DNA of 64,000 nt, taken from Ascochyta rabiei. Taxonomy: Eukaryota; Ascomycota; Dothideomycetes; Pleosporales; Didymellaceae. The position numbers were made by a program, and so were the translations under genes. The notes under the pieces were generated by a model. That model had not been told where the DNA came from. It ran no database searches and was given only the letters and a program-made list of their open reading frames with translations. Below, one piece after another: positions 1-64,000 of this stretch. The stretch lies in assembly GCF_004011695.2 (NCBI RefSeq), contig NC_082426.1:1-64000 (forward strand), written 5' to 3'. The stretch's first letter is position 1; each line of letters starts with the position of its first letter.

Positions 1-103
1 TAACCCTAACCCTAACCCTAACCCTAACCCTAACCCTAACCCTAACCCTAACCCTAACCCTAACCCTAACCCTAACCCTAACCCTAACCCTAACCCTAAC
101 CCT
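1..103. repeat. Telomeric repeat tract (CCCTAA)n
   Basis: About 17 perfect copies of CCCTAA read 5'->3' on the + strand, so the G-rich TTAGGG strand is the minus strand and the physical chromosome end lies to the left of base 1. The perfect array stops at about base 103, where it passes without a unique boundary into degenerate sequence that keeps isolated CCCTAA units. This is the standard telomere unit of filamentous ascomycetes. Confidence 0.98.
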
Positions 104-3100
104 CTTCCTACACTAAAACCCTAACACTTACTCTTACACTTTCTCTTCTTTACTCCTACTTTCTTTCTTCCTTCTTCTAACCCTTACTCTTACACCCTCT
201 CCTACTTCTAAACCCTCCCTCTTCCTTACCTTTACTTACACTTACTACTCCTTTTACACTCATCTCTACTCTTTCTCTTTTACCTCTACTCTTCTCTTCT
301 TTCTCTTCTTTTCTCTTACCCTACCCTCTTTCCATACACTAAAACCCTAAACCTTACTCTTACTTACACTCTCTTCTACTTTCACCTTAACCTCTTTTTT
401 CTTACTCTTTCTTAACTCCTTCTTCTTAACTCTTTTTCTCTATCTTTTTCTTATCTCTTTTCTTTTTACTCTTAACACTTACCTTCTCCTACCTACCTCT
501 TTTTAACTCCTTACTCTCTTCTTCACCTTACACTTACCTTCTTTTTCCTTCTTTACAACTCTAAAACCTCCTTCCTTCTTTTTTTCTTTTCCTACTCTTT
601 CCACTTACTTCTCTCTACTAACCTCTTTTCTAACACTAAAACCCTAACACTCTTCTTACTCTAAAACCCTAACCCTTTTCTCTACTACTACTACTTCTAC
701 CTCTACTCCCTTTTTCCCTTTTCTTTTCTTTTCCTCTACTCTTTTCTATTCTTTCTTCTACTTTTCCTTCTATCCTTACTTCTCTTTCTACTACTACTTT
801 TACTCTTACTTTCTTTTTCTTACTTTCTTCACACTCTACTTTACTTTTCTTCCCTCTCTTCTATTTTCACCTCCTTCTCTTCTACCCTTTTTTTCCCCAA
901 CCCTTAAACTCCTCTAACTCTTCTTTCTAACTTAACCCTACCCCTTACCCTTACACTCTTCTTCTTTAACTCTCTTACTCTCTTTCTCCCTCACCCCTAC
1001 ATTTTCTCCCTCTTTTTCACCTTCACTTCTACTCTCTTCTTCTTAATTCTTCTTCTTAACTCTCCTTCTCTTTCTACTTTTTTACTCCTAACACTTACTT
1101 CCTTCTACTTACTTTTTTTCACCTCTTACTTTCTTCTTTAACCTACACTCACCTTCTCCTTCTTTTTCTAAAACTTTACTACAAAACTCTCTTTCTTCTT
1201 TTTTCCTTTTCTCACCTTTCTTTTCCTCAACCTTTACCTACTCTTCCTACACCAAAACCCTAACACTTTTCCTACACTAAAACCCTAACCCTTTTACAAT
1301 CTAAACTCCTTCTCTACTACTACCTCTTCTACTACTTCTACTACTTCTTTTCTCTTTTTACTTATTACCTCTACTTTCTTCTCCTTTTTCCTACTTTCTT
1401 AACTCTTAAACACTACTTTTTCTTTAACTTATTCTACTTCTTCCTTCTCTTTCTTCTACTCTTTTCTACCACTTACTACATCTTTCTCTTTTCTTCTACT
1501 TTTACTTAAAACCCCAACCCTCTTCCTACACTAAAACCCTTATACTTACTCTTACACTCTTCTTTATTCTTACATTAAAACCTTTACACTTTCTCTTCCT
1601 TATCCCTACTTTCTTCCTTCTTCTAATCTTTACTCTCTACTTCTCTCCTTAACTCTTCCTCTTACACTCTACCCTCTCTTACTCTTAAATTCTTCTTTCC
1701 TCCTACTTTCTCTCCCTCACCCTTACCTTTACTTCTACTTATTTCTACTTTCACCCTCTTCTCTACTCTCTCTTTCCTACCTCTACTCTTCTCTTACACT
1801 TAAACCTTACTCCTTACTTTTACTTACACTCTTACCTCTACCTCTTCTCTTTCCACACTCTCTCCTACTTTAACCCTAACCTCTCTTCTTACACTAAAAC
1901 CCTAACCCTCTTTTTACTCTAAAACCCTAACCCTTACACTTATTCTCTCCTTCTTCCTTACTCTACTCTCTTCCTTACTTTACTCTTCTCTTTATTCTAC
2001 TCTCTCCTACTTCTTCTTCTCTTATCTTTTTCTTCCCTCTACTCTTCTACTCACAATACCTATTCTCTAATCCTTACTACTTTTCTCTATCCTTTCTACT
2101 TTTCTTATCCTTTCTACTTCCCTTATCCTTTCCTTTCCTTACTCTACTACTCCTAATCTTCTCTACTTTTTAATAATCTTTCTTTAAACTACTACTCTTT
2201 CTTTTCCTATTCTCCTTCTTCTCTCTTTTTTAAAACTTTAAATTTTACTCTTCTAACTTTTCTCCAAACCCTATCTCTCTTCTCACACTAAAACCTAACT
2301 ATTACTATTACTTTCTTCTCTACTTTCTCTCACTCTATTCCTTACCTTCTTCCTAACACATACACTTACTTTCTCACTTACCCTCTCTCTATCTTACTTA
2401 TTCTCTTTCTACCTTTCTCTTCTCTCTCTAATTTTTTACTCCTAATACTTACTCTCTTCTTCTTATCTTTTCTACTCATCTTTTCCACTTACTTTTCTCT
2501 ACTACTCTCTTTTCTAACACCTTAACTTTCTTCCTTCTCTCTTTACACCTATATTTACTCTTTACTCTATCTTTTACTCTACTAACTTAATTTTTTTTAC
2601 TTTTCTCTCTAAAATTACACTTTCTTCCTATACTAATATTCCCACCTTTATCCTTACACCTTCTTTCTCTTACTCTTACTTCTTCTCCTACACTTAACCC
2701 CTACTCTTCTCTTTTATTCTTACTCTCTTTCTTACAACTTACTTTCTTTATTTTTTAAAACCTTCTACTTTTATCTCTCTTTTTAACCTTCTTCTCTCTT
2801 CTTTTCTTTTATTTACACTACTTTTACTTCTTACCCTACTAACTTTTCTTTTCTAAACTTATACTCTCTTTCTATACTAACACCTACCTATTATTCTTAC
2901 TCTCTTCTTAACCTACTTTACTCTCTTATCTTTCTTTCTTAAACATTATTTTCTTCTTAACTAACCTCTTTTAACTTCTTTTCCTTTTCTTCTACTTCTT
3001 TCTTCTATCCTTACCTCTTACTTTCTTTACTCTATTCTTATTCTTTCTACTTTTCTAAATTTTCTTCTCAATCTCTCTCTTCTTTCTATCTCTTATCTCT

Positions 3101-3697
3101 TTCCCTAAACTCTTTATAAACTCTTTAAACATATACTCTCTACTTTTTACTTCTTTTTATACCTTTTCTCTTCTTTTCTCCTTATTTACTTCTTCCTCAA
3201 CCTTTTTAAATTTCTAACAAACTACAACTTTCCTTTTTACTTTACTTTTTCCTTTCCTTCCTCTTTCTACACTTTTTCTCTTCAACCTTCTTTCTTTTCT
3301 CAACTTTTACTCTTTCTAATCTTTCTTTTCTTTTCACCTTCTATTTAACTACTCTTTTATTTCATACATCTTTTAATAAACTAACTTCTTCTTCTACTTT
3401 CTTCTCTTCTTTTAATTCTTTCTTTTCATCTTTCTCTATTTTCTACTCTTTTTTCTTCATTTACTATCTTTACATCTTAATCACTTTAAATATCTTTTCT
3501 AATACTTTTACACTCTCTCTTTATTAAATACTACATTTAACTATCTTTTCTATCCTACTAACACTCTTTTAACAATTTTTTACCTTTTTCTACTTCTCTT
3601 CTTACTTTATCCTCTCTACTATTCTCTTCTCTTAACAATTCTTTCATTTCTCTTTTCTTTCCTTTTCTTCTTTTATACATCTCTTAACCCTATCTCT
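104..3697. repeat. Telomere-derived degenerate subtelomere with no G on the + strand
   Basis: The first G on the + strand is at base 3698, so about 3.6 kb after the perfect telomere is built only of C, T and A. The sequence is a C/T-rich mosaic of words such as CTTCTT, TACTCTT and ACTAAAACCCTAAC. Scattered CCCTAA units persist (near 111, 337, 633, 1274, 1530 and 1888), often inside the recurring word CACTAAAACCC, which suggests a higher-order repeat of several hundred bases. No gene is present. Towards 2-3.6 kb the CCCTAA words fade and the DNA becomes more T-rich. A GTA-only complement is what a telomerase-type template without G could write, but the mechanism is inference. Confidence 0.9.
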
Positions 3698-5055
3698 GCT
3701 ACTTGCGCGCTGTTATACTGCTGCATGAACAACGCTACTCTAATTGCTACTACCATTGCGTTGCTGAAAAAATTCGCCTTAAAACCGCTCTCTGTACCGC
3801 TTATCTATCTCTACAACTGCCTCTTCACTCTTGTGTAACACTTGACGGGCCTACCGCCCACCCACTTTCTCTTCTTCACCCTGCTTACCTGCTACTCTTC
3901 TCTATCCCGCTTCACGGTCTTAAACACCTCCCCTCCTTCACTCTTAACCGCATCGCTCCGGGGGCACATCCACGGGCCCCCGCCCAACCCTCTACCCCCT
4001 CTCCCGTGATACCTTATCACGGGCCCACCGCCCACCCTTATTCTACTCTCTTCTCTCCTTCATCCTTTGCTCGTGATGCCTTATCACGGCCCCACCCACC
4101 TCCCCTCTTTCTCCTTTACCCTCTACCGCCCTGCCCAACTGCTTTGTGACACCTGACGGGCCCTCCGCCCGCCCCTCTCTCACGCACTACGGCATCTACG
4201 GGTTCAGGAATGCCTTTCTGGGCTGCGGCACCACAATCGGATTTGCCAAACTTCCCTAACTACTGTTCTATCTTGTGACAATACTATGTAAACGCCCAAA
4301 ACACCTTGCTCCACGTCATTTTTATCCCGTTCCATCTTTCTAATCCACCTGATACCCTGTTCAAATGCCCTTTCCCTCTACCATTTATTCTTATACCCGA
4401 TTTACAAAGCAACCAACCCTGCCTAATCCAAATTCGCGCGATCAACGCGATTGACGCCCTCTTGCACGAACAACTTCTTGTACCTCTCCCATCCACCATC
4501 CTGCTGGCTCTTCTACCTATTGCGCATGTCTTTCTTAACTACTCTACTATCTATCCAAATTTACTTTGTCCTGACTCTTACTTTCTTCAATACGCACGGC
4601 TGCTTTTAGATAGGGACTCACTTGGTTTGGTCTGCTCTCTCCGGATTGTGGGCTCTTCCTGGATCGGGGGCTCTTCTTAAATGATCGGCTCTTACTACTT
4701 GGGGGCACTGATGTGGACTCCTTGGCTTGCAGGGACCACTTTCGGGCCACTTTGGGGGACTACTTTCGGACCACTTAGGGTGGCGCACTACTTGGCGCGC
4801 TACTTAGGGAACCACGTGGGGAACTACTTGGGAACCACTTGGATTGGGGGACCTACTCGGGTTGGACGTGCCACTCGGGTGGGGCAACCACTTGGGTTGA
4901 CGCACTACTTGTGGAACTACTCAGGGAACCACGCGGGTTTGTGCTGACTACGCGGCTTGATGCTGACCATGTGACTATGTGGATTGATGCTTACTGCGCG
5001 GGTTAATGCTTACTACGCGGGTTAATGCTGACTATGCGGGTTGGTGCTGACTACG
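3698..5055. repeat. GC-rich subtelomeric mosaic, module A
   Basis: Composition switches abruptly at 3698 from G-free DNA to GC-rich DNA. The block holds several copies of a short hairpin motif of the type CGTGATACCTTATCACGG followed by GGGCCCACCGCCCACC (near 4003 and 4070, with degenerate versions near 3835 and 4146). It also has a unique-looking segment around 4190-4310 that recurs at 14130-14255. From about 4680 the + strand becomes G/T-rich with words such as CTACTTGGG. Small open frames here are not gene-like: they are repeat translations without recognisable domains. The same order of segments recurs in module B about 9-10 kb further in. Confidence 0.75.
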
Positions 5056-5300
5056 TGGATTGGGGGATCCGCATGGGTTGGGGGCTCTACTTGGGTCGGG
5101 GGCTCTACTTGGGTTGGGGGCTCTACTTGGGTCGGGGGCTCTACTTGGGTTGGGGGATCCGCATGGGTTGGGGGCTCTACTTGGGTTGGGGGTTCTACTT
5201 GAGTTGGGGGATCCGCATGGGTTGGGGGCTCTACTTGGGTTGGGGGCTCTACTTGGGTTGGCGGGTATCACTCAGGTTGGCGGGTATCACTCGGGTTGTG
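5056..5300. repeat. G-rich 18-bp tandem array, module A
   Basis: Roughly 11 tandem copies of an 18-bp unit, TTGGGTTGGGGGCTCTAC, with variants containing GGGTCGGGGG or GGATCCGCATGGG. Runs of three to five G on the + strand recur every few bases, so this strand could form G-quadruplexes. That is the opposite strand from the telomeric G-strand at this chromosome end. The array ends about 190 bp before the stop codon of the helicase gene. Confidence 0.88.
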
Positions 5301-5492
5301 GGGACTACTTTGGTCGGTGGCCCTTCTCTGGGCGTTTCTTTCTACGTCTCTGAAGTGTCTGTGTTGCTATTTGGCTGTTTTGCACTTTCTGACTTGTGAT
5401 CACCGTGCAGTCGCAAGTCAGCCTACAGCACGTTTCTCCTGACTTCTCCTGACCTAAGGTTTCGGGTTACGGTTATATCAAACACATTCTTT

Positions 5493-8153
5493 CTAGTCTG
5501 CTAAATACGACTGCACATGCCCCTCCTCCCAAGCATATAGGAAACGACACATCTGGCTCGCGTCTCTCTGGCCCATCTTGATCTTTAATCCGAGCCACTT
5601 GTAAAGCCGGAGCTCATCGCTACCGTGCACAATCGCGGCGTCTTGCATCTGCTGCTCCAGCCATGGCGTGCACATCAGTGGCTGGCAGGCAAGCAGCGCA
5701 GCTACTGCTCTCTGGAGCACTCCATCGTACTGGCAAGGCACATGCATCCCTTGTGTCTTAAACGCACCCTGTATGCTTGTTTCCTCCCACTTGTTGCAGA
5801 TGGCTTGGGGCGCCCAGCAGTAAAAACACCGCGCATACTTCTCCCACTTCACTTGGTGCATAGATTTCACCTTAGACTCCATTAATGTCATCTGCGCTCC
5901 GCTGGCCTTTGAACAGTCCTTCCAGTCGTGGCGCGCCGGGTCAGCCTGAGTGGCCATGCAGATGGCGCACGCATTGCTCCAGCGCTGGAAGTGCTGCTCT
6001 AGCCGCTCCAGGTCATATACTTTTTGTTCCGTCCTTCGCCGTTGCCGGATCTTAACCCTCTGCTCTTTAACGACTATAGCTCGCTCTATACATCTGCGCT
6101 GCTCCTCTGCTGCCACTGCCGCAGTGTCGGCCTGCGTCTCCTCTGGCTCTTCCTGCTCTTCTTCGACGGCTTGTCGCTTGGTACCACCGGGGTGTCGCTC
6201 GCATAGATCACACTTCGACTCTCCCATCTCGCATTGCTGCCTGTTCTGTCTGCCGTCCATGTGCTTGTCTATCGCGATTCGCCGACAGGATTCGACTGTC
6301 ATAAACTCCTTTGCAGGTCGCTCCAGCTTGTAGCCGAGCGCCTTCTCTACCCTCCCCTCTTTTGTTACATAGCACGCTCTCATAACAATAGACTCGCTGT
6401 CGAGCCCCGTTCGTCCCGCCCGGCCGCTCTCTTGCACATATTGGAGCAGCAGGGGACACATGGCAACGTGGATCACCACCCAGACGCCTGCAGCGTCGAG
6501 CCTAAGACCTAGCATGTTCGTGGCTGTACAAAGCTTCTCTATGCCCAGGGTGAAGCTTCGCACCATGCGTGCCTTTTCCTCGTCTGAGCCCATCTGACGG
6601 TAGTATGCAGAGCACTGCAGAAGCTTCGCAAGCCGTTTCGTCTCGTCCACAGTTGGACAATAGACGATGATCTGCGCCTTAGGTCCGTACCTACTCCTCT
6701 TCGCAGCCACAAGCTCAATAAGTACTTTTTCTAGCGTGCCACGTGTGTACTCTAGCACCTGGTACGCAATGTTCGTTCGCGTGGTGCGTTCATCGCGGCA
6801 TATGGTTACGGTCTGGGCATCGAGCCCTGCGGTGTGCAAGAAGGCGGGCTGCAGCGTGGGCGGCAAGGTTGCAGTCAGGTAGACAACCTGTGTGCCCTTC
6901 TCCGTCATCTCCACCATCTTGAGGAGGTCTGGCCGCCAGTCCTGTGTCGACTCCAGCAGCACGTGGCACTCGTCTATCACGATACGATCTAGCTGATGGA
7001 GCATGCGCTTTTCGTCAATAAACCTGCCGAACGCCTTCGTGACTGCGCTCTTAGGCGTCACCAGCACAATACGAGCCCAGTACGGCGGTCTTCTTCCATC
7101 CCACTTCGCGCAGGGGATGCCGAGCTGGTCGCAGCGATCTTGCAGATCGTCTCGCAAGGCATTCAACGGAGCCACGACCACGGAGACGCCGCCTGGCGAG
7201 ACGGACGCGGGCAGCATGAACAGCATACTCTTGCCGGTGCCGGTAGCCATAACAACTAGCACGCGCAGCCGTCGCTGCATCACAGCCTCAAGGCTTTCTT
7301 CTTGCTTGCCACGATACTCGGCGTCCGGCCGTCCAGCGAGTCGCCTGAACTCTGCCTTGAGGTCCACCATCGCGAGCGACGACCAGCGCTGGAGCGCCTG
7401 CTTCTCTTGCTGCGCTACCATCTCCGCGCGAACACCGGGGTGCATGCGGCCGTCCTCCCAGGCGGATGCAAACTCCAGCACGCGATGCCAGTCCATGCTC
7501 ACCCGCCGGAACTCCTCCCGCTCGGCCATGGTCTGAAAGGGAGACTCCATCATGGAGCGGCCGTAGTTGCCCTCCTCTGTTTTAAGGCTGTGGCCGGACT
7601 GCAACGCTTGCGCGTTGCTCTTCGCCGGCGCTTTGTTCCAGTAGAGCACTTCCAACCAGTCGCGTGCTTGTCCATCTCTTGCCAGCTCTCGGTGGATGGC
7701 TGGGTAGGCATGCCGCCAGGCGCGGGTGCCGAGAGCGGTGTTCATGTACTGAAAGGTCTGCTCGCGCAGGACACGGCGTATGCGATCGGTGCCCCAGTAC
7801 CCGTCTGGGTTAGCGGATCGTGCCTTCTCACGGTCGGCTTCGCCGTACTCGTCTCCGTCGTCGCTCTCTTCGCTATCGCTCTCGTCGCCCCACTGCTCCT
7901 CCGGCTCTGGCTCCCAGATGAAAGCGGTAGGGCGGGCAACGCCATTGTGCAGCATCTGGAGATCATCTATGAACGGTCGACCGAGCCTGAGGAAGTACAC
8001 CACCAGCTCACCCACCTCCCAGGGAACATAGCGGTGGATCGTCTTGACACGCTTGCTGAAGCTATACCCCTTGTGGTACGTGGTGGTGAAGGATACCAGG
8101 CCACCCTCTACAAACACCCCCGATACCCCACCCCGTCTGCACTGTTCTCGCAC
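5493..8153 (-). CDS. Telomere-linked RecQ-type helicase, C-terminal part (helicase core)
   Basis: This is an 886-codon frame holding the helicase half of a subtelomeric fungal helicase. Visible motifs, in residues of this frame: motif I ATGTGKS (~303-309), motif II DECH (394-397), motif III TAT (427-429) and motif VI QESGRAGRTG (~574-583). A RecQ-like Cys cluster follows, and a C-terminal Cys-rich region (CAIC, CFYC) as in telomere-linked helicases. Motif V reads NMLGLRLD where the family usually has ALGLGID, so activity may be reduced. The first ~60 residues (HKGY, HRYVPWEVGEL) continue the conserved block that starts in the neighbouring frame at 8108-10102, so the two are one gene broken by a shift of one frame near 8110-8150. 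Homologues sit at chromosome ends in many fungi; a role in telomere maintenance or recombination is inferred from the family. No ATG precedes this frame, which supports the frameshift reading. Confidence 0.85.
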   Translation of the reverse strand: MREQCRRGGVSGVFVEGGLVSFTTTYHKGYSFSKRVKTIHRYVPWEVGELVVYFLRLGRPFIDDLQMLHNGVARPTAFIWEPEPEEQWGDESDSEESDDGDEYGEADREKARSANPDGYWGTDRIRRVLREQTFQYMNTALGTRAWRHAYPAIHRELARDGQARDWLEVLYWNKAPAKSNAQALQSGHSLKTEEGNYGRSMMESPFQTMAEREEFRRVSMDWHRVLEFASAWEDGRMHPGVRAEMVAQQEKQALQRWSSLAMVDLKAEFRRLAGRPDAEYRGKQEESLEAVMQRRLRVLVVMATGTGKSMLFMLPASVSPGGVSVVVAPLNALRDDLQDRCDQLGIPCAKWDGRRPPYWARIVLVTPKSAVTKAFGRFIDEKRMLHQLDRIVIDECHVLLESTQDWRPDLLKMVEMTEKGTQVVYLTATLPPTLQPAFLHTAGLDAQTVTICRDERTTRTNIAYQVLEYTRGTLEKVLIELVAAKRSRYGPKAQIIVYCPTVDETKRLAKLLQCSAYYRQMGSDEEKARMVRSFTLGIEKLCTATNMLGLRLDAAGVWVVIHVAMCPLLLQYVQESGRAGRTGLDSESIVMRACYVTKEGRVEKALGYKLERPAKEFMTVESCRRIAIDKHMDGRQNRQQCEMGESKCDLCERHPGGTKRQAVEEEQEEPEETQADTAAVAAEEQRRCIERAIVVKEQRVKIRQRRRTEQKVYDLERLEQHFQRWSNACAICMATQADPARHDWKDCSKASGAQMTLMESKVKSMHQVKWEKYARCFYCWAPQAICNKWEETSIQGAFKTQGMHVPCQYDGVLQRAVAALLACQPLMCTPWLEQQMQDAAIVHGSDELRLYKWLGLKIKMGQRDASQMCRFLYAWEEGHVQSYLAD

Positions 8154-10102
8154 TGTATCGAGGTAATCTCTGTCCCGCGACCAGGCCCGCCGCCAGACAT
8201 GTGAACAAGCGTGAAGAGGCCTTCTTTAAACCGACGCACTCCTTTCATGTACCTAGCTACAGCGTCATCGCGCCATAGCGTCCGTTCCGGCCGTTGTGTG
8301 CTATCTATCCCACGAATGAATCTCTCCCTTAGCGGAGCCTCGTCCAACACCCGGTCTAGAAGCCAGTCTTGCCATCTATCTAGCTGGTTGTTAGGGTGCT
8401 TCAGAAAGCTCCAGCCCGTAGCCAGCTCGGCTGGCTGATCGACGAGTTTGTCCACGGACACCTCTGGAAGCGGGGTGGTCCCGGGTCGCACGCAACCCCT
8501 TTCGTCTAGATCCAAGAGTAGGACGTCCTTGAATAGCTGCAACCGCACCGTCTCGCAGAGTCCCTTCACCATCGACCGGAGATCGGCTAGCGAAAAGCTC
8601 TGCTTGTCAATGAGAAGCCGATCTCCATCCCACGACACGATACCGGGAGTATTACGTCGCTTTGCCTGTGTTCTAGCTAGCGTACGCAAGCGGAGCATTC
8701 GATTCATAGGACTGGGTGTGCCTTTGAAGTCGGACAGCGTCATAAACCGTTCAGACATGTCTTTAACTAGCTCATACGCAGTAGGTGCTGTACAAGGGTC
8801 TTTCTGAAGCGCTTTATCTCGCTGGCAGCGGGCATGATGCACTACGAGCGCTTTCGAGGTAGTGATCAAAGCAGACAGCGTTGGCGAGAACTCGTGCGCC
8901 GGAACCCACCCACCGCCATGGTGATCAGGCTTGAGGCCGAGGACAGCCACTCCGCTCAGCAGTGCGCTCTCGTGCTCGTCGCCAGTCAGGCTGTGGTTGA
9001 GCAAGGCGATCCAAAAGCGCAGGCATCGCTCTTCCAGTTTCTCTTTCTTCGCAGCGTCGTCTGAGCGGGCTATTTGCTGGAGTGACACCAAGAGGGCGTC
9101 TTGCGTGCTGGTAAGTTTGTATGGCGGCCGCTCGACCTGGTCATATGTGCGCCACAGGTAGCAGAGGATGCTCACCAGCTTCTGGCTGTACTTCTTGATC
9201 GTACCGACTCGATGCCTAGCGTAGAAGGGCCGCTCGTTCGATTCTGCGCCCGCCTCACGTCGCTCGATAATCTCCAGTGCGAGTCTGCCGACAACCTCAG
9301 CTCGGCTGCTATCGAACGCTTTTTGTATCAGCCGCTCTATAGCTTTGCAAACATCGCGTAAGCCCGTGTTGTCAAACGCCACTTCTTCCTTCCCACGCGC
9401 GTCTACCTCCCCACCAGCTAGCTGTTTAGCGCGCAGAAGTGCCGCCCTTGGGATACCTTGTAGGTGCGGGACCCATTCTGTGAGCTCTAGCCACGGATCA
9501 GCCTGCGAACGGATGCCCTCTTTAATCTTATCCTGCGCTGCTGCTGCCTCACGCTCTTCTCGCTGATGCTGGCGATCTGCCTTCACTCTCTGGGAGATGT
9601 CTGCTAGAGTCGCAGCTCCAACGCTCGTCTCGACTGCAACATACGCCGGCCAGCCAACAGCTCTAAACAAGCGCTGGCAGGATTGGCTGTCTCGCCATAC
9701 TCGGTTGCGCGAGTGCTTGCTCTTTTGCCTTATATCTCCCCCTCGCTTTTGTTCGTTCACCCAGCCATGCTCATCCTTGCAATGTTTCTGCATGCCCTGC
9801 AGCGAGATGCAGGTATACCAACAACGCTCCGACAAGCATACCAGCCCGTCTTCTCGGCTTTTCAGACCAAAGACGGGCTCCTTAGCCGGCCTTGGTACAC
9901 GCACGTCTCCTGGACTCCACGCAAGGTTTGGTAGCGCGCGTACAGCTGCCGCCAGGCTCTTGCGCGTAGCGACTGTGACCTTGGGATGGCGCTCTTTGAG
10001 GTGCGTAACGATCTGCGCTGGTGGAATAGCGGTGGCACATGGTTTACAAACTACGACTCGAAGTTCAGGCCGGTGTTTAAACAGCTGCGCAAATAGTTCC
10101 AT
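8108..10102 (-). CDS. Telomere-linked helicase, N-terminal part (OrsD-like zinc region)
   Basis: A 664-codon frame starting at the ATG at 10102. Near the N-terminus are two zinc-finger-like clusters: CKPC followed by H-x4-H (residues ~19-40), and CLSERC...H...H (~88-113). This arrangement belongs to the OrsD/DUF3505 domain that precedes RecQ-type helicases in fungi. A Lys/Glu-rich coiled region follows, then a long alpha-helical region, and the frame ends just after the conserved HMSGGGPGRGTE block. It then runs into a stop within a G-rich stretch, while the reading continues one frame away in the helicase half (5493-8153). Together they would give about 1,530 residues, a normal length for this family. 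The gene is divergent from the gene at 10399, with about 300 bp between start codons. It may be intact if the frameshift is an assembly error. Confidence 0.82.
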   Translation of the reverse strand: MELFAQLFKHRPELRVVVCKPCATAIPPAQIVTHLKERHPKVTVATRKSLAAAVRALPNLAWSPGDVRVPRPAKEPVFGLKSREDGLVCLSERCWYTCISLQGMQKHCKDEHGWVNEQKRGGDIRQKSKHSRNRVWRDSQSCQRLFRAVGWPAYVAVETSVGAATLADISQRVKADRQHQREEREAAAAQDKIKEGIRSQADPWLELTEWVPHLQGIPRAALLRAKQLAGGEVDARGKEEVAFDNTGLRDVCKAIERLIQKAFDSSRAEVVGRLALEIIERREAGAESNERPFYARHRVGTIKKYSQKLVSILCYLWRTYDQVERPPYKLTSTQDALLVSLQQIARSDDAAKKEKLEERCLRFWIALLNHSLTGDEHESALLSGVAVLGLKPDHHGGGWVPAHEFSPTLSALITTSKALVVHHARCQRDKALQKDPCTAPTAYELVKDMSERFMTLSDFKGTPSPMNRMLRLRTLARTQAKRRNTPGIVSWDGDRLLIDKQSFSLADLRSMVKGLCETVRLQLFKDVLLLDLDERGCVRPGTTPLPEVSVDKLVDQPAELATGWSFLKHPNNQLDRWQDWLLDRVLDEAPLRERFIRGIDSTQRPERTLWRDDAVARYMKGVRRFKEGLFTLVHMSGGGPGRGTEITSIQCENSADGVGYRGCL

Positions 10103-10398
10103 GGTGTAAGGAGCAGAAGGGACACAAGTGGGCGCTATGCAACACGTCCGTTAGCCTAGTGTTTGCTATCCCCCGGCATATTGATCGACAGACTGTGTAT
10201 CGATCTTGCTTTTGGTTTAATTGCGCTCCCAGCTCCGCTAACGCTGGTTGGTGAGGGCGTCGTGGTACATCCGTGCGCGGCCTGACTTTCGGTGCCGCGG
10301 TGTGACCGCGTCAGAACCTCAACAACACCCAACCCCTTTCCGCACAACCTTCGTCCGAACTTCCGCTTGCAACCTCATTCGCAGTACACAAGTCGATA
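10103..10398. promoter_or_regulatory. Shared divergent promoter of helicase and nuclear protein gene
   Basis: About 300 bp separate the ATG of the helicase (minus) from the ATG of the two-exon gene at 10399 (+). No repeat or ORF with support lies inside, so both promoters must share this stretch. I see no clear TATA box or repeated operator. The assignment rests on geometry alone. Confidence 0.5.
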
Positions 10399-12123
10399 AT
10401 GCACTGGTTGGCAGCATTAGACAGCGCCGCAGAGCGGTTTGATGGCGGTCGTCGGAGCTTTCCTCTGGCCAGCGAAGCTGACTTCGTTCGCAACTACGCG
10501 TACGAGCCGCCGAATGAGGACTACGAGAAGCTCTTCTTCTGCCGAGCGACCATCTCACGCTCGCAGCGTGATCCAGGTGCTCGTCCGCACAGCGCAGGAT
10601 GGCTGATCCCCACCCGTGACGATGCCAGCGTCTGCAAGCCCGTCTTCATTGCCCACTCCGTCTTGTCAGCGATCTGGCTTCTGCGCGAGACGCTCGCCGA
10701 CGACGTCCTGCCTGACAATATCTGGGATCGTCTGGTCTGCGCGGCCGAGTCGCTTGCGGAGGACGGGATGGAAGAGCCGCCGTCTGCGCAGAAGCCCTTT
10801 GCTTCCCCTTCACAACAGGCCTCCGCTCCACCCCCGCAACAAAAGAAGCGGCCACACCTATCTGCGCCGGCCCCTACACCAAAGCGCGCTCGAACAACCA
10901 CCGATGAGACACATCCAGCCAGCCCTCAGCTGTCACAGCCTAGCGAACCAGATGAGCAGCTGAAAGACTCCCCTCTGCACATCACTACCATCTCCAACAA
11001 CAACCGCCGTGCGGAGCAAAAACGCAGCAGGACACTCGCCACTTCGCGTGCGAAGAAGCGGCTTGCCCTTGGTCTGGTAGCACCTGGCGACAAGGCTCCT
11101 CTTCCAGAGCAGGCTGCCTACACCTCTATTGTGCAAAAGGACAAGTCCGTTGTCGCCTGGATCATTAAGCAGCCGGTCTCCGATGACACGGACTTCTACA
11201 GCTCCACCCAAACTCCCTACCTTACGGCCTGCACCCTTCTAGAGAAAGCGCGCGTGCTTGGAAACCAGTCCTCTCGGTACCACGCTGCCCAGTTCCTGCA
11301 GGCTTGGCGAGAACGTGGCTCACCCTTCAGAGGTGGCGGCGAGCTCGCTGGCAGCCAGAGCAGGACCGGTGCGGGAGCTAAGCGCTTGCAGCTGCTAAGT
11401 GTGCGCAACGATGCTGACAGGGATTTCTGCTTTGCCTGGAACATGTGCACACGTTACGAAGCAGAGCTAGCAGCTGTCTATATCAAGTCTTGATGGGCGT
11501 CAGCTCTCCTAGGTCAAGCATACTCTAACAAGATAGCGCAGATCCGGCATAACGACTTTGTATCTAGCAACGACAGGACGCGAAATCGATACGGAAAGGG
11601 ACAGATCCGCACAGAGGCAGTTGCAGCGCTAGTAGAGTTAGTTAGTCCCAACGCCACTAAGAAGGACAAGCAGGTGTTTAGACGACGGTTAGGCCAAGCC
11701 ATGCGCTGGTACTCCATTAGTCAGGAGCTAGGCTGGGGCATTCTGACCCTGATACCACACGACGAGATTGCGAATCGCTGGATAGAACGCACCCTCCGTG
11801 TAGGCCAGCTGCATGTCTGGATTGAGCTACTTAAGAAGGAGTGTCCAGACATTTGTGCAGCTAGCAAGGCACTTGAGAACTGGTTAGGGCCAGAGGGAAT
11901 TGCTGGCGGGCCCATCAACGAGAAGAAAACGCTGAGCATTGAGGCGGAGGCGCCAGCAACCATCTACGAGGTGGAAGAGATTCAAGACAGCGAAGACGAC
12001 GAAACTGACAACAGCGTTGACGACAGCACCAGAGAGCAAAGTCATGCTTCGCCGAAGAGTCCTACGCCAGCTCCGCGGTTGCGTCAGCTAACTTTGCTTG
12101 AATTGTTCCATCCTGTAGAGTAG
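10399..12123 (+). CDS. Two-exon subtelomeric protein of unknown function, nuclear-looking
   Basis: Exon 1 is 10399-11475 and exon 2 11542-12123. The 66-nt intron begins GTCTAT, has a CTAAC branch site 12 nt before the acceptor and ends GCGCAG; joining keeps the frame and gives about 552 residues. I do not recognise the family. The N-terminal ~125 residues look folded. A Pro/Gln-rich linker with a bipartite-type basic signal (KKRPHLS...PKRARTT) follows, then a second basic patch (QKRSRTLATSRAKKR). The C-terminal part holds a Trp-rich helical region (AMRWYSISQELGWGILTLIP) and an acidic Ser/Asp tract (residues EIQDSEDDE onward). The protein ends in RQLTLLELFHPVE, which resembles a PCNA-interacting (PIP) box. 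The gene is divergent to the telomere-linked helicase, so nuclear or telomeric action is a reasonable guess, not a demonstrated role. No nonsense codon is seen, unlike the nearby repeats. Confidence 0.7.
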
Positions 12124-12439
12124 ATGTTACCTGCGCTTAACTCTGAACATTGTGCTACATACCTTATCGATACTGCCCTACAACATTGCGAACATTAATA
12201 TTAAAACATCTACTATATTCCACTCACGTACCGTATGCTCGATTCTTCTAGAAATTCAACATACAATTGGGACGCACTTTGTACACGTTCCGCAATCGTT
12301 GCAGCAATATTTGACTTCAGGAACAGCGAACAAATTCACGCTGAAAAAGCGAACAAATACAGTCGAGTGTCTGTGCTCACGCTAAAATTTACATAGGCAA
12401 AGCGAACAAATACACTGTCTTTGTTCGTATAATCACTGG
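12124..12439. other. Spacer downstream of the nuclear protein gene
   Basis: About 300 bp of AT-rich sequence after the stop codon of the two-exon gene. The word GCGAACAAAT(A/T) recurs three times (around 12325-12410), presumably 3' flank. I see no gene in it. Confidence 0.5.
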
Positions 12440-12740
12440 GAGTTCTACTACTCCTAACCCTTCTCTATTCTTTATTAATTTTTCTTTAATCTATTACTCT
12501 TTCTTTTACTATTTACCTTTGTCTCTCTTTTCTAATACTTTAAATTTTACTCTTCTACTTTTTTTAAACTCCTACTCTCTTCTCATATTAAAACCCTAAC
12601 TAATAATACCATTACTTTCTTATCTCTTAATTTTCTTTTATACTATTTTTTTTATTATTTCTATCTTCCCCTACTTATAAACAACTCTTAACTCTATTTC
12701 TTTTTACTTAACTACTACTATGCTTTTTTTCTTCTTTGTT
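12440..12740. repeat. Internal copy of the G-free telomere-derived satellite
   Basis: About 300 bp with almost no G on the + strand. It lines up by eye with 2150-2330 of the terminal G-free region: both share, in the same order, words equivalent to CTACTCTTTCTTTTC, TTTAAATTTTACTCTTCT, TCTCTTCTCA and AAAACC(C)TAACTA. It sits directly left of module B, as the terminal G-free DNA sits left of module A, and so marks a former chromosome end or a duplicated end segment. Confidence 0.75.
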
Positions 12741-14420
12741 TTCTTTTTCCTTACTACTATTACTACGCCACTGTCTTTTTCTCTCTCTTCTGTTCCGCTC
12801 CGCGGTCTTAACCACCTTCCCTCCTTTACTCTCTTCTGTTCCGCTCCGCGGTCTCAACCACCTTCCCTCCTTCACTCTTAACCGCTCCGCTCTGGGGGCA
12901 CATCCACAGGCCCCTCCGCCCACCCCTCTTTCTCCCTTACCCTCTTCTCCTTAACTACTATTTCCTTTCTCCTTCTTTTACTTTCAACTTAATACTTACC
13001 TTTCCTATCATCAACTTTCCCTTTCCTCCTCTCTGCTTTCTTGTGACACCTGACGGGCCTACTATCTACCCCCCTCTTGCGCGTCACGGTCTTTTTGGTT
13101 TACGGGCGCGTCTCCCTACCGCTTAATATGCCCTATGCACTCTCGGACAGGTTTCCGTCATACCCTCTACTAGTTGCCGGCCTGCAAATGCAGGTAACCC
13201 TAACCCTAACCTTGACCTGTGTCTGGTCCTGAACCCAACTTCACTTATCTAACGTCTTTGTTACGCTTACTCTCTTGTGACGCCTTACAGGCCCCCTACC
13301 GGTTCTTCTCCCCTAAACGCTGTCTTAATCATTTCCACGGCTTAATGCTGTGCTCTTCTGCTTTTAATAACTGATCTGCTTGCTCTGTTAACCTTCTCGC
13401 GGTTACAGGGCCTTTTACGGGCTGTTTGCTGTCGTCTCTTACTGGTCATAGGTCATGCTCTGTAACTGCCCGCCTTCCCTCCCTCTCCACCCTTTCGCCT
13501 TTCTCCAACGGTCTCGACCACGCTTCCGTTGACGCTTGCTGCACTCTCGGACGGACGGGTATCTGCTACACCCCTGTTACGCGTCACTAACGCACTGGTT
13601 ACGGGGGCCTCTTCACGGGTTACGGACCTCTCTACGGGCTTGGGGGCACCTCTACGGGTTGTACGCCTTACTGTCAGCCTCTTCTTGCTCTGTGCTATTG
13701 TTAACTACTTCGCTCGGCGTCCTTGTAATACATTATCACGGCTTACCTCTCTACTGCTTTGCTATGTTAACCTCTCGATGATACCTCATCATGGCTTCGT
13801 CGCCTACCTCTTCTCTTTTCTCAACTGCTGCGCTTCTTGTGCCTCCCTACGGGCCTTCCGCCCACCCCTTCTACTTCACTGCTGCGCTCAGCTTCTTTGT
13901 GACACCTTACGGGCCCACCTCCCACCCTCTTCTCCCTTCTTCTTAACAACCCTCTCTTAAAACACCCACGGGCCCACTGCCCACCCCTTCTTCTACCCTC
14001 TTCTCTCCCTCATCCTTTGCTCGTGATACTTTATCACGGCCCACCCACCTCCCCTCTTTCTCCTTTACCCTCTACCCGCCCTGCCCAACAGCTTTGTGAC
14101 GCCTTGCGGGCCCACCGTTCACCCTTCTCTTACGCACTACGGCATCTACAGGCTTAGGAATGCCTTTCTGGCTGCGGCACCACAATCAGGTTTGCCAAAC
14201 TTCCCCTAACTACTGTTCTATCTTGTAACAATACTCTCTAAACGCCCAAAACACCTTTTTAAATGCCTCCTCCTCTCTACATCTTACTTTTCCCTAATTT
14301 TCGTTGTCTTAATCCTGCGCTTTCTTTTTAATACAAACGGCTGCTTTAGGTTAGGGACTTACTTGCTTTTAGGTGCTCTTCCTGGTTTGCGGGCTCTTTC
14401 TGGGCTGTGCGCTGTTCTTA
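12741..14420. repeat. GC-rich subtelomeric mosaic, module B
   Basis: This is the diverged counterpart of module A. Shared blocks include the GGGGGCACATCCAC region (3960 and 12893), the CCTCTACC(C)GCCCTGCCCAAC region (4120 and 14070), and the ACGGCATCTAC...GGAATGCCTTTCTGG block (4189 and 14143). It is longer than module A and contains additional hairpin copies (near 13042, 13274, 13720, 13780, 13890, 14020 and 14093). Open frames inside are repeat-derived and show no domain. Confidence 0.75.
13195..13212. repeat. Interstitial telomeric repeat, three CCCTAA units
   Basis: TAACCCTAACCCTAACC lies between a TGCAAATGCA palindrome-like word and unique sequence, 13 kb from the end, in the same orientation as the terminal telomere. 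It is short, but its place inside the duplicated subtelomere module fits a relic of an earlier end or of a telomere-mediated joining. Confidence 0.85.
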
Positions 14421-15640
14421 AATAATCAGCTCTTACTAATTTGGGGCTACTAATGTGGACTCCCTGGGTTTGGGCGGGGGACCACTTTTGGGCCACTTGG
14501 GTTGGGGGTCTACTTTCGGACCACCTAGGGTGGATACTACTTTTAGACTACTTAGGGTGGCGCACTACTTGGCGCGCTACTTAGGGAACTACGTACAAAC
14601 CACTTGGGTTAGGGGACTACTAGGGTGGTTACTGGCAGAACTACTAGGAAACCACTTGGGTTGGACGTGCCACTTGGGTGGGGTAACTACTTAGGTTAAC
14701 GCACTACTTGTGGAACCACTTAGGGAACCACTTGTGGACCCACTCGGGCTGGGGGACCACTGGGAAACCACTTAGGTTGGCGGACCACTTTAGGAACCAT
14801 ATTAGGATACTACTTAGGTTAATGCTTACTGCGCAGGTTAATGCTTACTACGCGGGTTAATGCTGACTATGTGGGTTGGTGCTAACTACGTAGGTTAGGG
14901 GATCCGCATGGGTTGGGGGGCTCTACTCAGGTTAGGGGACTTTACTTGGGTTAGGGGACTTTACTTGGGTTGGGGGACTTTACTTGGGTCGGGGGCTCTA
15001 CTTGGGTCGGGGGCTCTACTTGGGTCGGGGGCTTTACTTGGGTTAGGGGCTCTGCATGGGTTGGGGGCTCTGCATGGGTTGGGGGCTCTACTTGGGTTGG
15101 GGGACTTTACTTGGGTCGGGGGCTTTACTTGGGTTGGGGGCTCTACTTGGGTTGGGGGCTCTGCATGGGTTGGGGCTCTACTCAGGTTGTGGGGACTACT
15201 TGGTTGGGGGACTTTACTTGGGTCAGGGGCTTTACTTGGGTTGGGGCTCTACTTAGGTTGGGGGCTCTACTTGGGTCGGGGGCTTTACTTGGGTTGGGGG
15301 ATCCGCATGGGTTAGGGGCTCTGCCATGGGTTGGGGGCTCTGCATGGGTTGGGGGCTCTCTACTTGGGTTTGGGGGACTTTACTTGGGTTGGGGCTTTAC
15401 TTGGGTTGGGGGCTCTACTTAGGTTGGGGGGCTCTACTCAGGTTGGGGGACTTTACTTGGGTTGGGGGACTTTACTTAGGTTGGGGGATCCGCATGGGTT
15501 GGGGGCTCTGCATGGGTTGGGGGCTCTACTCAGGTTGTGGGGACTACTTTAGTCGGTGGCTCTTCTCTGCGCGTTTCTTTCTACGTCTCTGAAGTGTCTG
15601 TGTTGCTGTTTGGCTGTTTTGCACTTTCTGACTTCTGCAT
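14421..15640. repeat. G-rich tandem array, module B
   Basis: From 14455 the + strand carries CACTTGGG-type words, and from about 14890 to 15545 a long array of the 18-bp unit GGGTTGGGGGCTCTACTT with many variants (GACTTTACTT, GGCTCTGCATGG, GGATCCGCATGGG). There are roughly 35 copies, against about 11 in module A. The array and its right flank (GGGGACTACTTT, CTACGTCTCTGAAGTGTCTG) match the end of module A (5303-5390) closely. Glycine/leucine/tryptophan-rich frames across it are translations of the repeat and not genes. Confidence 0.88.
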
Positions 15641-15835
15641 GATACCAACGCGCTACTCAGTCTGCCTCTGTATCTTCAAGACACGCAACAATAAATCTGC
15701 AGCGTTAAACAACTATAAATAATAAATTGACGTAAACACAATAACCTACAACAATTATTTGGTTGTCTCTTTGTTTGTGCCTTGCGTTGTGGTGGTTGCG
15801 TTGGTTCTGACTTTTGCGTGTTTCTCACGCAAGCC

Positions 15836-18781
15836 TCAGTCACCACTAGCTGCGCTTTCCTCCTGCAGCAAGCTGCCCGTCCCTTCAACGTACGACACGA
15901 ACGAGACAAACGCCCAGCACATCTTGCTGCTCTGTATGCCGCCCCACCATACTGTGCTGCCCATCCACGCAAGCACCTTGTCAAATTCCACCTCCTCGTT
16001 CCGCCTAATCCCCTCTCTCTGCATCTGTGCCCGCACCCAGTTGTTAAACGTGCTTCCCCACGCCGTCTACACGCACATCATCAACGTAAGCAGCACAGCC
16101 TTAAACTGGCAGCCAATCGCTAAGTTTTTCTGCCAGCCACCATCTGGATGGGGCTTGAAGCTGTCGCAAATCGACTGGGGAACACCGCACTAGAAGCAGC
16201 AGCTGAAATTCTCCCAGATTGCTTGCTCCCGGACTATCTTCGTAACGTCCTTCACTCCATCGCGCACCTCATCTGCCTGCAGTCGATTGCAGTGGGCAAG
16301 CTGGTGCTGGCCTGTATCCGCATGTTCCTTCGCCCGGCACCACTGGCAGCACGCCTTCCAAGACTCGAGCATCTCCTCCAGCCTCTGCACCTCCTGCTGC
16401 TCGCGCGACGCCAGCTCCCTCTCCTGCTGGCTCAAGTTCCTGCGCGCCTGCAGCTGGGCGTTGAACTCGGCCCTCTCTGTCTCGTCCTCGTCGCCCACGG
16501 CTGCTTCTACCTCTGCTCCAGCGCTGTGCACCCGCAACTGGCACCAGCCGCACAGCTCTTCTCCTGGCTCGCAGCCCTCTCTGGTGTGGTTTCCGTCCAT
16601 CTCGCGGTCTATAATGACTCTCATGCAGCCGTCACCCTCGACGAGCTTGCGCACACCCTCCTCTGTGTCTTTGGCCCAGCCGCCAGCGTATTGCTTGCCT
16701 TGCGGGCTGTACGTGGCGCCTCTAATGAAAATGACCTCGCTAGGAAGCCCGCCGCGGCCTGCACGTCCTCCCATCTGCACTACGTCGCGCATTTTCTGCG
16801 TGTTCCTCGACCCAGCGAACAAGACTGCCCTGACGGTCTCTCTGTCGATCCCTAGCCCCAGCGCGTTCGTCGCCACAAACACGTGCTCTGTCCCTTCTGT
16901 GAGCTGGCGCAAGATCTCCAGCTTCTCCTCCGGCGTGCCCACCTCGCGGTGGTAGCAGACAGCTCCCAACATCGCAGCGTACCCCTGCGCCTTCTTTCTA
17001 GAGTTGGTGTACACCACGATCTGGCCAGGCAGCAGGTACTGTTGCTTCTTCTCCTCCACCAGCTCCGCCAGCACGTCGGCTTCGCTCTTTTCTTAATAGT
17101 TGTACCAGTGCACCTTGTACGCAAGGTTAGGCTGGCTCGTTAGTGCACAAAACCACTCGCACTGCTCCTTTGGCGGCAGCGCCATCAGCCGGATGAACTC
17201 GCTCTCCTCTGTGGGTTTCAGCGTCGCCGTCAAGCACACGAGCTGCGTTTCCGCCTTGACCAGCTCGCGCAGCTTCAGCACCTTGGTCTGCCAGCCCTTG
17301 ACTGAGTCCAGTATGGTGTGGCACTCGTTGATAACAACGCGGTCCAGCCGGCCCATAGATCGCTGCCGGTTGATGAACTGCTTGAATGCTAGCGTGGCCA
17401 CAGACTCAGGCACCACCAGCACGATCGAAGCCCACTCGTGCGGCTGCTGGCTGTCCTACAGGACGCAGTCGATCCCAGCGGCTTTGCAGCGATCTATCAT
17501 GTTCTGCTTGAGCGCAACCACGGGGACAACCACGATCGTGACGCCGGTGGAGCACAACGCCGGCAGCATAAATGTCGCGCTTTTGCCTCTGCCTGTGCCT
17601 ATAATTACTACTACAGGGCTCTTCTGCTTTATAATGGCCTCTATGGCGGGCTGCTGCACGCTTCTGAACGTGCTGCCCTTCCCCTGCAGCCGCTCGAGCG
17701 CCGCCTGAACGTCCACCCTCCGCATCTGCTTCCAGCGCCGGAACTGTTCCTCTACCGCCTCCTTTCTAGCTTCAGCGGCCCAGGTCCCCTTCGCGGGCGG
17801 CGTCTTTAATGTCGAGCTGAACTGTAGAAAGCAGTGCCAGGCAATGCTGACCCGCTAGAGTGCCTGTCGCTGCGCCATGATGCTAAAAGGCGACTTATCT
17901 ATGGGCCTGCCGTAGATCTGACCAGCAAACTTGGACCTGTGCCCGGATCCCAGATCGATCGGGTCGTCTTCCACGTCTTCTTCTCCCTCGTTGTCGGCCC
18001 AGTTGAGCGCCTTCAGGATGTCCTTGTCTTGAAGGTACTGGCGGAAGGTGGCCTTAGTGTTGTGCCTCCAGATCTGAATGTTGAGCTTGGTCTAGAGCCA
18101 GTGCAGCGTAACGCGCTTAATGGCTCGCCGCACTTGGTCTGTACCCTACCGCTGCGGCTTCTTTACAGCTGCTCGCTTGCGTTTCCTGCCTGATCCTGTC
18201 TGGGTGCTGCGCTCGTCTTTGTTGCTCCCTTCTCCCCCTTCTTCTTCTTCTTCCTCTCCAACTCCCTCTCTGTCCTCCTCCTCCTCATCTTCGTCAACGA
18301 GCCGCTGCTTCTTCCTTCGCTGCGGGCCAGCCCACGTCTCCTCTCTAATCGGCTCCCATAGGAAGGCGCTGGGCTCTGGGACGTGGCGCCTGCTCGATGC
18401 GCGCTCCAGCTTCTGCCAGAACGGGAGGACCATCCACAGGTAGTAGAACAGCAGCTCGCCCACTTCGCGCGGCAGGTAGCGGTGAATAACCTTAGTATTG
18501 CTGGTCTGCCTGATGCCTTTGTGGTACATAGTCACGTACACCATCAGCCCGTCCTTAACAAACAGCCTGCGGCTCTCTGCGTTGGGCATGTTGGTGTGCG
18601 TGACTGTCACCAGCTCTGTACCGCGGGCAGGCGCACCACCTGTCATGTGCACAAGCACCAGCAAGTGCTCGCAGAACAGCTGCAGCGCCTTTTTGTATCT
18701 CTGCACCCGCTTCTCTACCCACGTCACGCCGCTCCCACCAGGCACGAAAGCTTTCACGTCAACAAACGCCTCTCGCAGCTT
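15836..18781 (-). pseudogene. Telomere-linked helicase paralogue 2, N-truncated, multiple stops
   Basis: The minus strand carries an eroded relative of the helicase at 5493-10102, from just upstream of the conserved HMTGGAPARGTEL block (near 18640) to the C-terminal Cys-rich region. Surviving motifs are HRYLPREVGELLFYYLW, Walker A GTGRGKS (near 17600), a NECH box in place of DECH (near 17320), TAT, ATNALGLGID and QMGGRAGRGG (near 16780). Several in-frame stops, many of TAG type, interrupt it, for example near 18145, 17455 and 17095. The N-terminal zinc region is missing. It is clearly diverged from the end-proximal copy, so it is a distinct older paralogue. I infer no function. Confidence 0.85.
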
Positions 18782-19099
18782 CTTCTAGGTGGTAGCTCGA
18801 ATCACCAATCTCACCTTAACCGCAACGCCACTCATTTTCTATCAACACAGTAGTCTTCCAGCTATACTAAGAGGTGCAAAATGTGCACAGAGCTGTGCTG
18901 CACATTAGTGCTGCATTGCATAAGGAGGTAACGTGGCGCTAGGGTCTAAGTCTACTATAACACTTAGTACAGTATCTCCAATCAGAGCCTTGTATCTAGA
19001 TTACCTACAACATTAAATCATCGTTAGACTGCTGCTGACGACTTCGTTTCTAGCGAAGCATACTCTTACCCCTCAGGAGTGTATTCAGCTCTGTTACTT

Positions 19100-22000
19100 C
19101 AACCTCCCGTGCTCGCTTCTGGATAGACCGACTCGAGATGGCTGCCTCACCATACCCAGTGCCAGGCCCATTGCGTGGCAGGAGCGCAACACCGCCAAAC
19201 CCTAGGAATGTATGCCAACTCCTACTTATAGCTCAAAACTCGTTTGTAAGCATACTGCTAAACCCTGGTCCAGCTCTTCTATCACGCGCGTAACTAATAG
19301 CAGCTTGATTTGACGAGTGTGAGGCCTGTAGGTCTATAGCAGCGTTTCCCTCATGTAGACTATAGTCACGTTTGAACTGGAATCCCTCCAGAAGGTGCCT
19401 TCGCGAGATGGAAATAGCTATGTGGCGCCAGATAAGCACCTAGAACCCTGGGCTTAATTCCTTAGCTAGTATATCTCTTATGGTAAGGCCTAGTTGCGCA
19501 GCGTTCCAATGCTGTTCAGAGGGCTGGTTCTTGCTGCTGCCCGGCTCAGGGTTTGCTGCTAGTGTTTTCTTTGTCCCTTTCGTCTAGATTGCTTCTAGCA
19601 AACTTGCTGACTACAGGTAAGAGCCTAGGTATAGAGCGATGAAGTCACCCTGCTGCTTAGCTAGCAGATGCAATGCATGCACAAAAGGAACAACCATCTA
19701 CAAGTACCAGACTAGCACCTCTCTAAGCTCGCGCGGTAGGTACCGCTAAATAATGCTAGCTGTGCTTGACTGAGCGTAGTTCTTGTAGTAGGAAGTGACA
19801 AAGACTACTTGCCTATTCTTAATAAATATGTTTCGAATATCTCCATAAGCAGAGTTTCGCCAACGCAGGAGAAGAAGCTCAGTGGCCCTAGCTGGCTGTC
19901 CACCAGTCATGTGGATCAGCAGGAGCAAGCGTTGTAGAAAGCTGACGGTAAGCTGTAAATACGCCTGCACAGCCTTTAGATTCCAGATCAGCCGCTCAGT
20001 ATCAGTGAAAAAGCGCCTCTGGAGACGAGGGCTGTCCTTGATCCTACGCAGCAGAAACTTAGGGTATTTCTGGACGGGGTGATCCTCGTTGGTAGGGTCG
20101 TCCAAAAAGGATTCACTAGGCCCATTCCTATTTGGGTCATCCTGAAGGCTGGAGAGCACAGGCTTAGGGATAAACCTAGCCCAAGTGTCGTCCTCGCAAT
20201 CTGGAAGGAGCAGCAGCTCTGCCAGCTGCTCATAGGCAATTCTGGTCTGATCCCAGAGGAACCATTTTAAGTGGTTTATGTTGAGCTGCACTCCTTTGTA
20301 GCTGATGTTCTGTCTATCATCTGTCCACTCAATAAAGCCAGCAGCAGTAGTGTTGTTTCGCACTACGGCGCCATAGGCTCGCAAGTTAAGGATAAGATTG
20401 ATAGGGGAATCGCTGCCATAAGTCATAAACCAATCTTGCAGCTCTGCAATGTAGTCCGTGGGGTAGGAAGCCCTGCCTGCTTTACACTCGCAGAGTGCGT
20501 GCTGCACAACAAGCAGCTGAGCTAATTTTACTAACCCAGACAGAGGCAATGTAGCTGTAGCCGCTTCTTCAAATCCAGTTCGATCCCTGTTGATTCCGTT
20601 CGCGGCTAAGAACCTAATAACGATGCTGTCTGTGACCTTGCCTTTTATCTTGTGATTAAGCAGGGAGATACAGAGCTGGAGGCACGCTCTTTGCCACTTA
20701 GCGCTTGCAGGTGCTGTAGCTGGCGCTGTGTGGACAGGGATGGTAGCAGCAGGAGGAGGAGATCGGTTCCTGAAAGATTCATCTAATGCGGCTGAAGATC
20801 CGTTACGTAGCTTCTGTTGTTCAGCACAGGAGCTGCTGACGGTTAACAGTACAGAAGACAGCGAGCGCAAAGATCGGAATTCGGAATCAGACTGGCTATC
20901 CAGGCTATCAGGTCCTCCTGCTCCATCCTGTGCTACTGGATGTTAATAACAGCATGTCCAGCTGCGCTTGCGCCGCAGTTGTTGCGGAGAAAGTAGGAGC
21001 GGTAATAATGTTAGGGATAATGGAGTAGGATGGGAAGCAGGGCCGACTGCACGATTTTCATCAAGGCCGGCTGAAATTGGGAGCGGTAGTGGCGGCGATG
21101 AGCTATGTAGTAGCGCGGCACTATCAGATAGGGTTTGTGGGTGGCACAGTAGTAGACTGGCTGGCTGATCCTGGGAAGAAGGCGCATTTGTAGTAGAGAT
21201 CTAGTGTAGAGCCTGCTGTTAGGCAGTAGTCAGTATATAGTGTAGGTCTGGGCCTTGCTGCAGGATAGTGAGGCAGTAAACATAGATAAGCAGTTTATGC
21301 CAGTGGCTCTTGTAGCGTTTGTACGTAGATTCTAGAAGTTTGGTCTGTAGAGGTTTCCTGTATGGTCGCGTTGGTATAAAACTGTTCACTTAGTAGAGGG
21401 CAAAGATGTTAACCTCTTCATCCAGGATTAACTGCTGTGCTTGGTCGATTAACTCATCGAATGCTTGCAGCAAGGCTCTCAGACCAGGCTCAGAGATGGT
21501 CGGCCGAGCAAGTAGACAGCCGACGGCACGCAAGTCCTTTCCCTCTAAATACGCCAGCCAGCCTGTCTTTTTAAGCCATCTGCTTGTGTAAACAGGGTAC
21601 TAGGCGTTTGTGCCTAAGGCTACTAGCGTCTAATGTGTGCTGTTAGCGTGTAGCGTATCAAGCTCTGCTTCTAATTGCGCCTAGCTCTTGTCCTGTGCCA
21701 GCTTTGCTGTAGCTTTAGTAGCAACATAGGGCTGGCCCTTGTTAGCAGTTACTCAGAAAAGCTCCGCTCCAACTCCGGTCATTCTTAGACGCTGACAGGG
21801 TACGTTAGCTTCCTAGGGCCGGTCGTGCGTTCCCACGTTGATGGGAGGACGGCCTTGCTTAACAGGATTAACCCATCCATGTTTATAGCAGCAGTGCTTA
21901 GCTATAACAGTGTAACTCCGCTGCAAGGCAGCACACCAGGTACCTGTTTCTAGATCGCAGAAGTTACAGTGCCGGGCGTAGTAGACTGGCAGGACCGGGA

Positions 22001-22316
22001 GAGGAGGCAGGTAAGGAGGGCAGGTTGGATAAGGCCATGTCTTTAGATCGTCAGCAGTAATAAGGAAAACTGGCTAGGTAGGTAGGCAAAGTTCGATCCA
22101 GGCGTTAAGAAGCTGCTTTACATCGCGCGCCTGGTAGTTGTGACACTTCAGGGTACTAAAGTGGACAGTGACTACAGTAAGTAGTACTGTAACGAGACAA
22201 GTCTTACACGCAAGAAATGGGTGTAATTAATGCTTAACGTAGACAACTAGGTCCTGGAAGCAGCTAACTCTGTTATACTGAGTAGAGGGTACCAGTGTAG
22301 TAGCAGAGGCAGGCAT
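19100..22316 (-). pseudogene. Telomere-linked helicase paralogue 3, C-truncated, RIP-like decay
   Basis: An ATG at 22316 (minus) begins a decayed version of the OrsD-like N-terminus. LACKTC and a later H are seen near 22200, and a second Cys/His cluster with KHGWVNP near 21900. The longest open stretch is 19746-20870 and covers the middle domain, including the LNHKIKG and HMTGGQPARATEL blocks. Sequence equivalent to KRDYSLHEGN near 19365 and the WH(T/R)-F block near 19220 show it once continued towards the helicase core. It stops matching near 19100, before any Walker motif. Many TAG/TAA codons interrupt it. The helicase core is lost, and the next homologous DNA (paralogue 2) starts again at an overlapping domain position, so the two copies were joined after both were broken. 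Confidence 0.78.
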
Positions 22317-23290
22317 GGCGCTATCCGTATAAGCAACTTATAGAAGTGTAAGCAAACAAGTGTTATTGTAACTTTGCACCTAGAGTCAGAATTATATAGC
22401 TTTAGCACAGACTTAAGAAGCACTGTTAAACGTGCAGTAAAGCAAGTAAGATAAGGCTAAAGAAGAGTACATAAATAAGAGCTACATAATTTAGAAAATT
22501 AACTTGCTGTTGTTGTCAGTGCAGTAATAAATAAATTAAAAAGGGGTTTGGACCTATTGTTGTAACACGCGCACAGATGTAGAAATTAAAGTAAGGGTCT
22601 GTGAGGGTCTATTCTAATTCTTGTAACAGATAGCAGGCCGATAATCAGATAGGAGTGGTGCACGGATCAATTAATTCAAATAAGGGTCTATGTGATTGGT
22701 AATAATTGTCAGGTAAGGTGATAGTAAGCTTTAGATAAACATTACTACCTTATCTAGGTTAGCTTGTTCCTTGTAGTAGTCTCTATCCGCTATCTTGTAG
22801 GATTTAAGGCAGCTCTTCTAATAGTTATTATCTTCCTTCTATGCCTTTAGGCTGTTAGCTAATAGTTTAGATAGGATTTTAGGAAGTTAAGGGTTTCCTT
22901 ATTTATTATTACTAAGGGCTGGCCTCCTCTTATAGTTAGTAATGTCTAGGGTGTTAGGCACTTGTAGCTTAGTCCTTAGAAGGATAGTCTAGTTTAGGTG
23001 TATCTTCTCCTATACGTCTAGAGAGGCGTAGTAGGTCTGTAGTTAATGCAACTAAGGTGTGTAGGTTATGTAATCTATAAGAATTATTATTAAATTATAC
23101 ATAGTTAATAGCAACATATTAAAAGGGTATTTTAGTAGTGTTAGTAAGACTCTTAATTGTTAGATTATATACTTAATGTGCAAAGATAATAATAAAGGTA
23201 ATTTATTAATTATTATCTGTCTTAATGGCTCATTTTATGTGTGTGTGCCGCTAGCCCCTAAGTTAACCAAGGTTAACCCTAAACCCCTAA
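22317..23290. other. AT-rich RIP-degraded DNA upstream of the chromovirus relic
   Basis: About 1 kb rich in TAG, CTA and TTA words and without a supported reading frame. It probably includes the left end of the retrotransposon: the word AGTAAGACTCTTAATT(G)TTAG at 23142 recurs with one difference at 30069. A TTAACCCTAAACCCCTAAC stretch near 23271 recalls telomere repeat sequence but is imperfect. No gene seen. Confidence 0.45.
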
Positions 23291-26200
23291 CTTGGCTCGG
23301 CAAGGTCGGTTATCTAACAATAAATCTATTACTGTAGACGTTAAGACTATAGCTATAGAAAACCAGCTACGCTATATCCCTACCTAGGCGCTACCTTAGC
23401 ATAATAAGGATAGTAACGTTAAGATAACAGTTATATCTGCAGGTTGCACTAGCAGTAGTACTAAGCGTGGGGGTTAGAAGTAGCCTGCTCCTAACTAGGC
23501 TACGTAGGTTCCTAATAAGGTATTTTAGCAACGCTAGGAGGCTAACATATATACCTGTTGCAGTAAAGAGGAACATATTTACTAGAATTGCGCTAACACA
23601 GTAGTAACTATAGTATAGGCAGCAATAATCTTAGGTAAGGAAGAGGCTAGTTTATATAGGGGAAACTAGTTACTCCTAATATAAGTCTAAGTTAGGAGCG
23701 CTGTAGGAGCATATTAGCAGGGGAGACTACTAGTGTAGGGGCATTGTAGGCTACTAGAGGAGCTATTACAGACTCTATAGACAAGCCCCTATTCTATATT
23801 CTATTATTCATTAATAGGGTAATTTAGGCTAATATGCTAGTAGACTTAGGGTGTAAATGCTTTAGTGTAGTAACTAATAACTTTACTGCGCGCTTAGGAG
23901 GAGACTTTATTAAGGTACTGCTATAACTCTTAGCGTAAGTAGTAGGCACTAGTAGGAAGTTTATTATCTCCTGTTTAGTCCTGTTTAGGTATAACTTAGA
24001 TAGGTAGCGCTTACAGGCTATAGCCTACGTAGTGTTAGGTCTAAGCTAGGATGTTATTTTAGGGAAGCCCTGGCTCTAATAAGAGGGTGTAGTGTTAGAC
24101 GCAGAAAAGGGCACACTAAGGATATAACAGGTAGGAAACCTTATAGTCTATAAGTTCTTACAGTATATAGTAAATATTTATATAGCTCTCCTATTAGCAA
24201 CTAAGTATAATAAGACCCTAGCTAGTAGGCTCTAGAAGCGCCTGTCTAGGGACTAGTTTGTCTCTATAAGCCTCTACAACATTACTAAAATCCTCTTAGT
24301 TTAATCTCTAGGAGCGTAAGGGACAGCAGAGGAGGTAGACCCTCTTCCCCCTAAGTTAGTCTAGTTTTAGGACCTATTTAATAAGAGTAAAGCCTTTAGC
24401 CTTCCTCTATATAGGGGCTAGATAGATTACTACATATAATTACAACGTAACTAGTCTAGGAAGAAGAAGCTTCTACCCTAGGGCCCTCTGTATAACATGC
24501 TAAGGGACTAGCTACTTAAGCTATAGAAATAAGTGTTAGCACTTATAGATAAGGGGTAGATCTACACCTCTTCTTCCCTAGCAGGGGCCCTAGTCCTGCT
24601 AGTTAAGAAGTCCTTTAGCAGGTGGCGTATATACGTGGACTATTACTTACTTAATAGTATTATAATTACTAACTAGTACCTGCTTCCTCTTATTAAGGAG
24701 ATGTTGCGTACACTAGGGGGTGCCTGCTAGTTCTCTAAGGTTAATGTCTGTTTAGCATTTTACTAGATTTATGTTGCAGAAGGAGATAAGCACCTTACTA
24801 CATTCTGTACCTATTTTAGGCTCTTTAACTAGCTAGTCTGTCTGTTTAGCCTGGCTAGAGCACTAGCGTCCCTCTAGCGCTATATTAACAGCGCGCTTTA
24901 GGAGATATTAGGTAACTATGCTACTGTATACCTAGATAATGTCCTTATTTACAGTAGCAGGTCTAGAACAGACTACTTAGGGAAGGTTAGCAGAGTCCTT
25001 ACGCTCCTACGCAACACAGGGCTGTATTTAGATTATAAGAAGTGCGTATTTGCAACTAAGGAAGTATACTACCTAGGATATATTATAGAAGCTAGAAAGG
25101 ATATTTATTCTAATCCTAAGAAGGTTAAGGCTATCTGTAATTAGGAAGCTCTATAGTGTTTACGCGGGGTCTACAGTTTCCTAGGGTTTACTAACTTCTA
25201 CTAGGACTTTATCCTAGCCTTCTCTAATATTGCAGCCCTACTTAATTAACTTATAGGGAAGGATACCCTATTTAGGTAGGGGTAGGAGGAGGACGCAGCG
25301 TTCTACTAGCTAAAGAACGCATTTATAACAGAACTAGTCCTAGCCTAGTAGGACCCTAAGCAAGAAACACTATTAGAGGTAGACTACTCTAGTAAGGCGC
25401 TAGGTAGCTGCCTTTCTTAATAGTATAGGAAGGTGCTTTACCTAGTAGCGTATTACTCTACTATACTTAAAATAGAATTATAGAACTATACTATCTATAA
25501 TAAGGAGTTAACTACTGTTATAAAGTGCCTAGGGGTCTAGGCAGCTAAATTAGGGTCTGTTACTAGGCTGTTTACTATCCTAACTAACTATAAGAACCTC
25601 TAGTACTTTACTACAGCGCGCAGGCTAAGTAAGAGGCAGCACTAATAGGCAGAGGAGCTGTTAAAGTTCTGTTTCTACCTTTGCTTCTGCCTAGGACGCC
25701 TGGTAGCCTAACTAGATGCGCTAAGCTGCTAGGAACAGGACTATAATAGGAGGTTAGTGGGGGTCTATAGGATAATAACCCTAGTTTTAGTATTAGTAAT
25801 TAGTACACTAGACTCGAGTATACCTTTACTTTTTATTAACGCGTATATATAATTACTGTAGGATAAAGGCATTTAGTAGGACGCAGGGTATATAGCACAC
25901 CTGTCTACTATCTATAATAGGGCCTACTAGTTCCCTCCTAAGGCTAAGACTACTTAGTAAATTGTAGATTACACGCTTAGTGCTTATAGCACGCTGCTGT
26001 AGTATAGGGTTACATAGGTTCTACGTTAGAAGCTACTTATAACTACAATAATCTAAAGGGCACACAAATCTAACCTAACAGGCTATCTAGGTGCTAACGC
26101 CACATTCTATATTGTTAGACGCAACTTCTACTAGAAGGGGATGTTATAGAACGTTTAGTGTTATATCTATAACTACTACTGTTTTAGTGCATATATATTA

Positions 26201-27330
26201 CAGCGCTAACAGTAGGGCTTACTCTAGCTGTTGCCTATTACTAACTGTTTTTAGTTCTAGATTTTAATAGACTTTATAGTTAACCTTTCTTAGGCTAATA
26301 AGGACGCACTACGCTATCTCTTAGTTATTATAGATTGCCTCTTTAAGTATGTACAGCTTAAGGCGATAACTTCTATAACTATAGAATATTGCGCTAAGGT
26401 CTTCTACAACACGTAGTAGTAGTTCTAAGGCTTTCCTAGCTCTATAATCTTAGACTGCAGCTTAGACTAGCTGGGACATTTTTAGACAACGCTGTGTAGC
26501 CTTGTAGGGGTAGACTAGCTACTCTCTACAGCCTACTACCCCTAGATAGATAGAGGGATAGAGCAGGCTAACTAAGAGGTGCAGGTAGTCCTACAGGTTA
26601 TAGTTAACTTTAAACAGAATAACTAGCCTAACTACCTTCTAGCCTGCTAACTAGCTCTTAACAATTGCAATTCTTTAGTTACTAGGGTTAGTCCTAACCT
26701 GCTCCTCTATAGCTATAATGTGGACTTCCTACAGATAACAGTGCTTCTAACTGTTAGCTAGAACACACTACAGGGACAGGTAGTCTATTTCCTAGACTAC
26801 CTCTAGCAGGGTACAGAGCTTACTTAGGCAGCTATAGCATAGGTATAACAACGCACCTAGGACATAACAGACTATAGCTGTAGGCCTGCAGAGCAGTACT
26901 ACGTAGGAGATAGAGTGTAGTTTTCCCTCTGCAACGTAAAAACTAACAGGCTAAGCTAGAAGCTTAACTAGTTATAAGCCTAGTATATAGTAGTTGCAGT
27001 TCCTACCCCTTTAATAATTACCCTAGATTTACTAGGTAACCTCTATAAGACAGTGCATATAGACCTACTAGAACGCGTAGCTTCTAACCTGTTACTAACA
27101 CAGCGCCTACAGGAAAGTAGACTAGGCCTACTAGTTGTCCTAGAGGAGGGCAACCTAACCTTAGCTAAATAGGAGGTAGAGTCTATCCTAAAAGAAAAGA
27201 GGGCCTATAGGCAGAACAAGTTACAGGTTCTAGTTAAATAGAAAGGATATATAAAGCTAATATAGAAACTACTAGAGGTGTTATAGGATATAACAGTATA
27301 GAAGGTCTTTACAGTAATATACATAGTATA
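23291..27330 (+). mobile_element. Ty3/gypsy chromovirus relic (gag-pol), heavily mutated
   Basis: If TAG and TAA are read through, the + strand yields a gag-pol series in the order typical of chromoviruses. There is a CCHC-like zinc knuckle (23550-23591, first Cys changed to Tyr), then a protease-like LVDLG (near 23840; usually DTG). Reverse transcriptase follows with YLDNVLIYS (24926-24952; YLDD usual) and YLGYII (near 25070), then RNase H with EVDYSSKALG (near 25378). Integrase is marked by D (26330), D (26455) and GIEQAN (26555). A C-terminal chromodomain with KGYIKLI-type sequence lies near 27240. Dozens of stops occur where CAG, CAA or TGG would be expected, and TGG-to-TAG changes show that both strands were hit. 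The element is dead. Chromodomains target integration to heterochromatin, in keeping with this location. Confidence 0.9.
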
Positions 27331-30130
27331 TTAAGAATAGATATAGGAAAGAAGAAACTTTTACTATTTATAATAACTCTTATAAGGTCCTATTAGGAGA
27401 TGCTGTATAGGGCACGCAGCCTAGCGCAGGAGAGCTTAGGGACCTTACAGTGTTAGCACAACGCTACCTTATACTCTATACTACTAGACAAACAGTAGTA
27501 AGCCTTAATGCTTAAAAAAGATAGAGTTGTTAATAGACAGGGAGTAACAGGCAGTAGTAGCTACGTTCTAGGCCTAGTTCTGCGCAATGCAGCAGCAGCA
27601 GTTAACCTTATAGTTGTTGTTGTTATCTACCTTATCTGCCTTAATAGTGCTGCTACGCGTTAGCTGTAATATCTCCTTAAAGTTATAGTAGGGCATGTGC
27701 AGCTCTATAATAGTTAGTAAGTAGTAATAACAGGTAAATAAGTACAGCTCTATAAGAGAGGGGGAATAGTAATAGTATAGGGGTATAGGCAACTCTATAA
27801 GAGAGGGAGCGTAGTAATAGTGTAGGGGTGTAGGCAACTTGATAGGAAAAGAAGAGCAGTAATAGTAGGGAGGTAAGCAGAGCTAACAGACAGACAAGCA
27901 GCGCTTATTAGAGGAGTTAGAGTAGTAGCAGTAGGACAAGTAGGACAGTAGAGCGTACTCTAGGCAGTAGTAAAGCATAGTAAGCAGGCGCTTAACTTAG
28001 TTAATAGCATCCTTTAGATTAAGTTAGCTGCACACCTAATATAGGCAGAAAAACGTATAGTAGTATAGGCCTAGACTGCCTCTATCTAGTTTATACGCTT
28101 AGCTTAGGACTAAAAGGCTAACCCTATAGCAGCTATAAACTACTAGAAGTAGGTATTAAGCTGGTTACTGCTATAACGCCTAGACAACAGTATAGCAGAT
28201 AGGGCAACCTAGGTACTAGGCTTAGCAGGGGCACAGGCAGCGCAAGAGGTAGTTAGCCGCTTTGCTAGCGTAGGGTTAGCTAGGGCTAAGTTAAGGGTAG
28301 CCTTATACACCTACTAATACTTATAGTAGGCGCCTAATAAGACTGTTATATTAGAAAGGAAGACCTATAGGGGCGCTAAGGGGGTAACTTACAGTAGAAG
28401 ATAGGCTAACGCCTTTAGTTAGCCTTATTAGCGCCTATACCCTAGGTGCTAGGCGTCTTAATATAGGCGTTACTAGCGCTTACTAATACCTTAACTACTG
28501 TTAGTTAGGAATATAGGGCTAGGATAGAGATATATACTTAGATATACTACTTAAAGTTACACTAGGTATAGCAGAGCTTAGTATTTATAGTAAAGAGGTT
28601 GTTATTATATACGTAAGTGCGCTTACACTTAGCATAAGTATAGTATGTCTTACTAGCACTAGAAACATAGTTAGCTATAGAAGGTTAGTAGGTAGGTAGG
28701 CCTATAATAGAAGTAGGACACGTATAAGGGTAACTAGTAAGGATAGTAAGAAGGTAGTATAGGTAGTATAGAACAGCGCTAGCAGAGACAGGGACTAGGT
28801 CCTTATTATCTAAATTACTCTTAACCTTATAGTTACTTATATAACAGTAGTAAGCTTTCTATATACACTATTAGGCCCTATAACTAAATTAGAAACTATA
28901 GAAAAAAAAAACTAGAGGAATATTATAGGCAGAGGGGAGGGCCTATAGCAGACTACAACTGCCCCCTTTAGGGGGACTACTAGCTCCTTAGCTAGTAGCC
29001 TAGTAGCTATAACTAGAAGTAATAACAGACATAGTAGGTTAAACGTAGGCATAATACAAAAAAAATAGGGTAGGCGTAAGATAGGTAGGTTAGGTAGGAG
29101 CGTAGAGTAGTATAGTAGCTAACTTAGGCAGGTGCGCTAGATAAAATAAAAACAACCTAGGTATGTATAGGGACTACCCTAGGTAAACTACAGACTAGAC
29201 TAGTAGCTAACTTACTAAGAGGTGGGCCCTTACGCAACTATAACTAGCTCTAGGGTTTACCTACTACTAGCGTCCCTCTAATCTTCAAAAAACGCAGAAA
29301 GGACCCTACAAAATATATTTAGCTAGAGAGAGATAGGGACAGAAGGTATGTTATAGGCTTAGACCTTATCTAAGCCTTAAGTAAGATAGGGCGGTTACGT
29401 GCCCTATAGACATATTAGAAGGACACGCAACATGTTACCTCCTTAAGAGATACAATACTATATTAACCCTTATTACATTCTACCCTAAGGCTAGTCTATA
29501 ATATTATACAGCGTTCTGTTTTCTATATAGTAGCTTAGCTATAGATATAGTATTACTATTATAAGAATATACTTAACTATTCTTAATATTTTACTTTTCT
29601 TATCTTAATAGTCTTTCTTAAATATCTTGTATAACTTAAGGTAAAGCTTATAGTCTTTGCAATCTTCTTTATATACCTCTTATCCCTTTTATAAGAGGTC
29701 TAATACCTATATTAGGATTATAGGTGTTTATAGTATAGTTATTAATATATCTATTACTTTATATATTGTTCTATAAGTTCTACTTTAACCTACTTAAATA
29801 GTCTGTAATAATGTAGTTAAGGTGTTACTTATGCTTATTACTAGTTTATATTATATAATTTCTAAATGTAGTAGCGCCTTTAGTTATATGCGTTAGAGTG
29901 GCACCCCTTTAGGGTCTACTAGCAGCTATATATCTTATAATTAGCACTTAATCTTAAGTTAGTAGTACTAGGAGACCTAGTTACTTATGTTAGTAAGAAT
30001 GACTGTTGCGTCCCTCTAGCTTTGGCTAGTTGCTATTTTGCTTGTTATTAGCGCTTATTATAGCAGCAGTAAGACTCTTAATTATTAGATTAGATAGTAA
30101 TAGTAATAAGTTAATAATAATATATTAATG
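27331..30130. other. RIP-degraded repeat DNA between two retroelement relics
   Basis: AT-rich, TAG/CTA-rich DNA with no intact frame. Read through its stops, the + strand from about 28050 to 29290 has protein-like content (Gln/Arg/Leu-rich), perhaps a further ORF of a retroelement, but I recognise no domain. The right-hand partner of the possible LTR word lies at 30069-30094. A 27574-27837 minus-strand frame is a Tyr/Leu/Ile-rich translation of a short tandem repeat (AGCTCTATAAGAGAGGG-type units at 27747 and 27794) and is not a gene. Confidence 0.5.
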
Positions 30131-30139
30131 TTCTGTTGT

Positions 30140-30810
30140 TGTTCTATGTAAGGGTGATTTTTGTCTTATCTAGGTTCTAGTAGGGGCCTCTGTACGGTTT
30201 CTTAGCAGGTATATCGCCTAACCCATTTCTCTAATACCTTTCATTTAACAGTAGGGTACGTTATTTACTTATTAAAGAGCGTATTAGCTGCTTAGCAGCT
30301 ACTCTATTGTTAATGTAGAAGGTAAGGAGGATATTGTCTACATAGAAAAGTAGCACTGTTTTTAGCTTAGGATTAAAGAATAGGTAAGGTTCTTCTGTTA
30401 ATGCGGAGAGACAAAGCGTCCTAAAGGTGCTAGAAAGCTCCTTATACTATAGGACTAGCAAATTACGTAGCGTATATAGAGCTTGTAGTAGTAGAACTAC
30501 TTACTAAGGTTTCTTAAATCTACCTAGTAGTTTGCAGAGCACCTTAGGTGCATGCTGGCGGCTTGTATTAAGGAACGCGCTAGTTATGTTATACTAATAG
30601 AGTTTAAGGTTAAAATAAGTAGTAATAGCAATTATAGTCTAAAATAATTGTAAAACAAGCGTTGTAGCATAGGTTAAGACAATTGATTCCTTTGCCTGTA
30701 GATCTCTGCGCACCCAGATCCTTGTCTTACATTTAACAAAATAACTATCTTAGTCTAGTTATTCTATAAGTTTGCTAGATAGTACTAGTACGTTAGTGCC
30801 CCAGCCCTTA
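30140..30810 (-). mobile_element. Ty1/copia reverse transcriptase relic
   Basis: The minus strand, read through stops, gives the copia order KTRIWVRRDLQAKES, then a LYQYNITSAFLN-like block, then FYVDNILL at about 30328-30350 (FYVDDI in active elements), then a GLGDIPAKKP-like segment. TAG and TAA replace Gln, Trp and Arg codons. Only part of the reverse transcriptase is visible and no LTRs are identifiable, so this is a fragment. It stops at about 30800, where base composition returns towards normal. Confidence 0.75.
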
Positions 30811-30953
30811 GATCAGCACTGGGCATCGCCAGCAGAATGGCAAATGGCCTACTATTTCCGACCGTGCTCAGACCAGATCTTGTTTTTGGGCACACAGGAA
30901 TTAAATACACGTACAATGAGGTTATCAACAAAATTATCAAGACTAGGCATTGA

Positions 30954-31244
30954 TTGACCGACAACACTCCCCTGACACAGGGAGTCTGGCTCGGCCTTGG
31001 TATCTTCTTTTGGCTCACGTTGTTTGTTCTGTCGAATGCGATCCTGGCTTTTAACTCCATACTGGCTATATCCTCGGCGCTGTTTGTTACGTGGTTCACT
31101 TTCGGCGTGGCAAACGCGCAATGGATCTTTCTGAATTGGGGTGATCAGCTCATCAATTGGAAGAACACGTCACTTGCGCTCTTCAACTGGTTCATGATCC
31201 TTGGTAGGTCACTTCGCGATAACTTTGCATCGTCCTGGAGCTAA
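30954..31244 (+). CDS. Small hydrophobic ORF, doubtful
   Basis: A 96-codon frame with two likely membrane segments (about residues 9-50) and a Trp-rich remainder ending RSLRDNFASSWS. I do not recognise it. Base composition is less AT-rich than the repeat DNA to its left. The start context is unremarkable and no partner exon is evident. It may be a fragment of a membrane protein gene or chance. A minus-strand frame over the same DNA (30785-31099) is equally unsupported. Confidence 0.25.
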   Translation: MTDNTPLTQGVWLGLGIFFWLTLFVLSNAILAFNSILAISSALFVTWFTFGVANAQWIFLNWGDQLINWKNTSLALFNWFMILGRSLRDNFASSWS

Positions 31245-32825
31245 CAGTATCATAGCTTCGGCATTCCTCACAGTCTTTGGCGTGTTTACCTCTATCTCCG
31301 ATCCCAATGCTCGTGTGCAAGGCCCTTAGGAAAGTCTCAATGTATTTACCTGTGCGAAAAATGCACTATTCTAGGGGGGGTTTCGCACTTGCATGCGGGG
31401 CAACAGTAGATTTCTTAGGTGGTCTACCTGATCAAGCTTGAACGCATAATTTCTGCAACTTTTACTATCTTTTAATGTTAAGACCAATAGCGTATATGAA
31501 TGCCATGTAATACTTAGATCTACCAAGGTTCTATGTCTGCACACTCGATTATGGGATAACAACACCAACTGATCGATATATGCATTGCTATGTCGTGCTA
31601 TGATAAGAACGGTGCAGCTTGTCTGAATGGTCCGCGAACATAATTACGAGGGCAAGACCTCTATAAGAGATACTTTCATGCTTTTCGGTTTACTCAAGGC
31701 TCTTTTTACCCATATCGTCATTATTTCAAAGAGAGCCTTAATTTTTTGATACTTCGTACCTTGTCGTACAAGTTCAATCGTTATGCAATAGCTTTTGAAA
31801 GTTAGCCAAGCTGTTAGATTAAGGATGAACTGATCAGTCTATACCACAACAGGTATCTTAAATGACCGTTCCTTAGACTGGTTTATGTTAGAGTGAATGA
31901 ACAAAGTGGCTACATGATGGTGGATGCTGGTTGTCTCTGGGTCATTGAAGCCGTCCTTGAGTACCAAGGGACTCATGAAACATGCACTTATATGATTCAT
32001 ATTTCCATATAGAGAAGCGACTTTCTATCGACTCCATTAGGATTAACTTCTCAAAGAAGAATCATAAAGAACTTGGAAGCTAGTTTCCGCGGGTGTCGAT
32101 CACTCGTTTGGACTAGCTTGTTCGACTCAGAAATCCGTTCTCTCACGTCTGCAATCCATCAATCTTACACTCTATTTTCAATATCTATAACCTACTGTAT
32201 ATCAAGTTTGGTCACACAGGGCATCTAGCAACCTCACAACAGCCCAACTGATAAGACGCAGATGATAGAAAAGCTGCAAAGCGTGCTAACTTCCTAATTG
32301 CAGTTCTCCGTACACGGGTAATGCATTCAAGCCACCGTACGTGATCTGAGCAACAACCGCGTCTTTGACTTTACCAATTTGTCCGTACTGAGAAGCGTTC
32401 GACCCTAAAGCTCGCTGATCACTATTTAAAGGTGTGGATGGCGTTAGCGCTGTTTTCTCTAATCTTGCTAAAAGCCTACACATGTCTAGTGAATCAATGG
32501 GACCCTGGGTACCTGGTAAATGTGCCTGTCGCTCATGAGAGCTTAGCCTGAGACAGGACTCCACTTGCTGCCTGGAAACGATACCTATATAGACGTATTA
32601 CTAACGTTAAAAGCTCCGCTTTCCTCCTTTCTTAATACCATTCGGACACAACATCCACAGGTGACCATTACAAGAAGCTTCTGACGACAAATTCTCGAAA
32701 CGTCGGCATTCAACCTCTCGCATCCTCACTGATCCCTGCACTCTCTGTTGGAATCGCTGAATTGAGACATGTCATTTCTCCCGCGATTCCCACATTGAGC
32801 ATTACTCAACCACATCATCCAGAGA
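31245..32825. other. Gene-poor transition DNA
   Basis: About 1.6 kb of moderate composition between the repeat block and the F-box pseudogene. The only frame above 80 codons (32286-32564, minus, 92 aa) has no recognisable feature. I see no repeats, RNA genes or transposon motifs. Confidence 0.5.
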
Positions 32826-33637
32826 ATGGACAAAGTTCCGCAAGAGCTCTTCGACCCCATCAGCAGCTACCTCTCCCCCCTACACCTGCGCAACACGCTC
32901 CTCCTCTCCCGCAAGTTCTAGCGCGCAGCCGAGCAGTACTGCGGTGAATTCTCTACTCTGACACTGACGGAGCGCAATGTGGATGAAGTCACGAGATTCT
33001 GCACTAGGCGCGCCATCTAAAGAGAGCAGAGTTTCAGGCCCGTCTTGCCGCCGCTGGAGGATGATAGTGACGAGAACGCTTGTCGCGAGGCGGCGGAGGA
33101 GGAGGAGCTGAGGGCTGAGGGCGAAGAGTTCACGCGGCAGATTCGGTCTCTATTTTCTACGTTGCAAAAGGTCAAGCACGCAGGGGGCTTAGATGGACAT
33201 GAGGAGTTGGAATTGCACGTCTACTGTTTGATGTATAAAATCAATCTTAAGCGCGTGTGCATTCACTGCCTGTTCGCGAGCTGGCGCGTGCGCGTGCTGT
33301 CTGCAGAGACGCTGCCCTGTCTGCAGTCCTTCACAGCTTTACACGTTCAGGACGGGAATAATAATCAGTTCTTTAACCTCAAGATCCCGGACCCTCCGTT
33401 CCGCAAGCTGGATCTAAGGGTTATGCTTGACCTCGCTGCGAAACTGCCAAATCTGCACACGCTAAAGAGCTTGCTAGGCCGCAATAACTAGATGCCATCT
33501 CTAGACTACGAAGAAGCACGCTATATAACACAAGATTCATAGCTATTGCCTGCCTAGCAATTGCTACACAGCTATTACTTTATTACGAATACCCCCTTCT
33601 ATCATAACTAGCTATACCAACCTCCTATACCTAGACA

Positions 33638-34073
33638 AAATCAACTAAGCAACAGCTTAAACCTACCCCTAATACAAACACTATATTAACAAAGCAACAG
33701 CTCTCTCCTTAGGCCTATAGATACCTGCTGCCTTAGTGAAGTAGCAGGTCTATATCCCTAGCTATATCCTACAAAATTAACTAAGCAACGGCTTAAACCT
33801 ACCCCTAATACGAACACTATATCAACAAAGCAACAGCTCTCTCCTTAGGCCTATAGATACCTGCTACCTTAGTAAAGTAGTAGGTCTATATCCCTAGCTA
33901 TATCCTACAAAATCGACTAAGCAACAGCTTAACCCTACCCCTAATACAAACACTATATTAACAAAGCAACAGCTCTCTCCTTAGGCCTATAGATACCTGC
34001 TGCCTTAGTAAAGTAGTAGGTCTATATCCCTAGCTATATCCTACAAAATTAACTAAGCAACAGCTTAAACACC
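33638..34073. repeat. 136-bp tandem repeat inside the insertion
   Basis: Three complete units and one partial unit share AACTAAGCAACAGCTTAAAC, a CAACAGCTCTCTCCTTAGG segment and a GTAGGTCTATATCCCTAGC segment. Unit-to-unit differences are mostly C/T and A/G transitions, as expected from RIP or age. Confidence 0.9.
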
Positions 34074-34402
34074 CCCAGCAGTCTACTACTAGCAATAGTA
34101 ATAGACAAACAAAAAACAACAATAACAACAACAACAATATAAAGACTGTCTACTGCAATAGCAATAGCTAGCAATAGACAACAAATAATAAACGCTAGAA
34201 CTACCTACTTATAGGATAGTTCTACACAACCCTAACTTAACAGGGCAACAGCTCTTCTTAACAACCTAGGGCACAGGCCCTTACTATTAGACTACAAACA
34301 CACATTTACTATCCCCTTAAACAAACACACTCCTTAAAATACTAGAGCAGCTTAACTGCTCTCGTCTTATATAGTCTTAGACTCACACAGGACGTTAAAC
34401 TT

Positions 34403-34524
<122 letters not shown>

Positions 34525-35522
34525 AACACAAGATTGGCCAGATATGCAGCGCAACTCTTCAAGACGTCCAGCTTTCAAATCTGCAGCACTTCCAGCTAGA
34601 CTTGCTAGGACCGCTCAGGGAGGCAGATTAGGTTGACCAGCGGCTCCCCTAGCCCAACGTCATCACACCCGCGCTGTTCGATCCTTTCAGTACAAGTCTG
34701 CACATCCTCTCGCACCAGCTGCACACACTACGCCTGCGCGCCGTGGTAGACGAAGCGCTGTCCCGACCCACCTTCCCCAGCACCTCCCCATCTCCTATAC
34801 GGTCCAGCCTGCAGCGGCTGAGCATCGCATCCCACACGTCCACTGCTTCAGGGACCTGGTACTTCCAAGGCCCGCACAATACAGGCGCTTCCTCCTGGTC
34901 CGAAATAACCGCCTCATCTCACCCGCCCCTCGAAACCACCTTCTCAGACGAAACATCCCACCTCGACGACATGGAGAACCTGCCCTTTGAGTGGGACGCG
35001 CACCGCACTGCAGCCCAGTACCGCGCGGTACCCAACACCACTACGCTGGATGCCTTGCTAGCCACGTTCGCGAAAGCCGCGGCGCGGATGCTGCGACTTA
35101 GGGAAGCCGCGCTGTGGTGTCCGTTGACGTTTTGCGCGGATGATGTCGATGGTTTCTGTGGTTTTGACGGCACGCGCGCTTCGGGTGTGTCTTTGAGGGC
35201 GAGCTGGCGTAGGGCATTAAAGATGCGAAACCCGGTGTATGTGCTTCTACAAGCCTGGTCGGTGAGGACTGTGCAGCTGTAAGGCAGATGTGGTGGTGTT
35301 TAGGGCGTTGGAGGCCTGGGCCTGAACTGCTGGAGCTGTTTGAGGGGATCGGGAGGGAGGAGCATGGGGGCTATGGCGATGTATTGGGGGGATGTACATA
35401 TTGGGAAGGGAGTGGTAGAGAGGGCAAATTTTAAGGACTAGGAGGAATAGCAGTTTTGATATTTAATTAGTTAGTTAGGGTTAGTTTGTGTAGTATACGG
35501 CTGGTGTTATTGATCAAGACAA

Positions 35523-37919
35523 TCACGCGTCCCCAGCGCCTTGACGCGAGGCTGGAGCTTTTTGCACACCTCTCTTCGTAATCAGACCCGGAGCCCCAAG
35601 ACCCAGCACAGTAGTCTGGCCCCCTACTGGTGCCGTTGAAACAATCGAGATCGTTACCCTTTTGCCAACCGTCGACCGGTCAAGATTCTTCTCCACAAGC
35701 TCGACGTGCGACCCGGTAGCACCCTCACCCACTCCTGGAGACGAAAGCGCGCCCACGAGCCCGTCAACAGGCGCCAATTTCTCTTGCTCCTGCGGCGCGA
35801 CATTCGCAAACGGCGGGAGGAGACTCGCATCTAACTGTCCGGCCACGCGCGCAACAGCCATGGCATCAAGCGAGCGCGTCCACACCGACCACGTGTAGAT
35901 GAACCAGCGCAGCCACAGCAAGCCTACGACCTTCACACCGACAATAAGCGACAGAGTGACCTGCGCAGGGAGACCGATGACAGGCTTGGACACTGTCGCG
36001 CCTGGTGCAGTAAAGATCTCCCGTCCGGTGTCTGGCGACCAAGGCAGGATATCTTCCAAGTGCGACGTCAGCGCCGCTTGATTCGCGAGGAACACAGCGA
36101 TGTTCAGGCGAAACGCTGCCGTATTATTCATGTTCCAGTCATCGAGGAAGGCATTGAGCCTGTAGAACAGGCCTGCCAGGCGGAGCGGGCACCTGTTGGG
36201 TGTGTGCTCGCTAACGGCGGACGAGCTGGCGCCGTGGAAGGGGGTAAGCTCGCACAAGGGCTTGAGGAGAGCGGTTTGGTTTGTGTTCTGGGTCAAGAGG
36301 GTTTCTTCGTTGATTCCAAAGGTGAGGTTGCGGACGGAGTGGGCCCAGAAGTCGTTGTTGAAGAGTACAAGGACAGACACCATCAGCAGGCTGGACATGT
36401 CGGTGAAGGTTAGTAGTGATTCTGAGTTATTACTGGGGTTGGGATTCTGTTTGGCACCTCCTAGAGCGTGATCTCTGCTTGTGGTCAGCGATGAACGAAA
36501 GGGCAGCATGGTCCTGATAGTGGAGAACAATGTAGAAGGGAATACTTACTCTTCCAACGGAAGATAGGCCTCAGTATAATTCCCCCACTCCGCTCCCAGT
36601 TCGAAACCAAAGTAGTCGTTGAACTGAAAATCACCAAGAGGCGGTCCCTTACTCGGCCGCTTCTCCAGCAGCGGCCCATGCAGCCCACCACTGTGAACAT
36701 TCCCCAGCTCAAAGTACCCCCTAGTCGTCTGCGCCGTGCAGTGAAGCACACCATCGGTATCAACGGTCTCGTAAACCTGAGAAAAAGCTGCTCAGACAGC
36801 TCCTGGCGGCTACGACTCACAGTCCATGAATGCTGATCCTGTTCGCCGGGCGCGCAGACGTCGAGCATTGCAACTCAGAAGGGATACCACAATGATACGT
36901 ACTCAACCCCATCCTGAAACAGGTTTGCGCCTAGGCAGATAGAGGGGTATTCGGACGTTATGACGTTTGTACACAAGACTGAGTAGTTCAGCTGCATAAT
37001 GCGCTCGCGCAGAACGCCGGTCGTTGTGTCTACGGGAAGGCCGGCCATGGAGCCTTTAATGTAATGAATGTCTGTAGGCTGCCTGTAGCCTTTTTAGCTG
37101 ATATCCTGCCATAGGTGCAGCTGCCTCTTCTCAGAGGAGACTGTAGTAAGTTCGCCCCTGATACGCGGTAAAACATACGCCGCCAGAACGATAGCCAACC
37201 GCGCAGGTTCCAGATCGATGCCGATCTTGGTGCAGGCGGAAGCATCAAAGTCACAGCGCTGTACACTGTAGTTGTAAAGCCTGATAAATCCTGTATCCGC
37301 ACAAGTCGGTACAGTGATTGTTTCCCACGGAGCCAGGAGTTGAAAAAGCGGGTATTGAACAGCGCCTAGCACACATATCAGCAGGCAGTAGTACCGCATG
37401 GAGCACGTCAATTTACTAAGAACCACCAACCCAGCAGCCGCAAACACAAACCTCTTCACCCTCGCACACCCCGGCTCGTTCCATTTCCACGCGTTGTTGA
37501 GACGCCCCCAATCGCACCACACCCGGTCCGCCAGAGCAAGAAGCTGCCTCACACTTTTTCGCTGACCGGGATACATCCTCTGCGCAAGCATAACCGCAGC
37601 CTGCGCGCACCGCGCCGAAGTAGCAGGGACGGCGAGAACAGCAGCGAGCGCATTCAAGACTGCCATTGCTCTGGCCCATCCTCGCATCAAGTTGTATTCT
37701 TTACGAGTAGAGCCCGGCTGGTATGCCTAATCCTGCCCACATCGCGGAAAGGGAGGCTAGCGATCCGCTCAGGGGAGTGCACTGTACATAGTAGACAGCA
37801 ACAGGGGTAATCAACCTCCAGAGACCAGCAGTCAAGCAATAACTGTCGTGTAGCGCACGATGTAGGCTCCCAACCGTGAAGCACCCATTGCTGATGACCG
37901 AGACCTGCTGCCCGCCCAT
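35523..37919 (-). pseudogene. Polytopic membrane protein gene, probably decayed
   Basis: Read on the minus strand from about 37919, there is an N-terminal membrane region (LWRLITPVAVYYVQ) and a frame slip near 37700. The frame 37690-37094 follows (SVRQLLALADRVWCDW, then membrane segments). TAA at 37094 and TGA at 36875 interrupt it. Two plausible introns restore the later frame: GTGAGT...TTTTTCTCAG near 36820-36780, and GTAAGT...AAGCAG near 36550-36477, with a CTGAC branch site. The final exon runs to 35523 with two membrane segments (near 36395 and 35945) and an extracellular-looking loop with N-glycosylation sequons. It resembles a large Dothideomycete family of uncharacterised membrane proteins. 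The TAA and TGA codons fit C-to-T changes. If they are wrong, it is a multi-exon gene; I favour a pseudogene. Confidence 0.55.
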
Positions 37920-38050
37920 CTTGGCGCTTGTAGGAAGTGGTACAGATGGAAGGGAATCTAGCCTATTTCAGCAGAGCGTTATACAAGCCATACTCATATT
38001 CGTACTCGTACAAACCAAGCTCCAAACCTCGACCCACACTACCCAGGTGC

Positions 38051-39145
38051 TCACCACCGCCCAAACGCATTGCCGACCCCACCCAGCGCGCCCTGAAACT
38101 GCTCCACGTACCGCCCTGTCCCTGCACACTCGCTGCGTTCCGCAAACTCGTGCGCCTTGGGCAACCACTCTTTTATCTTCTCCTCGCGGTTGTGGTTGCT
38201 GGGGTGCGTACTTAGAATCTGCGGAGGGCCCTGCTGTCCCGATTTCTCCATGCGGGCCCAGAATTCCATGGCGGCTTCGGGCCGGTAGCAGGCTTGCGCC
38301 GCCATCAGCAGGCCAATGTAGTCTGCTTCTGCTTCGTGCTTGCGCGAGGCGGGCATGGAGAGGAAGAGTTGCAGGATCATGTTTGCGCTGTAGAAGGAGA
38401 CGTCGAGGGCGAGGGAGGCGAGGATGGGGATGAGGATGAGCGGGGCTTGGGACATGCGTTCGCTGGGGTGGGCGTTAGTGGGAGAACCCCCCATAGGGTA
38501 GGAGAAAAGGACGGGAGAGGCGTACGCTGTGTGGTGTGCGACTACATGTGCAATCTCGTGTCCCAGGACCGCCGCAATGCCATCCTCGCTTTGGCAATGC
38601 GGTAGGATTCCCGTGAAAACAAACACCTTCCCACCCGGCACGACAAACGCATTCATCTCCGGGCTATCAATGACATGCACCTCCCACGTCATCTCACTCA
38701 GCCCCTCGCCCTCCTTGAACGCAAACGGCAGCAAGCGCTCCAGCACCCTCTTTACCTGCCTGACCCTCGGATCATGCTCCGGCAAGAACCGGCCGTGGTA
38801 CTGCTGCTTGATCTCCGCGACCGTCGACTCGCCCAGCGCCTCTTCGATCTTGGCCGGGATGAAGTTGAACCGCCGCCGGCCCGAGACGGGCACTTGCTCG
38901 AGGTTGAGCACGTACACGGTGCCCGCGCCGGCTGTCAGGACGCCCACGTCGCGGTAGAAGGTTGGTCGCGCTGCCCAGCGGGTGAAGAGCCCGGTGACGC
39001 CCGAGCGCGCGTTGAAGCGCTGGTACTGCGGGCCGCCGCCGCCGAAGGGGATTCTCTGGTAGCTGCGGAAGGGCGCATGGTTGAGTGTTCTTTGCGCGGG
39101 CCGGTAGAAGGCGCTGGGGCAGGCTCGATATCGTATGCGGTGCAT
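38051..39145 (-). CDS. OMA1: Mitochondrial inner-membrane metallopeptidase OMA1 (M48 family)
   Basis: A single-exon 364-residue protein. OMA1 is a zinc protease of the mitochondrial inner membrane that cleaves misfolded membrane proteins under stress, overlapping in function with the m-AAA protease. The sequence shows an Arg-rich N-terminus suitable for mitochondrial import, a hydrophobic segment (~68-80) and the catalytic HEIAH (196-200) within VLGHEIAHVVAHH. A second hydrophobic stretch (~234-262) and the EAEAD third-ligand motif (271-275) follow, and TGILP plus STHPSNHNRE are as in the family. Length matches fungal OMA1. The start ATG is in a good position for the import signal. Its neighbour SET9 lies upstream on the same strand, about 700 bp away. 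Confidence 0.93.
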   Translation of the reverse strand: MHRIRYRACPSAFYRPAQRTLNHAPFRSYQRIPFGGGGPQYQRFNARSGVTGLFTRWAARPTFYRDVGVLTAGAGTVYVLNLEQVPVSGRRRFNFIPAKIEEALGESTVAEIKQQYHGRFLPEHDPRVRQVKRVLERLLPFAFKEGEGLSEMTWEVHVIDSPEMNAFVVPGGKVFVFTGILPHCQSEDGIAAVLGHEIAHVVAHHTAYASPVLFSYPMGGSPTNAHPSERMSQAPLILIPILASLALDVSFYSANMILQLFLSMPASRKHEAEADYIGLLMAAQACYRPEAAMEFWARMEKSGQQGPPQILSTHPSNHNREEKIKEWLPKAHEFAERSECAGTGRYVEQFQGALGGVGNAFGRW

Positions 39146-39852
39146 TGTGGTTTGTGATGGCGGTGACGAGGACGTGCCTGCAGTGGTTCGCGTGAGATCG
39201 GATTGCGGAGATCAGCAGGACCGACTTCTTTCTCTCAGACTCGCTAAGCAACAGAGACTGCGGCTCTCTGCTTGTTCAATGCGGGACCCACACGCAAGGC
39301 GCAGTTGCAGACGCGGTCGTCGCTGGATCCGCTGACCTCATCGGCCGCTATGACGCCCAAGGCCGCGGGGATGCCAAGAAATGCGGGGAAGCACAAAGCG
39401 CGACACAAATGCACGGCAAACTAGTGTGTGTGTATAGTGAAACCTAGCCATAAGCAAGAGTTACAGTAGGAGGATGCTTTTGCTTATTCTGCTCACTTTA
39501 CGTGTGTCCTGGAAGCACATGGCATGGGAGATTCCTTAATTAAGACTCTGCTTACTGCCAGGTTTCACTGCATATCTCCAACATTGCCAGACCTCGTGAC
39601 AAATCCAACGTCATGTATATGAATACTTAACCTGTATCCTTCTGGTCGTCCCTCCTACCAAATGCTCAATGCTACAAATTACGCCAAATCGCAACCCAAT
39701 CAGTGGCCGCCCATGCGATACCTACCTCGATATGTCGCGTATGAATAACCCCTGCGCCGCTCCAGAATGCTATATCCTCGCCATGCGCCGTGCACCCACT
39801 GCTCCAACACACACACAGATATATATATATAGTAAAATCTGAAGAGCGCGAA
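39146..39852. other. Intergenic region between OMA1 and SET9
   Basis: About 700 bp without a supported frame. It contains a short (AT)n tract near 39815 just after the SET9 stop. It should hold the OMA1 promoter and the SET9 terminator, but no motif stands out. Confidence 0.4.
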
Positions 39853-41883
39853 TTACATTGTTGTCCTAGCAGCCTTCCTCCTTCTCCTCGGCGGCGTGTC
39901 CACGTCCACACTCGTGCTCAAGCTGCTGCGCTCGCTCCTCGGAGTCGAGTATCGCTCGATCAGGCTCTTCCTCAGCATCTTGTTCGTCTTGTTCTGCTTC
40001 AGCTCGCGCTCTTCCTCCGGGTCGACGAATCGGTTGACGGTGCGGTGGTCGAGGACGCGCTTGTCCTTGTCGCGCTTTCCCTCCTTCTCGGTTTTGGGCC
40101 ATCTAAACCCGTACAGCTTCGAGTGGCGCTCGCACCGTGGACACTCTTTACGCGTGTTGTAGCCGTCCTGTTGAACAAACTCGACATCACACGTTTGGCA
40201 CTCGACCCACTTGCTGTACTTGGCCGAGAGGCAGGCGCTGCTGGTCACGTAGTCACCGCGTCTGCGCTTGTTCTCGACCCATCCTGCCTCTGGCGTGAGG
40301 TCGATGGGCGTGCCGATGCGGTTCTGGTGGTGGTTGTTAGATTTTGAACGTGTTGTGCGTAGTGACGGGCGGTATCTGCGCTTGACAATCTGCTCATGCT
40401 CGCTGTCAAACTCAAGGCTGTCTGAGAGGTCGCTGAGGTCTGACGTGCTGTCGTTGTCGGGAAAAAAAAGGGGAGGCAACGGGGCGTTTACCGTTGTTGT
40501 GGTGGTTTGCGTCAAGAGCGTAGCCACTCCTAGCGTGGGATTTTCGTGCAGGGCTTCGGCTTCGATTTTGATCTTGGGCAGGACTTCGGGCAGGTGGTCG
40601 TCATCGATGGAGGTGGCGTCGGTGGAATGCGCAGACTTCGGCGAGTGCACAAGCGATTGCGGGCTTGTGTCGCGTGAAGAGCTGGTTCCGTCCAGGCTCA
40701 CGGTGAGGGGGGTAAGGAGGCCATCGCGCTGCAGGTTGCGCATGTCGCGCGCCTTGGGTGAAGTCGAACTGGAAGTTGAAATTGGAGCTTCCGCATCCTC
40801 AATACTGCTGACGGGTAGTGATGAAGTACTGTGGGCCTTCCTCAACGTCGCTTCTCGCAACTGTTCTGGGGCGCGCTGTTTCGTTTGGGGTGATTTTGGC
40901 ATGAGCCGACCTTTCTTTCGAGGCGTCAGCTCGCGCGCTGTGTCGTCTTCCAACGATGCCGATTTGCGCTTGTGACTCTGCGCAGGCTTCGCAGAATCGC
41001 CCTCTTCCTCGTCGTCGCTCTCTTCTATCCGCTTCATCGGCGCCCACCCGTTTACCCCTCGCTCTTCGCAGGTGTTACAGAGACACTCCTCATTGTTTTC
41101 GCCAAAGTAGTCCTCGCCGTACGAGACGGTGATCTCGTCACCGGCTTCGATTGGTTTTGCTGCAACAATCTGCATGCCGTCGTAGCCCTTGGTGGATAGC
41201 CGCGCATTCGCATCGCAGTCGTGGTTTGCAAATCGAGCGGGACCCAAGAAAAGCGAGCGCGTCTTCTTCCTGCTCGAGATGACGAGACTAAAGTCCTTGC
41301 GCGCCAGCTCCAGCTTCTGCTCCTGGTCCTCGGTCATGGCGACCTGGACGCCGGTCAGGTACTTGATCTCTTCGCGCGGGTTGATGTCTCTGCGTGCGGT
41401 GATGGAGGCTTCGTGCTCGGTGATCATGTAGCGGTTGGTGGTGGTGACTTCGAACGGGCAATCGGGCAGGTAGATGTTGACGTATCGCCTGAGGTGCCGC
41501 TTGAACTGCTCCTGGTCCTTGTCATCCTTCATGCCGGCCATGAACTTGCGCAGTCCGGGGAGCTTCAGCAGCTCCTGTACGGCCTCGGCGGGGTCCTTGT
41601 CCCAGATGACATGCCTGCGGATGCGGTCGGCAATGTCCTCCTCGTGCATGCCGCGAGACGCTGCGAAGCGCCCGCCATGGTTCTTGCGGATGGTGGTCCA
41701 GTAGTAGACCTGAGAGCGCCCGGCTTAGTCCAAGTGCACACTCAATTCTCCGCGACCGGCGTGTCGCAGTCCCGCCGAGTTGCGACTCACCTTGTCAACC
41801 AGCGCGTCCGTGATCACGTCGTCGTACGAAGCCAACTTCTCCAGCGTGAGACCGCCCCGAACGCCCCCGAGTTGGCGTGGCAT
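39853..41883 (-). CDS. SET9: Histone H4 lysine-20 methyltransferase SET9 (SUV4-20/KMT5)
   Basis: Exon 1 is 41791-41883 and exon 2 39853-41709. The 81-nt intron is GTGAGT...CTCTCAG, phase 0, and the product about 649 residues. It methylates histone H4 Lys20, a mark used in fungi for DNA-damage checkpoint signalling and silent chromatin. The N-terminal helical region (LTLEKLASYDDVITDALVDK, then YYWTTIRKNH) is characteristic of SET9. The SET domain holds TEHEASITARRDI, the cofactor-binding NHDCDAN (~193-199), DEITVSYGEDYFG and a post-SET CLCNTCE. The C-terminal half is Ser/Asp/Lys-rich and disordered. It also has a second Cys cluster (CQTCDVEF...CPRCERH, near 40130-40205) that could bind zinc. 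Divergent from the uL14m gene with about 580 bp between starts. Confidence 0.93.
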
Positions 41884-42461
41884 GGTGCGCAAAATATCGC
41901 AATAGCAAGAGGAGGTGTTTGTCGCAAGATGGACAGCGCAAGGCAAGCAGACAGACGTGGGGGGTGCGTAAAGGGGTGGTTGGGGGTGACGTATTAGAGG
42001 ATGCAACAGGCCAGTTTGGCCTCCCTCGAAGGAGCGACGGCGACAACAAACAACAGACAACAGACAACAGACAACAGGCGACAGGCGACAGGGACAAGAA
42101 GGAGAAACCGAGGCGGTAAGGAGAGAGCGGCGCCGCACAGAGGCAGCGGAGACGGATTTAGCGCAAGGCTCGCGGTCGGCGGAGAAGCAGGCGCTGAGTC
42201 GCGACGAGCAACCAAGCACGCCAATGGCCAGCAGCAAATAGCGAATGGGCCCGTTGCAGTAACCCCTGCGCTGCGTGGATGGTGGATGGGAGAGCCGGGG
42301 GGCTGCAGGGGCTGGCGGCGAGCGAGCAGTGCGAAGCGAGCGCTAGAAGCGGGAAACGCCGGCCAGCCCGACGACACTGAAGGTTGCGCGACGAAAGTTG
42401 GGACGGTACACATCGAATCGACCTCTACCTCGACCTCGACCTCTGCCTCTACGCACACACG
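41884..42461. promoter_or_regulatory. Shared upstream region of SET9 and the uL14m gene
   Basis: About 580 bp separate the two divergent start codons. It holds a short tandem repeat, ACAACAGACAACAGACAAC and variants (42045-42095), and a CTCGACCTCTACCTCGAC-type stretch immediately before the uL14m ATG. Long frames here are chance products of the GC-rich repeats. Confidence 0.5.
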
Positions 42462-42991
42462 ATGATCCAGCTCAAGGTGGGCATCCCCTCGCAGCCAGTC
42501 CTGCATCCGTGCAGCGCGATAAGCCACTGACTCTCGACCTGCAGACGCTCGTAAACTGCATCGACAACTCGGGCGCCGCCATCGTCGAGTGCGTCAACGT
42601 GCTGCGCTCCAAGCGACCAGCCAAAGTCGGTGTGTAGCCCGCATGAGCACCGCCCCGTTCCCAGCCCGTCGACTAACGCATCTCCCCAGGCGACCGCATC
42701 GTGGTCGTGGTGAAGAAGCAGCGCAACTTCGGCCCGGAGACGGGCAACAGCGTGTCGGTCAGCGCCGCGAACAAGGTGCGCCGCGGCGATGTGCGGCACG
42801 CGGTCGTGGTGCGCACGGCGAAGAAGTGGCAGCGGCCGGACGGCAGCGTGGTCAAGTTCGACGACAACGCATGTGTGCTTATCAACAAGGCCGGCGAGCC
42901 GATTGGGTCGAGGGTCAGTGGCGTTGTGGCTGCTGAGCTGAGGAAGAACCAGTGGTCCAAGATCCTGTCGCTGGCGCCCATGCACGTCTAA
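42462..42991 (+). CDS. MRPL38: Mitochondrial large-subunit ribosomal protein uL14m (MRPL38)
   Basis: Three exons, 42462-42476, 42545-42629 and 42690-42991, give 133 residues. Introns are 68 and 60 nt; both have CTGAC/CTAAC-type branch sites and CAG acceptors. The protein begins [16 protein letters not shown] and contains [43 protein letters not shown] and a C-terminal [15 protein letters not shown], the pattern of bacterial-type uL14. It lacks the N-terminal extension of cytosolic RPL23, so it is the mitochondrial form. It builds the subunit interface of the mitoribosome near the sarcin-ricin loop (family knowledge). The first exon has only five codons. Confidence 0.93.
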
Positions 42992-43082
42992 GAGGGGTGG
43001 ATGGTGGAGCAGAATAGGAGGGGTTGCACGGTCGGGGAGACGCCTGGTCTTCCATTCTGTTTTTACGAGGATGATGTAAGAA

Positions 43083-43262
43083 ATAGATGATCAGAGGTGG
43101 ATCATCAGAGGTGGATCATCGAAGAGGTGGATGGTCAGAGGTGGATGATTTTGAGATGAAGGATCAGAGGTGGATGATCAGAGGTGGATGATGGAGATGG
43201 ACGATCAGAGATGGACGATCAGAGATGGACGATCAGAGATGGACGATCAGAGATGGACGATC
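43083..43262. repeat. Minisatellite (GATCAGAG + GTGGAT / ATGGAC)n
   Basis: A tandem array of 14-16-bp units. It starts with GATCATCAGAGGTGGATC-like units and ends with five near-perfect copies of GATGGACGATCAGAG. It lies between the 3' ends of the uL14m and RPB9 genes. Frames crossing it (MDDQRW repeats) are repeat translations. Confidence 0.92.
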
Positions 43263-43698
43263 AAAGAGGTTGCATTTTCAGGCGTATACGGAGCGCAACG
43301 ACAGTGTAAAAACTATGTGTATGCCATTGTACAAATACCCACGGGTATCAAAAGACTCTTTTTTCCAGGACGCCACGCCGTACCAAGGTTCAGATTCAGG
43401 TTCACTTCAACGCCGGCCAAATTGCCCATGGGATGGTGCATCGCTCACGAGGGCTGCGTGACTTTACCGCAGCCGCAGCAGACGTAGTAGAGGGCCTGGA
43501 GCTGGTCAGTCGCTTGCTGCCTGTTTCCACGCACCAGCGCATGCTCTTACCATGCCCGTGTCGGCGGTTCGCTGTTGCGACTGGAAGAAGACAGCCTCGT
43601 TCTCGCCGCAAGAGCACTGCTTCTGGACGCGCGGTAGCTAGGCCGCAACGGTTAGCGAGCAGGTTCGAGAGAAGCAGGCAAGCAACAGAGGGGTGTGT
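43263..43698. other. Intergenic region between convergent uL14m and RPB9 genes
   Basis: About 430 bp with no supported gene; it must hold the RPB9 terminator. An open + frame running from 43433 into the RPB9 locus is a shadow of RPB9 on the other strand. Confidence 0.4.
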
Positions 43699-44277
43699 TC
43701 AGGACAGGACGTCTTCCATGTCGTCGTCGTCGAAGAAGTCGTCGTCGTACAAGTCGTATTCCTCGTGCTGGTGCTGGTGCTGGTGTTGGTGCTGGTGCTG
43801 GTGCCGGTGCTGGACAGGCACGTGCGACGGCTCGTCCTCGGCCTCGAGCATGAAGCCCGGCGCCCAGTCCTGGCCGCACTCGACGCAGACAATGTCCTGT
43901 CCGCACATGGTGCAACATGTGACCTCTTTGGCAGCAGGGCTCGGGGAAGTGGGGTCGGAGGGACCAACCGTAGGATCTTGCGCGACCTCTGCTGTGACGC
44001 CGGCGGTGGCTCCCACCGTGGACGCGATTTCGTGCCTCATGACGCACGACGAGGGCGCCTCTTCGGTGAAGGAGCATGTTCTGCACGCGAACAGCAGCCT
44101 GTTCTCGGCCTTGTCTTCGCGGGGAAACAGGAGGTTGGAGCTGCGCAACATCAGCACTGGCCTGCGCGATGCGAGCGCCACCGGCACTCACCACTCGGAG
44201 CAGAAGCGGAAGAGGATCTGCTTGTTGGGGTCCTGCTGGTCCTTGCTGCCGTACTCGGCGGCGGCGGGGGACGACAT
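43699..44277 (-). CDS. RPB9: RNA polymerase II subunit RPB9, with unusual C-terminus
   Basis: Exon 1 is 44192-44277 and exon 2 43699-44140. The intron is 51 nt, GTGAGT...GCGCAG, and splits a Cys codon. The product is 175 residues. RPB9 helps RNA polymerase II fidelity and start-site choice. The N-terminal zinc ribbon is standard: C26, C29, C48 and C51 within FRFCSECSNLLFP and LLFACRTC. A linker with QDPTVG follows. The expected C-terminal ribbon (CxxC - about 24 residues - CxxC) is replaced by the compact CTMCGQDIVCVECGQ, and then a His/Gln repeat (HQHQHQ) and an acidic tail (DDDFFDDDD). The total is longer than the usual ~115-125 residues. Divergent from the PIN1-type gene about 540 bp away. 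Confidence 0.85.
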
Positions 44278-44559
44278 GGCGGCGAGTGTGGGTTGCTGTT
44301 GTTTTGTTGGCGCGAACAGGGAATGTCGAGGTCGATGCGTGTGCGTGTGCGTGTGCGTGCGAGTGCGGGTTGCCGCGTGGCGGGTGAGCGTGGCCGTCAG
44401 TCGCCCTGAACGACAGAGGCTTGTCTTGGCAAACACGCAGCGCAGACGCAGGCACCAAAGGCCCGTCAGTGTCTGTGTTCCCCGCAGTCGTGGGCTTGCG
44501 GCGATCACAGCGCCGCCGCCGTCGCGACTAAGACGTCCGTCGGTGCAACGCAACCTCAC

Positions 44560-44765
44560 CTCGCGCACTCAGCCTCCAGTCTCCAGCTTCCAGCCTCCAG
44601 TCTCCAGCCTCCAGCCTCCAGTCTCCAGCCTCCAGCCTTCCAGCACAGCTTGCCCTTACCCCGCTCTGCCCTGACTGCTTTGACTGCTCTGACTGCCCTG
44701 CTGCCCTGCTGCCCTGCTGCCCCGCCTGCCCTGCCTGCCCTGCCTGCCTGCCTGCCTGCCTTGAC
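44560..44765. repeat. Low-complexity repeats in the RPB9-ESS1 promoter region
   Basis: Two adjacent arrays: 44566-44640 of CAGCCTCCAGTCTC units (about 7 bp each), and 44690-44765 of CTGCCCTG units grading to CTGCCTGC. They end about 50 bp before the ESS1 ATG and lie in the shared divergent promoter. Confidence 0.85.
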
Positions 44766-44814
44766 TGCCTCGTTGTCGCCCCACCGAGCACTCGAATAGC
44801 GCGAGACTGCAACC

Positions 44815-45552
44815 ATGGTAAGGTCACGTGCGCGCGCGGTGGACTTGTGGTCATGCCATTGACACGCTGCACAGTCGTCCAGCGAAACAGGACTGCCCGA
44901 GGGCTGGGAGATCCGTCGCTCCAACAGCAAGAACCTGCCGTACTACTTCCACGCCGCGACCAAGGACTCGCGCTGGGAGCCGCCCGCGGGCACTGACCCG
45001 GAGAAGCTCAAGCAGTACATGGCTGCCCACCACAGCTCCAAGGGCGTTGCGCCCGCCAACTACGCCAACGCGGGCGACAAGATCCGCGCCGCCCATCTGC
45101 TCGTCAAGCACAGGGACAGCCGGCGCCCGGCCAGCTGGAGGGAGCCCAACATCACCCGCTCCAAGGAGGAGGCGCGCACGCTGATCGAGGGCTACGAGGC
45201 GCAGATTCAGGCCTACGAGGGCACCGCGCTGGACAAGGCCGCCGAGCCCAAGTCGCTCTCGGAGCTGGCCACAACCGAGTCGGACTGCAGCAGTGCGCGC
45301 AAGGGCGGCGATCTGTGAGTGCCGCGATAGCCAGACGCAACGCAGTGGTGCACTGCTGACACCCAACAGGGGCTTCTTCGGCCGCGGCGATATGCAGAAG
45401 GAGTTTGAAGAGGCTTCGTTTGCGCTCGAGAAGGGACAGGTGAGCAAGGTGGTCGAGACTGCGTCCGGGCTGCACTTGATCCAGAGGTATGCCCTGCACT
45501 GCCCGGCTTCTCACATGCACGCTGACCTATTCTTGCGAACAGACTGGAGTAG
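44815..45552 (+). CDS. ESS1: PIN1/ESS1-type peptidyl-prolyl cis-trans isomerase (parvulin)
   Basis: Four exons: 44815-44817 (ATG only), 44875-45314, 45370-45486 and 45543-45552, giving 189 residues. Pin1-type enzymes isomerise pSer/pThr-Pro bonds, notably in the RNA polymerase II C-terminal domain. A WW domain (LPEGWEIRRSNSKNLPYYF...WEPP, residues ~7-40) precedes the parvulin domain. Visible active-site features are HLLVKHRDSRRP (basic phosphate-binding Arg pair), DCSSARKGGDLGFFGRG (catalytic Cys region), MQKEFEEASFAL and the C-terminal GLHLIQR. Introns are 57, 55 and 56 nt with GTAAGG, GTGAGT and GTATGC donors. The start codon stands alone before intron 1, which is why no longer frame begins at it. 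The last exon has only ten bases. The substrate links it functionally to the neighbour RPB9, but that is context only. Confidence 0.93.
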
Positions 45553-47780
45553 GCCGAGGCTTGCACACGACTGCAGGCTAAGACCACACGGAGAGCACGG
45601 GCTGTGGAGGGAGAGGCGCGACAGCCTGACGCGCGCAACCGTTGCAGGGTGTTGAGGATGCAGTACGGGCAACGTGGCTTGGGCCAGAGCCACGTCGATG
45701 GTGCCCAACAGTCAACAGTCGACGAGTCCTGCTGTGCGAGACGTGACCACCTAGCCAGCTGCAGCGCAATCAAGACAAGCCCAACGTGCCCAGCTTCATT
45801 TGCTCTCCACTCTCTGCTAACCACCATGGCCGGACGGTAGCCATGACCGTAAGCAGACGCATCGACCGTGTAGCCATCAAAACCTGATGCCCAAACCTAG
45901 AGTGCTCACACCTGGGGTGCACCCGCCTTGGGTGCACCCACCTGGGCGTGCGGGGGAAGCGTGGTCGGCTTTGGCGACCGAATGACAGAACTAGCAGCAG
46001 CCCGTCTCCTCTCCTCTCCTCTCCTCTCCTCTTCTCTCGTCTCGTCTCGTCTCGTCTCGTCTCGTCTCGTCTCGTCACCTACTACGGCTTTTGTGCTGCA
46101 GACAAAGCCGGCCCCAAGCCGACAGTGCTCGATCAGGTAGGAGAAAGCATCGGCCACCCAAAGAGGCACTACAAGGCTGCAGCCACTTTTCTCACAGCTG
46201 CAGGGCACTCGCCAACACGCTGGAGGCCTGCAGCAGGGAAAGCGTCGTAGTCTGCTTTTTAGCTTCTTCTGGAGAGTACAGGCGTGTGTGTGACAGGGAC
46301 CCCAACGCCTGGAGGGTCGCATCATGGCTGCTTGTTTGTGACACACGAATGACGCTGGACAATGCGCGCTGTGTACGTCGCTCAGCCGGGTCCTGAAACG
46401 CGTGGATGGATGCACGGCAGTGTGCGTGCCTTGACAAATCAGTGACACGACTCTACAGAGAGTGCAGACAGTGCATCGACTACCCGTGACACGACTCTAC
46501 AGAGAGCACCGACTATCCGTGACACGACTCTACAGACAGGGCAGTGACCATCACTGGCATCCACCAACGTTCAAACTTCACTGCAATCCGCTGACAATGA
46601 CAAGCTGCATGTCAGGACACGGCTCCGTCCACCGTGCCAAGCATGCCAAATGCTCACTTGGATAGGGAGACACTGCAGGGCTTAGGCCAGTACCACCGGC
46701 CCAGCACCACTCACCCCGTCACGGCTCATCAACATGGATGGACGATCCACCGGCTACGATGCTCCGTTCGGCGGACGGACCGACCGTTGGCTGTGCTGGC
46801 TTGGCTCGAGGCTCGCTGTGTGTTCCACCGCGCCTGCGCCTTCCGAAAGCGTAGTGTCGGTTCTGGTGTTCCGGCAACGTCCGACAACAACATCGACGTG
46901 CGCGCCTTTCAGAGGCTTTCAGAGGCATCCACCGGCCCAGTCCTGCCGTGCTCAATCTCCCAATATTGGCGCATCCAGGATTCGCAGGCTGCAAAACCAC
47001 GCATCGCTTCGCTTCCCTGCGCCTGCACGGCACAAGCATGCCACACTGCGCTACCTGGTTCAGGGTACGCTTGCAGTCGCAGACCATTCTTAGGGGCCGC
47101 AGCATAGTCGCCGTAGTGCCGCAGTACGCGCAGCAACTGCTTGCGCGCCGTTGAGCTGGGCAGCACGGCCGAGGCATTGGGCTGTCATCCCTGCACCTGC
47201 GTCCTGGACAGCCAACAACGTCGGCCTGGTAGTCGACGCGTGTGGATGTTGGATGTGGATGTGATGTGGATGTGATGTGATGTGGATGTCGATGCACCGA
47301 TGCACCGATGCAGAGATGCAGAGCGAACGCTCCCTGGCCTGATCTGCTGTCCTTCAACGCCGCCGCTCCTCCCACTTGGCGGCACCGCCACTCCCCCGTT
47401 CGTTTCGCGAGGCGTTTACATACTTACTACGTCACGCTTGTGAATGGCACTTTAGTCAAAATCCCATCCCACCGCCAGCCTACCCACACCCCAGCCGTAC
47501 TCCACATTCCTTTTTGCTCTCGTTCCCGCCCACCCACTCTCGATTCGCACCATCCACCGCCATCTTGCACCCTCCACGCCTCCGCCCACCCCTCTCCTTG
47601 TACTCGTCTAGAATTTTCGCTCACGCCCGTACAAATACACCTCTCGCCCCCCTCTCACGCATCCCCTCTCACGCATCGCATCCAAGGCTAGCTGGCTGGT
47701 GCACAAGCGTAAAGCCTACCTCAACCCCAATCTTGACCCTGGACCAAGACCTGCCTGCTTGATACCACACCGGCCACCTC
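45553..47780. other. 2.2-kb gene-free interval with simple repeats
   Basis: No frame here has a recognisable product. The interval holds a CTCCT/CTCGT pentanucleotide tract (46009-46078), three diverged copies of GTGACACGACTCTACAGA (46443, 46486 and 46519), a GGATGTGATGTGATG array (47234-47290) and GATGCACC/GATGCAGA words (47290-47325). Overlapping open frames on both strands (for example 46719-47375 and 45213-45827) reflect GC-rich composition. The last few hundred bases are C/T-rich, consistent with a fungal promoter for the gene at 47781. Confidence 0.55.
46009..46078. repeat. Pentanucleotide tract (CTCCT)n-(CTCGT)n
   Basis: About five CTCCT units followed by about eight CTCGT units, a polypyrimidine stretch on the + strand. 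The two arrays differ by one base per unit, suggesting one arose from the other. Confidence 0.93.
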
Positions 47781-48773
47781 ATGGCTACCATGGCTCCCAC
47801 AACCCACTTGACAGAGGCTCGCTCCCGCCCGCACAGTCGCCGCAGCTCAACGCGCCGAAGCTTCGCGACTTCCCTCTCGCGCACGAGCTCTTACCTCGAC
47901 ACCCCCAGGACACCCTGCCCCAAGGATGGCGACGCGTTTGCATACAACCCCTCACACCTCCAGGCCTGGTATTGTCCACAATCTACCTGGGACCGCCTTC
48001 CTGCTTCGGTCAAGAAGGCCCTGGCTGCAGTACAGCATGCGGGAGCTTCAGCGTTGACTGGTACGTCGTTTACTATTTTCATGCTACTATCCACGCCTGG
48101 TGTCATTGGCTGCCACCATGCGCGATTTCCACCCATGTCACGACTGCATGTGTTGCGCATGACGAGCTAACCTTGTTCAGGCTTCGAGCGCCTTGATGAG
48201 CACAGTGGGACCATCAGCGGTGCCCGCACTGACCAGAAGTTTCCAGAAGACGATCTCCTGGTCCAGCTCGACGATGTCCGCCCACTGAAGCTGCGCACCA
48301 TCAGCAACGCTAGCAGTGTCTTCCTGTCCGACATCTCATCGCCCACCTACAGCGGAACACCAGCCTCAGACTCTGGCTCCACCTCTCCTGTTCCTTCCAC
48401 CTTCTCGCTCCCACAGTCTGCGTCGACTCCCGCTCCCATCTCTCTTGGACCCCCAGAGCTTGAGACTAGGCGCAACTCAACGCGCGAGCGCTCCTTCTCT
48501 ACTCCCCTCCAGCCCCAGGACGCAAAGTACGCCGCTGAGCTGTCGTATCTGCGCACCGAGGCCCTCCCCCGTCTTCGTCACTCTGGCCACAAGGTCGATA
48601 CGGAGTGGTATGAGGCTAAGCGCATGAGCGCCATTGCCGACGAGGACGCAAAGGCTTTCGAGGACTGGTGGTCGGAGCAGAAACACACCATCCTCAAGCT
48701 CAGCGAGAAGGGCAAGCACTTGGCTGCTGCGAACGGTGTGACCTCGAACGGCATGGGCTGGACGGCTCCGTAG
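47781..48773 (+). CDS. Conserved-looking hypothetical protein, two exons
   Basis: Exon 1 is 47781-48060 and exon 2 48181-48773. The 120-nt intron is GTACGT...CTAAC...TTGTTCAG and splits a Gly codon. The protein has 290 residues and I recognise no domain. The N-terminus is Ser/Arg-rich; a folded-looking stretch (LQAWYCPQSTWDRLPASVKKALAAVQHAG) ends exon 1. Exon 2 has a Ser/Thr/Pro-rich middle and a helical charged C-terminus (YLRTEALPRLRHSG...DEDAKAFEDWWSEQK). Good splice signals and protein-like codon content support a real gene. An in-frame ATG three codons later (MAPTTH) could also be the start. Function unknown. Confidence 0.75.
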
Positions 48774-50476
48774 TCGCTAGTGAGGTGGGTCCCCCCTTGC
48801 CTGGTCGTTTGGAGCTGCTCGCTGAGACCCTCAGTCGCTTCGCTACCAAGGCTTGGGCCTTTTCTTACTTTGCCTTCAGATTGACGCACAGCTTTTACTC
48901 TTCTCTCCTTTCTCTCCTAGGGTATCTGCTTCTTTCAGCGAGGAGTTGGCTCCGGTATTCACCGAGAATAATGCATTTACGAAGACGGACTTCATCATCT
49001 GCTTTTGCACACGGAACTGGCGTCTATGGTTTGCAATCATACACCCCACTCCTCCCCATCTCTGGCGCGTTCAAGAAGACCTGGGCGGACCGCCCTTACG
49101 AACGACGTCCCTTTCCTTTCTCAGCAACACTGGCAGCCGCGAATGGCGAAGCCCCAGATGGCCTGACTCGTCCTGATAGCGAATATCACGATATGATCTG
49201 TTTGTTCTTCTGACGTGACACCATGTTGAGATCACAGTGATGTGCTTTCATTGTCCACGCCGTGCGGGGAGATTAACATGTGATCAACGACGAACGTCTA
49301 ACTTGGCTATCGAAGCGTCTGGTCCGTTCAAATCCATGACCGGAACAGGCATAGCTCGGGTGAAAGGCACCGCCAAGATCCACACAGACGTCTCGCTTCT
49401 GGAAGCTTGCCGTCTTGCAGTCCTGCAGGGCACCAAAAACGGCCAGAAAAGAGGCTAGGACCACAGAAATAAAGTAACCTAATTATATAGCCCAAAGGTT
49501 TATCCGCAGGACCGCAGGAATCGCCTAACCGCTGTTGCGGAAATCGACGTTGAAACTTGGCGACGTTGCGAATCGCGCAAGAAGACGGAAGTCGCACGCT
49601 TCTCCAAACTCGTGCTGAGGTCAGGCAGACGAAAAAAGCTCCTTCTTCTTCTTCTTCTTCTTCTTGGCCGACCACCCACGCAACACCAGCACCACGACAC
49701 CTACAAGGGGGGGTCTAAACAGAGCAGAAATACAATCTGCCACAACCTGGATTTTTCTTCTTGGAAAAAAAATCACTAGAGGCTCGGTGCAAGCAGTTCG
49801 TATCTCTTCTGCTCCGTCCAGACACCCCCCCCCCCCCCCCCCCGCCTTGTAGCGATGGCCCCAAGCCAAGCCAAGCCAAGCCGAAACGCCGTCGGCGCTT
49901 GCTTGAGAAGTGAGGTAGGCAGCATGGGATTGGGTGGTGCGTTCTTGCTGTTGTTGTTGTTGTTGCTGTTGCTGTTGCTGCAGTGGTACCAGGCAGGTTA
50001 GAGGGAGACAGACGGTGCTACATGCTATGCTGGAACCTGCTGGTGAGTCTGGGTGTTGACAAAGTGAGTAAGTAAGTAGTAAGTAAGTAGTAAGTAAGTA
50101 ATTAAGTAAATTAATATTCATGTTGATGTTTTTGATCGTATGTAGAATAAGAAAGGGAATTTCTTGTGCGCTTCTTGGTGAAAAGAACAAGAGGGGAACT
50201 ACCTATAGTAGTTGCTATGGTGGCTTGAAACGTAGAATCTAACCATTACCGTAAAGCATCGCTGCAGAGTGGTAGCAGGTCGGTAAGCTATGTTTTGGTC
50301 ACTGCTGAATGTGCGTTCGTTGCAATGTCGAGTCACGAAATCGAATCTACAGCGTTGAACGAAGCCAGAGACAAGGAAAGCGAGACGCGTGGTGTGGCGC
50401 TGAACAACACGTGCCTCGCATCTGTGGGAATTTCACAAATCGCCGGCTTGAGATGTGCGTGCGCGGTCTTTGCGGG
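48774..50476. other. 1.7-kb gene-free interval with microsatellites
   Basis: No supported gene. It contains (CTT)n at 49642-49664, a run of about 17 C at 49827, four AAGCC units at 49863-49882, (GTT)n/(GCTGTT)n at 49945-49980 and AGTAAGTAAGT repeats at 50065-50105. A minus-strand frame here with a poly-Gln run is a product of the GTT/GCTGTT tract. Confidence 0.55.
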
Positions 50477-51529
50477 CTACTGTTTGTCGTCCTCGGGCGT
50501 GGCGTAGGGCTGCTTTGTCGCTGTGTGCGCTTTACATGGTGGATTGGTCTGGAGGTGCGGATGCGGATGCGGGTGGGAGTGGGAATCCGCAGTCCGCGGT
50601 GGTGCGTCTACATCTGCATCTTTGGATCGACGCGTAGTTGGGGGTGGAATTATACGCCTGCTCGTTGCGTCGAGGGCGTGGAGCGCACTGCGTGGGTTGG
50701 AGGAAACCGTCTTGCTTGGTCCGTTGTCGTGGTGGTGGTGGTGGTGGTGGTGGTGATTGTTGTCTAGACGCCTCTTTCCTCGCGATGATATATACCCACC
50801 ACCCACACCATCCTCAGCTTCGAAATCGAAATCGATCCTATCACTTCTCCTCAGCCTTGAGGCCTGGCGGTTCCTCCCTTCCCCGAGCCTACTTGCCCTC
50901 CCGCGGGATCCCGTCATACCCGTACCCGTATCTTGTACGTCCTCTCGATCCTTAGGATCCTCGCTATCCTTCCTATTCGTCTTTTGCTTATGTATATCCA
51001 TTCCACCACCCCCCAGCAGGCACGCCGCGCGTCTTTGCGTGGCAGTGGAGGGAAATGTGCCTTGCCTCCCGAGTCCTGAGCTGTGCTGCATTCCACGGCC
51101 AAGGGTTGGGGTGCGGGGGTAAGGATCGTGGCTGAGGGATGCTATAAGCTGATGCACGTCATACATGGCGCTGATGCTGATGGCGGTGTGGCCGTCGACT
51201 GGTGAATGTGGGTATCGTTGTCTCTCAGCCTTCCTGGTTCTGTTGATCTCAGACTTGAAGTTTCCTGGGTTCTGCGGTTGTAGTTCCTGATCTTGGAATG
51301 TCTCCTTTTTCCTCCTCTCTGTCCGGTTGTCCGAGGTCTTGGTCTTCCTCTTGTTCGCACTCTGCCTCAGTTTGAACGCTGCGGTATCAGTACTGCTGCT
51401 TCTACCACTGTTAGATCGAAATCCCGAACCTGATTCAGAACTCGCTCGCACGCTCTCTTCCCACGCTGCATAATCTCTAAAATCTCTCTCTGACTTCTCG
51501 TTTCTTACCCACCGCGTCTTCAGTTGACT
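50477..51529 (-). pseudogene. Possible continuation of the 51530-52525 gene beyond an in-frame TAG
   Basis: Immediately after the TAG at 51530-51532 the same frame stays open for about 350 codons on the minus strand, starting SQLKTRWVRNEKSERDF and ending at 50477. It is Ser/Arg/Lys-rich, with a run of nine His (near 50745) and a histidine-proline repeat (HPHPHPH) near the C-terminus. I see no domain. Because no ATG is needed to explain it and the phase is unbroken, the simplest view is one ~680-codon gene with a CAG-to-TAG change, or read-through. The open frame could also be partly chance, owing to low-complexity composition. Confidence 0.4.
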
Positions 51530-52525
51530 CTAGACTGCTACCTCGTCCGCGTCATTGTCCGTTCGGCACTGACGGCGTGTTGTGCACATACACTTCTTGC
51601 GTTTCCTACCCCTGTCCCGGATATTTGTAGACGCAGTATCCCTTTCGAAAGGCGTCGTGGGTGAAGTCGTGGAAGGCGTCGTGGGTGAAGTCGTGGAAAG
51701 ACGCGCTTTCGATTTCGATTTCGATTTCGACTTCGGTTTCACTTTCCCTCTCGAATCGCTATGCGCGTCGGCGCTGCGCCATGCTGCTACAGAAGTGGCT
51801 TTCCAGCCGTCTGGAGTAATACGGTATTGAAATTCTTGTGGACGCGGACTCGGTAGGGGAGAGACAGTGTTGGGTGGGTGTGTTGCGTATGGACTCGCAT
51901 CTGATATCCCATCTGCGCTGGGTGAGTGGCGATGTGTCGACTCGTGGACTGCATAGCGCGCAGTCCGAGGTCCTTGTGATATTATCTCAGAATCCAGCGT
52001 ATCATCATACATCCCATGGTGAGGTCCAGGATACGACACACCATCCCCATGCAGCTGGTTTGTATACCCTCTACTCAATTCTAACGCCGTGTATCCCATC
52101 GGCGCACGCGGTCTGTTCACCATCCTGAAATCTAGAGGGCGTCCCGAGTGCTGTTTCGGTAGTTTTGCCCATGCAGATGCTTTCGTGTGGGACGTCTCGC
52201 TCGAAAGCTCTCCTAGATCTGTGTTTTCGTTCTCATTCGCACTTTGATTCTCTTCGAACCCACCGCCCCAAAACTCCACCTCTTCGTCCCGGTGTCTCCT
52301 CCTTAGCCTGGCCTCCAGATTTGGATCCGTGGGGCAGTAAACGGGCGCCCGGCCCCCCACATCCAGTTCCAGGTCCGTGTCTCTATCGCCATGACGTCGA
52401 TGTCGATACAGGCGTTGTGCAGAAATCCGTGAATAGGCTGATTTCGTGCCCACAGGAACGAGGATCATAGCCTCGTGAGTCTCGAAGGGTACGAGCGGCG
52501 GCGGAGTGGAGGACGTATTGCCCAT
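51530..52525 (-). CDS. Low-complexity hypothetical protein with possible N-myristoylation site
   Basis: I chose the ATG at 52525 because the product begins MGNTSSTPPP, a good N-myristoylation-like start; an upstream ATG at 52618 would add 31 basic residues. It has 331 residues and no recognised domain. It contains a charged segment (RRHRDEEVEFWGGGFEEN), a Tyr/Gly/His-rich middle, a run of Lys-Ser dipeptides (KPKSKSKSKSKA) and a short repeat SPTTPSTTSPTTP, and ends in a basic Cys-containing tail. The frame continues past the TAG stop (see 50477-51529). Weak evidence beyond an open frame and composition. Confidence 0.55.
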   Translation of the reverse strand: MGNTSSTPPPLVPFETHEAMILVPVGTKSAYSRISAQRLYRHRRHGDRDTDLELDVGGRAPVYCPTDPNLEARLRRRHRDEEVEFWGGGFEENQSANENENTDLGELSSETSHTKASAWAKLPKQHSGRPLDFRMVNRPRAPMGYTALELSRGYTNQLHGDGVSYPGPHHGMYDDTLDSEIISQGPRTARYAVHESTHRHSPSADGISDASPYATHPPNTVSPLPSPRPQEFQYRITPDGWKATSVAAWRSADAHSDSRGKVKPKSKSKSKSKARLSTTSPTTPSTTSPTTPFERDTASTNIRDRGRKRKKCMCTTRRQCRTDNDADEVAV

Positions 52526-54518
52526 GTCCGATCGCCTCACTCGCTGAATCCGAGCGTTGGCGAGCGAGACAGATGTGCGCAGATCGTGTATGGAAAGGAC
52601 TCGACGGCCAGAAAGCAACGTAACCAGGAAAAATTTACTCCAACGAACAGAACAACACGCAGCAAACAGTCAAGATGCGACTGCTGCAGATTCCGGAGTC
52701 GACAGGCGAGGGGCAAATACAACGTCTGACAAGTTCAAACAGAACGCCCGGGCTGCAACGAGTCTACACGGGCGTCTTGATGGCGCCACAATATGCCAGT
52801 CATTGTTTGCCCCAACCCCGTGAGTCGCACGAGTTGCACGAGTTGCACAAGTGGGTAGCTGGAAGACGTGCACACAACGTGGTAGTACAACACAGGTAAA
52901 TCCACAAACAAACACCCAAACACCCAAACAACCAGACCAAAAAGCAAAACAAGAAACGTCCAGACGAAAACGCCAAAGCCAAAAAAAAAGAAAGTAATGA
53001 ACAGAAAAGAGAAGAGAACAGAATAGGCGAGCAAGAACCCCCGAGCAGAAGAAAACAACAAACACATAGCTAACCGGCCAACCAACCAATCAATCAAAGA
53101 CAGAACATCCGCGAGGTCAAGTCCATCGACCCAGCCAGCGCGCAAGCACCGTCTCGAGCAAACCTGCAAGCCCGAACCCCGCAACTACTCCCCGGAGCAA
53201 CTCCTCACCCGCCCACACTTCCAAGGAACAAAAGAGAATGAATAGTTGGGTGTAAGCAGACCCGACGACTTGTTTCCCGCCGGGAGAACGACATGGTGGG
53301 TTCTTATTGTTTAGTCGGGACGAGAGGGTAGTATATATAGGTCAGATTAATTTGTTAACAAACGAGGATTTACACTCTGTTCTGCTCTGTAAGTTAGGAC
53401 CAGTATTGTAGTTTGTATACCATCTACGTATTCTTATTCAACGCGATAAGTTAGTGGTCTTATTAAAGAGGGATAGCTTTTATGTCTAGCGTGTAGCATC
53501 GTCTACTGCTAACCTAGTATTAGCATCAAGTATAATTTCAACCACAAAGCTAATTTACAGCCTAAGTATGTATTTGTACCTTTTAGTATGCTTAGCGTAC
53601 ATCGTACGTAGAGTAGTAGTCTAACAGAGTTTTTATCTAAAACAACCTTTCTATTTCTATTTCTACATATAAAGATTTATACACTACGTACTAAATTATA
53701 TAACAATGTAGTAAGTCTCTCTTTTTCTTCTCTTTTTCTCTTCTCTCTCATTCTCTCCTCTCTCTTTTTCTACCTACTCTTTACAACTTATAGAGTCTAG
53801 TATAATCATCTTGTCTATAACACATATAGTACGTAGAGCAGTAGTCTAACAGAATTTTATCTAAAACAACCTTTCTATCTCTATTTTTATGTATAAGGAT
53901 GTATATACTACGCACTAAATTATACAACTACATAGCAAGTCTCTTTTTCTACTATCTCTTCCTATAGCTCTACCTTCTTAATTAGAGAGTTTAGTGTAAT
54001 CGTCTCGTCTGCATATTTCCCTAATAGACTGTTAAAAGTGTGTAGAGTCACTTCATCACGCACGCAGATGAGAAGTGTGAAAGTAGGGTAGATGGTAACG
54101 TCATGTATTTCCTCAGACTCGTTACGTTGCGTCGTCTGCACGTTGCTCATTACACAGAGGTACCGTCGTGGCATCGCTGATGCATGCATTCCACCCTGCC
54201 CCAACGCCCGACGCCAAACAGACCAGCCAAGCCAAACATGTGACGGTAGGAAAACGCGGGCAATAATAACAGATACAAGAAGAAGATGCACCTCCTTTTA
54301 CGATTTGGATCCAAAGAGAGGACGCGAGCCAGAAGTGTGTGTAGTCGAATCAACCTCGGCGGCTCGATCGGTTGGGTGCACAGCACTGCGCCGTCGTCGC
54401 CGCCGCAAAAACCGCAATCTGAGTCTCTGTAGAACCTACATGGAAGCGAAGAAGCACGTAAGTAAATATCCAAGGAAGCGTAGCGAGACATCGATGGGCC
54501 TGGTGAGGGAGGGGGTGC
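52526..54518. other. Intergenic DNA, partly RIP-like and AT-rich
   Basis: About 2 kb without a supported gene. 52880-53100 is A-rich (AAACACCCAAAC repeats), which creates a hydrophobic minus-strand frame that is not a gene. 53340-54080 is AT-rich with CTA/TAG words and holds a 225-bp tandem duplication. The stretch after 54080 should carry the BUD4 terminator. Confidence 0.5.
53604..54020. repeat. Two tandem copies of a ~225-bp AT-rich unit
   Basis: Copy 1 starts at 53604 and copy 2 at 53829, each with GTACGTAGAG(T/C)AGTAGTC. Both share ATCTAAAACAACCTTTCTAT, CTA(C/T)GTA(C/G)-type words and an AGAGT(C/T)TAGT(A/G)TAATC ending. Differences are mainly C/T and A/G transitions, plus a pyrimidine-tract length difference. 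Confidence 0.82.
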
Positions 54519-57500
54519 TTAGAAGATCATCGATCGAACCTGGTCTCTGCGCCCTTTGCTACCCGTGTCGGGCTGCATCTGGGTTTGCGGCCTCGGGCGC
54601 GGTGCTGGCGCGGGCGCCATGCGAGGGTCGCGCTCCTTTGGCGGCGGTGTGGGCGCGAACGATTGTGTCCGCGCGTGTGCTGGCTTGACGGGGCTGGACG
54701 GAGTCGACTTGCTGTAGACCTCGTGCGACTGGGTGCGGGTGTGAGAGGGTCGGCGGGTCGCGTCTCCCCCTGGGTTGGGAGCGCCGGCCTTGGACTTGGG
54801 CTTGGTCGCCTTGTCCTTGCGCTCCTTCTCGAGCACCATGTGGGTCCAGGCCTTGCCAGAGGCAATGTCTTTGCCGACGCACTCAGACAGGACCTTCATC
54901 CAGTCCTCCTTCTTCTCACGGTCGTCGGCGTAGAAGTCAATGACCTCGCCGTTTGCAAAGCGGATGCGGAAACCTTCCTCGACAAACATGTAGCCCTCCT
55001 CGTCTTCTGCGAATGCCGATTTGCGGCGGCCTCCAGACTTGGTCGCGGATGGCTGCTTCAGCGCGCTCTTGTCATCAAGCAACTTGGTGGCCTTTGCGAG
55101 GTTGATGGTGGCGCGACGCTGCAGTGTCGTCTCGTGGAAAGCCGTCAAGACTGTGCCGTTCAAGCGGAAAAAGCGGCGGCGCCAGTACTGGATGATGTCA
55201 GCGTGGCTCTGTCTGTCATGTATGGATGCACGTACCGGGCAGTCACCGCCTTGTTGGCTCAGGAAACCCTCCCAGGTCTTGTCCTTGACCTCTTCGGCCT
55301 CCTTGAGCTCGCGAACGCAGGCGTTCATGCTCTTGGGCATGTCGTCGTCGGTCGCGTTCTTGGGCTTGGGCACATACAGAAGCTGGACGGTAAGCTTGCC
55401 GACGCGGTAGGGCGGTCGCCGAACGACACCACCACGCTTGCTCTTGACGCTGCTGACCCCACTGTCATCGACAGCCCACTCGTTGAAGCAGGGAATGTCG
55501 ACAGTCAGAGGACGTCCGTACGCGTGGCTCTCGTGGTTGCTGAGGCAGACGTAGGCGCGCGCGAAGGAACCATCCTGGCCGACAAGGTCGTGCAGGAGAT
55601 CCCAGGCGGTGGCCTTTTGGTTGCGCTTGGCGGCAGCCTGGGCGTCTTGCTGCTGTTGAAGAGCAAGACGGTCGGCCTCCTCCTGTGCACGGCGCTCTTG
55701 CTCCTTGCGCTTCTTGGGAGACGAGAGGAGGTTGCGGAATGTTGAACCCGACGTCTTCTTCGTGACAGCCCTCGGTGGGGCGGCCGTAAACACCTCTGGT
55801 TGACGCGCTGGCGGCTCAAGCTTGGTCTGCAAGGTAAGCTGGAACTCGAGGTCGTCGAGAACGACGAGCTCAAACTCTTGTCCGATCGGAGCAGAGTGAC
55901 CCAGCTCCAGCCATGAGGTGGTGACACAGTGCAGACCGTTGTCGAGCGTCAGCTGGAACCATGTGCGCTCAGCTGCAGGGTGGTGTTAGCGTTGCATTCG
56001 GGGTGACGTGGGTACACTTACTTTTCGGCAGCGGGAGGTCGAGATCCTTGACACCAATCACCTTGACGAATACACGACCGCGCTCCTCGCCGTCCTCGAA
56101 CTCATCGTCACCCTGCTCGGTGACGGCATCGAGAGCAGCAACAGCAGATTCCTGGCCGGGAAGCGGAGGAGCGACACCAGAGGTGCGGGCCTTGCGGGCT
56201 CCCGATGCAGTTCGGAGGCTCTTGCGGCGGGCCTTGCCGTTCCACGGCTCGGTGGTCCAGGCCTTCTTGCGCTCGTAGCTGGCCTTGCGAGTGGGAGCTT
56301 TCGCGAGCTTCTCGCCCGTGGTGGAGTCAGCCGTGGCAGCGGTTTCTGCAGCACGGGCTTCGTCGCTGAACTGTCGGCTGCTGGCAACGACGACCTTTGT
56401 GTTTTCTCGCATGAGGTAGCCCTTCTGTGCGGGGAGAGAGTGGTTAGCGGGACTGTGGGTAGAGACGAACCTTGACGCGTCATGGGCTGGTCGTGCAGCC
56501 GTAGACGTCGGGAATCGAGCGGAAGAGGGTAGAGGAAAAAGGAGGCCTACCTTTTGAGACTCGATGATCTTGTCAAACTCGTTGTCGAGGCCGAAGCTGA
56601 GGTCGTTGTTGTCGTCGCCCAAGTCCAGATCGAGCATGCGCCTCTCCATTGTGGCAAGGCTCAGCTGAGAGTCTTCATCCACGTGGCCAATCTCAAAGTT
56701 GAGCGACTGGCGCTTCGGGCTTCTCTCAGGGACCGGGGGAGGGTAGGTTCCACTGACTTGGCGGCGGGTAGCTGCCATGTCGACCTCGTCGGGGATGAGC
56801 GAAGGACGCGTCCTAAGCTTGTGGCCGCCCGTACCGCGGATGGTCGCCTCGCGCTGGGGTACCTCGACGTCCGAGTCTACCTCGGGCGGTGAGATGACGA
56901 CCGGGTTTCGAACGACAGAATCCGGGCTGCCAGCCCCGTCTGATGTTGCGTACTCTTCCTCGGCGCCCACTTCATCAGCGTCAGGCGTGGCAGGACGGTG
57001 CAGGAAGTCGCGCATAGCCTCGAGCTTGGGAGCCGTGTCCAGAGGGCTTGGTGCGGTGGTAAAGGATGCCTTGAGAGGATCGAGGCTCAAGTCCATGGAT
57101 CGCTCGCGATCAAAGTTGGCAAAGAGCTCATCCTGACGAGCCTTCTTCTCTGCCGCAGACGGGGAGTCGGGAGCGACGGTAGGTGTCGGTGGTCCAGAGC
57201 TGTCGATGGTGCTTTGTGATGTCGGCTGCTCCTCGGGGTGCTCCTCGTGGTGCTCCTCGTGGTGCTCCGCCGTGGACAGTACAGCCGGTTGAGCAGGTTC
57301 CTCGTATGGCTGCTCGTCTGGCTGCTCGTCTGGCTGCTCGTCTGGCTGCTCGTCTGGCTGAGACGAGTACTGGCTGATGCTGGCATCGTCTCCCACCGAC
57401 TCGGCCTCATCCGTGTCGTGTTTGACTGGATGACGAATGACTGAGCTCTGCGAGTCGTCTGAGCCCTCGCGATCAAACTGCTCGCCATCGTAGTCGTCGA

Positions 57501-59372
57501 TCTGAGAGAGGGTGGAGCCGTCGACATGCTGATATGCGTCGAGAAGGCTGTCGGCCTCGGATTCGGGGATTGGCTGAGGCTGGTGGGCCGTCTCGTCGAA
57601 GTTGGACGAGCATTCGCGGGAAGGAATGGGGACATCAGGATCGAGATCGGCCAGGTTGCCGTAGCTGCGCTCAGGACTCGACTCGGCATCGTAGGCGTAG
57701 CTCTCTTCCTGGTCGTCGAACTTCTGGCTCTTGACCCTGCGCAGAATGGACTCGCGCGAGATGCGAGGAATCGAAGGGTCCTGCTCGTTGTCGGCGGTAA
57801 GGACCGATGCGTCGTCGTCGACGTCGACCTCATCCACGTGGACCGCTACCTCGCCCTCGGCGGTCTTGTCGTGGCTCTCCTGGGTCGGGGTGGAGGTGTC
57901 GCGGTCGCCATCAAAGTTCATAAGACGAAGGCGGTCTTCCAGAGACATGGAGCTTTCGCGTCTGTTGAGGAGATCGGCCTTGGAGAAGCCGGAAACGGGA
58001 GGGGGCTGGGGTAGTGACCTCGACGCGTCGCCACCGCTCGAGCCCGGCCGGTTCAGGCCCATGCCAGGAAGAGGTGGGAGTGGCCTGGGCGAGCCTTCGG
58101 AGGGCTGTGAGGCCTGTGGCGAGCCGGTGGGAGCGCCGTTGGGCTGTGCGCCGGCGGCGGGGCTGGAATCGCGCTGGTCGAAGACGTCGTCGTAGAGGTC
58201 GGTCAAGGATGTGTTTGCGTTGTCTGGGCTCACGTGGCGCCAGTCCTCGGGAAGGACGACGGGCGTCTTCTCCGTGTCTTCGAGCGAGGCGTCGAAGCTG
58301 TCGTCCTGGTCGAAGCTCATCTCTTCCTCGTCGTCCGTCTCCTCGTAGCTGCCCTCGCGCGAGCCTGAGGCTGCTGAAGGGTCGGGCGTGACCAGCTCGT
58401 ACTCTGTGATGGTGGGTGGAGCGGCGTCGAAGGTCACGCTCTTGGCATGGCGGCGCAGTGCGCGCGGTGTCGGGTGCTTCATGTCGTCGTCGTCGTCGTC
58501 GTCGGACAGGACGCTCGCGTCTGGGTTGTAGTGCGGCGAGTTGAAGCGGCCATTGTTGACGAGCGACGACTTGGTGGGGGAGGCGCGGCCAGCAGACGAT
58601 GAGGGACGGTCTTTTGTCGGCGAAGAAAAGGGCGAGGCGAAGGTGGACTGTGTGGGCAGCTTGGCGGGTGATGTCTGGATGGAGCTCAGTGTGGGGGCGT
58701 GTGACGACTTGTCGGCGCGGCGGTGGCTCTCGTCCGGCGAGGGGTGGTGCTGGCGCAGGCCGTTGAGACCGGCGCCAGCGAAGGCGTTGCCCTGGATGGA
58801 GGTGCTCAGGGGGCGACCGGCAGCCAGGGGGCGGTCCAAGGGCTGGAGCGAGGTGGGGTCGTAGGCGTGCATCTGCTCACGGGCGAAGATGCTGCTGTTC
58901 TTGACACGCGACTGCTTCTTGAGGTTCTCAATGGAGCTGCGCTTGGGCGACAGGGGCTGCTGGGCATCATCGTTGAAGCTGTTCTCCGAGTTCTCCAGGC
59001 GGTCGCGTGGGGAGGTGGTCTGCTCTTTCCAGAACAGGCGCGGGCTGTTCTGGAAAGGCGAGGAGGCAAAGGGCGAGGATTCCTTGGGGAGAAGGATGCG
59101 CTGGCGACGTCAGTGAACCGGTCGAGAGGAGAGAGGCGTGTCGCGGCACGTCACGTCACGTCACTTGATGCGGGCGTACCTTTGTTGTCTGGTCGAAGCT
59201 TGGAGAATTCCTCCTGTGCTCGCCGGGCGCAATCTCGGAGAGCGGACGGGCTGTGGCCTTTGCGGGCGAGGCGGTCGGCGTTTTGTTGATGCGCAGCGGC
59301 GAGACCTGCACGTGGTCAGGAGGGGCGCTGCGAGGGAGGGTCAGCAAGACGTACCGCTTCGTTGCGCGACAT
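54519..59372 (-). CDS. BUD4: BUD4, anillin-like bud-site/septin-organising protein
   Basis: Six exons: 59355-59372, 59180-59305, 56551-59100, 56022-56424, 55236-55972 and 54519-55187, giving about 1,500 residues. Bud4 acts at the cortex with septins and the axial landmark, in septum formation in filamentous fungi. The N-terminus reads MSRNEAVSPLRINKTPTASP, a conserved Bud4 start. A long acidic disordered region with the repeats DEQPDEQPDEQP follows. The C-terminal anillin-homology region (VIGVKDLDLPLP, WLELGHSAPIGQEFELVVLDDLEF) leads to a PH domain (EGFLSQQGGDCPYWRRRFFRLNGTVLTAFHE) and ends RRDQVRSMIF. Introns are 49, 79, 126, 49 and 48 nt; the 126- and 48-nt introns are in frame without stops. 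Divergent from MRH4. Confidence 0.92.
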
Positions 59373-60241
59373 GGCGAGGCGCGGGGGCTGTTAGAGGAAG
59401 ACTGCAGCGCGGGTGGAAGCGTTGTGGGGATGTGAGTGAGGAATGGCGGCGCCGTTGAGGCGGTGTGGTGTGGTGTGGTGAGTGTGCAGTGGGCGTGTAG
59501 ATGGCGATGGGTGTGCAGTGCGCGGGCGCAGAAGTCAACAAAGGCCAACCAGGCAGGACAAACACTCGATAAGGATGCGCGCTCCTTAGCAATGGAGCAA
59601 TGGAGCAATGGACGACAACAAAGACAAACAAAGAAGCGAAGGGCGGATCCGACTCGACGCTCTGCTGGTGGTTGGACAGGAGGAGAGGAGGGGCGGTGCA
59701 ACTGAGATCAGGCACTTGCAGCACTTGTAGCCTCTGATCGGCCGGGGTCCATCGAGTTTATCAACACGCCCGCAGTCGAGCGCAGTTGCCAGGGCGACGC
59801 CTGATGGCCGGGACCGTTCGCAGCGCCCAGTCCGTGCACCCGTCTGCTCTCCCGCGCCCGAGCCCAAGAGGAAAAGCGGGCGAGGCCAGCACGTGAGCGA
59901 AGTCTCGCCTGGACTGCTCGCTGCCCTCCAGTCTGCCGCTGCCCTCCAGTCTGCCGCTGCCCTCCAGTCTGCCGCTGCCCTCCAGTCTGCCGCTGCCCTC
60001 CAGTCTGCCGCTGCCCTCCAGTCTGCCGCTGCCCTCCAGTCTGCCGCTGCCCTCCAGTCTGCCGCTGCCCTCCAGTCTGCCGCTGCCCTCCAGTCTGCCG
60101 CTGCCCTCCAGTCTGCCGCTGCCCTCCAGTCTGCCGCTGCCCTCCAGTCTGCCGCTGCCCTCCAGTCTGCCACATCCACACCGCCGCCCTCGCCGTCCTC
60201 CAGTCTACCACTGCCACATCGCTGCCCTCGCCGCTCTCGCC
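59373..60241. promoter_or_regulatory. Shared upstream region of BUD4 and MRH4
   Basis: About 870 bp separate the two divergent start codons. The right third is the 18-bp minisatellite, which ends about 70 bp before the MRH4 ATG. A GGTGTGGTGTGGTG tract lies at 59461-59480, and near 59580 are GGAGCAAT repeats. No regulatory site can be named. Confidence 0.5.
59931..60170. repeat. 18-bp minisatellite CTGCCCTCCAGTCTGCCG, 13 copies
   Basis: Thirteen almost perfect tandem copies (about 240 bp) in the shared BUD4-MRH4 upstream region. Because the unit length is a multiple of three, all six frames stay open and give false proteins (ALQSAA and DWRAAA repeats). Confidence 0.96.
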
Positions 60242-62347
60242 ATGCTGCGCCAGACCACCCGCGTCTGCGCCTTCTGCGAGGTGCGCTCGCTGCTACGGAC
60301 AGCCCCGTCCCCGTCCCCGTCCCCGTCCCAGTCCCAGTCCCAGTCCCAGTCCCAGACACGCCTCTACACCCAAGTGCAGCGCGACCGCAGTGAACCAAGC
60401 GACCGTGCGAACCACCCGCGCTCACCCCTCCCGCCGCGCTCTCGCCCGCCGCCCAGATCCCGCGACCGCGCCTCCTTCTCCCCCGACCGCGCCTTCAACT
60501 CGCGCCTGGGCCCCCAACGAGCGCGCCGCGAGGCAGAGCGCTCCCGCCAGCGCCCCACCCACGGCCGCGACACGCTGCAGCTCTCGCCCGCCGTCGCTCG
60601 ACACGCCGCCGACCAGCCCAAGAGGAAGCCCCGCGAGCCCTACGCGTTCCTGAACAAGACGCGCGCACCGCCCATGCTGGAGCGCGAGCGCGAGAGGGCC
60701 AGCGAGCGCGCACACGCAGACCGCGACAGAAACCCCCGTGCCCGAGACGCCGACAAGCAGCGCACCAAGCCCGACGCCGACAAGCGGCGCACCAAGCCCG
60801 ACGCCTTCCACGCCCTCAAAATGCAGCGCTCGCTCCACGAGATCCCCTACGCCGCGCGCAAGGCCGTCAAGGCCAAGCTCGACCACTACGACGCCTTCGA
60901 CAAGTTCCCCCTCGCCGACCCCGTCCAGGCCGCCGTCCGGGACGCCCTGCCCGGCCTCGAGTACCGCAACCCCACCCCCGCCCAGGCCCTCGCCATCCCC
61001 GCCCTGCTCGGCCTGCGCAAGGAGAAGCGCTCGCGCAGCCCCTCCAGGAACACGCCCGGCCCCGACGCCTTCCTGCTCGCCGCCGAGACCGGCTCCGGCA
61101 AGACGCTCGCCTACCTCCTGCCCACCCTCGACGCCATCAAGCGCGACGAAGTCCAGGACAAGGAAGACGAGGAAGCTGCAGCCGCCGCTGCCGCCGCCGC
61201 CGCCGCCGCCGTCGTCGACGACCCCACCACCACCAAGCGCAACGACATGTTCGACGTCCCCGAGCCCTCGGTCAACAAGGCCGTCGACCCCGCCCGCCCC
61301 CGCGCCATCATCCTCGTCCCCTCCGCCGAGCTCGTCGCCCAGGTCGGCGCCGTCGCAAAGTCGCTCTCCCACACCATCAAGTTCCGCGCAGCCCCCATCA
61401 GCGCCAAGATGAGCGCCACCGTCATCCGCAACCGCCTCTTCAGCGAGCACGGCGTCGACGTCGTCATCGCCACGCCCCCGCTGCTCGCCAGCATCGCAGA
61501 GTCCAACCCCAACATCCTCGCCCGCGTCACCCACCTCATCTGCGACGAGGCCGACTCGCTCTTCGACCGCTCCTTCAAGCCCAGCACCACCGACATCCTC
61601 GACCGCGCCACCCCCAGCCTCAAGCAGCTCATCCTCTGCTCCGCCACCATCCCCAAGTACCTCGACAAGTACCTCCTCCACACCTTCCCCGACATGCACC
61701 GCCTCGTCACCCCCAACCTCCACGCCATCCCGCGACGCGTCCAGCTCGGCGTCGTCGACGTCAACAAAGACCCCTACCGCGGCAACAAGATGCTCGCCTG
61801 CGCCGACACCATCTGGCAGATCGGCAAGAGCACCGCCGAGTTCGACCCGGTCCAAGGCAACGAGACCGTCCACGTCAAGCGCATCCTCGTCTTCGTCAAC
61901 GAGCGCGAAGACACCGAGGCCGTCGCCGAATACCTCTGCCAAAAGGGCATCGACGCCCTCGCCTTCCACCGCGACACCGACCCCGTCCGCCAGGCCAAGA
62001 CCCTCGCCTCCTTCACCGACGGCTCCATCTCGCCCTCGTTTGGCCAGAAGAAGCGCCTCGACGGCGAGGACGAGGCCCAGCCCACGCCCACGACCTCTCG
62101 ATCCCTCCCCAACACCAAAGTCATCGTCACCACCGACCTCGGCTCCCGGGGCATCGACACCGTTTCCGTCCGCCACGTCATCCTCTACGACGTCCCCCAC
62201 ACCACCATCGACTTCATCCACCGTCTCGGCCGCACAGGCCGCATGGGCCGTCGCGGACGCGGTATCGTCCTCCTGGGTCCTGGCGATCGTGCGGACGTGG
62301 TGAGGGAGGTCAAGGACGCCATGTTTAGAGGCGAGGCCCTAATCTAG
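60242..62347 (+). CDS. MRH4: Mitochondrial DEAD-box RNA helicase MRH4
   Basis: A single-exon 701-residue protein. MRH4 is a mitochondrial RNA helicase needed for late assembly of the large mitoribosomal subunit. The N-terminus is Arg/Ser-rich and suited to mitochondrial import, with a low-complexity SPSPSPSQSQSQ stretch. Motifs in order: PTPAQALAIPAL (Q-like, ~244-255), AETGSGKT (281-288), VPSAELVAQ (Ia), DEAD (435-438), SAT (467-469), ILVFVNERED (IV), TTDLGSRGID (V) and HRLGRTGRMGRRG (VI, 660-672). A poly-Ala tract (~312-323) sits between motifs I and Ia. The gene is unusually GC-rich with third-position C. Its last ~19 codons, stop codon and following bases are tandemly repeated downstream (62288-62717). 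Confidence 0.93.
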   Translation: MLRQTTRVCAFCEVRSLLRTAPSPSPSPSQSQSQSQSQTRLYTQVQRDRSEPSDRANHPRSPLPPRSRPPPRSRDRASFSPDRAFNSRLGPQRARREAERSRQRPTHGRDTLQLSPAVARHAADQPKRKPREPYAFLNKTRAPPMLERERERASERAHADRDRNPRARDADKQRTKPDADKRRTKPDAFHALKMQRSLHEIPYAARKAVKAKLDHYDAFDKFPLADPVQAAVRDALPGLEYRNPTPAQALAIPALLGLRKEKRSRSPSRNTPGPDAFLLAAETGSGKTLAYLLPTLDAIKRDEVQDKEDEEAAAAAAAAAAAAVVDDPTTTKRNDMFDVPEPSVNKAVDPARPRAIILVPSAELVAQVGAVAKSLSHTIKFRAAPISAKMSATVIRNRLFSEHGVDVVIATPPLLASIAESNPNILARVTHLICDEADSLFDRSFKPSTTDILDRATPSLKQLILCSATIPKYLDKYLLHTFPDMHRLVTPNLHAIPRRVQLGVVDVNKDPYRGNKMLACADTIWQIGKSTAEFDPVQGNETVHVKRILVFVNEREDTEAVAEYLCQKGIDALAFHRDTDPVRQAKTLASFTDGSISPSFGQKKRLDGEDEAQPTPTTSRSLPNTKVIVTTDLGSRGIDTVSVRHVILYDVPHTTIDFIHRLGRTGRMGRRGRGIVLLGPGDRADVVREVKDAMFRGEALI

Positions 62348-62717
62348 ACAATACAATGATTGTGTAGACATAGCAGGGAGGTAAAAGACGCCATGTTTAG
62401 AGGCGAGGCCCTGATCTAGACAATACAATGATTGTGCAGACATAGCAGGGAGGTGAAAGACGCCATGTGTAGAGGCAAGGCCCTGATCTAGATAATATAA
62501 TAATTGTGCAGACATAGTAAGGAAGGTTAAGGACGCTATGTTTAGAGGCGAGGCCCTGATCTAGACAATACAATGATTGTGCGGACGTGGCAGGGAGGTG
62601 AAAGACGCCATGTGTAGAGGCAAGGCCCTAATCTAGACAATACAATAATTATGTAGACGTAGCAGGGAGGTTAAGGACGCTATGTGTAGAGGCGAGGCCC
62701 TAATCTAGACAATACGT
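62288..62717 (+). repeat. Six tandem 72-bp units made from the MRH4 3' end
   Basis: Units start at about 62288, 62361, 62433, 62505, 62578 and 62650. Unit 0 is the real gene end: the codons for ADVVREVKDAMFRGEALI, the stop codon, and the following ACAATACAATGAT. Each later unit keeps the (C/T)TAATCTAGACAATAC core and the AGACGC(C/T)ATGT core. Differences between units are mostly transitions (C/T, G/A) plus one T/G. Confidence 0.92.
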
Positions 62718-63518
62718 CGATTGTTCTTTTTGTCCACAGTCCTAGACGGTCCCGTTGTACGATATCTGTAGTGCATTGCATAGCAAGGCGTTGCTGCATG
62801 ACAACATCCCGGTCAAACCCTAACAAGACATGCCAAGACAACGAGATCAAATAGCCTGTCCAACATCCACCACCTTGAACCCACACCTGCTTATCGTGCT
62901 TCCTTTTATTGATCCTACTGCACAATATATCTATAAGAACACCTCTACCTCCCTTCTTGAAATCTACATTTTTTACTAGATTCTAGACTCTTAGTTTTTT
63001 ATTATACAGTACTACTTATATCTATCTATCTGTAAATAACACCTACTGTATAAAGAGAGAGAAGGTAGATTAGATACTAATAGACTTGTCTTAGAATTCC
63101 AACTATATATCTGTAATACGTACAGCTCTATACTACTGCACTCTATACCTACAAGCTAGTAATGTTAGAATAGAGATTCGCTATTAGTGTAGTGCTCTAT
63201 TAGATCTGTGCCGCTGTGCTCCTTGTCCACGAGCTAGGGGTGTAGGGATGGGGGTTTGCTATTTTTGTAATGCTGTGTTGCCTGCGTCTTTGCGCGTGTA
63301 GAGGCTGATTAAGTTGCTTTCCCCACCAAGCGACTTCCGTCCACGACACTCACGGCTCAGCAGCTCCATCCTATTCATCAAAGACTTGACATCATCTTGG
63401 CTACGAATCGTCAACAACGTAAGACCGATACGGAAAGAAGAGTGTTGGTGAACCGTCCCTTAATACAGAACTGCTAAGAACAGTGCCTGGCTTTCGGGCT
63501 TCTTTGCGTCTGAACCTG
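62718..63518. other. AT-rich gene-free DNA
   Basis: About 800 bp, with 62930-63200 strongly AT-rich with CTA/TAG/TATA words, like the RIP-degraded DNA elsewhere. No supported frame. A minus-strand frame at 62680-62925 overlaps the repeat and is unsupported. Confidence 0.5.
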
Positions 63519-63938
63519 CAGAAGATGAAGTCACGGACCATGACCTGAGCTTCGAACACTTGGATCAGTACACCAAAGCTTACCGCACCGGAAAGCCCGA
63601 AGCCATGATGGAACTCTACCCCGGCAACTTCGTCTACTCCGACTTCAGTGCGCCCGTCCCTTCCCACCCACGCGAGACACGCTGATGAAAGACACGTACA
63701 ACAAGACCTTCCACAACTTCCACATCCTGGACATCAAACCCATGTCTGTACATGGGCACAAGGATTTCACGGCCTGGGAGTGGGAGATTACGTGCCAGCC
63801 GGCTGTTGATAACGACACGGGAGCGAAGATAGCAAAGTGGGGTGCGAAGCCGAAGAAGTCGGTGGGGTATACGTTGATGTGGTTGGAGGTGGCAAGATGT
63901 TGTGAAACAATGACTATGTGCAGATGAAGGATGTGTAG
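63519..63938 (+). pseudogene. SnoaL/NTF2-like domain gene, decayed or mispredicted
   Basis: Protein-like sequence starts near 63519 (HLDQYTKAYRTGKPEAMMELYPGNF...). It changes frame at about 63647 and continues from 63685 as MKDTYNKTFHNFHILDIKP, then HKDFTAWEWEITCQPA and GYTLMWLE. This is the NTF2-like fold seen in small fungal SnoaL proteins. At about 63885 the frame is lost: the family-like ending NNDYVQMKDV lies in another frame, behind a TGA that looks like a former CGA. A 44-nt intron (63648-63691) could explain the first break but not the second. Upstream, around 63360-63518, I see no clear start exon. Function unknown. Confidence 0.55.
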
Positions 63939-64000
63939 CTATGACATCGGAACGGTGCTTTTGAACTTCCGGCAGCCTGACAGCAGGGCTCGTCGACAAC

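Follow-up and report, generated by a model that had tools for sequence, protein, structure and literature searches.

One strand of telomeric DNA is commonly poor in G, a bias that may be needed in its own right or may simply follow from the telomerase template. Chromosome ends can also carry repeated, helicase-bearing elements, as in budding yeast, where these Y' elements are sometimes arranged in tandem. In Drosophila, telomeres are formed without telomerase by the retrotransposons HeT-A, TART and TAHRE, and the strand of these elements that reads 5' to 3' towards the centromere is extremely G-poor, like that of telomerase repeats, according to the part of PMC5537684 drawn on here. Arabidopsis ends pass inward from canonical to variant to degenerate repeats, with higher-order repeats and fragments common to several ends, for which the portion of PMC11406999 available to us proposes slippage and exchange as the cause. 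Finally, RecQ-type helicase genes lie in the repeated subtelomeric DNA (TLH subtelomeres) of Metarhizium, Ustilago and Magnaporthe, and telomeric helicase genes have been noted in Ascochyta rabiei (PMC11893274, in part). Here we describe the end of one chromosome in the 22-chromosome assembly of A. rabiei, the chickpea-blight fungus; the window is the whole stretch that was analysed, 64,000 nucleotides starting at the telomere.

Results

A tract without G at the chromosome end

A base count of positions 1 to 3,697 of the + strand found no G, the first lying at 3698 as the sequence-only reading had stated. Since G makes up 24% of the window (15,553/64,000), a chance origin of a G-free run of 3.6 kb is excluded, and the same reading was right that this is not random DNA. 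The second-longest G-free run in the window measures 200 bases and lies within a remnant of the same kind of tract (12,443–12,721). The G-free region comprises three parts:

1–103, + strand: canonical telomere, C-strand (CCCTAA)n, 17 units, 100% matches
104–2500 (inner limit approximate), + strand: outer G-free tract of degenerate telomeric-type repeats, with a 6-base rhythm, CCCTAA words and a higher-order repeat of ~620 bp
2501–3697, + strand: inner G-free tract, with the T-A-C grammar retained, the hexamer signal lost, C down and T up

In bulk composition the tract is 49% T, 32% C and 18% A. Selection at the protein level, which had been suggested, finds no footing here, the longest ORF in a scan of the tract being 40 aa.

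The assembly has 44 chromosome ends, of which 43 are readable; the left end of C4 consists of N and is omitted from every count, and the 55-kb contig C23, which lacks the telomeric repeat at one end read, was taken as non-nuclear. In their first 400 bases, 39 of the 43 readable ends are G-free, one is G-poor and three are without the tract, so that the concern that the tract might be missing from other ends was answered by its presence, G-free or G-poor, at 40 of 43. Fourteen left ends have a full-length tract with zero G, the first G falling at 3,648–3,707, and at the fifteenth full-length left end, C14_L, one G interrupts the tract, at 3,446. Among the five right ends read to 4 kb, four are G-free for 3,686–3,702 bases and the fifth (C4_R) has two G before base 3,678. 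The right ends of C6–C12 and C15–C22 were covered for 400 bases only, C14 for 1,757 and C13 for 892, and full tract lengths at these shortly read ends were derived from pattern positions. In total, 19 aligned full-length tracts contain one G in 68,368 bases. Wherever the tract is present, at left and right ends alike, the G-free strand reads 5' to 3' from telomere to centromere. The canonical telomere itself spans 47–123 bp across the 37 ends for which a length was obtained, and the three readable ends without the tract nonetheless bear telomeres.

Telomeric rhythm and its inward decay

Autocorrelation at lag 6 reaches 0.114 for A and 0.083 for C (standard error 0.017), with lesser peaks at 12, 18, 24 and 30. 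The values for A at lags 6, 18 and 24 exceed all Markov simulations (200 each of order 1, 3 and 4), while those at 12 and 30 do not rise above the highest simulations. Rotations of CCCTAA occur 73 times, where 21.9 would be expected and the highest of 300 simulations gave 40, and the lag-6 peak persists (0.089) after masking of all hexamers with at most one mismatch from CCCTAA. Near-tandem hexamers at lags 6, 12 and 18 number 178, 154 and 135 against 72–75 expected, with no clear excess at nine other lags tested, lag 10 standing slightly apart. In each of the two outer thirds, CCCTAA has a larger excess than any other of the 116 A/C/T hexamers (2.6 and 3.4 SD; 12 simulations), with its relatives close behind and some of them at more standard deviations; the best raw hexamer is ACTCTT, not CCCTAA. 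Counting CCCTAA with up to one mismatch gave no excess (53 against 37.9 expected, simulation maximum 61). When a cyclic profile (hidden Markov) model was fitted, period 6 did not stand out: in the outer half the best BIC belonged to period 5, and the model was outperformed by a first-order Markov chain.

The signal decays inward, lag-6 autocorrelation falling through 0.215, 0.199, 0.096 and −0.051 in successive 900-base segments and exact telomeric hexamers running 24, 16, 8, 13, 3 and 4 per 600 bases, as expected of an ageing array. In the inner 1.2 kb the hexamer signal is absent (CCCTAA ranks 76 of 116), so a telomeric origin of that part is argued solely from the neighbouring grammar. Among diverged copies the lag-6 signal is weak in C6_L (0.030) and C15_int (0.043) and present in C11_L (0.151) and C4_R (0.125). 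The tract thus adjoins a canonical telomere and decays increasingly inward, as a degenerate telomeric array should, and has the 6-base rhythm and favoured motif of such an array in its outer 2.4 kb, though not over its whole length. The link to telomerase-type repeats drawn by the sequence-only reading therefore stands for the outer 2.4 kb, on rhythm and CCCTAA excess, with no such signal in the inner 1.2 kb; its description of the tract as mostly A/G-rich words rather than TTAGGG does not suit the outer two thirds, where the telomeric rhythm is still there.

A repeated element with predicted helicase ORFs

The tract forms the telomere-facing end of a subtelomeric element that is present in repeated copies and carries RecQ/OrsD helicase ORFs. 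The remaining features in the window are:

3698–5400, + strand: next part of the element, RIP-altered, with no ORF of at least 230 aa listed
5051–5261, within 3698–5400: G-rich 18-bp minisatellite
5493–8153, − strand: predicted RecQ-type (telomere-linked) helicase ORF with DEAD and Helicase_C domains, pointing to the telomere
8108–10102, − strand: OrsD-domain ORF, upstream of and overlapping the helicase ORF
12443–12721, + strand: truncated older tract copy with one G in 279 bases, beginning a second, inner element
13198–13209, + strand: interstitial telomeric repeat inside the second element

The junction sequence between tract and flank occurs at 32 places near chromosome ends. The predicted helicase gene is split in the window into two overlapping ORFs; the OrsD ORF and the RecQ-type ORF probably belong to the same gene, their joining being our own reconstruction. 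Three element ORFs were scanned: two gave the helicase and OrsD matches, the third (10399–11493) had no Pfam match, and none was a reverse transcriptase, the tract itself offering ORFs of at most 40 aa. The element thus places a predicted RecQ-like helicase gene in telomere-adjacent repeated DNA, as in TLH subtelomeres. Relatives of the helicase protein are present in other fungi; a scan of viral contigs found none there, and in the stretches examined of 12 viral contigs sharing a 16-base telomeric word, G-free runs do not exceed 68 bases. The tract remnant at 12443–12721 is 99% identical to the C11_L copy and 97% to the C12_L copy. By eye, the right-end telomere of contig C17 sits on DNA resembling that beyond the interstitial repeat at 13198–13209.

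Mutation spectrum of tract and flank

RIP changes C to T before a purine. Substitutions were tested in 15 left ends for the flank, in 19 ends for the tract, or in ten copies, with near-gap sites excluded (nine in the tract, 14 in the flank). In the 6-kb flank, 401 of 433 variable sites among the 15 left ends are of RIP class. RIP-type changes there hit either strand, with 205 C>T and 176 G>A; on the + strand 22% of CpA and 26% of CpG sites are affected, on the other 21% and 20%, and at CpT and CpC about 1% or less. This pattern, in which C>T before a purine affects the two strands alike, is hardly visible in the outer tract, where 0 of 55 C-purine sites vary (outer 1.8 kb); the inner 1.8 kb has 4 variable sites out of 45, and 300-base flank bins range over 8–37%. 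The tract has 100 RIP targets on one strand and none on the other, and its CpA content is 0.47 of expectation. Small indels have a similar density in both regions (44 in the 3.6-kb tract, 85 in the 6-kb flank), giving no sign of faster slippage in the tract, and clean non-RIP differences are moderately fewer in the tract (7 against 18 in the flank).

Strand-biased deamination had been offered as an explanation, and these changes do not sustain it, being of RIP type on both strands, with no significant difference in per-site rate between them over the first 1.5 kb of flank. Per base, G varies there at 58/327 and C at 42/479; per target site the strands give 22/89 against 16/77 and then 17/66 against 40/109 (P 0.18, not significant), and the per-base excess of G change near the tract tracks target density. 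Farther into the flank, where the strands differ per target site, the excess is on the other strand.

Appearance of G in tract copies

A mixed alignment of all similar pieces was discarded and replaced by ten clear copies including the window's own. Isolated differences between the window's tract and ten other copies involve G in 3 of 134 cases, against 64 of 138 in the flanks, differences shared by several copies entering these counts more than once. The G-poor stretches of diverged copies hold 28 G, or ~21 when shared ones are counted once; the base before is C or T in 27 of the 28 and A in one (C or T in 20 of ~21 without duplicates). The C18_L copy alone has 7 G in 715 bases. As G does occur in diverged copies, there is no absolute bar to it. 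Diverged copies share inherited differences, and their T/C differences fall outside RIP context, so RIP is not the cause of these.

Clean non-RIP changes involving G number 0 in the tract, where at most 2.4 are expected, against 4 in the 6-kb flank. The sole G in the aligned tracts follows C, a context that the filter counts as RIP-class, and in the youngest tract set the sole G is one of very few real point changes. Under a loose filter, polarised changes comprise A>G at 4 of 106 A sites and T>C at 45 of 269 T sites, the latter predicting ~18 A>G, which hints at more than inheritance; under a strict filter the gap is gone (2 A>G seen, ~3 expected). An early impression of strict G avoidance in diverged copies was weakened by this stricter filtering.

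Discussion

On balance we lean towards reading the tract as an ancient degenerate array of telomeric repeats that became the distal end of a helicase-bearing element, with G kept out by the RIP spectrum and by homogenisation. The starting material would be telomerase DNA, whose C-strand is without G, as seen directly at 1–103. Ageing inward, such an array would have its words rearranged by slippage and unequal exchange and altered by point changes, all within the same three letters. Recent mutation in the adjacent repeats is almost wholly the RIP-type change of C:G to T:A at C-purine steps, a spectrum measured in the flank and presumably bearing on the tract; on a strand without G, RIP only turns C into T, and so never writes a G. 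The outermost 2–3 kb, in which variation is low, would be spread and homogenised between ends by recombination, so that rare new G vanish along with the copies carrying them. A G-free strand would have few RIP targets as a side effect, and in a multi-copy tract this would be a simple survival route for repeats under RIP.

We consider it possible, though rather unlikely, that the bias is itself selected, chromosome ends needing or favouring a 3'-ending G-rich strand without C for kilobases past the telomere, so that G on the opposite strand would be harmful and removed. The exposed strand, lacking G:C pairs, might thereby be unable to fold on itself, or a C-less, purine-rich transcript might run from the helicase gene via the tract into the telomere and give telomeric RNA or R-loops. 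Zero G over 3.6 kb, including 1.2 kb that lack telomeric words, the identical polarity at left and right tract-bearing ends and the orientation of the helicase ORFs to the telomere would all suit such selection, as would the loosely filtered shortage of A>G relative to T>C, the 0-to-4 contrast in clean non-RIP G changes and the G-poverty of the same strand in Drosophila telomeric retrotransposons (PMC5537684, in the part consulted). However, the three of 43 readable ends that lack the tract are still telomere-capped, so it is not essential; G arose and persisted in diverged copies (28, or ~21 with shared ones counted once, and 7 in 715 bases in C18_L); A>G is not depleted under the strict filter; and a G is found among the few changes of the youngest set. 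If G absence is indeed actively kept, the tract would join telomerase repeats and the Drosophila retrotransposons as a third example of strand bias, more extreme than either.

It is improbable that the tract began as a non-telomeric pyrimidine-rich satellite, G-free by chance, that picked up its telomeric words from the neighbouring telomere through recombination: its TC-rich bulk, best raw hexamer ACTCTT and ~620-bp higher-order repeat would fit, as would the lack of hexamer signal in the inner third and its near-lack in two diverged copies, yet the 6-base rhythm, strong over the outer 1.8 kb, persists when telomeric words are masked and rises towards the telomere, CCCTAA has the largest excess over composition, and a satellite gives no reason for G to be missing from the telomeric C-strand. 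Tests of strand-biased deamination, RIP purging, a coding function and miscalled bases showed a poor fit for each. That G was actively purged, whether through RIP or through deamination of a single-stranded G-rich overhang (C to U there being G to A here), seems very unlikely to us, since RIP should spare G after A, yet 27 of 28 follow C or T, outer-tract CpA sites are hardly affected, and near the tract the strands show no significant difference per C-purine site. In favour of purging are the heavy RIP of the element, which reaches TG and CG through their complement, the shortage of CpA in the tract, a polarity that suits overhang deamination, and the greater change per base of G than of C in the first 1.5 kb of flank. 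We hold it equally doubtful that a variant or slippery telomerase template, as opposed to a plain CUAACCCUAA-type one, writes or once wrote the T/A/G words directly. The G-strand grammar, in which runs of T precede runs of purines, and the hexamer rhythm would agree with that, and aspergilli are reported to have templates that specify longer or variable repeats (PMC3603654, in the portion used), but the terminal repeats are pure TTAGGG, and a mostly non-repeating long text common to many ends means that the tract was copied rather than freshly written. Least credible of all is a true long telomere misread by assembly or base calling. Nanopore callers do misread CCCTAA as CTTCTT in a strand-specific manner (PMC9414165, as far as the part drawn on goes), and CTTCTT is frequent in the tract (46 times); however, the tract has no run of (CTTCTT)2 or longer, the adjoining canonical telomere is correctly read, many ends, in either orientation, carry the same long text, diverged copies share inherited differences, and the telomeres of isolate ArME14 are reported as ~100 bp in an older PacBio assembly (PMC7341154, available section).

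Under the degenerate-array reading that we favour, the tract is DNA no longer written by telomerase, which has lost its telomeric words over one third of its length and kept its bias, completely in its common form and nearly completely in diverged copies. It may therefore help to show why telomeric DNA stays one-sided in base composition, and comparison of isolates and sister species could separate inheritance from selection.

Comparison with known systems

The element resembles the Y' elements of budding yeast in being repeated, helicase-bearing and located at chromosome ends. Searches of open-licence papers showed no description of a G-free fungal subtelomere. With TLH subtelomeres the element shares the RecQ-type helicase gene in repeated subtelomeric DNA, and differs in its G-free distal tract, a feature that the part of PMC11893274 used here does not mention. 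The inward passage from canonical to degenerate repeats recalls Arabidopsis; compared with the arrays there, as the available portion of PMC11406999 presents them, the A. rabiei tract is 3.6 kb of one text at many ends, has a helicase element attached and uses three letters on one strand in its common form. The sequence-only reading's statement that nothing like it had been described needs softening, given the extreme G-poverty of the same strand in the Drosophila telomeric retrotransposons. Set against those elements, as they appear in the part of PMC5537684 drawn on, the A. rabiei tract is non-coding, lies beside a telomerase-type telomere, and is a sequence in which G is absent rather than scarce.

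Organisation of the chromosome end

Ascochyta rabiei (Dothideomycetes, Pleosporales) is the chickpea blight fungus. The following features of the window are referred to here.

1-103, + strand: telomere, CCCTAA C-strand (repeat content read from the sequence)
104-3697, + strand: G-free tract
5051-5261: 18-bp minisatellite, + strand carrying runs of five G
12,443-12,721: tract remnant, a G-poor inner copy
13198-13209: interstitial telomeric repeat, within the inner element

The sequence-only reading claimed that the + strand just inside the telomere lacks G for 3.6 kb, and a base count bears this out, there being no G in 104-3697. The 19 full-length tracts average 49% T, 32% C and 18% A. The longest ORF of the tract has 40 aa, lies on the minus strand and is the only one of at least 40 aa among those listed, thus the tract is apparently non-coding; ATG, GTG and TTG are impossible on the G-free strand, which rules out ORFs beginning there with any of these starts. 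Inward of the tract lie 1.7 kb including the G-rich minisatellite, whose five-G runs reverse the strand asymmetry within 1.5 kb of the tract, followed by ORFs with RecQ-type helicase and OrsD domains, which run towards the telomere and whose nearest named relatives are A. rabiei proteins. Telomeric helicase genes have been noted in this species (PMC11893274). We refer to the repeated unit of tract and helicase-bearing flank as the element.

A reported nanopore calling error converts CCCTAA to CTTCTT (PMC9414165); (CTTCTT)2 is absent from the tract by sequence count, which speaks against miscalling as its source. Telomeres here measure 47–123 bp (37 ends), in agreement with the approximately 100 bp reported by an older PacBio study of isolate ArME14 (PMC7341154).

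Distribution over chromosome ends

Telomeric repeats begin all 43 readable chromosome ends (the masked left end of contig C4 was left out), and counting G at every end, a check proposed in the sequence-only reading, found none in the first 400 bases of 39. The left end of contig C18 carries a truncated, G-poor form of the tract (5 G in 400 bases), while C19_L, C8_R and C17_R (L and R denoting left and right ends) have ordinary DNA directly inside the telomere and no tract, which is therefore not essential. At C19_L the telomere joins straight into the G-rich minisatellite of the element from base 90, without G-free tract, probably a healed break; at C8_R the telomere is followed by what is apparently other DNA, with 47 G among the 400 bases read.

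In genome pattern searches the inner tract junction was found without mismatch at 32 places, 16 per strand, all less than 4 kb from an end, and allowing up to 3 mismatches revealed no further place. The outer tract start (up to 3 mismatches) gave 67 matches, including second internal matches inside one tract, none of them farther than 15 kb from an end. On C2, C10 and C15 a few inner copies occur 12–14 kb from the end; together with the remnant in the window, they place the tract at the distal end of an element able to stand in tandem. The C17_R telomere is joined to DNA resembling, as judged by eye, that just beyond the interstitial repeat at 13,198, suggesting a former end or preferred healing site and, more generally, that chromosome ends have been broken, healed and extended over time.

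Telomeric signal inside the tract

Autocorrelation of A and C positions displays a six-base periodicity that peaks over the outer 1.8 kb (for A at lag 6, successive 900-base segments inward give 0.215, 0.199, 0.096 and -0.051) and persists after masking all hexamers within one mismatch of CCCTAA. Lags 6, 18 and 24 exceed all 200 Markov simulations of each of orders 1, 3 and 4, with lags 12 and 30 inside the simulated range. Near-repeated words are clearly in excess at lags 6, 12 and 18 and at none of nine other lags tested, bar slightly at 10. Among four diverged copies, the lag-6 signal is present in C11_L (0.151) and C4_R (0.125) and hardly so in C6_L (0.030) and the inner copy on C15 (0.043).

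When thirds of the tract were aligned to 116 tandem hexamers of A, C and T, CCCTAA displayed the largest excess over 12 simulated sequences in the first third (2.6 SD) and in the second (3.4 SD), its close relatives ranking just behind; in the last third it had no excess (rank 76). Exact telomeric hexamers number 73 against 21.9 expected, with no excess of CCCTAA when one mismatch is allowed (53 against 37.9, simulation maximum 61). Fitting a cyclic profile model to the tract gave no preference for period 6, which we take to reflect many indels. The T-A-C order normal in CCCTAA persists in the last third (CA 0.51, AT 0.51 and AC 1.68 of expectation), and there is a higher-order repeat of about 600–650 bases (61 word pairs, 12 expected).

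Recent and older sequence change

Across 15 left ends the 6-kb flank contains 433 variable sites, 401 of them C/T differences preceding a purine, or their complement, which is the signature of RIP. On the + strand C>T changes affect 22% of CpA and 26% of CpG sites, on the other strand 21% and 20%, compared to about 1% or less at CpT and CpC; in 3698-9700 and homologous flanks CpG is thus hit about as often as CpA. Some flank copies display strand inequality (e.g. C7_L, 87 C>T and 44 G>A), and some bins farther inward have more change at + strand targets; per target site, RIP near the tract shows no preference for the G-rich strand. RIP is unable to create G on a strand without G.

In the tract, the same ends differ at five RIP-class sites, one really the single A-to-G change and another within a C8_L cluster suggestive of slippage. 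They also differ at seven other clean sites, where all six C/T changes fall in two clusters (C8_L, C14_L) that likewise resemble slippage. Variable C-purine sites number 0/55 in the outer and 4/45 in the inner 1.8 kb of the tract, and 8–37% per 300 bases in the flank. This rise is gradual and continues across the junction, and therefore reflects composition alone less than it does distance from the end (through inter-end copying or protection). The flank has four clean non-RIP changes involving G and the tract none, where at most 2.4 were expected, and fewer if G-creating changes alone count; recent changes thus neither need nor exclude a bar to G.

An alignment of the window tract with nine others (pairwise identity 78–99%, lower for some pairs involving the short window remnant) has 12 columns containing G compared to 125 of C and T only. 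Under a loose filter, changes polarised by clade amount to 0.038 A>G per A site and 0.167 T>C per T site; requiring strict flanking matches makes the rates similar (2/106 and 7/269). Pairs with six clean bases on each side give 69 distinct C/T and 3 A/G differences, where strand symmetry predicts about 13 A/G, assuming half of C/T to be T>C. There may thus be a modest G deficit, up to about fourfold, or else a C/T excess from slippage. In G-poor stretches 27 of 28 G follow C or T (20 of about 21 counting shared G once), opposite to the pattern that purging of G by RIP would leave.

Origin of the three-letter strand

In our reading the tract is a telomeric array of great age that became the outer end of the helicase element and was copied between ends. 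Its three-letter alphabet would have been inherited from the array; slippage and exchange could not add a fourth letter, RIP could not write G on this strand, and turnover of copies would eliminate rare G. To what was observed directly (the sequence, its distribution, the outer hexamer signal, the flank RIP spectrum and low outer-tract variation) this account would add great age, recombination and a common origin of the inner third. Its main rival is that selection for strand bias itself maintains the absence of G. Three ends exist without a tract, but a last third that is G-free though its telomeric rhythm is gone fits the expectation for a bias that matters.

Arabidopsis is reported to have degenerate and variant repeats inward of its canonical telomeres, showing homogenisation and higher-order repeats (PMC11406999), and fungal subtelomeres with a helicase were already known (PMC11893274). 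In Drosophila telomeric retrotransposons the strand running to the centromere is described as extremely G-poor, and telomeres have been suggested in that context to require a particular composition (PMC5537684). What sets the present ends apart is that kilobases of telomere-derived DNA, shared among them, keep strictly to three letters on one strand.
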